Part shown: piece by piece, positions 1 through 35,627 of the stretch | How the letters are laid out: each line of letters begins with the position of its first letter | How positions within the stretch are numbered: the stretch's first letter is position 1 | Assembly: GCF_004362975.1 (NCBI RefSeq) | Contig: NZ_SNXO01000025.1 | Coordinates: 1 to 35,627 of the forward strand | Direction: 5' to 3' | Origin: Aminicella lysinilytica | Lineage (GTDB): Bacteria; Bacillota; Clostridia; Peptostreptococcales; Anaerovoracaceae | Length of the DNA stretch: 35,627 nt | The notes under the pieces: generated by a model | Told to the model about the DNA's origin: nothing | Databases searched by the model: none | What the model saw: only the letters and a program-made list of their open reading frames with translations | Translations under genes and position numbers: made by a program

Positions 1-72
1 TGGAGCTAATGTGCGTATTGATGTCAAGTAGGGCTATCAACTATACAGGTGGGGCCATAAAGAGTATCACTG

Positions 73-675
73 GTGCTTATGACGCGAAATATTCAGATAC
101 ATATGAAAACCACAGAAGAAAAAATCACAGGAGCTTTTTTGTCCCTGTACGAGGAGAAGCCCCTGGAAAAAATCAGCGTCAAAGCCCTGGCCGAAAAGGC
201 GGGCATAAACCGCGGGACTTTTTACGATCACTATCTGGATATTTACGATCTGTATGACAGGACGCTGGCGGCATTCACCGAAGACGTGATCGACATAGTC
301 AAAAAATTAGTCGGCACCTTTCTCAGCGGTGATTTGTCGGTGGTGCTGGAATCGTACCCGGCATTTTATGAATCGCACAAACAGATGTTGCAGATATTCT
401 TCGTGATCCGACCCAGCGTCAGATTGCAGAAAGCCCTTCAGCAGCAGGTGAAATCCAGCATTTGCGAGAATTTCGGATTTGCTTTCGATGACATGCCGGT
501 AGAAGGTCGCTATATTATGGAATATATAACCGGCGGCCAGCTGAATCTCATGACTCACTGGTTTGTGGGGCAGGATCCCATGGACATAGAATCTCTGGTC
601 AGGCTCATCTGGCAGATCAACAATTCAGGGCCCTGGCCGGCGCTCCTCAAAATACTGAAAGAGAACCAGGCCTGA
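73..675 (+). CDS. TetR/AcrR-family transcriptional regulator
   Basis: The protein has about 190-200 residues, normal for the TetR family. The N-terminal part carries the typical helix-turn-helix: KISVKALAEKAGINRGTFYD, followed by HYLDIYDLYDR, the usual end of the DNA-binding domain. The C-terminal two thirds are helical and ligand- or dimer-forming in this family, with no recognisable specificity here. The start is uncertain: GTG at 73 has a weak AAAGAG 8 bases upstream, ATG at 79 and ATG at 103 are in frame, and 103 gives the most family-like N terminus. It is the only plus-strand gene in the first 23 kb; its regulated target is probably to the left of the window. A local repressor is inferred from the family only. 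Confidence 0.85.
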   Translation: MLMTRNIQIHMKTTEEKITGAFLSLYEEKPLEKISVKALAEKAGINRGTFYDHYLDIYDLYDRTLAAFTEDVIDIVKKLVGTFLSGDLSVVLESYPAFYESHKQMLQIFFVIRPSVRLQKALQQQVKSSICENFGFAFDDMPVEGRYIMEYITGGQLNLMTHWFVGQDPMDIESLVRLIWQINNSGPWPALLKILKENQA

Positions 676-687
676 CATGCGGGCGCT

Positions 688-1185
688 TCAGTTATTCGCA
701 ACTTTCAGGCACTGCTCGTATGTCCTTTTATCGTAGGCGACAATGTACGCTTCTATGTCGTGATCTTTCAGAAATCCATTAATGGTGTCGATGGCCATCC
801 TGATGGCCTGCTCCTTTGGATAACCGTAGATCCCTGAAGAAATCAGCGGGAATGCGATCGACTTGCAATCGTGTTCTGCAGCCAGTTCCAGGCTCCTTCT
901 GTAGCATGACCGAAGCAGTTCAGGTTCCCCGTCTTTGCCGCCGTGCCAGATGGGCCCCGGCGTGTGGATTATGTATTTGCAGGGCATGTTGTAGCCGCCG
1001 GTGATTTTGGCGTCGCCGGTCTCGCAGCCTCCAAGTGTCGCGCACTCAGCCACGAGCTGCGGCCCCGCCGCCCTGTGGATGCAGCCGTCTACGCCTCCGC
1101 CGCCGAGAAGCGTCTGGTTAGCCGCGTTGACAACTGCGTCGACTTTCATCCTGGTTATATCTCCCTGCACAAAATTCAATGCCAT
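688..1185 (-). CDS. Macrodomain protein, O-acetyl-ADP-ribose deacetylase-like
   Basis: The 165-residue protein is a single macrodomain, the size of YmdB-type proteins. It begins with [20 protein letters not shown] and continues with the glycine-rich substrate loop [17 protein letters not shown] and later ISSGIYGYP, the two loops that bind ADP-ribose. The family removes acetyl or ADP-ribosyl groups from ADP-ribose derivatives in the cytosol. The start at 1185 is fixed by a perfect AAGGAGGT ribosome binding site; the frame stays open further upstream but that part is not macrodomain-like. A TATAAT -10 lies at 1240-1245 on the minus strand. The gene faces the TetR gene tail to tail. Confidence 0.93.
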
Positions 1186-1239
1186 GGTTATACCTCCTTG
1201 CTTTTGCGGGCGTTTCTGCGCTCCGCATTTTCTTGCTAA

Positions 1240-1245
1240 ATTATA
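1240..1245 (-). promoter_or_regulatory. -10 box of the macrodomain gene
   Basis: A perfect TATAAT reads toward the macrodomain gene, 55 bases before its ATG. No good -35 sits 16-18 bases upstream (ATGTAA at 17), so the promoter is weak or activated. The MITE-like inverted repeat starts less than 30 bases further upstream. Confidence 0.4.
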
Positions 1246-1270
1246 CCATAATTTATCTCTTATTACATAG

Positions 1271-1660
1271 GGTATTGTTCCATCAATGGTACCTTTATGC
1301 ATACGATTATGCATAAATCTTTGCATGATAAAACTATGAATTTCAGATTCCAGTACAAGGGTGTAACTGTATAAACGTTGACATTTCAACATTTATTGTG
1401 TCACATAATATGCCACTGCTATGACACTGAATGGTTCGGGCCTTGCTGAGCGCCAGATTTAGGAAAACGAAAAAATGCTTGAAGCACATTTTGGTTGTCG
1501 TAACTTGCATAAAAACGTGAGGAGTATCGTGAGAAATAAAGAACCGTAAAGCTCGAAAACACTGGAATACCAGTAATAGCCTCAACTAAGTAAGGTACAT
1601 AGTCATAATTATTGCAGCTTCAGCGATGTATGTATCGTACCATTGATGGAACAATAGCCG
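1271..1660. mobile_element. MITE-like element with 20-bp perfect terminal inverted repeats
   Basis: The 20 bases at 1273-1292 (TATTGTTCCATCAATGGTAC) recur as an exact reverse complement at 1639-1658; flanking GG/CC extends the match. The 346 bases between hold no convincing gene: the only open frames are a minus frame at 1343-1585 and a 24-codon plus frame starting near 1474, neither recognisable. A short non-coding segment with perfect long terminal inverted repeats is what a MITE or an internally deleted insertion sequence looks like. No target-site duplication was identified, so transposition is inferred. Confidence 0.5.
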
Positions 1661-1872
1661 ATCTGCAATGTGAGGCAAATATGACAGCACTATGTACGTG
1701 TTGTCACGCATTATTTACATAGCGTACTATCAATCAGCATACTATCTTCACATTAATTGCCTATAATAATAACTGTCAAAAGGAAATGACATTAGAATTC
1801 ATAAATCCTTTCAAACATTCTTTCTCATAAATAACTCATAATAACCCAAAATTTAATAATTAATAAGCACAT
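1661..1872. other. Gene-free AT-rich stretch before an orphan terminator
   Basis: No gene is recognisable. A 14-codon frame starting at the ATG in the AAAGGAAATG near 1785 is followed by AT-rich sequence and then by a strong terminator. It may carry a small RNA or a gene remnant. Confidence 0.3.
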
Positions 1873-1910
1873 AAAAAATCCGAGAATACCGACTCGGATT
1901 TTTTATTATT
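1873..1910. terminator. Strong bidirectional intrinsic terminator without an assigned gene
   Basis: AAAAAATCCGAG and CTCGGATTTTTT form a 12-bp stem with an 8-base loop, followed by TTATT on the plus strand and by an A/T tail in the other direction. No annotated plus-strand gene lies upstream within 1.2 kb. Confidence 0.75.
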
Positions 1911-1927
1911 CTGGTTTCACACCAAAT

Positions 1928-1991
1928 CCATCCCGGGTCCGCGGGCGAGCCCACCCAAAAGGCTCAGGCCCGCAGGCGCCGGGTTGGAATG
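1928..1991 (+). repeat. GC-rich palindrome, copy A
   Basis: An imperfect hairpin built from CATCCCGG, GCGGGCGAGCC, loop CACCCAAAA, GGCTCAGGCCCGC and CCGGG...GGAATG. It is nearly identical to the sequence at 31788-31851 and is found inverted and more diverged at 2552-2604. It looks like a REP-type palindromic repeat rather than a terminator, because no T tract follows. It starts 179 bases before GTGCG array copy 1, and its end is 115 bases from the first motif. Confidence 0.75.
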
Positions 1992-2106
1992 AGTTTCCAA
2001 ACTCGGCCAGATGAGCCTTATCATTGAGTTGAATGAGTTGTCACACTCGGCTAGACGGGCCTCGTGCACAGCTAGTTGGGTCCCGCACTTGGCCAGGTGG
2101 GTTCCA
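1992..2106 (+). repeat. Degenerate internal repeats between palindrome A and array 1
   Basis: Three related blocks run through this stretch, each ending in CTCGGCCAGATGAGCC-like sequence: near 2003, near 2047 (CTCGGCTAGACGGGCC) and near 2086 (CTTGGCCAGGTGGG). No gene is seen. The spacing between palindrome and array (115 bp) is close to that at copy 3 (117 bp), but the sequence there is unrelated. Confidence 0.4.
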
Positions 2107-2460
2107 CGCACGTATTGGTTCAATATCAAGGATGATAGTGCGTTTTTTTATTTATTGTAAACCAAATTCGCACTTATTGCCTGGATCAAAGATGTCAAGG
2201 TGCGTGGTGCTGGATGTAGAATCCATATATGTAATTATATGGCAGTAAATCGGAATGTTGACGCACTTCCTGGTCTCCGAAATAGCCTATAAGTGCGCAG
2301 ACAATCGTTAGAATTCCAATATGCGCACCTCCATGCTCTGAGAATCACAAATAAGTGCGGAAATGAAATTCAGATTCACTAATCCGCACCTTCGTTCCTT
2401 AAAGCAGGGCAATACGTGCGCGCTCGCACGTTTACCCCAGATAATCAGATAAGAGGTGCG
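2107..2460 (+). repeat. Phased GTGCG array, copy 1
   Basis: Twelve GTGCG pentamers alternate in orientation. CGCAC starts at 2107, 2169, 2262, 2324, 2385 and 2425; GTGCG starts at 2138, 2200, 2293, 2355, 2416 and 2456. They form six units CGCAC-N26-GTGCG with linkers of 26, 57, 26, 25 and 4 bases. Most motifs therefore sit 31 bp apart, about three helical turns. The same spacing is kept in the other two copies. The block TTTATTGTAAACC at 2151-2163 is also conserved. No reading frame is preserved, so this is a non-coding element. Its function is unknown. Confidence 0.85.
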
Positions 2461-2461
2461 C

Positions 2462-2540
2462 GGCAACCGGGGAATTGAGACTCGACAACCGGGGAATTGA
2501 GACTCGGCAACTGGAAATCAAGGACTCGGCAACTGGGATA
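2462..2540 (+). repeat. 22-bp tandem repeat, about 3.5 units
   Basis: Units start at 2462, 2484, 2506 and 2528 and share GGCAAC(C/T)GG at the start and GACTC at the end. The first two differ at one base. The repeat directly follows the last GTGCG motif of array 1. Confidence 0.8.
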
Positions 2541-2551
2541 AAACAAAACGA

Positions 2552-2604
2552 ATCCGGGTCCGCGGGCCTGAGCCCTTTGAGTAGGCTCGCCCGCAATCCC
2601 GGAT
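2552..2604 (-). repeat. GC-rich palindrome, copy C, inverted
   Basis: Reverse complement of the palindrome family seen at 1928 and 31788, with a changed loop (TACTCAAA on the minus strand). The arms are GCGGGCGAGCC and GGGCTCAGGCCCGC. It lies 47 bases after the stop of the RclA-like gene and 91 bases after GTGCG array 1, so that array is bracketed by two inverted palindromes. Confidence 0.7.
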
Positions 2605-2651
2605 CGTCATAAACAGATATCTATTAAAATCGAGCAACTATTCAGTGCTCC

Positions 2652-4151
2652 CTATTTCACCAGTGAGAACAGGTCGTTAAGCGACTCGCTCATGGTCGGG
2701 TGAGTGAACACCTGGTTTTTCAGGACCTGGTAATCTGCGTCCAGATCCATGGCCAGTTTCACGATATTTATCATCTCATAGGACTCCTCACAGAGAAGCT
2801 CGGCGCCGAGGATCTTATCAGTGTTTTTGTCGACTATGGCTTTCAGCAATCCCTGCGGACGGCGCAAAACCCGAGCTTTAGGAACCGCGGCCGTCGGCAT
2901 CTTCACGATGCGAACATCCAGGCCGGCTTTTGCTGCTTCCTGCTCATTGATGCCGACTCTACTGAAAGGCGTTGCCATGAAAACGCTGTAAGGCACATTG
3001 CGGCGCGCTTTCAAATCATAGGCTCCCCCTGCCAGGTCGGCGGAAACTACGCGGTAGTCGTCCAGGGAAACGTATGTGAACTGGAGACCGCCGGTAACAT
3101 CTCCCATTGCCCAGATCCCCGGCTGGCTTGTGGCATTGTGGTCATCCACGATTATAGCGCCGCGGTCAGTGACTTTGACGCCGGCCGCATCCAGACCCAG
3201 ATCCGCAGTATTCGGCTTGCGGCCTGTGGCTACCAGGATCGCATCCGATGGCAACTCCACGAGCTCATCATTCAAAAGATACTTCACGGTGCCGTCAGCT
3301 CCCAGCTCCTGAGTTTTTGCTTCGAATACGAATGTCACGCCCTGAGCTTCAAGCAGGGCCTTGATCTCGGCGGCAACATCCTCGTCTTCGCGGGGGATGA
3401 AGCGGGCGCCGTCCTGAAGGAGGGTCACCTTGGAGCCGAAGGAGGAATACATAGAAGCGAATTCCAGACCTATGTAACCGCCGCCGACAATAGTCAGGCG
3501 TTTAGGCAGTTCGTCCAGATCCATGAGAGTCTCGCTGAAAAAGACTTTCGGGTTTCCGGCTAGGCCTGCGATATTTGGAATCACAGGGGTTCCGCCGGCA
3601 TTGATGAAAATTTTCTCAGCCGAAATGACGAGGCTATCGGAGCCGGAAGCGCCGGATGCAGAATCTCCGGCAGTCTTGTCTACGCGAACCTCTGTCGGAC
3701 TTAGAAAAGTCCCTTTGCCGTCGATGACATCCACGTTGGGCAGGTCCGCCAACTTGTGGTAGTTTTTGCCACGGAGCATGGAAGTCACGCGGCGCTTTTC
3801 TTCGATAGCGGCTTTATAGTCTGCGGCCCTGACAGCCCAGGCTGCGTCGGCATCGGCAGACGAGCCGGCAGTGCCGGAGGCTGAGGCATCGGCAGCCGAA
3901 CCGGCAGCGCCAGAGGCTGCGGCTGCGTCGGCTTTTGCGGCTTAGGCTGAGGCTGCGTCGGCTTTTGCGGCTGAGGCTGCGGCCGAGTGGACCAGAGACT
4001 TAGACGGAATGCAGCCCACATTAATGCAGGTGCCGCCATACATTTTGTTCGACTGCTCTACCAAGGCGACACTTTCGCCCTGAGAAGCCAGCTGGCCAGC
4101 AAGAGTTTTGCCGCCTTTACCAAAACCGATTATTATTGCATCGTAATTCAT
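2652..4151 (-). pseudogene. RclA-like FAD-dependent disulfide oxidoreductase, interrupted by one in-frame stop
   Basis: The N terminus (AIIIGFGKGGKTLAGQLASQ, then GGTCINVGCIPSK with redox cysteines 42 and 47) and the remainder (NAD motif VGGGYIGLEFASMY, FAD motif IWAMGDVTGG, C-terminal THPTMSESLNDLF) match the RclA/hypothiocyanous-acid-reductase branch of the pyridine nucleotide-disulfide oxidoreductases. Both parts are in one frame, separated only by TAA at 3942-3944 (codon 70). The stop lies in an alanine-rich insert of about 50 residues between the CxxxxC helix and DYKAAIEEKRR, where relatives are short. A 30-base unit is repeated on both sides of the stop; TCA to TAA would explain it. The gene starts in an ATGA overlap with the Rrf2 gene and has GGAGGTAAGAA before it. 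It may be a true null allele, an assembly error or read-through; downstream GTG/ATG codons near 3779-3788 would give a protein without the active site. Confidence 0.85.
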
Positions 4152-4576
4152 TTCTTACCTCCATTAGCGCCGAACAGCTTGTTATCTATGCCGGCGATAG
4201 TTATCTTCGACAGGGTCTCCGCGCAGCTGTCGTTGAGCTGCCGGAAGACGTCATCCATGATCCCCGCCATCCCGCAGGCGATGAGGCAGTCGATATCCTG
4301 ACTGCCGGAGCGCCACTTCACATTGACGATGTCGGCTCCCACCGCATCGAATATATCATTGAGAGAGACCTCTGCGGCCTTCCCCGTAAAATAGTAACCG
4401 CCCTCGATTCCGCCTTTAGAACCCACCAGGCCGGCCTTCTTCAGGCGGGCCAGGACTTTGCGGACCCGGGCCGGGTTGGTGCATATGTTCTCGGCGATCT
4501 CCTCGCTGGAAACGCAGCACCCCTTATGATTCAGAAACACTATTGCGTGAACTGCTACTATGAATTCTGCTGTCAT
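4148..4576 (-). CDS. Rrf2-family transcriptional regulator, cysteine-containing
   Basis: 142 residues, typical for Rrf2. The winged helix covers about residues 20-65 (VSSEEIAENICTNPARVRKV, then the wing LVGSKGGIEGGYYF). Six cysteines are present, including GCC near residue 20, DCLIAC in the region where Rrf2 sensors carry Fe-S ligands or redox thiols, and one near residue 123. Family members such as IscR, NsrR and HypR sense Fe-S status, NO or disulfide stress. The gene sits between the polyferredoxin and the RclA-like gene with ATGA overlaps on both sides, so the whole set is translationally coupled. It is the obvious candidate to bind the palindrome at 6356-6372. The signal it senses is inferred to be redox-related. 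Confidence 0.9.
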   Translation of the reverse strand: MTAEFIVAVHAIVFLNHKGCCVSSEEIAENICTNPARVRKVLARLKKAGLVGSKGGIEGGYYFTGKAAEVSLNDIFDAVGADIVNVKWRSGSQDIDCLIACGMAGIMDDVFRQLNDSCAETLSKITIAGIDNKLFGANGGKK

Positions 4577-5469
4577 TTTTCACTCCTTCTGATTTCGCAG
4601 GCCGGCGCCGATGGGGCTGGCCGTCCGCTGAAGTTCCTCAGGCTGATGGCCCCTGCAGGGCAGGCCTTCCGGCAATCCCCGCACCTGATGCACTCAGCGC
4701 TGCCGGGGTTTTCAAATAATTTCACATCCATTTTGCACACGTCGCCGCAATGGCCGCAGCGGGTGCATTTGTCCATGTCCACCGCGTAGCCCACAAAGGA
4801 AATTTTGTTGAAGGCTCCGTAGACGGCGCCCAGGGGGCAGACGTACTTGCAGAATGGCCTGTACACTATGACCGACAGTATGACCACGGCCGCCAGCACA
4901 GCCACCTTCCAGACGTAGAGCCAGCCGAGAATGCCGCGCAGACCTTTGTTCAGCAGTACTAAGGGCAGGCCCGCTGTCAGTGTTCCCGACGGGCACACGT
5001 ACTCGCAGAACCACGGCTTGCCCTGGCCGGTGGCGTCCATGACGAACATGGGCAGAAGTATGACCAGCACCAGCAGCACGCCGTATTTCAGCCAGCGAAG
5101 GGCCCGGTCGCCGGGGAGGTTTTTCAGCTTTCGCACAAAGGGTATTTTGTACAAAAGGTCCTGCACGAGGCCGAAGGGGCAAAGCCAGCCGCAGACTACT
5201 CTCCCCAGCAGTGCTCCGACGACCATGAAAAATCCCACTACGTAGAAGGCGATTTTATATGTGCCGCTGTTCAGTGTCGCCTGAAGGGAGCCGATGGGAC
5301 AGGATCCCAAGGCGCCCGGACAGCTGTAGCAGTTGAGTCCCGGCACGCAGGCCATTTTCAGGTTGCCCTTGTATATGTCGCCTCGGACGAATCCCTGTGC
5401 GTATCCGTTGGTCAGGGCCGCGAAGGCCAACTGGACGATTATTCGGATGTTGTCTTTCAGTTTCCTCAT
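4573..5469 (-). CDS. NapH-like membrane polyferredoxin (4Fe-4S binding protein)
   Basis: 298 residues with about five membrane segments. Cysteine motifs run through it: NCYSCPGALGSCPIGS near residue 45, CGWLCPFGLVQD after the second membrane span, CKYVCPLGAVYG, and two C-terminal ferredoxin motifs, CTRCGHCGDVCKMDV and CIRCGDCRKACPAGAI. This arrangement is that of the Fer4_5/NapH family, which passes electrons across the membrane. Together with the CXXC peptide and the TlpA-like lipoprotein immediately upstream it likely supplies reducing power to an extracytoplasmic thiol system. ATG at 5469 lies four bases after the stop of the CXXC peptide, and the stop overlaps the Rrf2 start. Confidence 0.92.
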   Translation of the reverse strand: MRKLKDNIRIIVQLAFAALTNGYAQGFVRGDIYKGNLKMACVPGLNCYSCPGALGSCPIGSLQATLNSGTYKIAFYVVGFFMVVGALLGRVVCGWLCPFGLVQDLLYKIPFVRKLKNLPGDRALRWLKYGVLLVLVILLPMFVMDATGQGKPWFCEYVCPSGTLTAGLPLVLLNKGLRGILGWLYVWKVAVLAAVVILSVIVYRPFCKYVCPLGAVYGAFNKISFVGYAVDMDKCTRCGHCGDVCKMDVKLFENPGSAECIRCGDCRKACPAGAISLRNFSGRPAPSAPACEIRRSEK

Positions 5470-5473
5470 AGCT

Positions 5474-5620
5474 TTACCCGATCCCTATACATTCCAGGCA
5501 GATCCGGATGGACTTCTGCCAGATGACCTGGACCTCGCCACGATGAAAGCCGATGACCATGAAGGCTACGCCCAGGATCAGGACCCCCGCGGCTATGAGA
5601 TTGTATCTGCGCTTGCTCAT
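5474..5620 (-). CDS. CD1871A-family CXXC small membrane protein (48 aa)
   Basis: A 48-residue peptide: positively charged start MSKRRYN, one hydrophobic span (LIAAGVLILGVAFMVIGF), the conserved FHRGEV, then QKSIRICLECIGIG ending in a CXXC motif. The size, RGEV and CLECIGIG ending are those of the CD1871A family of CXXC-containing small proteins from Clostridia. It has a good AAAGGA site 6 bases before ATG. It lies between a TlpA-like lipoprotein and a polyferredoxin, as expected for a thiol or electron shuttle at the membrane; that role is an inference. It is easily missed because of its length. Confidence 0.85.
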   Translation of the reverse strand: MSKRRYNLIAAGVLILGVAFMVIGFHRGEVQVIWQKSIRICLECIGIG

Positions 5621-5643
5621 TTCTGTTCCTTTCAGATGCACCG

Positions 5644-5738
5644 GCTACCGGACACTCTTCAGCAATAACTGTGTCGCCCGCTACTCTACGCTCTTCAGCA
5701 ATACCGATGCCGCCCCGCTACTCTACGCTCTTCAGCAG
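5644..5738 (-). repeat. 36-37-bp tandem repeat over the 3' end of the TlpA-like gene
   Basis: Copies begin near 5644, 5680 and 5717; the shared core on the plus strand is CTCTACGCTCTTCAGCA. The copy at 5717-5738 is the real end of the coding sequence, and two duplicates extend downstream between this gene and the CXXC peptide gene. The duplicated segment carries the stop codon, so repeats lie outside the protein. Confidence 0.75.
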
Positions 5739-6281
5739 CTCGTCGATTATCTTCTTCCACTCAGACTTGGACCTGGCGCCTACGTAACTCTGGCCGATCT
5801 GGTCGCCCTCTTCATCTACGAAGAATGTCTCCGGCACCGATGAAACGTCGGACAGTTTGGCGTTGATAAGATCCGTCGACGGCAGAATGTGCATATAGCT
5901 TGCCTTAGTCTGCTTGACTATCTTCTTGGCTTTAGCCACCATGTCCTTGTCCAGGCCGCCGTTGTTGTCGGTCACGTCAGCCGGAATTCCGATAAGCTGA
6001 AAACCCTTATCCGCATATTCCTTGCTGATCTCCCCAAGTTCCGGCATCTCGTTGATACACGGGCTGCAGAATGTAGCCCACACATTGATCATGGTCAGCT
6101 TCTTGCCGCTGAATACTGTCTGATCTACCTTGTCGCCGCTTATGGTCTGGGCGGTGAAATTGCCGAAAAGGCTATCGCCCTTGGCTGTGGAAACAGTGTC
6201 ATCGCTGCTGCCTCCGCTGCCGCAGCTGACTATGACCAAGGCCATGGCTACGACAAAAATCATGCTCAATAATTTCTTCAT
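5718..6281 (-). CDS. TlpA/ResA-like thioredoxin-fold lipoprotein
   Basis: 187 residues. The N terminus is a lipoprotein signal: KK, a hydrophobic stretch and VIVSC, so the mature protein starts with a lipidated cysteine and sits outside the membrane. The redoxin domain holds NVWATFCSPCINEMPEL with active-site CSPC, and DLINAKLSDVSSVPETFFVD containing the cis-proline region. TlpA/ResA-type proteins reduce disulfides of exported proteins. ATG at 6281 (MKKLLSM) is chosen because it begins the signal peptide; an in-frame ATG at 6296 would add five residues. It is the first gene of the redox operon and lies 75 bases after its operator. Confidence 0.92.
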   Translation of the reverse strand: MKKLLSMIFVVAMALVIVSCGSGGSSDDTVSTAKGDSLFGNFTAQTISGDKVDQTVFSGKKLTMINVWATFCSPCINEMPELGEISKEYADKGFQLIGIPADVTDNNGGLDKDMVAKAKKIVKQTKASYMHILPSTDLINAKLSDVSSVPETFFVDEEGDQIGQSYVGARSKSEWKKIIDELLKSVE

Positions 6282-6355
6282 CTTAATATCCCTCATTCAC
6301 AAAGTATAACTTCTGACGCGACTTGCGTCGCTGCCGCGGCTGCGCCCCGACAAAT

Positions 6356-6372
6356 GTAACCGTTTGGGTTAC
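6356..6372. promoter_or_regulatory. Palindromic operator of the redox operon
   Basis: GTAACC-GTTTG-GGTTAC is a perfect 6-bp inverted repeat just downstream of the predicted transcription start; a further GTAAC half site overlaps the -10 at 6381. Its position would block transcription. The operon-encoded Rrf2 protein is the natural candidate binder (inference). Confidence 0.65.
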
Positions 6373-6383
6373 TGATTAATGTA

Positions 6384-6412
6384 ACTATATCAGATACAAT
6401 TAGGATTGTCAA
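6384..6412 (-). promoter_or_regulatory. Promoter of the TlpA-CXXC-polyferredoxin-Rrf2-RclA operon
   Basis: On the minus strand TTGACA (6407-6412), a 17-base spacer and TATAGT (6384-6389): a near-consensus vegetative promoter about 100 bases before the first ATG. Confidence 0.8.
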
Positions 6413-6414
6413 TA

Positions 6415-6461
6415 GGGAAATGCGTTTTATGACCAATTACCATTTTAAAAACGCATTTCCC
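6415..6461. terminator. 14-bp hairpin, likely terminator between Fic gene and redox operon
   Basis: GGGAAATGCGTTTT and AAAACGCATTTCCC pair perfectly around a 19-base loop. On the plus strand a T-rich tail (GTTTTTATCTTG) follows; on the minus strand, the direction of the Fic gene, the stem follows the gene by 20 bases but no T tract follows. The stem also abuts the -35 box of the redox operon, so a regulatory role is possible. Confidence 0.5.
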
Positions 6462-6482
6462 GTTTTTATCTTGTTTTATAGA

Positions 6483-7466
6483 TCAATATCCAAGTATTTC
6501 CCAGTATCCATTCTTGTTAGCTCCTACCCTTCTGAGTTTCCCCTCTCTTTTCAAATCTGATAACAGCCTCTCCACCTGTCTGCTCGTGAGTCCAAGTTTC
6601 TCCGCAAGTTTAACAGCATTCAGCTTAGGATCTTCTTTTAGTAAATCTATGATTTTCTCTCCGTTTATTCCGACATTTATTCCGACATTTATTCCGACAT
6701 TTTCTGTATTGACTACCTGCTGCATTGCCTCATTTATGAGCCCAAGCATGAACGTGACAAATACGCCTGCATCTGTATTCTTATCTGCCTCAGCAAGTAC
6801 TTCATAATACTTCCTCTGATTGTCGTGGATCAGAGATTCGATTGGCAGCCATGCGAAGAAAGGCTTCCACTTAGAAAGAATAAGTGTATGCCATAATCTC
6901 CCCATGCGTCCATTCCCATCTTCGAAAGGATGTATGAATTCAAATTCGTAATGAAATAAACATGCTCTCACAAGGGGATGATACTCGTTTCCCTTAAGCC
7001 AGCTGAAAAGCTGCTCCATAACTTCCGGAACATATGCCGCCGGCGTTCCTGCATGAATCAATTTATCCCCATCATAAACTCCGACATTCCCGGAACGAAA
7101 CATCCCGGCTTCCTTGACTAAACCTCCTGTCATAACTTTATGTGCTGCCAGCAAATCGTCTACTGAATATGGGTCCATCTGATCAAGCTTGTCATATATC
7201 TCATAGGCGTTCTGAACTTCCTTGATATCAGATGGCGGAGCCAGCACCCTCTTACCGTTGATAACATCAGTCACCTGATCTATAGACAGAGTGTTTTGCT
7301 CAATAGCAAGAGAAGAGTAAATCGTTTTAATACGATTCTCTCTCCTGAGAGTAAGATTAGTATCAAGGGCAGAAGTAACTGTGATCACTCCGGATAGTTC
7401 TGCTATATCTGATATCATATTCACGATTTCATCTGTCATTTCAAATGGTGGTCTGTATTCTGTCAT
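6483..7466 (-). CDS. Fic-family protein with C-terminal winged helix
   Basis: 327 residues. A Fic_N-type region is followed by the Fic core, whose signature HPFEDGNGRMGR is intact at residues 179-190; His179 is the catalytic base for transfer of AMP or a related group to a hydroxyl of a target protein. The N-terminal SSLAIEQN at 51-58 resembles the inhibitory helix motif with its glutamate, so activity is probably autoinhibited. A linker with three NVGI units (256-268) joins a C-terminal winged helix (NAVKLAEKLGLTSRQVERLL), suggesting DNA binding or self-regulation. ATG at 7466 is preferred: GGTGAG precedes it, and the alternative ATG at 7493 adds nine residues. The target is unknown. Confidence 0.9.
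   Translation of the reverse strand: MTEYRPPFEMTDEIVNMISDIAELSGVITVTSALDTNLTLRRENRIKTIYSSLAIEQNTLSIDQVTDVINGKRVLAPPSDIKEVQNAYEIYDKLDQMDPYSVDDLLAAHKVMTGGLVKEAGMFRSGNVGVYDGDKLIHAGTPAAYVPEVMEQLFSWLKGNEYHPLVRACLFHYEFEFIHPFEDGNGRMGRLWHTLILSKWKPFFAWLPIESLIHDNQRKYYEVLAEADKNTDAGVFVTFMLGLINEAMQQVVNTENVGINVGINVGINGEKIIDLLKEDPKLNAVKLAEKLGLTSRQVERLLSDLKREGKLRRVGANKNGYWEILGY
6667..6703 (-). repeat. 12-bp tandem repeat in the Fic linker
   Basis: Three direct copies of ATTCCGACATTT on the plus strand encode NVGI-NVGI-NVGI. The unit is in frame, so changes in copy number would alter linker length without breaking the protein. Confidence 0.8.
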
Positions 7467-7502
7467 GGCTCTCACCATCCTTTCATAAATCAATTTAGCA
7501 GC

Positions 7503-8486
7503 TTACGCTTCTCCCATGACGTCCCGCGCCATATCTCCGATCTCCTCCACGGCCTGGTCAGGAGAAAGTATCCTGATGCCGCCGGAGAACCGGAACACCC
7601 ACGCGTAGAAAGTCGGGCTCAGGGCCACATCCGCCCACACATAGAAAGTCGACCGTGTGGCCACTTCCGTCTTCACCCTCTCGCCGAACTTGTCGATGAC
7701 ATACTTCATGAGTTCGTTCCTGCATTCCAGCTTCACCCGAACCCCCTGGCCGTCATACATCTCGAAAATCTGCCTGGAATAATCGTCCAGCCTGAATCCC
7801 TTTGGCTTTTTCTCCGCCGCCTCATCGCTGATGGCCACGCTGTCCATGCGGTCCACCCGGAAGGCAGATACATTATCGTGCTTATCCGACCAGCCGATGA
7901 CATAATAGAAATCATCGTTCCAGTACAAGGCATAGGGGCTCAGCTCGTAGACTTCGCCGTCGTTGCGCAGGATCTTTTTCTTCTCCGGGCTGTACTCGAT
8001 GTATTTGAAAGTGATCTTCCGTTTGCGATTGATGGCGTCGTTGACGTCGTTGACTATGTAGAAAATGTTCTCGTTGACAGGCTTCACCCGGCCTGCCGTG
8101 TTCATGTGTCGCTCCAGCTTTTTCTTCTGGCTGTCGCTGGCCAGGCCGCTGATTTTGCGCGCCAGCTCCCTGCTTTTCTTCTTGGTTATGAACCGCGACG
8201 AAAGCACGGCGTCGATGAGCAGCTGCAACTCCGGGATCTCGAATTCCCGCTGGCCCCAGTAGTATTTGTTGGGCTTGCTGGGGATTGTGATGATGTCGAT
8301 GCCGCAGTCCACCAGCAGGTCCAGGTCGCTCTTCAGAGTCTTGCGGTTGGTGTTGACCCCCTGGCTCTCCAGGTAGCGCAGGAGCTGATGGGTGTCCTGA
8401 GGGTGGTCCTGATCCGACTTCTCGCGCAAAAAATCCATTACCAGGATCAGGCGTTTTTTCATTGTGTTGGGTTTGGTGTTATCCAT
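7503..8486 (-). CDS. HTH/WYL-domain transcriptional regulator
   Basis: 327 residues. An N-terminal winged helix (TMKKRLILVMDFLREKSD, then NTNRKTLKSDLDLLVDCG) precedes a WYL domain around residues 145-235 with LSPYALYWNDDFYYVIGWSD and VSAFRVDRMDSV, the conserved pattern that binds small ligands or nucleic acid. A WCX-like extension follows. WYL regulators often control defence or DNA-damage genes. AGGGAG lies 8 bases before ATG 8486. Its stop is 36 bases upstream of the Fic gene start on the same strand, and a defence-like block lies nearby; regulation of either is a guess. Confidence 0.9.
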   Translation of the reverse strand: MDNTKPNTMKKRLILVMDFLREKSDQDHPQDTHQLLRYLESQGVNTNRKTLKSDLDLLVDCGIDIITIPSKPNKYYWGQREFEIPELQLLIDAVLSSRFITKKKSRELARKISGLASDSQKKKLERHMNTAGRVKPVNENIFYIVNDVNDAINRKRKITFKYIEYSPEKKKILRNDGEVYELSPYALYWNDDFYYVIGWSDKHDNVSAFRVDRMDSVAISDEAAEKKPKGFRLDDYSRQIFEMYDGQGVRVKLECRNELMKYVIDKFGERVKTEVATRSTFYVWADVALSPTFYAWVFRFSGGIRILSPDQAVEEIGDMARDVMGEA

Positions 8487-8533
8487 AAGATTTCTCCCTT
8501 GTCTTACTTTCCTTCTTGGTGCTTACTTTCCTG

Positions 8534-8875
8534 TCACTCCCAGGTCTTCCACACGTCCGGCTGGTAGCCGACGGTTGCCTTCTTGCCGTTCCTGACCACC
8601 GGCGTGCGCAAAAGGTGCTGGTTTTCCAGCAGGTTGTCGATCTTGGTGGTGTCGGATATGTACTTGATCAAAGCTAATCCGTCCTGGTCTTTGGTCTTGG
8701 GGTTCAGCATTTCGTCGAGGCCACCTACGGCCTGCATGACGCTTGTGAGTTCGCCCTTGCTCATGCCCTTTTCCTTCAGGTCAATGAACTGGAATCTGAT
8801 CCCCCGTTCCTTGAAATACCGCTGCGCCTTCTTAGTATCAAAGCACTTCTTAATGCCGAATATCTGTATGTTCAT
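8534..8875 (-). CDS. ArsC/Spx-family protein
   Basis: 113 residues, the normal length of this thioredoxin-fold family. Near the N terminus IFGIKKCFDTKKAQRYF has one redox cysteine without a CXXC partner, and LLRTPVVRNG near residue 88-97 holds the conserved arginine. Members act as arsenate reductases or as Spx/MgsR-like RNA polymerase partners; the single cysteine does not settle which. A RBS AGGAGCAAACC precedes ATG 8875. It follows the YdbC-like gene by 9 bases, so the two are probably cotranscribed. Confidence 0.88.
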   Translation of the reverse strand: MNIQIFGIKKCFDTKKAQRYFKERGIRFQFIDLKEKGMSKGELTSVMQAVGGLDEMLNPKTKDQDGLALIKYISDTTKIDNLLENQHLLRTPVVRNGKKATVGYQPDVWKTWE

Positions 8876-8884
8876 GGTTTGCTC

Positions 8885-9100
8885 CTATTGATTGCTGAGA
8901 AGCTCGCACAAAGTTTCAGCTTCTTCTTTGCTCAACGTGATGCCCTTACCCATCTTCTCATGGTCAGGCGCCCAGTCACGTATATCGTATTTAGGCGCTG
9001 CGCCGTTCCATGAGATTAAGTTCAGTTCCCTAGTCCAGCCCTTAGCACGCTCAGAGATAACTCCGAGAGATTTCACTATTTCATATTCAAAATTTGCCAT
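8885..9100 (-). CDS. PC4/YdbC-like ssDNA-binding domain protein
   Basis: 71 residues. The pattern FEYEIVKSLGVISE, GWTRELNLISWNGAAPKYDI and RDWAPDHEKMGKGITLSKEE is that of the YdbC group of PC4-like proteins, small dimeric beta-sheet single-strand DNA/RNA binders of the Bacillota. ATG at 9100 has GGAGG 7 bases upstream; the upstream ATG at 9118 is less good. It sits next to the ArsC-like gene and downstream of the helicase pair. Confidence 0.85.
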   Translation of the reverse strand: MANFEYEIVKSLGVISERAKGWTRELNLISWNGAAPKYDIRDWAPDHEKMGKGITLSKEEAETLCELLSNQ

Positions 9101-9165
9101 TTGTTTTCCTCCGTTCATTTAGTAACTTCAGTTTGCTATGCCTTTATATAAACTCTTATTTTAAA

Positions 9166-10878
9166 TTAATCTACTTTTGGAATTGAATTTAAGGTATTTG
9201 CCAATTCTTTTTTAGGATGTTTTATTCTTCCGACTTTACTAAAATTGTGTTGTAATATGTTTGCACACTCATCATCATTAAGCGAAGATATAATCTCTAA
9301 ATTTAAGCGTGCACGAGATGCTCCTACATAAAATAGCAAAATATTTTTTTCATAAAACGCTTCAGCATCAACGTCAACAAGTATTACAGAGTCAGCCTCT
9401 AATCCTTTGAACTTCCTACATGTAAAAAAGCGCGTATCCTCTTTGTATGTATCATTCTTAGTAAAATCAGACAACCAACTTGTTCCTTCAGTTTTGCATG
9501 TTAGCAATACTGTATCAACATACCCTGCTGCCTTAGAGTTTGCTATAGCTCTATCAACACTTGCTATAATATCATGCTTACTACTACAAAATCCCAATGT
9601 GGGCAATGTTCCTCTAATACAGTTTTCCATCATATTAGGTCTTCTCTCGCTTATAGGTCGCAATGATGTTTTAGCTATATTGATTGTATTCCTACAATTC
9701 CGGTATAATGTTAATTTGCAATCTGCATTTCTAATATATCCTGGTATTTTGTCAGCTTGGACCAGTTGCAAATTGTCATAAAAAATGTAAAATGTACCAT
9801 TTACTATTTCGTTTACTACCATAGACTCTAACAAATCAATAATGCTTGCTTCTTCAATATTGTCAAATCCAAAATCTTGTCCTTCATCAATAATAATATG
9901 TTTATAACCAAATGTACCATCAATGTACTTTTGTAGCAAACACTCTCTCAGCATTTCATAATCAGGAAAACTATTGTTACATAATTTACATGCAAAACCA
10001 TCAATAGTGTAATAATCTATGTATTCGTTTTCGAAATGTGCAACTAGATATTCTCTAAGTTTGTAATTGTAGCATAAAAAGAGAACTCTTTCCTGAAAGT
10101 TCGCATGACGCCTAGCTTTTTCTAATGCGACCATGGTTTTTCCAGTTCCAGCTGCACCATTAATAACAGCACTCCTTTGTTCTGACAAAAAATCCAGCAC
10201 TTTAATTTGTTCCTCTAAAAGTTGATGGAATACTATTTTTTTGATGTCAACTTCAGTTGTATTTATTGGGAAAATATCAAAATGCGGGCATAGTATTTCT
10301 TCAATCATGATCTTCGCATCAGTACTCGACAGTTTTGTGACTACGTCCCCTCCAGCAATTGGTATGTTCAAAGAAAAAATCCTGTCCACAAAAGGAAGTG
10401 GGTTTTCAAGTGCTTCTTTCGTTAAAACTTGCTCCTTAGGACAATCGGAAGGCAAATTTACCTCATCAACACTGCTTCTTGATACTGACGGAAACCATAC
10501 CGCATGGACGAATTTACATCTAGTGATAATGCTTCCCCTATTTTTTTCATTAATATAATCAATCAGCCTATACTTGAAATGGTCTGCTTGCCTAAAAGGT
10601 CCCCCTTGTTTCATCGGAACTCCATTGCCATAGTACCATTTACCATTTTCGTATTTAACGTGCCCTGCTTTAGCCTCTAAGCACAGAACACCTTTATACT
10701 GATTAAAAATGATAAAATCCCCTTCATTTTCACTATATGTATTGCCCTTAACAGTTGCAATCTTCATTGAATGTAAAACATAATAGTCTTTAGGCAACTT
10801 TTTAAGTGCACTAAACATCAATCCCTCCATGCTGGCCTCACTGTGTGTATGCGGAACATCTGGTATCATAATAGCCAT
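9166..10878 (-). CDS. NERD-domain UvrD-like helicase
   Basis: 570 residues. Residues 10-110 form a NERD nuclease-like domain: GDFIIF with Asp54 and LCLEAKAG with Glu68-x-Lys70, the residues expected of a PD-(D/E)XK site. A superfamily I helicase follows: Q motif near 224, Walker A GAAGTGKT at 241-248, Walker B IIIDEGQDF at 328-336, motif LYRNCRNT, then FKGLEADSVILVD and YVGASRARLNL. The start overlaps the upstream helicase stop by one base (TAATG), so both are translated together. The DNA is visibly AT-rich, unlike the 3' half of the window, suggesting transfer. A nuclease-helicase joined to a RecQ-like partner fits phage or plasmid defence, but I cannot name a described system. Confidence 0.88.
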   Translation of the reverse strand: MAIMIPDVPHTHSEASMEGLMFSALKKLPKDYYVLHSMKIATVKGNTYSENEGDFIIFNQYKGVLCLEAKAGHVKYENGKWYYGNGVPMKQGGPFRQADHFKYRLIDYINEKNRGSIITRCKFVHAVWFPSVSRSSVDEVNLPSDCPKEQVLTKEALENPLPFVDRIFSLNIPIAGGDVVTKLSSTDAKIMIEEILCPHFDIFPINTTEVDIKKIVFHQLLEEQIKVLDFLSEQRSAVINGAAGTGKTMVALEKARRHANFQERVLFLCYNYKLREYLVAHFENEYIDYYTIDGFACKLCNNSFPDYEMLRECLLQKYIDGTFGYKHIIIDEGQDFGFDNIEEASIIDLLESMVVNEIVNGTFYIFYDNLQLVQADKIPGYIRNADCKLTLYRNCRNTINIAKTSLRPISERRPNMMENCIRGTLPTLGFCSSKHDIIASVDRAIANSKAAGYVDTVLLTCKTEGTSWLSDFTKNDTYKEDTRFFTCRKFKGLEADSVILVDVDAEAFYEKNILLFYVGASRARLNLEIISSLNDDECANILQHNFSKVGRIKHPKKELANTLNSIPKVD

Positions 10879-13800
10879 TATTCTATCACCTCTATTGCGT
10901 TTAGTATTCTGTCAACTGTCAAATTCGGATCAGCTCCAAAGAAACATGTCCAGCCTGGTATATTGTAATATGGAATTTCTTTATCCTCATCTGCCATAAA
11001 ATACATTACTCTTGATTTTACCCAAATCAAATCACAATTGCAATCAAGTGACTGCCCATCTATCGATACATCTCCACTAACAGGTCTTTCATGATTGTTA
11101 AATTCGTCAGAGCGTTTAACCAGTTCTGTTGAAAGTTTGATTTCATTGTCATTAGATGTGAAGGATGCTACTATACTATCCCATATAGTATGATAGTCGC
11201 TCCCATCATATTCAACGCCATTTGTTATATCTATTTCCACATCATTCCTTTTCACTTTGTTGGTTTCGAGTTTACTATCCACAATGGTATCATGTCCTAA
11301 AAAATAATTTTCTATAATGTCCCAACGTTCATCATTCGAGTACTTATTTATCATAAAGCTATTCATAATGCGAACTGCTCTTTTATGCCTGTTTTCTATG
11401 TCCGATAAAATCCCATTTTTATAATTATAATTGTCGCTACGCATCTTCATCAGCTTTCTAGGGTCATTTATACGCACAAATATCTGCGGATTCTTACCTC
11501 CCTCATACTCATAAGTTGCAAGTCCAAACAATTGCAAAATTGACGCCATTAATTGCTGATACGACACTTGCGTGCCTGGCTTTGGCACCGTTAAATATGT
11601 GACATAGTGAATTCCATCTTTCATATTAGGTTTTGCTTGCCAAAAATACTTTTTTAAATTGTTTGAGATATAGGAATACCTTTGCGTCTTTATTGAATAC
11701 ATCGATTCTATTATGTTTATGTTCTTGCCAGCTTCACCCCTTTTCTTTTCAATAAACTTCCATGGTTCCGATGGATTGTTATATGTTTCTACATGGTCAA
11801 AGCAGAACAATTCTAAAAGTAGTTTAAGATATTCTTGTTTTATTTTCGGATCAAATCGCTTATTGAATAAGGAACTAAAATCCTTCATTGTAAATCTTCT
11901 TCCACCAAACAGCCTCTTAATATCATTAAAAGTATCTTGAATTGCTCTGCAAACTTCCTTAAACCTTAATTCTATTTTATCATATCCTGGATTGTAATTA
12001 ATTGTAAGTTTCATGTTTGGTACAATTTTATGTTTGCCATAATCAAACAATTTACCATTAAAAAAATTATACTTAAACTGTGCAAAGGTTTCATTTGAAA
12101 AGTCATTTTCCCAAATTTCTCCTAAGTCTATTTCAAAGACATTGCCAGTTTTCGTTATTATACAATCACCTGCTTTTCCATACGAATACTGTTGATCTGG
12201 CATGCAGTCTTGCATCATCTCACAATACCGTCCGTATCGCTCTAAAAATTGTTCTTCAATCTCATTAGGTACAATAATATACTGTTTTGAAAACAGATTT
12301 TTTGATCTAACTGTAATAACTTTAAAATGATACTTGTTCAGCAAATCTGTGCTTAGAAGCATCAATCCACTTTTCAGTTTAAGGTCTACACTTTCCGTGT
12401 CAAACAAATAGCTAAATGTATCTGGAGAAACAAGCAGATTGCGGTGCTTCTTTTCCTCATATATAGAACATAGTTTATTTATTATTGCTTTGATCTGATA
12501 ATGCCTAAGCCCCGAGAGCCCCCATAGTGTTCTTGCATAATTCATATCTGATCCAAGGTAGTCAGTTATAGCATAGCCTACTTTCAGCTTTCTTGCAGCT
12601 CTCCCAATTTCTTGTACATAATCAGCTAGCGCACCCGTAGGCGCATAGTGGTATATATTCTCAACATCGCTGATATTTATTCCCATACCAAAAGCTTTAG
12701 TTGCTAACATTACTGTAGCATCTGAATCTTTAAAACTATCATAGCTTTTATCTCTTTCCGCACTTTCCATGTCACTGCTATAATACCGTGTTACCTTAGT
12801 TGCAATATCCGGATACTTATCAGTAATATTGGTCAGAACATCCTCTATTTGAGATTTGTATGGAAAGTATACAATTGTTTTTTGATGTTTTTTTACATAT
12901 TTACATACGGCCGCAGTAGTAAGCTGCAATTTTTCCTCTTTATCTTTGTTTTTTGTATTGACTTGACGTATATCAAAAATAATATTATCGCGACGAACAT
13001 ACCCTATGTACATATGCCCTGAGTAGCATGTTAAGTGTAGGCTTCCTTGAAGATCATTTATTACGTCGTCCCTTCCTCCATAAACAGCGGTTGCAGTCAA
13101 GCATAACATTGGGAAAGTACTAGTTTGCTGGGATGACCTAGATGTACCCCTTCTTATTCTTTCTATATGATCTCCTAAAAACCAATAATCAACTCTGAAA
13201 TCCCTACCCCACGAAGTGACTAAATGTGCCTCGTCTATGACCATAAGACCTATTTTACGTTCCCCAATTAAAGTCGAAATATCTGATGACAATAGTAATT
13301 CTGGAGATAAATAAACAATAGAATACTCACCATCTTTTATGCCATCTAACCTCCGCATCCTCTCTTTATATGAAATGGTCGAATTAATATATGTTGCATA
13401 TTCTATTCCTCGCTCTTGCAACTCTAACACTTGATCTTTCATTAATGCAATAAGCGGTGAAAGTACTATTGTAAGCGGTTTATCCGTCTCTCTCTCATGA
13501 AGATATATGGCTGGAATTTGAAAGAAAACTGATTTACCTGCCCCTGTAGGAGCTGTAACTATAATGTCAGAATACTGAGTATCATTTTTTTTTGCATCAA
13601 GGCATTGCTTTATTATATCTGCAATAATTATTCCCTGAGAAATATCAACCGTTTCATTGCTCACATCAGGATGAGTATAAAACTTATTATTTCTAAACTC
13701 TGCATCTTTACCCCAATATTTTTTTAGCAAATCCAAATGACACTCTTCTGTTTCTTCCCTTTTCTGCATCTCTGTCTCAGAAATCCCAAACACTATATTG

Positions 13801-14525
13801 TAAAAAGATCCCAATACATTCATTACGCATATTTCGTTATTTAAGTCAGTGGTCGCATCTCCTAGTATTCTATATTTTCCTTCTTCTAGCCTGCCATCCT
13901 GCAGAAGATACTTTGTATGTACTAAACTAGAAATAGTTATATCAATGCAACACTCATTACGCACATTATAAGCATCTATAATGTGCGTATCATAAAAATC
14001 GAGTTCTTCAATTCTTAAATTAACATCAACTTCATAGTGCTTATTAACATACGAAAGTAAGAGAATATCACCATCGACTTTGTAGTCCGAATAGAACTGT
14101 GAAATGTAACTATCTGGTTGTTTTATTGTTTCATTATTGAAGCATTCTTCAACATCCTTTTGAGGGCTTAAGCATGGTATTGGATAATAATAATGAAAAA
14201 GGTTATTATCCACAACAACTATTTTCCCTGGAAATGCTGAGAAATCAGACAATATATCAGCCAAAGCAATTAGTTCTTCATAAAATCCCCATACTTGTCC
14301 ATGAGCAGAAATCAAAGGGCTTAAATAATCAGTTCCTTTGATTTTGCGTATATCAGGGTATTGACCGTCCCAATTATTGGTAAAGTGTTTTATCCCTGTA
14401 TGTTCAATTGATTCATAAAAATCTAATGGGAATCCTTTAAAGAAAATTAGAACGTCCTCATCAGCATTTAAAATATCTGTTCTTTCTAAAAATTGATCTA
14501 TACTATTACTAAAAGCCGTGTTCAT
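10878..14525 (-). CDS. Large RecQ-like DEAD/DEAH helicase (1215 aa)
   Basis: About 320 N-terminal residues have no recognisable domain. A superfamily II helicase core follows: Walker A TAPTGAGKS near 324-332, IVLSPLIALMKDQV, DEAH near 431-434, LCLTATAV, then the second RecA domain with ATKAFGMGINISDVENIYHY and VQEIGRAARK, as in RecQ helicases. The last 500 residues are unrecognised and take the place of RecQ-Ct and HRDC domains. ATG 14525 is chosen because AGGAG lies 9 bases before it; ATG 14534 directly abuts that site. The coding DNA is about 30% GC by eye in sampled lines. It is operonic with the NERD-UvrD gene. The size, odd N terminus and partner suggest a defence helicase; this is inference. 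Confidence 0.85.
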   Translation of the reverse strand: MNTAFSNSIDQFLERTDILNADEDVLIFFKGFPLDFYESIEHTGIKHFTNNWDGQYPDIRKIKGTDYLSPLISAHGQVWGFYEELIALADILSDFSAFPGKIVVVDNNLFHYYYPIPCLSPQKDVEECFNNETIKQPDSYISQFYSDYKVDGDILLLSYVNKHYEVDVNLRIEELDFYDTHIIDAYNVRNECCIDITISSLVHTKYLLQDGRLEEGKYRILGDATTDLNNEICVMNVLGSFYNIVFGISETEMQKREETEECHLDLLKKYWGKDAEFRNNKFYTHPDVSNETVDISQGIIIADIIKQCLDAKKNDTQYSDIIVTAPTGAGKSVFFQIPAIYLHERETDKPLTIVLSPLIALMKDQVLELQERGIEYATYINSTISYKERMRRLDGIKDGEYSIVYLSPELLLSSDISTLIGERKIGLMVIDEAHLVTSWGRDFRVDYWFLGDHIERIRRGTSRSSQQTSTFPMLCLTATAVYGGRDDVINDLQGSLHLTCYSGHMYIGYVRRDNIIFDIRQVNTKNKDKEEKLQLTTAAVCKYVKKHQKTIVYFPYKSQIEDVLTNITDKYPDIATKVTRYYSSDMESAERDKSYDSFKDSDATVMLATKAFGMGINISDVENIYHYAPTGALADYVQEIGRAARKLKVGYAITDYLGSDMNYARTLWGLSGLRHYQIKAIINKLCSIYEEKKHRNLLVSPDTFSYLFDTESVDLKLKSGLMLLSTDLLNKYHFKVITVRSKNLFSKQYIIVPNEIEEQFLERYGRYCEMMQDCMPDQQYSYGKAGDCIITKTGNVFEIDLGEIWENDFSNETFAQFKYNFFNGKLFDYGKHKIVPNMKLTINYNPGYDKIELRFKEVCRAIQDTFNDIKRLFGGRRFTMKDFSSLFNKRFDPKIKQEYLKLLLELFCFDHVETYNNPSEPWKFIEKKRGEAGKNINIIESMYSIKTQRYSYISNNLKKYFWQAKPNMKDGIHYVTYLTVPKPGTQVSYQQLMASILQLFGLATYEYEGGKNPQIFVRINDPRKLMKMRSDNYNYKNGILSDIENRHKRAVRIMNSFMINKYSNDERWDIIENYFLGHDTIVDSKLETNKVKRNDVEIDITNGVEYDGSDYHTIWDSIVASFTSNDNEIKLSTELVKRSDEFNNHERPVSGDVSIDGQSLDCNCDLIWVKSRVMYFMADEDKEIPYYNIPGWTCFFGADPNLTVDRILNAIEVIE

Positions 14526-14585
14526 CTTCCACATCTCCTAACTAAAGGTAATCGTAAACCGTACCCTACCTTCTTTTAGATAATA

Positions 14586-14614
14586 ACTATACTCATATTT
14601 GTACCCCGTGATAA
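14586..14614 (-). promoter_or_regulatory. Candidate promoter of the two-helicase operon
   Basis: TTATCA (14609-14614), a 17-base spacer and TATAGT (14586-14591) on the minus strand, about 60 bases before ATG 14525. Reasonable match, but the region is AT-rich. Confidence 0.4.
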
Positions 14615-14654
14615 AGTAACATTTGTATAGTTTCTGTATCATTAACTTTATCCC

Positions 14655-15503
14655 CTACAAGTGTTGATTCAATCGCAATGGCTCTTCGAGACCATTTTTA
14701 TACACATATTTTAATCCTATTCTATTAAATATTGGATCCGCATCGTGTATTATTCTGTGATGGTTGGGGCAAACTATCATTTGATTGCTTGCATCGTTGT
14801 TTAAACTGTTCACGTAATAATCTATGTGATGAGCTTCAGCAACATGTGAGTCATATTCTTCTCCAATCAACTGCCCACAAATCTGACACCTGTATCCATA
14901 TAGCAATTTCAGATTATCGCCTATCTTGCGATTCAGTTTCCTGACTTTATATACTCCTTGAACTTCATTTATCGTTGATGTTGTGTCCTCCATATCTATA
15001 TCGTAATTTGCCTCATATAAATACTCTGATTTACCTGCAACATCTTGTTTTACTGCCTCGATATCTGTAACTCCTATAGTATCAAATTCATAAGTATCAT
15101 CATACTCCGTTGTATAGATTGCTAGGTATTCTTTTACATCTTCCGGTAGCTTCGGAATCGATCTAGAGCCCTCAGGGCGTATCTTCCTCGCATTTGAGAA
15201 GAAGTTATAACTCGATGCGAATATCTGCTGTAATTCACGAGCCAAATCTCCATTTCTGGGATATCGAATTTGTATTACATCAGTCTTACGATTAAACTTC
15301 TTATCAAAGTTTACATTTACAACCTTTGCGTCATAGGACTTCCCATTCAGAAATATCTTTATTGGTTTCTGCTCACCTTTAGTTAAGTAACGGTTCATTA
15401 TTCTTCCGAAAACGACCTGATTTTCAACAGGCAAGGTTATTCCTTCTGTCAAAAGTGACCAATTGATTTCTTGTTTATAAACATATTCATTGCAACCTTC
15501 CAT
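14655..15503 (-). CDS. HNH endonuclease with N-terminal unknown domain
   Basis: 282 residues. The C-terminal part is a zinc-type HNH module: YRCQICGQ, then EAHHIDY and NQMIVCPNHHRIIHD, giving the metal histidines and two CxxC-like pairs. The first 130 residues (INWSLLTEGITLPVENQVVF..., KIFLNGKSYDAKVVNV) look like a beta-barrel DNA-recognition domain of the EcoRII-N/B3 type, a tentative reading. GTG 15539 would add 12 residues and overlap the NERD gene; ATG 15503 is preferred though its RBS is weak. As last gene of the HNH-methyltransferase-NERD operon it probably acts on DNA, possibly in restriction. Confidence 0.82.
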   Translation of the reverse strand: MEGCNEYVYKQEINWSLLTEGITLPVENQVVFGRIMNRYLTKGEQKPIKIFLNGKSYDAKVVNVNFDKKFNRKTDVIQIRYPRNGDLARELQQIFASSYNFFSNARKIRPEGSRSIPKLPEDVKEYLAIYTTEYDDTYEFDTIGVTDIEAVKQDVAGKSEYLYEANYDIDMEDTTSTINEVQGVYKVRKLNRKIGDNLKLLYGYRCQICGQLIGEEYDSHVAEAHHIDYYVNSLNNDASNQMIVCPNHHRIIHDADPIFNRIGLKYVYKNGLEEPLRLNQHL

Positions 15504-15514
15504 ATCTGTACTTC

Positions 15515-16273
15515 TTATGCATCCTTGGTAAATCTGCACTTAGGATAGTTGCTGCATCCTATGAATTCTCCATATTTGCCGCTGCGCGTCACAAGTTTGC
15601 CGCCGCACTTTGGGCATATATTCTGCTCAATTTTGGATTCTTCTTCAGCCTTGGCAACCTTGATGTCTTGATTATGCTTTTCCATTACTTCTTTTGATTC
15701 GATATCGCCTGCGTTAATTGCCTCGCAAGCGGTAGCCACCTGTTCTGTTGTCAGCAATTTCTCCTGATGCCCTTTGATTGCTGTAGTCAGCTTATTGAAA
15801 TACACTACTCTACCTTCAGCATCGTCCACCCTTAATTTGGCATCCAAGGAAAATGCTATGAGTGAAATGAATGTTGATTCAGGCAATCCCGTTAATGTCT
15901 GCAAAGCCTTGATATGGCCATAATTTTGACGCAGCGGATTGTAGAAGTTGTTAGTAGTGTTGCCTAACTTTTGTTTCCATTTATCGGCATCTGGCGATTC
16001 GATTATTACTCCCTTGTAGTTTTTCGTCTCAATAACGAATATGCCGAATTCCGACACAACTACATGGTCTATCTGCGTTACACCCTTGTTGCTTTTCACT
16101 ACCACATCATTGATTACTCTATATGCATCGGGGAGTTTCTTCAGAAGCGAGCTAACAGCCGCTTCCCCCTTCTTGCCCTTATACTTTGCTTTCCTAGATT
16201 TGTTGAAAATCATATCAAGCAAGAATGAGAAAGCCAGCATTCCCACTAGCATAACCTTTATCTTAATGTCCAT
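15515..16273 (-). CDS. Membrane-anchored NERD nuclease-like protein with topoisomerase-type zinc finger
   Basis: 252 residues: a membrane span at about 5-24 (IKVMLVGMLAFSFLLDMIF), a NERD domain (KKGEAAVSSLL, then TQIDHVVV with Asp69 and FVIETKN with Glu82-x-Lys84), a charged helical linker, and a C4 zinc finger at the end (CPKCGGKLV...EFIGCSNYPKC) as in topoisomerase I tails. NERD domains are related to PD-(D/E)XK nucleases. RBS GAGGTATCT precedes ATG 16273. It lies 7 bases after the methyltransferase stop and overlaps or nearly abuts the HNH gene, so it belongs to the operon. Its substrate is unknown. Confidence 0.9.
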   Translation of the reverse strand: MDIKIKVMLVGMLAFSFLLDMIFNKSRKAKYKGKKGEAAVSSLLKKLPDAYRVINDVVVKSNKGVTQIDHVVVSEFGIFVIETKNYKGVIIESPDADKWKQKLGNTTNNFYNPLRQNYGHIKALQTLTGLPESTFISLIAFSLDAKLRVDDAEGRVVYFNKLTTAIKGHQEKLLTTEQVATACEAINAGDIESKEVMEKHNQDIKVAKAEEESKIEQNICPKCGGKLVTRSGKYGEFIGCSNYPKCRFTKDA

Positions 16274-16280
16274 AGATACC

Positions 16281-16898
16281 TCATTTCAATTTCGCCGCAA
16301 TTATATTCACCCACTGCTCGCTGTCGCGACCATCACGCACGTCTCCAGTCAAGAATGTTTCCTGAAGTCGCAGGTTTGTATCAGCAAATAACTCTGCTAC
16401 AGCATCCTTACTATAGTCGCTATAGTACCGTCCTCCACGGAATTCTTCAGAGGAACCGTTCTTAAAACAAGTATAGAAGACTCCCCCGGGCGTCAAGGCG
16501 CGCTCAATGCGGCAGATCATGCCGTGCATGTCTTCCTTTGCTACATGGAGCAAGGACGCGCAGGCCCACACACCATCGAAAGCCTCTTCATAGTCAAGTT
16601 CTTCGAATGTTTGATTTATAACCTCAATGCCAGTATAGTCGCTCGCCAGCCGGCATAACTCCGCAGAGCCATCCACAGCCGTGACCCGGTAACCTTTTGT
16701 TAGAAAATATTTGGTATCCCTGCCGGATCCACAACCTAGATCCAAAATGCTTGGAACATCTTCCTTCGGAAACGATGTCTTAACGCACTCCAGAAAGTGA
16801 TCGCAGAGAGACGTCATATCGCCGCCAACAGTGGAATCGAAGAAGTCCTGAGCCGTCTCGTTATATGTATCCAGCGTTTTCTTCTCGTAATCTTTCAT
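16281..16898 (-). CDS. Class I SAM-dependent methyltransferase
   Basis: 205 residues with SAM motif I ILDLGCGSGRDT at about 51-62, motif II acid in VTAVDGS, and FDGVWACASLLHV. No DPPY or PC motif is present, so it is not an obvious DNA methylase; the pattern is closer to small-molecule methyltransferases of the TehB/UbiE type. Its start overlaps the HNH gene stop by four bases (ATGA). Its place between two HNH endonuclease genes is suggestive of modification but the sequence does not support DNA methylation directly. Confidence 0.88.
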   Translation of the reverse strand: MKDYEKKTLDTYNETAQDFFDSTVGGDMTSLCDHFLECVKTSFPKEDVPSILDLGCGSGRDTKYFLTKGYRVTAVDGSAELCRLASDYTGIEVINQTFEELDYEEAFDGVWACASLLHVAKEDMHGMICRIERALTPGGVFYTCFKNGSSEEFRGGRYYSDYSKDAVAELFADTNLRLQETFLTGDVRDGRDSEQWVNIIAAKLK

Positions 16899-17995
16899 CT
16901 AAACTCCCATTCTCCGAAGCCCATGTTCCGCGCGGATTCATAGACCGGCATCATTATCTCTGACAGTTGTCCCGAGAATTCGGTTCTGTCGAGCCCCGGC
17001 CTGTACAACCGCTGGCGGACCTCTTCACTGTTCAGATTCTCACGAGCGCAACGCTCAAAAAGTCCTTTGATATTTTTGTTCTCCTGGGTGAGTTTGTATG
17101 CGTCGTATTCCGCTCGACAAAGCTTCTCAAAGTACGCATCCCACCGCGGCAGGTTGTTGCTTTTGCTGCTGTTGATGCTGCGGCTAGTCGGTATCAAATT
17201 CCACAGTTCATCGCTTGCCACATAAGACCATGGCACAAAGTGATCTATGGTGATCTCTCTGCTGCCCAGAACCTCGCCATCATAGATGTCAATGATCGGA
17301 TGGATCTCCGATATCCCGCGCCAATACTTGATAACATTATTCAGCTTGCGCACCTGCGGCGGATATAGTTTGCTGGCTATGCCCGGTACCGTTGGATTCC
17401 TTCCCTGCAAGTAATTGATTAGATTGAAATCCGTCCAACCAAGCAAAATACCATAGTTCTCACTAATATAGTCGACCCATTCATCATGGATCCGAATGGT
17501 GCTCTCAAGACCTCGAGCCCTGTAAATAGTGTAGATCATCCCGGTTTTCCTGTTGATGTAGTCAACAGTCGCATCGGGGCTCTGCTTCCAGAAAGCCGTG
17601 TTGGCCTCCGGCATAAAAGGAGCCTGAAGTCTGTACGGCACATTAAGCGTAAGGGTTTTCTTCATGCGCAAAATCTCTGCGTCATTGCATTCAGCGAGAT
17701 AGTCTTTGATTTTCTCAGGCTTTTCTGACGGTGTCAAACCGCTTATTTCAGCCAAGCGCAAAACGATCTTTTCCAGCGTATCTGCCGGTCCAAGATTCAG
17801 ATGAAATTCGCTGACCATATACCAAGCGTCGATTATCATCTGATCGATCAGATCTCCATATGACATCTCTGCCCTTCCTTCGCCGACATTCTTCAGGATT
17901 GCCTTGAACCAAAAGAGCTTGTAACTCTCGCTCTTATTGTCGAAAATCCTAGCTAGGGTCCTAGTATTCAGTTGTGAAGAAGATGGTAGATTCAT
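16895..17995 (-). CDS. HNH endonuclease domain protein (366 aa)
   Basis: The HNH core lies near residues 248-285: ITIDHFVPWSYVASDELWNL, then PTSRSINSSKSNNLP, the DHfvPws...N..N..K pattern of HNH-fold restriction-like nucleases. The N-terminal 240 residues are helical with no named domain; similar long proteins are found beside restriction and repair genes. AAGGAGCAGT precedes ATG 17995, and a TTGTCA-17-TACAAT promoter lies just upstream, so it heads the operon HNH, methyltransferase, NERD, HNH. Confidence 0.88.
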   Translation of the reverse strand: MNLPSSSQLNTRTLARIFDNKSESYKLFWFKAILKNVGEGRAEMSYGDLIDQMIIDAWYMVSEFHLNLGPADTLEKIVLRLAEISGLTPSEKPEKIKDYLAECNDAEILRMKKTLTLNVPYRLQAPFMPEANTAFWKQSPDATVDYINRKTGMIYTIYRARGLESTIRIHDEWVDYISENYGILLGWTDFNLINYLQGRNPTVPGIASKLYPPQVRKLNNVIKYWRGISEIHPIIDIYDGEVLGSREITIDHFVPWSYVASDELWNLIPTSRSINSSKSNNLPRWDAYFEKLCRAEYDAYKLTQENKNIKGLFERCARENLNSEEVRQRLYRPGLDRTEFSGQLSEIMMPVYESARNMGFGEWEFR

Positions 17996-18014
17996 ACTGC
18001 TCCTTTACTGATAA

Positions 18015-18043
18015 ATTGTACCACAATTCTTGTTTTCTGACAA
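18015..18043 (-). promoter_or_regulatory. Promoter of the HNH-methyltransferase-NERD-HNH operon
   Basis: TTGTCA (18038-18043), a 17-base spacer and TACAAT (18015-18020) on the minus strand, 20 bases before ATG 17995. Confidence 0.7.
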
Positions 18044-18062
18044 TTACCCAAAGATAATTGTC
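18039..18062. promoter_or_regulatory. Palindrome overlapping the -35, likely operator
   Basis: GACAATTA-CCCAAAGA-TAATTGTC is a perfect 8-bp inverted repeat. Its inner end covers the -35 box of the HNH operon promoter, so a bound dimeric protein would block or activate transcription. On the plus strand CTATTTTT follows the stem, so it could also be a weak terminator for plus-strand transcripts. Confidence 0.55.
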
Positions 18063-18092
18063 CTATTTTTCGGACTTTATTTTTGGCGATTA

Positions 18093-18413
18093 TCAGAGGA
18101 GCAGCATAAGCACCAATGCAACAGCGAAGCCTATCAGAGCCCACTTTCCGCAGGCTTTGGCTTTGATAGGTTCGTTGGAATGATAAACTAAGAACAAGAT
18201 AAATCCCACAAGTGGTATCAGGCATGACAAGATATTCAGACCTGTGCTGCTCTGATCATAATCACTGCCTGCGTTACTGTTATACTGATTAGGATTATAG
18301 TACTGTGTGGAAGCACTATCCGACTGAGCAGTTCCACCATTTACCTGGTTCCCACAATATGGACAAAACCTGGAATCCGATTCGATTTCTTTACCGCAAT
18401 TACTACAATACAT
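18093..18413 (-). CDS. Zinc-ribbon membrane protein (106 aa)
   Basis: An N-terminal double-CxxC zinc ribbon (MYCSNCGKEIESDSRFCPYC), a polar Ser/Asn/Tyr-rich linker, and two hydrophobic segments at the C terminus (ILSCLIPLVGFILFLVY and WALIGFAVALVLMLLL). Such proteins are common and poorly understood in Bacillota. RBS AGGAGGCAGAA precedes ATG. It is 11 bases downstream of a related zinc-ribbon gene, so they form a pair. Confidence 0.85.
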   Translation of the reverse strand: MYCSNCGKEIESDSRFCPYCGNQVNGGTAQSDSASTQYYNPNQYNSNAGSDYDQSSTGLNILSCLIPLVGFILFLVYHSNEPIKAKACGKWALIGFAVALVLMLLL

Positions 18414-18424
18414 TTCTGCCTCCT

Positions 18425-18829
18425 CTACTTATTACCCTTCTTCAAATAATGATCTAATGCCATCAATCCGCCAGAGAGCAATATGCCTCCTGTGCTGAAA
18501 CAGATAGCTTGGAATATCTTCTGGATTCCTTCATAGGTATATGTGTAAAAGTCCGCGCCAAATGTCATCGCATTAAATGAAAACCCATAAAACAACATAC
18601 CTACGCCGAATACTATAGCTACTATGCTGGCCACTAAACCCAGAGTGTCCTTTGTTCCTGTTTTATTACCAGTCGAAGTTCCAGGTGAAAACACTCTTTG
18701 CGAATAATCGATTTTACTATCATTTGTTGAAGTGTTCTCTTGTGCAAAGGCACTTTCAATCTTAGCACCGCATGATGGGCAAAACGCTATCCCATCTTTT
18801 AATTCAGTTCCACAATTTTTACAATTCAT
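18425..18829 (-). CDS. Zinc-ribbon membrane protein (134 aa)
   Basis: Starts with CKNCGTELKDGIAFCPSCG, a zinc ribbon like that of the neighbouring gene, then a polar linker and two or three hydrophobic segments (LGLVASIVAIVFGVGMLFYG and QAICFSTGGILLSGGLMAL). The function is unknown. AGAGGCAAAGA lies before ATG 18829. Confidence 0.85.
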   Translation of the reverse strand: MNCKNCGTELKDGIAFCPSCGAKIESAFAQENTSTNDSKIDYSQRVFSPGTSTGNKTGTKDTLGLVASIVAIVFGVGMLFYGFSFNAMTFGADFYTYTYEGIQKIFQAICFSTGGILLSGGLMALDHYLKKGNK

Positions 18830-18900
18830 TCTTTGCCTCTCTTTTCTAACTAATTAACTCACATATATTTGAAACAACAACACATTTGGGGGAAGAAACG

Positions 18901-18918
18901 CCGGGCCGTAGGCCCCGG
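18901..18918 (-). terminator. Possible terminator after the HD gene
   Basis: Minus strand CGGGGCC-TAC-GGCCCGG forms a GC-rich stem with one mismatch, followed by CGTTTCTTCC. It lies about 30 bases after the HD hydrolase stop. The T tract is poor. Confidence 0.35.
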
Positions 18919-18948
18919 GGCGGCCAGGTTACCTTTTGTGCGAGGGGA

Positions 18949-19392
18949 TCAACCCCGGGCAGACAGGATATCCACGGCCTTCAGATATTTAGCCCGGCGC
19001 AGAGCCTTTGCTTCCTCATCCTCATCAACACAGCCCAGGAGCCGGCTCTCATCAAGATTGTGGGCAAGGTCGGCCAGCTTGACGGTACGAGCGATAGGAT
19101 TGTCCTTCAGGTTCCTGACATAATCTAGGTAATCAGTGGATTTATGGTGGGTCATAAGGGCGATGGCCTCGGTGATCTGGCGGGGGAAAATCTGCTCCAG
19201 CTCTCCGATAGTGATATACGAGTCCTCCACAGAATCGTGGAGAAGGGCAACGCAGGTGGTGTCCTCATCCTCCATCTGCTCGGCCAGATGAATGGGGTGA
19301 TAGATATATGGAACCCCGCTCTTGTCTTTTTGACCGGCGTGGACATGATATGCTATCTGCATAGCCATTCTGGTTAATTGGGTGTAGATCAT
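18949..19392 (-). CDS. HD-domain (p)ppGpp hydrolase-like protein
   Basis: 147 residues. The metal-binding pattern of RelA/SpoT-type and Mesh1-like HD domains is seen: AYHVHAGQKDKSGVPYIYHP, then VALLHDSVEDS (HD) and VKLADLAHNLDESR (the later D). The protein is HD-only, without synthetase or regulatory domains, so it could hydrolyse (p)ppGpp or a related nucleotide. Its ATG overlaps the stop of the upstream small gene (ATGA), with GGAGGG within that gene's end as RBS. Confidence 0.85.
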   Translation of the reverse strand: MIYTQLTRMAMQIAYHVHAGQKDKSGVPYIYHPIHLAEQMEDEDTTCVALLHDSVEDSYITIGELEQIFPRQITEAIALMTHHKSTDYLDYVRNLKDNPIARTVKLADLAHNLDESRLLGCVDEDEEAKALRRAKYLKAVDILSARG

Positions 19393-19658
19393 TTGGAACC
19401 CTCCTCTTCTTCAGGTGGAACATACTCGACGCCTAGGAATTTAGCGTATTCTTCGTCAGTCTGCGCCAGGATCTCCTGGCTGAGCTCGAATTCCATCTGC
19501 TCCATCATTGAATACTGATCGTCCCGCTTGCTCAGCGCATCGTAGAATGCCTGAGCGGCTTCACCCTCTATGGGGTTCGGCTCCTCGTAGCAGACGGCAA
19601 TGGCTATGCTGCTTCTCTGCATTGCGTTCAGCTGGTTGTAGGCTTCTTCGTAGGTCAT
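19389..19658 (-). CDS. Small acidic hypothetical protein coupled to the HD hydrolase
   Basis: 89 residues: MTYEEAYNQLNAMQRSSIAI, NPIEGEAAQAFYDALSKRDD, and a glutamate-rich end VPPEEEEGSK. No domain is recognised. It is helical and acidic. GAGGTG lies 6 bases before ATG 19658; the GTG at 19667 is part of that site. The four-base overlap with the HD gene suggests a functional pair. Confidence 0.75.
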   Translation of the reverse strand: MTYEEAYNQLNAMQRSSIAIAVCYEEPNPIEGEAAQAFYDALSKRDDQYSMMEQMEFELSQEILAQTDEEYAKFLGVEYVPPEEEEGSK

Positions 19659-19714
19659 GGTAGTCACCTCGCTTCTATATTCAATATCGCAATTGGAGTA
19701 TTGGCTTGGCTGAG

Positions 19715-20575
19715 TTATTTCGCCCTGGATTTCACCGCTGACCCGGCGGCCGCGCCTGCATGGCTGGAAGTTTTGTACAAAGAGAGGGCCCGGCTCTTCA
19801 TGGCGGCTGACCTTGACGGCGATGTGACGATGGTCGGCGTGCTGTCCGCGTGATTGTTGATGTCGAAGTCGTACTCATGACCGCGGTAATACATGCCGGC
19901 GATCATGACCGAATAGTAGTCATCAAAATCCACTACATAGTCGCCTTGGTCGTAGTAAAGATAGTCATAGCAGCCGGCTTTGATGGTGGTGTCCGCATCC
20001 AGGTAGCATACGTTATATGTATCCTCATCGTTTTCCACAAAGGCCGTGTAATCCATGACGAAGAGGCCGAAGTCGTCGATGGTCATTGGGTGGGTGGTGT
20101 AATTATCGACTTCAACGCCGATGACCGGCTCCTCGTAGCGGTCGCCCTGGAACAAAAATCCCGCATAATAGAAGGGTTTATCGGTGGCGAGGGCGTAATC
20201 GCTCTTGCTGAAGCTGCCATAGACAGTCTTACTTCTGACCTTGCTGTAGGCTCTGACTTTGTAGTAATACTCGATGCCGATGTCGGTGACCTTGGTGTCC
20301 TTCCAGTATCTGGTGCCAGAGCTTTTGATAGTCTTAACCTTCTTGTATGTGCCGGCGGTGCCCAGCTTGCGGTAGATCTGGTAGCCCTTGGCGCGCTTGA
20401 CCTTATTCCACTCGATGACTATGCTGGTGGACGAATCGGTCAGGGCTGTGATGGCGGGCTTCCCAGGCTTGGTGGAAGCAGCGGCGGCCGACGCTGTGCT
20501 GACTAAAAAGATGCTCATGGTGATGGCAACGGCCAGGGCCATTACAATGGCTATGGATCTGAATATTGCTTTCAT
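19715..20575 (-). CDS. Secreted fibronectin type III protein
   Basis: 286 residues. A Sec signal peptide (MKAIFRSIAIVMALAVAITM then ending in STASA) precedes one FN3 domain, about residues 38-125, with the pattern IEWNKVKRAKGYQIYRK, GTYKKVKTI, YYYKVRAYSK. The rest (aromatic and Asp-rich, VDNYTTHPMTIDDFGLFV...) is not recognised and may be a beta-sandwich. No LPXTG or membrane anchor is seen, so it is probably released or loosely wall-bound. GAGGAGGAACATA gives the start at 20575. Confidence 0.85.
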   Translation of the reverse strand: MKAIFRSIAIVMALAVAITMSIFLVSTASAAAASTKPGKPAITALTDSSTSIVIEWNKVKRAKGYQIYRKLGTAGTYKKVKTIKSSGTRYWKDTKVTDIGIEYYYKVRAYSKVRSKTVYGSFSKSDYALATDKPFYYAGFLFQGDRYEEPVIGVEVDNYTTHPMTIDDFGLFVMDYTAFVENDEDTYNVCYLDADTTIKAGCYDYLYYDQGDYVVDFDDYYSVMIAGMYYRGHEYDFDINNHADSTPTIVTSPSRSAAMKSRALSLYKTSSHAGAAAGSAVKSRAK

Positions 20576-20593
20576 TATGTTCCTCCTCTGATT

Positions 20594-20632
20594 ATCAGCA
20601 GCCGGGTGCAAGTCCGCAACCCCAATGCTGAT
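20594..20632 (-). promoter_or_regulatory. Hairpin in the leader of the FN3 gene
   Basis: ATCAGCA and TGCTGAT (7 bp) enclose an inner GGGT...ACCC pairing around GCGGACTTGC on the minus strand, ending about 19 bases before the ATG and just above the Shine-Dalgarno. It could affect translation; no riboswitch class is recognised. Confidence 0.35.
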
Positions 20633-20704
20633 CAATATCTGCATGACAATAACCGATAACTCATTCATCGAGATTATCGTAGCACCTAGGAAAAGAATTG
20701 GCAA

Positions 20705-21030
20705 TAGGGGTTAGGGGTAATGGCCGTTTTTTTGGACATTATCCGTGTTTTTGTGGAGATCAGGGCCGAGAAAACTGGCAAGGCGGTCCACCGGCTTGTA
20801 GTCATTGACGTCTGAGCCAGTACTATTTGGCTTTTTGAATTTATGGCTATTGTTTTCAAACTTTCCCATATTATAGCGATTGTCAAACACCCTAAACACC
20901 CCCAAACACCCCTAACACCATCTGAGTCTGTTGGTGAATTCACTGAGGATCCGGATGGCTGTAAAGCAGATAACTGAGGATCCGGATGGCAGTAAAGCAT
21001 ATAATGGAAGGCCGTGGCCTGCGTTTTGTT
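20705..21030. repeat. Intergenic region with low-complexity tract and 31-bp tandem repeat
   Basis: Between the FN3 and aminotransferase genes there is no convincing gene. It holds an AACACCCC-rich tract at about 20889-20920 and a 31-bp direct repeat starting at 20942 and 20973 (shared core GAGGATCCGGATGGC). A TATAAT reads leftward at about 20872 without a good -35. Confidence 0.55.
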
Positions 21031-22161
21031 CTAGAGTAAATCTTTCAGGAATGCCTGGTCCATGGGGCAAGCGACTGGAAAGCCAAGTTTTTTCAGAGTC
21101 TCGCCAAGGGCGGCAAGCAGTCCCGTCATGGCATCTACCCTGGCATTCTCTCCCATGTGCCCGAGCCTGATGACCTTCCCGGCCATGACATCAAAGCTTC
21201 CTGCGATGAGAATATTGTGATCGGCCTTCATAGTTTCTATGATTTCCTCATCCTTTATGCCCTCCGGCACAACCACCACGGTGACAGTGTTGGAATGACC
21301 ACTCTCCAGGAACAAAGACAGGCCGGCGGCTGTGACGGCGACCCTGGTGGCGTGGGCGATGCGGGCGTGACGGTCCAGAATATCTTTATCCGCCAGGACA
21401 TTATCTATAGCGACGTTCAGGCCGTAGATGTCACTGATAGACATAGTGTAAGGAAATTCTTTGTGCTCGTAATAATCTTTAAAGTTCAAAAGGTTTGCAT
21501 AAAATGATGCCACTGGCGTTTTCCGGTTTTCCATTACGGTCATGGCGTGATTGCTGACCCACATCATCGTCAGACCCGGAGGCGCAGAGAGAGCCTTTTG
21601 TGACCCACCAAGGAGCACGTCAATGTGGCTTTTGTTCACGTTTACGTACTCGCCGAACATGCCGGCCACGGAGTCGACCACCGTCAGAATGCCATATTCT
21701 GCCAGCAGGGTGCAGATGGATTGTATGTCGTTGAGAACGCCGCTGGGCGTGTCGCAGTGTACGACCGTGGCGTATTTGAAGTCCGAGTCGCTCTCCAGAA
21801 ATGCCTTCAGCTCGGCCACGGGGACGGGCCGTTCCAGGGCCGACGAAAATTCGACCACGTCGCCCCCGTACATTCTGACAAAATCAGCAAAGCCTCGGCC
21901 GAATACGCCGTTTTCAATGACCAGGACCCGGTCGCCGGGCTCGGTCAGGGTCGCGCAGGCGGTCTCCAGTCCCAGGATGCCTTCGCCGCCCAGGATGTAG
22001 GCCTGGTTTTCCGTGTGCATGAGTCTGGAAAGTTTACGGCAGGTTTCCCTGTAGAAATCGAAAAAACCTTCATCGAGATCCGGATTAGTTGTCGGCAAGC
22101 TCCTTGCCATTCTTACATTTTCCCGGACGTTAGTAGGGCCCGGCGTCATAGTCTGGTACAT
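21031..22161 (-). CDS. Class V PLP-dependent aminotransferase
   Basis: 376 residues, full length for the alanine-glyoxylate/serine-pyruvate aminotransferase group. It starts MTPGPTNV as usual; LGGEGILGLETA binds the cofactor phosphate region, Asp163 in VVDSVAGMFGE contacts the PLP nitrogen and Lys189 in GGSQKALSAPPGL forms the Schiff base. The substrate cannot be told from sequence; serine, alanine, purine-catabolic or phosphonate amines are all possible. AAGGAGATGCAAT precedes ATG 22161. An ECF S component gene lies 112 bases upstream on the same strand, separated by tandem repeats. Confidence 0.9.
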   Translation of the reverse strand: MYQTMTPGPTNVRENVRMARSLPTTNPDLDEGFFDFYRETCRKLSRLMHTENQAYILGGEGILGLETACATLTEPGDRVLVIENGVFGRGFADFVRMYGGDVVEFSSALERPVPVAELKAFLESDSDFKYATVVHCDTPSGVLNDIQSICTLLAEYGILTVVDSVAGMFGEYVNVNKSHIDVLLGGSQKALSAPPGLTMMWVSNHAMTVMENRKTPVASFYANLLNFKDYYEHKEFPYTMSISDIYGLNVAIDNVLADKDILDRHARIAHATRVAVTAAGLSLFLESGHSNTVTVVVVPEGIKDEEIIETMKADHNILIAGSFDVMAGKVIRLGHMGENARVDAMTGLLAALGETLKKLGFPVACPMDQAFLKDLL

Positions 22162-22177
22162 ATTGCATCTCCTTTTT

Positions 22178-22272
22178 CTGCAGTTCCGATAACTTTGTTG
22201 CTTTTCAATAACCGCCTGCAGTTCCGATAACTTTGTTGCTTTTCAATAACCGCCTGCAGTTCCGATAACCTT
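22178..22272 (-). repeat. 38-bp tandem repeat at the 3' end of the ECF gene
   Basis: Units begin at 22178, 22216 and 22254 with CTGCAGTTCCGATAAC on the plus strand; the first two are identical over 38 bases and the third is partial and leads into the ECF stop codon. It separates two cotranscribed genes. Confidence 0.85.
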
Positions 22273-22273
22273 G

Positions 22274-22813
22274 TTACCGGTACGAATTTCTGGTTGCCAT
22301 GGCCTTCAGGCGACCGACTATGGGGAGGACCACCACTGCCGCTACCACCACCTGGGTGACATTGCCCGGGATCGAGCCCAGGGGCGCTACCCAGTTATGA
22401 TACAGTATGACCTCCGCGAAATAGTAGCCTGTTATCTTGATGATCAAAGCTGCGGTGATTCCGGTGACGTTTGCAATTGCTGGGCGGCAGGTCATCTTCT
22501 CTGTGATCAGACCGCACACATAGCCCATGGCGCCAACGATAACGAAAGTGAACGGAGCCCATGCTGTCCATCCGGACATCAGGTCGAAAAGCCCCATACC
22601 GAAGGCGCCTGCCAGGGCGCCGGTTTTCCTGCCGTATACTATAGCGGCGATGAACAAAGGGACGTTGCCCAAATGTATCAGTCCCCCGTTTCCCATGAAT
22701 GGAAGTCTGATGTTGATAAACATGGTCGCCGCCAGGGTGAGTGCGATAAAAAGTGCGTCGATTACGAGTGTCTGCGTAGACGAACGTGATTTGTTCATAG
22801 TCTGTGATGCCAT
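22274..22813 (-). CDS. ECF transporter S component
   Basis: 179 residues with five or six membrane segments. The family pattern is clear: INIRLPFMGNGGLIHLGNVP, then AAIVYGRKTGALAGAFGMG, LFDLMSGWTAWAPFTFVIVG. S components bind a vitamin or precursor and dock on a shared ECF ATPase/T module, which must be encoded elsewhere. The ligand is unknown; the class resembles the riboflavin/YpaA-like or pantothenate types. AGAGGTAA precedes ATG 22813. Placement before a PLP enzyme gene could hint at a vitamin B6-related substrate, but this is only a suggestion. Confidence 0.88.
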   Translation of the reverse strand: MASQTMNKSRSSTQTLVIDALFIALTLAATMFINIRLPFMGNGGLIHLGNVPLFIAAIVYGRKTGALAGAFGMGLFDLMSGWTAWAPFTFVIVGAMGYVCGLITEKMTCRPAIANVTGITAALIIKITGYYFAEVILYHNWVAPLGSIPGNVTQVVVAAVVVLPIVGRLKAMATRNSYR

Positions 22814-22930
22814 GGTTGATTACCTCTTTCTTTATACATATTGCATTGGTTAGCTGCGCTGCAATTAACTTGATTAACTGCGCTGGCGCGTAGCGGCTGA
22901 CTTGGTTACGCCTTCAATTCTACAGTAATA

Positions 22931-22952
22931 TTGCCCATATTTAAATGGGCAA
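22931..22952. promoter_or_regulatory. Palindrome upstream of the ECF gene
   Basis: TTGCCCAT-ATTTAA-ATGGGCAA, an 8-bp perfect inverted repeat about 120 bases before the ECF S gene. It could be an operator; no good promoter was defined around it. Confidence 0.4.
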
Positions 22953-23083
22953 ATAGTTGCATATTTTCAAGTATAATATGGGTACAATCGCGGTAATTTC
23001 GCTACTGTATACTTATTTGATGTGATTTCCAAGAGTACAGTTTGCATTTAAAATATATGGCATTGTTAGAAAACTGGAGGCTG

Positions 23084-23254
23084 TTGGTTTCTGTCGGGCA
23101 ATTGGCTGATATCTACCCCAGTCCTGAGGCAAGAGCTCATATGGACTTGGTGCCCGCAAATATCTGGAACATATCATTGGTTTCTGTCGGGCAATTGGCT
23201 GATATATACCCCAGTCCTGAGGCAAGAGCTCATATGGACTTGGTGCCCGCAAAT
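23084..23254. repeat. 78-bp near-identical direct repeat with nested inverted repeats
   Basis: Copies at 23084-23161 and 23177-23254 differ at one base and are separated by 15 bases. Within each, CGGGCA/TGCCCG (outer) and AGTCC/GGACT (inner) can form a two-stem hairpin on either strand, with conserved unpaired CCAAG and GGGGTA segments on the minus strand. It looks like a duplicated structured leader or repeat element. Confidence 0.7.
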
Positions 23255-23274
23255 GCAAATCCCAGATCCGCCAC

Positions 23275-23297
23275 ATTGCCCCTATTATTGGGGCAAT
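23275..23297. terminator. Hairpin, possible terminator after the HxlR gene
   Basis: ATTGCCCC-TATTATT-GGGGCAAT pairs over 8 bp; TCTTGCGTTT follows on the plus strand, but no T tract follows on the minus strand where the HxlR gene ends 79 bases away. Confidence 0.35.
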
Positions 23298-23375
23298 TCT
23301 TGCGTTTAGAAATTCTACTTAGATTCGATTGGCGACCGGCGGCCAGCCACCGCCTTAGCCGCGCTGCCTTTTATT

Positions 23376-23714
23376 CTATTCCTTCATCTCGTATTTCTCG
23401 CACCAGTCGCTGAGGCTGTCCAGTATCGGGATCAGGTCGTCGCAGGCCTTGGTCGTGCGATACTCCACCCGGGCCGGCACCTCCATAAACTCGTGGCGCG
23501 TCACCAGGCCGCACTCCTCCAGCTCCTTCAGAGCCTTGGCCAGAACCGTGTTCGAAATCCCGTCAAGCCTTTGTTTCAGATGGTTGTAGCGGATGCTTCC
23601 TCCGTTGTTCAGAGAGCAGATGATCTGCATTTTCCACTTGCCGCCGATGAGCTGCATGGCCCGATTCAGCGGACACTGCTCCATACACGGGCAGCTGTAA
23701 TGAGTCTCTATCAT
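23376..23714 (-). CDS. HxlR-family transcriptional regulator
   Basis: 112 residues. The N-terminal cysteines (YSCPCMEQCPLNRAMQLIGG), KWKMQIICSLNNGGSIRYNH, the recognition helix GISNTVLAKALKELEECGLV and the wing VPARVEYRTT are those of MarR-like HxlR regulators, many of which sense aldehydes or redox state through a cysteine. RBS AGGAGGAGATTACC. It is divergent from the LysE exporter gene, which is therefore its probable target. Confidence 0.92.
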   Translation of the reverse strand: MIETHYSCPCMEQCPLNRAMQLIGGKWKMQIICSLNNGGSIRYNHLKQRLDGISNTVLAKALKELEECGLVTRHEFMEVPARVEYRTTKACDDLIPILDSLSDWCEKYEMKE

Positions 23715-23727
23715 GGTAATCTCCTCC

Positions 23728-23792
23728 TTACCTGGTAATAAAAAAAACAGTATTGCGGTAATTCATACCTCTGCTATAATAATACTAGGTAA
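23728..23792. promoter_or_regulatory. HxlR-lysE intergenic promoter with flanking GGTAA boxes
   Basis: TTACCTGGTAA at 23728-23738 and TACTAGGTAA at 23783-23792 share GGTAATAAA. Between them lies a plus-strand TTGCGG (23753-23758), 16-base spacer and TATAAT (23775-23780). The two boxes are candidate HxlR sites controlling both genes. Confidence 0.45.
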
Positions 23793-23927
23793 TAAATAAA
23801 GAGTAAAGAACTTTTTGTTACCATTGACAAAATATTTCAACAAATCGCAGAAAATCTTCGTCCGGCGCCGGCAAATGTCGACCGCATTCGACTATTTTCG
23901 GCATAATAGCAGAATCAAGGAGATTAT

Positions 23928-24551
23928 ATGGCATTTTTTATTCAAGGACTCATGCTGGGCTTTGCATACGTAGCGCCCATCGGCGTGCAGAACATGTTCG
24001 TCATCAACACGGCCATGACCCAGCGCCGCCGCCGCGTCTACGCGACAGCATTTATAGTTATGTTTTTCGACATCACCCTGGCCGTGGCGTGCTTCTTCGG
24101 CGTTGGCGCAATCATGAAAGCCTCTTTGTGGCTTGAGCTCATCGTCCTGGGCGTCGGCTCCATCATCGTGATCCTCATGGGCATCAGCCTCGTCCGCGCC
24201 CATGACACCATGGACACCAGCACCAAAGTCGACATCCCCATTCTGAAGGTCATCGCGCAGGCCTGCGTCGTGACCTGGTTCAACCCACAGGCCCTCATCG
24301 ACGGCTCCATGATGCTCGGCGCTTTCCGCGCGTCCCTCCCGGGCGCAAAGGGTACTTTGTTCATCATCGGCGTGTCGATCGCGTCTATGTGCTGGTGGCT
24401 CGGCCTGTCAACGGTCGTCTCCCTTCTGAGCACAAAAATCACCGACAAAATGCTCCGCGTGGTCAATGTGGTCTGCGGAATTATCATAATGTTCTACGGC
24501 TGCAAACTGGCCTGGAGCTTCATCGAACTAGCGATGAAAATGTTCGGATAA
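23928..24551 (+). CDS. LysE/ArgO-family amino-acid exporter
   Basis: 207 residues with six membrane segments. The N-terminal signature GFAYVAPIGVQNMFVI and the central TWFNPQALIDGSMMLG, with the conserved NP, define the LysE family that exports basic amino acids or related compounds through the cytoplasmic membrane. AAGGAGATTAT precedes ATG. The gene is divergent from hxlR-like and followed by a strong terminator. The actual substrate is not known. Confidence 0.92.
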   Translation: MAFFIQGLMLGFAYVAPIGVQNMFVINTAMTQRRRRVYATAFIVMFFDITLAVACFFGVGAIMKASLWLELIVLGVGSIIVILMGISLVRAHDTMDTSTKVDIPILKVIAQACVVTWFNPQALIDGSMMLGAFRASLPGAKGTLFIIGVSIASMCWWLGLSTVVSLLSTKITDKMLRVVNVVCGIIIMFYGCKLAWSFIELAMKMFG

Positions 24552-24615
24552 TATGGCATATAGTTGAAGGCCGTCGGCTTTCTGATTTACCTACAATATA
24601 TCCTTCCAGAAAAAA

Positions 24616-24654
24616 GGCTGTAGCAATTGCAATTGCTACAGCCCTTTGCATTTT
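24616..24654 (+). terminator. Intrinsic terminator of the LysE gene
   Basis: GGCTGTAGCAATT-GC-AATTGCTACAGCC, a perfect 13-bp stem, followed by CTTTGCATTTT; 65 bases after the stop. AAAAAA on the other side could let it work in both directions. Confidence 0.8.
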
Positions 24655-25155
24655 ACGGTGATCTGGCGGCCAGGCGCCGGGGGCAGTTCCGGAACTGGCC
24701 CCCGCAGACATTTCCGGAGCTGGCCGCCGCAGACATTTCCGGAGCTGGCCGCCGCAGACATTTCCGGAGCTGGCCGCCGCCCGCAGACATGTTTTCCAAC
24801 AAAACCCGGTTTCAGGCCTCCAAAAAAAGAACTTTCCACAGAAAGGTCATAAATCTAATCCATTATATGGTATATTTACCATATAATTGTTGTTCATGAG
24901 GGCAAATCATCATTTCTATAAGCTCATTTCCTCATCGAATCAACTAACTCCGCAACATTTGCTCTTGAAAACCTCCAAACCGTGCGCGAGTTCTGCCTGG
25001 AGAGCCGAAATATGGCGTTTTGTCGGAAAACATGTCTGGCCAGCAAATCCGCCAGCCCAGCAAAACATCTCCGGCCAGCAAATCCGCCGGCCCAGCAAAA
25101 CACCTCCGGCCAGCAAATCCGCCATCCCAGCAAATCCGCCGGCCCAGCAACCTGT
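24655..25155. repeat. Intergenic region with two tandem-repeat blocks
   Basis: No gene is supported. Block one, 24682-24790, has 25-bp units starting at 24703, 24728 and 24753 (core CATTTCCGGAGCTGGCCGC) plus partial ends. Block two, 25038-25150, has 35-bp units starting at 25038, 25073 and 25108 (core GGCCAGCAAATCCGCC). Long frames across these blocks are translated repeats. Confidence 0.75.
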
Positions 25156-25183
25156 TTGCCCGGCAGGCCAAGTGTGGTATAAT
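25156..25183 (+). promoter_or_regulatory. Promoter of deoC
   Basis: TTGCCC (25156-25161), a 16-base spacer and TATAAT (25178-25183), 27 bases before the deoC ATG, so the leader is about 20 bases. Confidence 0.65.
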
Positions 25184-25210
25184 AGTTCCATATCAAAAGG
25201 GAGGATCATC

Positions 25211-25882
25211 ATGAAAGAGATCAAGAATATAAACAGATACATCGACCACACTTTGTTAAAAGCCGACGCGACGCCGGACGATATAAAGAAGCTTTGTGAC
25301 GAAGCACGGAAATACAATTTCTATTCCGTCTGCGTCAACTCATGCAATGTGGAGCTGGCAGCAGCCCAGCTCGAAAACAGCCCGGTGAAAGTCGCCTGCG
25401 TAGTAGGCTTCCCTTTGGGCGCCGTGGAAACCAGCGCCAAAGCCTACGAGGCTGACACCGCCTGCGCCAAGGGTGCCGACGAAATCGACATGGTCATGAA
25501 TATCGGCGCCATGAAAGCCGGCGACTACGAGGCCGTCCTCGACGACATGGCCACAGTGGCCTCCATGGTCTACGACAACGACGCCATCCTGAAAGTCATC
25601 CTGGAAACCTGCCTCCTGAGCGACGCGGAAATCGTCAAAGCCTGTAAACTGGCTGTCGAGGCCCAGGTGGATTTTGTTAAAACTTCCACGGGATTTTCCA
25701 CTGGCGGCGCCACAGTTGCAGACGTCAGACTCATGCGCCAGGCAGTTGGCGACCAGTGCAAAATAAAAGCCAGCGGCGGCATCCATGATTATGCCACGGC
25801 CGCGGCTTTGATTGAAGCCGGCGCAGACCGTATCGGTGCCAGCGCTTCTATTGCAATAGTTACGGGCGCGCCAGCGAAATAG
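25211..25882 (+). CDS. deoC: Deoxyribose-phosphate aldolase
   Basis: 223 residues, full length. The enzyme splits 2-deoxyribose 5-phosphate into glyceraldehyde 3-phosphate and acetaldehyde in deoxynucleoside breakdown. Asp93 in EIDMVMNIGA, Lys157 in FVKTSTGFSTGGAT (Schiff base) and Lys186 in IKASGGI are present. GGGAGGATCATC precedes ATG 25211; an in-frame upstream extension to 24887 is repeat-derived and rejected. It stands alone on the plus strand, with its own promoter and a downstream terminator. The last codons (GAPAK) are the first copy of a tandem array that continues past the stop. Confidence 0.95.
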   Translation: MKEIKNINRYIDHTLLKADATPDDIKKLCDEARKYNFYSVCVNSCNVELAAAQLENSPVKVACVVGFPLGAVETSAKAYEADTACAKGADEIDMVMNIGAMKAGDYEAVLDDMATVASMVYDNDAILKVILETCLLSDAEIVKACKLAVEAQVDFVKTSTGFSTGGATVADVRLMRQAVGDQCKIKASGGIHDYATAAALIEAGADRIGASASIAIVTGAPAK

Positions 25883-25989
25883 CACGCGCCAGAGAAATAG
25901 CACGTGCCAGCGAAACAAGCGCGCCAGCGAAATAGCACGTGCCTGCGAAATAAGAGTGCCAGATAAATAGCACGTGCCAACGAAATAAG
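25867..25989 (+). repeat. 17-18-bp tandem repeat starting in the last deoC codons
   Basis: About seven degenerate units of GCGCCAGCGAAATAGCAC type run from the end of deoC into the intergenic region. Several units reproduce the AAATAG or AAATAA that ends the gene, so loss of one stop would be caught quickly. Confidence 0.8.
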
Positions 25990-25996
25990 AGCAGTA

Positions 25997-26024
25997 AAAA
26001 CGCCGCCCATCCGGACGGCGTTTT
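25997..26024. terminator. Bidirectional terminator between deoC and the dehydrogenase gene
   Basis: AAAACGCCG and CGGCGTTTT (9 bp) around CCCATCCGGA; both genes converge on it, with T or A runs on both sides. Confidence 0.8.
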
Positions 26025-26064
26025 ACATTGCGATTTCTGCGGCGGGCCGAGGCCCACGCTTCTT

Positions 26065-27015
26065 CTACAGCATCTTCCTGGTTTTGCTACCTCTCTTCCA
26101 CAATCCTATATTCTCGAAAACCATGGCGGCCCTGCGGTCGATGGACTCGCGGGTGTCGAAGCCAACATGTGGAGTGCAGACCAGTCCGGGCGCTCCGATA
26201 AGCGGATGATCTGCGGCCAGCGGCGGATCCTTCTCGTAGACATCGATGCCTGCGAAAATCTTTCCGGCCTTCAGGGCTGCGGCCAATGCTTCCGTATCCA
26301 CGACCGGTCCGCGGGAAGTGTTGATCAGAATTGCGCCCTGCTTCATTTCTCCGACTTCCTTGGAACCGATGAGCCCCTTGGTATCAGCCGTCAGCGGCGT
26401 ATGAACAGAAACGATATCCGCTTCCTTCATCAGCTGATCCAGCGGCATGTACTTGATGCCCAGAGACTTGGCGGCAGCACGCTCACTGCGGCTGTAGCCT
26501 ATGAGATTACATTTGAAAGCTTTGAACAATTCCGCGGTACGGCAGCCGATGGCTCCCGTGCCGACAATGCCAACCCTGCGGCCCGCCAGCTCGTGGCCCG
26601 CCAGAGAACCTTTGCCCTCGCAAGCCTGCACAGCCGCGTTGCATTTTGTTATATTTCTCAGGCAGTCCAAAGTCAGGCCCAGGGCCAGCTCCGCAACTGC
26701 GTCATCACAATATCCGCCCGTGTTGTAAATCGCCACGCCGCGGTTTTTGCACGCCTCAGTGTCCACGTGGTCGATGCCAACAAAGGCTACCGAAATCATC
26801 TTCAGGTTCTTGTCGGCCTCGATGACTGCGCCGGGCAGCGGATGGTTGGCGATCATCAGAACTTCAGCGTCGTCTGCGCGCTTGATCAGCTCGTCCACAT
26901 CCGTGGTCACCGTGTCGTAAGCAGTGAATTTGTGGCCCTGGTTTATGAGTTCAGCCGCAAAACCGGCCAGCATGTCCTCGGACACGCCCAGGGGCTCCAT
27001 TAAAACTATTTTCAT
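26065..27015 (-). CDS. D-isomer 2-hydroxyacid dehydrogenase
   Basis: 316 residues. NAD-binding VGIVGTGAIGCRTAELF (GxGxxG at 152-157), INTSRGPVVD with catalytic Arg235, the Glu in IDVYEKDPP near 261 and His283 in CTPHVGFD form the expected Arg-Glu-His set. The family reduces 2-keto acids or oxidises D-2-hydroxyacids (phosphoglycerate, lactate, glycerate and others); the substrate is not resolved. It follows the glutamate-synthase-like gene by 11 bases, so the two are one operon. AGGAGG before ATG 27015. Confidence 0.92.
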   Translation of the reverse strand: MKIVLMEPLGVSEDMLAGFAAELINQGHKFTAYDTVTTDVDELIKRADDAEVLMIANHPLPGAVIEADKNLKMISVAFVGIDHVDTEACKNRGVAIYNTGGYCDDAVAELALGLTLDCLRNITKCNAAVQACEGKGSLAGHELAGRRVGIVGTGAIGCRTAELFKAFKCNLIGYSRSERAAAKSLGIKYMPLDQLMKEADIVSVHTPLTADTKGLIGSKEVGEMKQGAILINTSRGPVVDTEALAAALKAGKIFAGIDVYEKDPPLAADHPLIGAPGLVCTPHVGFDTRESIDRRAAMVFENIGLWKRGSKTRKML

Positions 27016-27026
27016 GTGTAATCCTC

Positions 27027-28538
27027 CTATATTCGCGCGATCAGGTCCCTGGCCTCAGGTGTCAGCGGGATCAGGTCGGTCTTATCGAAATATTTAATGT
27101 CGAATTTCCGGTTCAGGGCGCCGAAATGCTGGAGCCCGAAGCCGATTTTGTTCAGGTACGAGAATACGCCGATGGCGCCCGGGGCGAAATCTCTGGCCTC
27201 AGTTCCGTAAATGGCGCAAAGATCCGGCAGGTCTCCGAAAATGTCGTTTATTGTCGTTCCGTAGTCCTTGAATCTGTCGGGAACATTGCCGGCCTTGATG
27301 GCCTTCCCGATGTTGTCGGCGCTCATGGCCGCAGCCATGGAAGCCCTGCAAAGACCCACGCCCGTGACCTTGCCGCTGCCCATAGCCAGGGCTTTGAACA
27401 CGCCATCCTCCGACGCGAATCCGCCCGTTATGATTATGGCAGGAAGCTGGCAGCCTTCCGCCTCCAGTTTTCCGACAATTTCCACCAGCTTGCCCTCCAG
27501 GGAAACCGTCGGCAGGCACCACTCATTGATCATTTTGCACGGGCTGTAGCCACTGCCGCCGCCTGCGCCGTCGAAGGTGACCATGTCTACTTTGTTCGCC
27601 GATGCGATGCGCAAAACTCTCTCTATGTCTGACGGGTCGAAGCCGGCCATTTTGAAATACACGTTTTTCAGGCCCAGCCTGCGCAACTCCGCCAGCCGCT
27701 TCGCAAAGAATTCTTCGTCCCACTGGGGCAGCCTGCCGTACATGTAAAAGTTAGGGCAAACGCCTTTCTCGTGAGCATCCAGGGTTTCCTGCGCAAAAGG
27801 ATCCGGGCGGACGATGCTGCCCATCTTTGCCTTTGCCTGGGCTTCTTTCAGGTCCTTCAGTCTGTTGACCGGCTGGGTGCCCTTGGCCGACTGACCGAAC
27901 TTGAATTCCAGGGCCTCGGCTCCGTATTTGGTAATGGCGATCTCAGGCACGCCGACCATGTCGTCGTCAACATTGCACTGCGGCACGATCTGGCCGTAAC
28001 CGCGATAATACTTCCTGAAGCAATCCAGTATCTCGCCCATCAAAGGGAAATCTACGACTTTTCCCTTTTCCATGCGCAGGTTCGGATCCTTGCTCTTGGA
28101 ATCCTCGCCGACCATGCATGTAACGCCCGCCATAGCGGCGCCGCTGAAATAGTCGTGCCAGTCCAGCTTGATGAGGGCCGGCAATATAACAGGAAGGGCC
28201 ATTTTCACCGGATTGATCGTCCCGTACTCCACGCCCAGTTTCACATTATATATCTCGGCGTCCTCATATGTAGGGGCCGCGCCCTGGGCGCCGAAAACTC
28301 TTCCGTTTATATTAAAATGTGAATAATCGAAGGGATATACTTTCTCGGAAGCGATCTGGTTAGCTCCCGTAGTCGTAGGATAAACTGTCCTCTTGCCGAG
28401 GACGGCTGCCAATCCCAATTCGCATACTGACTTGCAGTCCTCTGTGCACATAGAGCACATGCCCGACGAAGCCATGATATATTTGCTGTTGTTGCGGGTC
28501 CATTGGTAACCCGAACTTAAAGACGGTGAATAAGACAT
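27027..28538 (-). CDS. FMN-binding glutamate synthase family protein
   Basis: 503 residues, corresponding to the FMN/Fe-S alpha-barrel part of glutamate synthase without the amidotransferase or NADPH subunits. An N-terminal cysteine cluster (GMCSMCTEDCKSVCELG) probably binds an Fe-S centre. The barrel includes VDMVTFDGAGGGSGYSP and IIITGGFASEDGVFKALAMG, flavin-binding elements of this family. Stand-alone members occur widely in anaerobes; their reaction is not well defined. GGGAGGTTTACT precedes ATG. It is cotranscribed with the 2-hydroxyacid dehydrogenase. Confidence 0.9.
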   Translation of the reverse strand: MSYSPSLSSGYQWTRNNSKYIMASSGMCSMCTEDCKSVCELGLAAVLGKRTVYPTTTGANQIASEKVYPFDYSHFNINGRVFGAQGAAPTYEDAEIYNVKLGVEYGTINPVKMALPVILPALIKLDWHDYFSGAAMAGVTCMVGEDSKSKDPNLRMEKGKVVDFPLMGEILDCFRKYYRGYGQIVPQCNVDDDMVGVPEIAITKYGAEALEFKFGQSAKGTQPVNRLKDLKEAQAKAKMGSIVRPDPFAQETLDAHEKGVCPNFYMYGRLPQWDEEFFAKRLAELRRLGLKNVYFKMAGFDPSDIERVLRIASANKVDMVTFDGAGGGSGYSPCKMINEWCLPTVSLEGKLVEIVGKLEAEGCQLPAIIITGGFASEDGVFKALAMGSGKVTGVGLCRASMAAAMSADNIGKAIKAGNVPDRFKDYGTTINDIFGDLPDLCAIYGTEARDFAPGAIGVFSYLNKIGFGLQHFGALNRKFDIKYFDKTDLIPLTPEARDLIARI

Positions 28539-28572
28539 AGTAAACCTCCCTGCTAAAGTTACTGATTGCTCT

Positions 28573-28585
28573 CGTGATTCTCACG
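28573..28585. promoter_or_regulatory. Small inverted repeat in the glutamate-synthase-like leader
   Basis: CGTGA-TTC-TCACG, 35 bases before the ATG of the gene; possible operator or simple hairpin. Confidence 0.25.
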
Positions 28586-28591
28586 ATTCCG

Positions 28592-28677
28592 CTTCAATTC
28601 AGCGTCGGTCTCTGCGGTCGGCGCTTCTTGCTTCAACTTCGCGTCGGCCTCTGCGATCGACGCTCCTTGCTTCAATT
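28592..28677 (-). repeat. 39-bp tandem repeat, about 2.2 units
   Basis: Units start at 28592, 28631 and 28670 with CTTCAA on the plus strand and share GCGTCGG(T/C)CTCTGCG. The repeat lies between the glutamate-synthase-like gene and the broken phosphoesterase gene, and the open frame of the latter runs into it (ARSVDRRGRREVEARSADRR). Confidence 0.8.
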
Positions 28678-29058
28678 ATATCACACTGCACTGCGGCGGC
28701 GCAGAAATAATGGTGGCAACAATGGATAAAAATACCCGGCGGATTTGGGAAATCCTTTGCCGGGTCAAAAATGTTCAGAAAATGTTTTTTTGTCTCTTGG
28801 CTGAAATTCTTGGGATCGTGATTTCCGCGGATAAGAATCTTGTTACCACTGAGTCTTTGCAATATCTCTGGCCATTTTTCCTCTTCATCCCATATGAGAT
28901 CCCCCCAAAATGTAAATATTATCCTTTTCCTCCACAGCGGCGTTCCAGTTGTCAATTAGGGTCCTATCCATATCCTCCACATCTGCGAATTGGCGGTGGT
29001 CAAAGCCTATGATATTGGCATGCCCAAGGTGCATGTCAGCTATGTAAAAATTCCTCAT
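28599..29058 (-). pseudogene. Metallophosphoesterase, frameshifted and 3'-truncated
   Basis: The first part (MRNFYIADMHLGHANIIGFD, then MDRTLIDNWNAAVEEKDNIY) has the DxH metal motif; after ILG it runs into a stop. A second frame continues DLIWDEEEKWPEILQRLSGN and KILIRGNHD, the NHD motif of the same fold. The shift falls at a run of six G (C at 28901-28906 on the plus strand); five would restore the frame. The C-terminal GHxH region is missing: after FIHCCHHYF the frame ends in tandem-repeat sequence. It is therefore a decayed relative of YfcE-like or small calcineurin-type phosphodiesterases. A sequencing error could explain the shift but not the lost end. Confidence 0.8.
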
Positions 29059-29078
29059 TACGATCCCCTCTTTCCCGG

Positions 29079-29381
29079 TTACTTTTCTGCCGATTCTGTG
29101 GCATCAGGCAAAAACTCTATCCTCAAAGTCATGCCCATACCCTGAGCAAGTCGCTTCAATGTACGGACAGATGGGTTTCCGTTTCCATGCTCCAACTTGC
29201 TGATGTCACCTTGCGCGATCCCGGTGACTGTCGACAATTCTTTCTGCGTCAGTCCGGAAGTTCTCCGTGCATCTATAATTGCCTGAATAATAGCACGCTC
29301 CGGTTGAAGATTATTATATTCCTCACTGAATTCCGGATTTTGCAACTGTTCCTGCAGGAAATCATCAAATTTTGCTGTCAT
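29079..29381 (-). CDS. XRE-family HTH regulator, antitoxin-like
   Basis: 100 residues with one Cro/CI-type helix-turn-helix at about 42-80: GLTQKELSTVTGIAQGDISK and GNGNPSVRTLKRLAQGMGM. The size and N-terminal segment resemble HigA-type antitoxins, but no toxin gene is found beside it; only a 10-codon frame precedes it. AAGGTG lies before ATG 29381. A TTGACA-17-TATTAT promoter is close upstream and overlaps an AT-rich palindrome, so autoregulation is likely. Confidence 0.85.
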   Translation of the reverse strand: MTAKFDDFLQEQLQNPEFSEEYNNLQPERAIIQAIIDARRTSGLTQKELSTVTGIAQGDISKLEHGNGNPSVRTLKRLAQGMGMTLRIEFLPDATESAEK

Positions 29382-29385
29382 ATTA

Positions 29386-29418
29386 CTACACCTTAACCTC
29401 TACATCAAAGTTTTTCAT
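29386..29418 (-). CDS. 10-codon leader peptide before the XRE gene
   Basis: MKNFDVEVKV then TAG. It has a better ribosome binding site (AAAGGATTTCAA) than the XRE gene and ends four bases before its ATG. It could be a leader that couples translation or the remnant of a lost toxin gene start. Confidence 0.4.
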   Translation of the reverse strand: MKNFDVEVKV

Positions 29419-29436
29419 TTGAAATCCTTTCTTACT

Positions 29437-29465
29437 ATAATATATGTTATATCCTATATTGTCAA
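29437..29465 (-). promoter_or_regulatory. Promoter of the XRE gene
   Basis: TTGACA (29460-29465), 17-base spacer and TATTAT (29437-29442) on the minus strand. The spacer GGATATAACATATATTAT is partly palindromic and a likely repressor site. Confidence 0.7.
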
Positions 29466-29475
29466 TAACTTAGCA

Positions 29476-29509
29476 AATAAAAAACGCAAGGACACTTTAC
29501 ATCCTTGCG
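29476..29509 (-). terminator. Terminator of the GNAT gene
   Basis: Minus strand CGCAAGGA, loop TGTAAAGTG, TCCTTGCG, then TTTTTTATTTG; nine bases after the stop. Classical intrinsic terminator. Confidence 0.85.
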
Positions 29510-29517
29510 CACTTCTG

Positions 29518-30039
29518 TCAAATCCGTTTCTCCAGCAGCACCAGCCTGACGCCGGGTATGCCGCCCAGATCCCATGGGAACACGCCCACCTCAGCGTAGC
29601 CCAGCCTTTTGTAAAATGCCCTTGCCCCGGCGTTCCGCTCGTTGGTGTCGATGCGCAGATACCGGCAGCCCCGGCCCGCGGCGTACTCTTCGAAAAACTC
29701 CATGAACCGCCTGCCGTAGCCTTTGTGCATAACAAAAGGTTCTATGGCCAGCGTGTGCAAAACCATTACTTCTTCGGGCTCCGCGTCGTACTGCCAGTCG
29801 CCCTCGGCGTAGGCGCCCAGCTGGGTCTGGTTGATGATGCAGGTGCCGACGATTTTCCCATCTTCCTCTTCAACAAAAATATCATCCCGGCTCAAAGCCT
29901 CTTCTGCAGTGGCTGCAACCGGGTATATCTCTCTGACCCAGCCGGTAGTCAGCCTGCCCTGCTCCTCAGCCGTGTGCACGTCCGAATACAGATCCACTAT
30001 CCCCTGCAGATCTGCCTTATTTGCTTTTCTGATCAACAC
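29518..30039 (-). CDS. GNAT-family N-acetyltransferase
   Basis: 173 residues, full GNAT length. VLHTLAIEPFVMHKGYGRRF holds the acetyl-CoA loop (Q/RxxGxG/A type, here HKGYGRR), followed by YLRIDTNERNAGARAFYKRL and GYAEVG. The target is unknown. The frame is open upstream into the tRNA gene, so the start was set at GTG 30039, 11 bases after GGAGG; the next codon is TTG. It follows tRNA-Ala on the same strand by about 100 bases. Confidence 0.88.
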   Translation of the reverse strand: MLIRKANKADLQGIVDLYSDVHTAEEQGRLTTGWVREIYPVAATAEEALSRDDIFVEEEDGKIVGTCIINQTQLGAYAEGDWQYDAEPEEVMVLHTLAIEPFVMHKGYGRRFMEFFEEYAAGRGCRYLRIDTNERNAGARAFYKRLGYAEVGVFPWDLGGIPGVRLVLLEKRI

Positions 30040-30143
30040 AGCATTTCCCTCCTCTGCGCCATTCCGATTCTCTGCGCTTTTCCGATTCCTCAGATGAAAA
30101 AACTGCCTGGCGGGGATCGTCCCCATCAGGCAGCTTCTATGTG

Positions 30144-30219
30144 TGGTGGAGATAAGGGGGCTCGAACCCCTGACCTTTTGGATGCCATCCAAACGCTCTC
30201 CCAGCTGAGCTATATCCCC
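30144..30219 (-). tRNA. tRNA-Ala (anticodon GGC)
   Basis: The minus strand starts GGGGATATAGCTCAGCTGGG. The acceptor GGGGATA pairs with TATCTCC, the D stem is GCTC/GAGC, the anticodon stem TTTGG/CCAAA encloses ATGGCAT with GGC at 34-36, and the T arm is AGGGG-TTCGAGC-CCCCT. Encoded CCA end is included. No variable arm. Confidence 0.97.
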
Positions 30220-30347
30220 GAAATCACTCGTGATATAATCTTATACTATCACAGTGGTAAAGTCAACGAAATTTTGGTTGGAATCGAAGCCACCGCAGTG
30301 GAATCGAAGCCGCCGTAGTGGATGGTTACTGAGCTGAATAGCCTCTG
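30220..30347 (+). repeat. Spacer with 20-bp tandem repeat before array copy 2
   Basis: TGGAATCGAAGCC(A/G)CCG(C/T)AG is repeated at 30279 and 30299, with a TGGATGG remainder. No gene is seen. Confidence 0.6.
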
Positions 30348-30701
30348 CGCACGTATCAGGCAAATATCAAAGCCCATAGTGCGGATTTTTCTTTATTGTA
30401 AACCAAAATCGCACTTATTGACTCAATCAAAGGGGTCGAGGTGCGCGTCAATAGTTATATAACCCATACTTGGTATTTTATGGTAGTATATCGGATCTTA
30501 ATCGCACTATTCCTCCTCTGAAACGGCCTATCCGTGCGTGACCAATCGTTGAAATTCCAATACGCGCACCTCCATGCCCTGAGGGCCACTGATAAGTGCG
30601 TAAATCAATTTGGAAACCCGCTAAGTGCACCTTTGTTCCTCGATACAGGGCTAGACGTGCGCGCTCGCACTTATACGACCAAATGGCAACAGGAAGGTGC
30701 G
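30348..30701 (+). repeat. Phased GTGCG array, copy 2
   Basis: CGCAC starts at 30348, 30410, 30503, 30565, 30626 (as TGCAC) and 30666; GTGCG starts at 30379, 30441, 30534, 30596, 30657 and 30697. Every unit keeps N26, and the linkers are 26, 57, 26, 25 and 4, exactly as in the other two copies. The block TTTATTGTAAACC is at 30392-30404. The intervening sequences are only partly similar to copies 1 and 3. The array lies 219 bases before the nuclease-like gene and reads in the same direction. Confidence 0.85.
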
Positions 30702-30919
30702 CGGCAAATTATAATACAGTTCAGAAAACCTTAACCTCCAGACCCGCCAGACGATGGCGCGGTAGAATTATGGTATATTTTGTAATTAATTTACATTTAT
30801 TGGTTGACAAAGCCGCTCATCTGTGGCATGATTACAATTACCAGTTATTGCCAATTAGAATTTGCAGGAAAACCTGGAAGAGAATTCCCAGGAAAACCTG
30901 GAAGAACAGAGGAGGACTT
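30702..30919 (+). promoter_or_regulatory. Upstream region of the PD-(D/E)XK gene
   Basis: Contains TTGACA at 30804-30809 with CATGAT 17 bases later (a weak promoter) and a 24-bp direct repeat with core CAGGAAAACCTGGAAGA at 30865 and 30889, just before the ribosome binding site. The repeated core holds a small inverted repeat (CCAGG/CCTGG). Confidence 0.4.
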
Positions 30920-31768
30920 ATGGGATTTGCTGATGCACTGCACTTCGAACTACTCAGGCAGAAGAAAATGACGACCACTTACCCGAAAATACTGGACGAC
31001 GCGCCGGATGGGCACTTGCTCATACGATCAAGACGGAAAGGGAAAACATATTACTGGGTCCACCACAATCAGAACGGCACTTCCAGCCAATTGAACATTA
31101 CCGGCCAACGAGATCTTATTGCAAAATTGGTCAACAAAATGATAAAGAGAAAGATTCTGATCAGGGCTAAGAATAATGTTAAATATATGGAACTGCTGCA
31201 AAAGGAATTTTCTGACGTGGATCCGAGCGAGGTTTTGAAGTCGTGCCCAAAGAAATACCAGGACGCGGCGCTTATGCTCAGGCAACAAAACGTCGAGCGG
31301 CGCATGTTGGAGCCCTACAGTAAGGCGCCCTTTGATCCGAGGTACCATATTCACGAAACCGACTGCGGAATCATGGTTCGCTCCAAATCAGAGCAAATCA
31401 CGTGCAACACATTTACAGCTTACGGAATTCCTTTCCATTATGAGGAAGAGTTCGTCCATAAAGAAGGTGGCCGTAAGATTTACACCGATTTCCGTATTTT
31501 TCTGCCCGCAGATGTCTTCTATATCTGGGAACATCTTGGATTGTTATCAGACCTCAAATACTGTGAGCGCAACGTTTGGAAACTGCATGTTTTCCAAAAA
31601 AGCGGACTCGTGCTTGGCGCAGATCTGATTCTGACTATGGATGATTCCGACGGGACTATCAGCAGTTCAATCCTCAACAAAATAATTGAAACTCAGATTC
31701 TCCCGGCATTGCAGGGTGTAAGAGTCAGCAAAGAACTTATTATGGCTGCCAATGGCGTCCGCAGATAA
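30920..31768 (+). CDS. PD-(D/E)XK nuclease-like protein flanked by GTGCG arrays
   Basis: 282 residues. The N-terminal half has a basic segment (LLIRSRRKGKTYYWVHHNQN), then a helical part. From about 150: IMVRSKSEQITCNTFTAYGI with Glu158, PFHYEEEFVH, then YTDFRIFLP with Asp180 and YIWEHLGLL with Glu194 as the acidic position. This SKSE...yE...D-F...WEH-G pattern is that of orphan PD-(D/E)XK proteins of Bacillota; the usual lysine after Glu is replaced (EHL). GGAGGACTT lies before ATG 30920. Array copy 2 lies upstream, and a GC-rich palindrome and array copy 3 follow in the same orientation. Linkage suggests the protein may act at those repeats; this is inference. Confidence 0.78.
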   Translation: MGFADALHFELLRQKKMTTTYPKILDDAPDGHLLIRSRRKGKTYYWVHHNQNGTSSQLNITGQRDLIAKLVNKMIKRKILIRAKNNVKYMELLQKEFSDVDPSEVLKSCPKKYQDAALMLRQQNVERRMLEPYSKAPFDPRYHIHETDCGIMVRSKSEQITCNTFTAYGIPFHYEEEFVHKEGGRKIYTDFRIFLPADVFYIWEHLGLLSDLKYCERNVWKLHVFQKSGLVLGADLILTMDDSDGTISSSILNKIIETQILPALQGVRVSKELIMAANGVRR

Positions 31769-31787
31769 ATAGAAACTCACAACAGAT

Positions 31788-31851
31788 CCATCCCGGATCC
31801 GCGGGCGAGCCCACCCAAAAGGCTCAGGCCCGCAGGCGCCGGGTTGGGATG
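31788..31851 (+). repeat. GC-rich palindrome, copy B
   Basis: Differs from copy A (1928-1991) at two or three bases, in the same orientation relative to the following array. The arms CATCCCGG...GGGATG and GCGGGCGAGCC...GGCTCAGGCCCGC form a long imperfect stem. It starts 19 bases after the nuclease-like gene stop, so it may also act as a transcript end, although no T tract follows. Confidence 0.8.
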
Positions 31852-31883
31852 AACTGGACTGTTACAGATTGTAATAGCGCTGA

Positions 31884-31909
31884 TACTAATCGTCATTAGG
31901 CGATTAGTA
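31884..31909. promoter_or_regulatory. Perfect 9-bp inverted repeat
   Basis: TACTAATCG-TCATTAGG-CGATTAGTA, between palindrome B and array copy 3. It may be an operator or a weak terminator. Confidence 0.4.
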
Positions 31910-31968
31910 ATTAACATTGACTTCACCATACTTCTCCCTGAATCTAAATTGGGCCAAATCTCCTCCTG

Positions 31969-32322
31969 CGCACGTATTGGTCAAATATTTATGATGATAG
32001 TGCGAATTATTTTTTATTGTAAACCAAAATCGCACTTATTGAACCATTCAAAGAGCTCGAGGTGCGCGTTGCTGGTTATAACTACCTTGATTGGGATTAT
32101 ATGGAATCGTATCAGACAGAAAACGCACTTCCAGGTCTCTAAAGCAGCCTATACGTGCGCGGCAAATCATTGGAATTCCAATATGCGCACCTCCATCCTC
32201 TGAGAATCACTGATAAGTGCGTAAATCAATTTGAGAATCTCTAGAACGCACCTCCATCCCTAAATACAGGCCTATACGTGCGCGAGCGCACTTATGCTAC
32301 CAAATGACAACAAGAAGGTGCG
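31969..32322 (+). repeat. Phased GTGCG array, copy 3
   Basis: CGCAC starts at 31969, 32031, 32124, 32186, 32247 and 32287; GTGCG starts at 32000, 32062, 32155, 32217, 32278 and 32318. The 26-base inner spacing and the linkers 26, 57, 26, 25 and 4 are again identical. The block TTTATTGTAAACC is at 32013-32025. Base identity at the position before GTGCG is kept site by site between copies (for example A-G-GTGCG at the last site, A-C-GTGCG at the tenth). Confidence 0.85.
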
Positions 32323-32328
32323 CTTCAA

Positions 32329-32381
32329 GGTGCTCGGAAGGCGGCGCCAAGGGCGTGCCGCCGGGTGCTCGGAAGGCGGCG
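32329..32381 (-). repeat. 35-bp repeat downstream of the MBL gene
   Basis: GGTGCTCGGAAGGCGGCG occurs at 32329 and 32364, separated by a GC-rich stretch. It ends 22 bases before the MBL gene stop. Confidence 0.65.
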
Positions 32382-32402
32382 TCTGATAGTTGGAACGCTG
32401 TC

Positions 32403-33281
32403 CTACACAGCGCGCCAGAGCAACATACCATCGGCGAATTCCACATCCAGGCTGCCGGTGTCCTTAAGCCACGAAAGGTATGAGCGGACAGTGCTGCCGA
32501 CGAGGACATATTGCTCGAAATCCATAACCAGGCCGTACTCGTTGAACACTTTCTGTAGGATTTGCTCGAAGCAAATGGGTGCCCGACAAAATTCGACAAT
32601 TTTCGAGGCGATCTCGTTGACTTTATCGATGTTGAACTGTGCCAGAGGCGCTATGTTCTCTGTAGCCTCGGCGTGGGCAGGCACAAAAAGTCTGGCCTCC
32701 AGTGTTTTCACCATTTCCAGGGTTTCCAGGTATGCGGCCACATCATAGATGAAGCCGATCTGATATTTCTCCAGAGTCTCACGGCTGGAAAGGCAATCGG
32801 CCAGATAGACCACATCATCGCCATCCCTGAAGCCCACCATATCGAAAAAGTGCCCGGGCAACGGAATCGATTGAAAGCCCTCCGGCAAAACCTCATCTGT
32901 CAGATACTCGGCGTCGCTTTCCTTGGCCATGAGGAATTTATGGCGCAGATCCTTTGGCGGATAACCGCCGTAGAGGAAACTGGTTTCCAGAATCGGATGC
33001 CGCGTGAAATCACAGTCGATCCCCGGAGCATAGATTTTGCAGCCGGTCTGCCTTTGTAAATACTGGTTTCCGCCGATATGGTCAGCATTAGAATGAGTGT
33101 TATAAATAGCCTTCAGATGCCAGCCTTTTGTGTCCAGAATCTGTCGCACCTTACGGCCGGCATCCTTGTCGTTGCCTGCGTCGATGAGACAAACATCGGC
33201 ATCATTCAATTTTACCAGGCCGATCTTGGCCGGGCTCTGGATGTAGTAGCTGTTGTCGGCCACCTGAATCAATTCAAACAT
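32403..33281 (-). CDS. MBL-fold metallo-hydrolase with HSNADH motif
   Basis: 292 residues. The metal motif reads YNTHSNADHIGG (residues 61-71), so the second histidine of HxHxDH is Asn65. His144 in LPLPGHFFDM, Asp162 in YLADCL and His203 in FVPAHAEA supply the remaining ligands. A subgroup of MBL proteins with THSNADH exists, so this may be natural. The C-terminal 80 residues look like a winged-helix tail (ICFEQILQKVFNEYGL, VGSTVRSYLSWLKDTG). The substrate is unknown. GGAGGATCGCT precedes ATG; the peptidase remnant ends 12 bases upstream, so they once formed an operon. Confidence 0.88.
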   Translation of the reverse strand: MFELIQVADNSYYIQSPAKIGLVKLNDADVCLIDAGNDKDAGRKVRQILDTKGWHLKAIYNTHSNADHIGGNQYLQRQTGCKIYAPGIDCDFTRHPILETSFLYGGYPPKDLRHKFLMAKESDAEYLTDEVLPEGFQSIPLPGHFFDMVGFRDGDDVVYLADCLSSRETLEKYQIGFIYDVAAYLETLEMVKTLEARLFVPAHAEATENIAPLAQFNIDKVNEIASKIVEFCRAPICFEQILQKVFNEYGLVMDFEQYVLVGSTVRSYLSWLKDTGSLDVEFADGMLLWRAV

Positions 33282-33293
33282 AGCGATCCTCCG

Positions 33294-33954
33294 TTAATTC
33301 AACTTAGAATATATAGTTTTGGCCTCCTTCTGGATGGTGGGGAAGCCGTACTTGGCTTTGATCTCGGAAAGGGAGTCGTATCTGGCGGCGCCGATATTCG
33401 AGTCGTAATAGGCTGTGACCGCATCGTTGAGGGTCTTGTATTCCCTTGAATTCAGGGTCTTCTGCCAGTCGGTGCCGCCTTCCGCGTCATTGAGCGTGAA
33501 ACAGATTACCGCTCCCACATCGTAGCAGAGCCAGCGGATGTCGGCCACGCGGTCGATGTGCGTGGACATATAACTGAAACACCATGAGAAGTTGGTTTTG
33601 TCCGAGCGCCCGTCGCTGATGAATGTGTAATCCGGGCTCTTGGCAACGCGGGACGCCAGTGTGCTCATGTACTGAGCCGTGCCCTCCGCGGTCTCGATGT
33701 TCATGAGTTTGCGGAACATTTTCGGGGACGCCGCCTTCAGAGCCGCTGTCACTTTCACATAATCCGAAATATTCTCATCGGTGCTGGTGAAAGTTCCGTG
33801 GGTGGCGCCGGCCAGCAATCTGTCCATGACCTTGTAGCGCAGGCCCAGCAGGCTGTACCACTGCGCGCTCTCCTCTTCATAGGAAACCGGCTCGTCCGTG
33901 GACCAGTTCTGCTGCATATCGTAATGGAAAAATTCGTGGGACAACAAAGGCAAC
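33294..33954 (-). pseudogene. HExxH metallopeptidase-like gene, 5' end lost at the IS insertion
   Basis: About 220 C-terminal residues remain. Just after the junction comes LPLLSHEFFHYDMQQNW with an HExxH zinc motif, followed by a helical region (EESAQWYSLLGLRYKVMDRL and others). The family is not recognised. The open frame continues into the ISLre2 end, which supplies unrelated codons. The N-terminal part is not seen to the right of the IS in this window. The remnant is in line with the MBL gene. Confidence 0.78.
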
Positions 33955-35530
33955 GATAGTGTAAAATAGTTGTTGGTAATATAGATAATAGAATAGAGAT
34001 CAGTTTCTGTGTTAAAATAGAATTCTAAACAAACAAACAACAGAAAGGAATGATCTCTATGCCTAACAGTATATACCAAATCACAGAAAATTTCATTAAG
34101 AAAGTTCAGGAAGTCACATTTAGTGCTGAATTAAGCAGTCTGGATGATCTGACAACGGATCTTCAAAAAGTAAGCAACGAGTTCTGCAAAAAAATGACTG
34201 AAGCGGCTTTGAAGGAACTCAATGAGTCGATAAGAGACGACCGGAAACTGCGTAAGGAAAATGGATTGACGATTCACAGTAAAGACAGGCCAAGGTCATA
34301 TCTGACAGAGATCGGAGAGATCCATTATGCCAGAGATTGTTATCTTGTACATGAAACAGGCAAACATACCTGCATAATGGACCGGCTGATAGGGGTAGAC
34401 GCGTATGACAGAGTGGGCAGAAATATTGGAGCCAGGCTGGTAAGTGAAGCTACAGAAAATTCATATGCGCAGAGCAGTCGGATAGTGACCGGTGGAACTG
34501 TGAGCCGTCAGACAGTGCGTAACAAGATACTGAAGATGGGGCCACTTGAGTATCCGGCGAGGGGCGAGCTGAAGCAGGTAAAGGAACTCCATATTTATGC
34601 TGATGAAGACCATGCCCATCTGCAGAAGCCAAAGAAGGCAAAAGGTAAAAAGCTCCAGATAAACCCTCTTGCGGTAGTGACGGAGGGGACTAAAGCTGTT
34701 GCAAGTGGACGCAATAAAACGATATGCCCGATGCGTTTCGTGGATCATGAGTTCAACAGCAAACGACTATGGAATAGTGTTGAGGGATACCTGCGGTCGG
34801 CCTATGATATGGACTACCTGGAAAAGATATACCTGCATGCTGATGGTGGAAGCTGGATAAAAAGCGGATTGTCAGAGATGAAACAGAAAGTAGAAGTATT
34901 GGATGGATTCCATCTTGAAAAGTATATTATGAAATTGGTAAGGCTATTCCCAAATTCAAACACACACTATCGCATAACCAATGCGATAAAAGCAAATGAC
35001 AAAGGAAAAGCAGATAAAATATTTCAGTCGCTGCTTGATAAATCTGATGGAGATACCCGGAAAGAAGAAATAGTGAAAAAAGTGACGAAATACATATTAG
35101 GCCACTGGGATGCCGCGGTACTCCGTAAGACAGAGGACATCCCCGGAAGCTGCACAGAGGGGCAGATAAGCCACGTGTTATCATCTAGATTTAGCAGAGA
35201 GCCACTTGGATGGAGCAAGGAAGGCCTCGGATCACTTAGCAGCCAGAGAGTATATATTATGAATGGTGGAAATATCAAGGGTAGTGATTTTGGAGCTACA
35301 AGTGATAATACATATGCAGACCTGATGGAAATGTGTCTGTCCGGCAAGATGAACGAGAAACTGGACTGGAGTATAATCGATGCGAAGATACAAAGCATAT
35401 TCGATACGGGGAGCGGAACTCAGCAGGTCCTAAAGAGCCTTGGACAGTTACAGAATGTCACGCTATCGTAGAAAATACCAAAGCCACAGAAGCTGTCAAC
35501 CTAAATTACCAACAACAACTTGACACTATC
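33955..35530 (+). mobile_element. ISLre2-family insertion sequence
   Basis: 1576 bp. Ends are imperfect terminal inverted repeats: GATAGTGTAAAATAGTTGTT at the left, and at the right the reverse complement begins GATAGTGTCAAGTTGTTGTT; about 28 bases match with 4 differences. The element carries one transposase gene. Flanking bases (AAGGCAAC left, AAAGGGGG right) are not a duplication, probably because a second IS lies at the right end. It interrupts the metallopeptidase gene. Confidence 0.88.
34059..35471 (+). CDS. ISLre2-family transposase
   Basis: 470 residues, the full size of ISLre2 (UPF0236-like) transposases. Signature parts: IGEIHYARDCYLVHETGKHT, LHIYADEDHAHLQ with a catalytic Asp, IYLHADGGSWIKSG with the second Asp, and DGFHLEKY. 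The protein catalyses movement of the surrounding element. AAAGGA lies about 10 bases before ATG 34059; the ATG at 34050 touches that site and is less likely. The frame is intact, so the element may be active. Confidence 0.93.
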   Translation: MPNSIYQITENFIKKVQEVTFSAELSSLDDLTTDLQKVSNEFCKKMTEAALKELNESIRDDRKLRKENGLTIHSKDRPRSYLTEIGEIHYARDCYLVHETGKHTCIMDRLIGVDAYDRVGRNIGARLVSEATENSYAQSSRIVTGGTVSRQTVRNKILKMGPLEYPARGELKQVKELHIYADEDHAHLQKPKKAKGKKLQINPLAVVTEGTKAVASGRNKTICPMRFVDHEFNSKRLWNSVEGYLRSAYDMDYLEKIYLHADGGSWIKSGLSEMKQKVEVLDGFHLEKYIMKLVRLFPNSNTHYRITNAIKANDKGKADKIFQSLLDKSDGDTRKEEIVKKVTKYILGHWDAAVLRKTEDIPGSCTEGQISHVLSSRFSREPLGWSKEGLGSLSSQRVYIMNGGNIKGSDFGATSDNTYADLMEMCLSGKMNEKLDWSIIDAKIQSIFDTGSGTQQVLKSLGQLQNVTLS

Positions 35531-35627
35531 AAAGGGGGGTGCGGACAAAAACCTGGACTCTATTAGGGTTCCGAAAGGAGCTATAAAATGTATTCAAAGG
35601 AGCAGCGTGAAACCGCTTTGAACCTCT
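35531..35627 (+). mobile_element. Left end of an IS3-type insertion sequence
   Basis: Directly after the ISLre2 end comes GGTGCGGACAAAAACCTGG, resembling an IS3-family terminus, then a leader with GAAAGGAGCTATAAA and the start of an OrfA-like gene. The exact boundary cannot be set here and the element runs out of the window. Confidence 0.5.
35588..35627 (+). CDS. IS3-family OrfA-like transposase, partial
   Basis: Only MYSKEQRETALNL is visible, the typical start of helix-turn-helix OrfA proteins of IS3/IS150 elements. AAAGGAG lies 7 bases before ATG. Cut by the window end. Confidence 0.6.
   Translation, partial: MYSKEQRETALNL

Follow-up and report, generated by a model that had tools for sequence, protein, structure and literature searches.

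A dispersed 354-bp intergenic repeat of mirrored GCAC units in Aminicella lysinilytica is probably a docking array for a putative DNA-binding protein

Our results suggest that a 354-bp intergenic repeat of Aminicella lysinilytica is probably a docking array for a putative DNA-binding protein. The element consists of six CGCAC-N26-GTGCG units, and the window (the whole stretch of DNA analysed, 35,627 nucleotides) carries three copies of it. We establish its anatomy, directionality, mirror symmetry and copy number, a contrast in conservation between its motifs and the rest of its sequence, an insertion at one locus that is specific to this lineage, and the recurrence of the layout, with a different word, in a second genus. 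The explanation that we tentatively place first is a non-autonomous, dispersed, inserted intergenic repeat, whose working part would be an array of candidate protein-binding DNA sites still in use.

Anatomy and copy number of the array

The six units of the first copy, together with their linkers, were located exactly as an earlier note on this DNA had described them. The main features of the window are listed below.

2107 to 2460, forward strand: array copy 1, six CGCAC-N26-GTGCG units, 354 bp
2107-2142, 2169-2204, 2262-2297, 2324-2359, 2385-2420, 2425-2460: the six units of copy 1, with linkers of 26, 57, 26, 25 and 4 bp
2107 to 2204, forward strand: copy 1, units 1 and 2, with the KTAT mark at their left end
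2152 to 2165, forward strand: TTATTGTAAACCAA in the first linker, invariant in 23/23 copies
2262 to 2420, reverse strand: units 3, 4 and 5 of copy 1, KTAT-marked end at right, facing units 1 and 2
2308 to 2321, no strand: TTGGAATTCCAA-like palindrome, conserved, in the linker that joins units 3 and 4
2425 to 2460, forward strand: unit 6 of copy 1, KTAT-type end at left, four bases past unit 5
30348 to 30701, forward strand: array copy 2, layout as copy 1, five exact units, one motif TGCAC for CGCAC
31969 to 32322, forward strand: array copy 3, layout as copy 1, six exact units

The window contains 17 exact CGCAC-N26-GTGCG units, while the mean of 100 shuffles is 0.00. The scan of the genome and its relatives that the earlier note had proposed gave 156 exact units in the whole genome (91 contigs, 2,286,758 bases) and none in the reversed control. 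BLAST with one copy as the query returned 38 matches genome-wide at E values up to 0.01, and a sequence-only model built from 23 copies identified 23 full copies and 9 partial pieces. The match list of this model has 74 entries, comprising the 23 full copies by construction, the 9 pieces and 42 weaker matches, the last mostly on the opposite strand because of the mirror symmetry of the array. The arrays examined lie between ORFs of annotated size, and the ORFs that overlap them are short. Unit 6 is also found alone elsewhere.

The spacing is kept in the further genomic copies, as the earlier note had expected. Among the 138 units of the 23 full copies, the gap between the two motifs is 26 bp in 136 and 27 bp in 2; in unit 6 of one copy (L005) a second GTGCG lies two bases further on, so that its gap may instead be 28. 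The linker between units 1 and 2 is 26 bp and that between units 3 and 4 is 26-27 bp in the 23 aligned copies, while the linker between units 2 and 3 is 57 bp in 21 full copies and 58 bp in 2. The proposed rigid 31-bp phase holds for motifs 1-8, whose starts are 31 bp apart except for one 62-bp step between motifs 4 and 5, but it does not extend to the rest of the array: the linker between units 4 and 5 is 25 bp in 16 copies and 26 bp in 7, which often leaves unit 5 one base off phase, and the linker between units 5 and 6 is 3, 4 or 5 bp in the full copies, which places unit 6 out of phase. In one copy (L006), unit 4 resembles unit 5 by eye, as if exchanged or converted.

The same word occupies all twelve motif positions, and the units are directional. 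The [GT]TAT (KTAT) that follows CGCAC marks units 1, 2 and 6 on the left and units 3, 4 and 5 on the right; CGCAC[GT]TAT stands at the assigned end in 128/138 units of the 23 copies and at the opposite end in 0/138. Thus, units 1 and 2 face units 3 to 5, and unit 6 is an add-on. The same genome also carries a diverged, mirror-symmetric 3+3 array (L087, units at 3324, 3386, 3447, 3530, 3592 and 3654), in which three units have CGCACGGTT at the left and three have its reverse at the right.

Several other features lie around the arrays. A strong GC-rich hairpin repeat (GCGGGC..GAGCC..GGCTC..GCCCGC) occurs near them in the window (about 1937-1980, 2555-2598 and 31797-31840) and also flanks other copies. 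Some arrays are preceded by tandem repeats of about 22-23 bp and followed by ones of 13 bp (for example at 3888-4004 and 4355-4420 of L063), whose sequence differs between copies. For a 282-aa ORF between two arrays (window 30920-31768), Pfam and NCBIfam gave no match; the C-terminal end of the PADLOC candidate family PDC-S68 matches its second half (E 8e-23). Elsewhere, the window contains a defence-island-like cluster at 7503-17995 (WYL regulator, NERD/UvrD-type helicase, RecQ-like helicase with a strong match to PADLOC C3a193, NERD nuclease and HNH protein), an ISLre2-family transposase at 34050-35471 (UPF0236; NCBIfam NF033529 just above cut-off), tandem repeats of 25 bp at 24675-24774 and, at 23084-23254, a 78-nt stretch that recurs 93 bp away with 99% identity.

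Conservation of the motifs, distribution and insertion

The motifs are conserved far better than the sequence between them. Over all pairs of copies, the difference amounts to 32.5% of positions outside the motifs and 2.1% within them, and in ten disjoint closest pairs 11/600 motif positions differ compared with 550/2939 elsewhere (p = 2.7e-34). These figures are for the 23 full copies, with L023 and the other partial pieces left out. Because the search that found the copies used the whole element as BLAST query, the contrast is not a product of a motif search. A total of 261 of the 276 motifs are intact, and in 11 of the 15 deviating ones the change affects the outer base alone, C to T or G to A; the outer base is also the one that varies in the arrays of the second genus. 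The base before GTGCG, which had been thought to be kept site by site, is indeed fixed in unit 2 (G in 23/23) and nearly so in unit 1 (A in 21/23), whereas it varies between A and C in units 3-5 and between G and A in unit 6.

Such a contrast would arise either if resident copies were under selection or if only copies with working sites had spread. Most copies are 13-40% apart outside the motifs and yet keep the motifs, and since they are so far from identical we lean towards selection on the resident copies.

The element is rare among relatives. A strict four-motif pattern is found in the own genome alone in samples of 41 and 296 genomes, and the model search matches 1 of 17 genus members, again the own genome. 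The 16 other genus members lack the element, so that any host function would not be a general one. Among 349 genomes of the family, 3 match a looser pattern with GCAC/GTGC cores; in a class-level sample of 391 genomes, without G221 and G261, there is 1 match. These two genomes, from another genus, carry four-unit 2+2 mirrored arrays with YGCACCAT cores and unit starts at about 0, 62, 240 and 302. The geometry is common to both genera and the word differs. In G221 there are 49 GCACC-N24-GGTGC units (control 2), which by our own grouping form 12 arrays of at least two units, one single unit and about five chance-like occurrences. Arrays of two species (L113 and L119) are 79% alike over 285 bp, and their flanking ORFs have no match to each other at E 1e-5; the flanks of the arrays in G221 and G261 stop aligning just outside the outermost motif. 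In this second genus 1.4% of motif positions and 49.5% of other positions differ, a comparison biased by the fact that these copies were found by motif and made on 14 of the 17 aligned copies (L113, L168 and L171 dropped; L115 never aligned). One G221 array (L166) has units 1 and 4 (C39:44915 and 45229) as inverted repeats with one mismatch by eye, unlike most copies.

Candidates beyond these genomes were rejected. BLAST with one copy gave no match to plasmid or phage collections. Viral scans gave 0 matches or 22 stretches with only the two units asked for, which we read as chance or coding, and four matches in a genome-contig collection look like chance, three having two units only and one (L059) a third. 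All these collections may omit near relatives of the window's genome. Searches of the open-access literature brought up no description of this element.

Insertion is seen between thiE and thiD. Among 17 genus genomes, thiD was found in 10, and 7 of these, including the own genome, have thiE in the same locus. Between the stop of thiE and the first thiD codon that aligns, the own genome has 999 bases, with an array, tandem repeats and a second lone unit 6, compared with 107, 106, 16 and 105 bases in four relatives; these short gaps indicate that the array arrived there in the lineage of the own genome. In two other relatives the gap measures 696 and 757 bases and includes what looks by eye like another ORF, with no array. 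The borders of the insert are blurred by the extra repeats, and neither exact insertion borders nor target duplications of the array itself were found there or in the listed flanks. The array has mirrored motif ends, with no further repeat at the borders of most copies. Upstream of thiD, several genus members (L180-L184 and others) have a conserved GGGGGCACCAC stretch, which is perhaps a leader RNA; it had no Rfam match in L180 or L183.

The main rival explanation takes the repeat to be a MITE-like transposon alone, with its mirrored unit sets acting as multi-site ends for a transposase or recombinase supplied in trans and with no host role; the motifs would then look conserved because only copies with working ends spread. 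The mirror symmetry, the lineage-specific insertion, the patchy distribution (3/349 family genomes) and the homology that stops at the outermost motif in the second genus all fit such an element, and so do words that differ between families, as pairs of element and protein would. However, no autonomous copy was found near the examined arrays (short contigs masked), nor any target duplication specific to the array, and most copies, 13-40% apart outside the motifs, must have been resident for long and still keep them. We consider this explanation possible but on balance doubtful.

A further explanation would make the array a passenger or internal module of larger inverted-repeat elements that do the moving. 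Elements with inverted TATTGTTCCATCAATGGTACC ends and TTATGCATAA inner repeats have 19 + 16 = 35 ends genome-wide (control 0), and one lies at 1273-1656 of the window. Complete arrays are enclosed by 4 of the 15 end pairs, with two of these elements being 92% alike in their upstream flank (496 bp). Against this, 11 of the 15 pairs lack an array, and among 28 copies examined, some with flanks cut by contig ends, 4 are enclosed, 3 have one TATTGTTCCATCAATGGTACC end, 2 lie beside a non-enclosing pair and 19 have no such end within 2.5 kb, which makes a passenger role improbable. The contents of the TATTGTTCCATCAATGGTACC elements vary, being arrays, no evident gene, or in L090 a 433-aa ORF with only a weak helix-turn-helix match.

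Several partial arrays end at one insertion sequence (IS) with imperfect ends. One copy of it (L175, 370-1757) encodes a transposase above the Pfam Transposase_mut and NCBIfam IS256 cut-offs. What might be taken for two separate IS types are the two ends of one IS, as shared 8-bp duplications pair contig C13 with C34, C58 with C10, and C40 with C39 or C17; removal of the IS and one copy of the duplication restores an element of 354 or 355 bp. All sites lie at element positions 163-197, around its middle (177). Of 17 IS ends, 7 fall in arrays, which make up about 0.48% of the genome (P = 1e-12), or about 4 of 11 when counted by insertion (P = 1.7e-7), odds that are flattering because the IS was first noticed in arrays and masked short contigs may hide more copies. 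The grouping into 11 insertions is our own and omits two IS-end remnants 66 bp downstream of arrays (C46 and C10). There is a precedent for such targeting in REPs, since 5 of 7 copies of ISRm5, also an IS256-family element, lie at REPs according to excerpts of the report (PMC1525189).

DNA sites, RNA stems or a coding gene

Our analysis agrees with the earlier note in favouring DNA sites over RNA stems. The covariation term of RNAalifold contributes -0.44 of -44.26 kcal/mol, with two-sided changes in 2 of 43 pairs. Pairing of the base beside the stem of units 5 and 6 is possible in 15 of 23 copies, against an expectation of 12.2 in the absence of pairing. A coding gene was rejected, since for each of the six frames there is a copy whose longest open stretch is no more than 22-35 aa, and no ORF is shared. 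With no support from covariation and no shared ORF, DNA sites for a protein, with one word at twelve positions, fit best. Neither of the two outcomes that the earlier note had named as counting against its view, a known annotated element or a decayed coding gene, was observed: no ORF is shared, and Rfam has no match at the arrays, the window giving one tRNA only at the gathering threshold, and six loci searched at E 0.1 giving only a T-box away from the array. That T-box leader lies at 574-842 of L166, on the other strand.

In some REP, BOX or ERIC-like elements the repeats work as transcript hairpins, and the units could in principle do likewise, with effects on message stability or termination. 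CGCAC/GTGCG and TGCACCAT/ATGGTGCA are able to form stems, and thiE and thiD, with one array between them, have the same orientation. Folding is also better than in shuffles, with z of about -4 on both strands (12/24 own sequences and 10/17 of the second genus) and, with the motifs fixed, about -2.2 (12/24) and -3 (12/17), equal on both strands. However, such equality is expected anyway from mirror-symmetric DNA, all stems are identical in sequence, covariation lends no support, and the neighbouring base pairs no better than expected. We therefore hold an RNA-level repeat to be unlikely, although the better-than-shuffle folding is not fully explained and leaves some room for an RNA or single-strand role.

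Proposed mechanism and comparison with known systems

We then propose a model for the array as a set of protein sites. Two inverted GCAC cores, 31 bp or about three helical turns apart, are found in each 36-bp unit, one end of which has the KTAT mark. The units form a mirror image, in which two or three of them point inwards and two or three point back. A putative oligomerising protein would cooperatively occupy the cores along a single face of the helix and could thereby fold about 350 bp into one nucleoprotein node with a REP/BIME-like function; the single helix face and the kind of protein are inferences. The repeat would have spread by insertion in this lineage, its resident copies still being constrained to the binding sequence. 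Against this model, an all-against-all comparison of flanking ORFs showed, in our reading, no gene family recurring beside the arrays, only general families such as transporters and short ORFs within the arrays; the lack of exact insertion borders and the absence of the element from the 16 other genus members searched also speak against it. It is tempting to speculate further, though we think it more doubtful than not, that a dedicated protein reads GCAC cores every three turns in mirrored sets and gathers tens of intergenic loci into nodes, each lineage having re-tuned the word (CGCACKTAT, CGCACGGTT, YGCACCAT) with the geometry kept.

The contrast between a fixed geometry with near-invariant cores and spacers that drift freely is sharper than is usual in dispersed repeats of bacteria. 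If the arrays are read by a protein, it would represent a new nucleoid or mobile-DNA system, for which the array is a ready bait. One geometry with different words in two genera offers a natural series for the co-change of protein and site, and the IS insertions at the array middle provide a second handle on the complex.

REP/BIME elements are dispersed intergenic repeats with inverted motifs, some of them bound by proteins, and REPs are short single palindromes of tens of bases. The array is also dispersed and intergenic, has inverted motifs and is an insertion target of an IS, as excerpts of PMC1525189 describe for REPs. It differs in having six 36-bp units in one 354-bp mirrored array with fixed 26-bp spacers, rather than a single short palindrome. 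Like MITEs, the array is non-coding, multi-copy and dispersed (23 full copies and 9 pieces, with no shared ORF). The MITE BrickBuilt of Porphyromonas gingivalis, as presented in parts of PMC4596501, consists of tandem 23-nt units without spacers and has short inverted-repeat ends. Both elements are non-coding, intergenic and multi-copy, with internal repeats and a narrow host range, judging from the same parts of that source (PMC4596501). In contrast to that description, spacers separate the units here, which are directional and mirrored, and terminal inverted repeats beyond the arrays, with a target duplication, are not established.

In spacing alone, the array also resembles the sites of Lrp-type regulators. 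These are described, in the sections of PMC2995911 and PMC10201364 that bear on their sites, as regular sites two or three helical turns apart, measured from centre to centre, on one face, with DNA wrapped around an oligomer; they are control-region sites, about 15-bp semi-palindromes in the case of Ah-BarR. The three-turn spacing (31 bp for motifs 1-8) is a likeness to that account (PMC2995911) and not a membership, since the arrays here are dispersed repeats and no Lrp-type protein is linked to them, in contrast to the regulators in the same sections (PMC2995911, PMC10201364). As the array is not a single palindrome and MITE ends and duplications are not established for it, we file it under neither REP nor MITE, and place it among the dispersed intergenic repeats as a new variant with both REP/BIME-like and MITE-like features.
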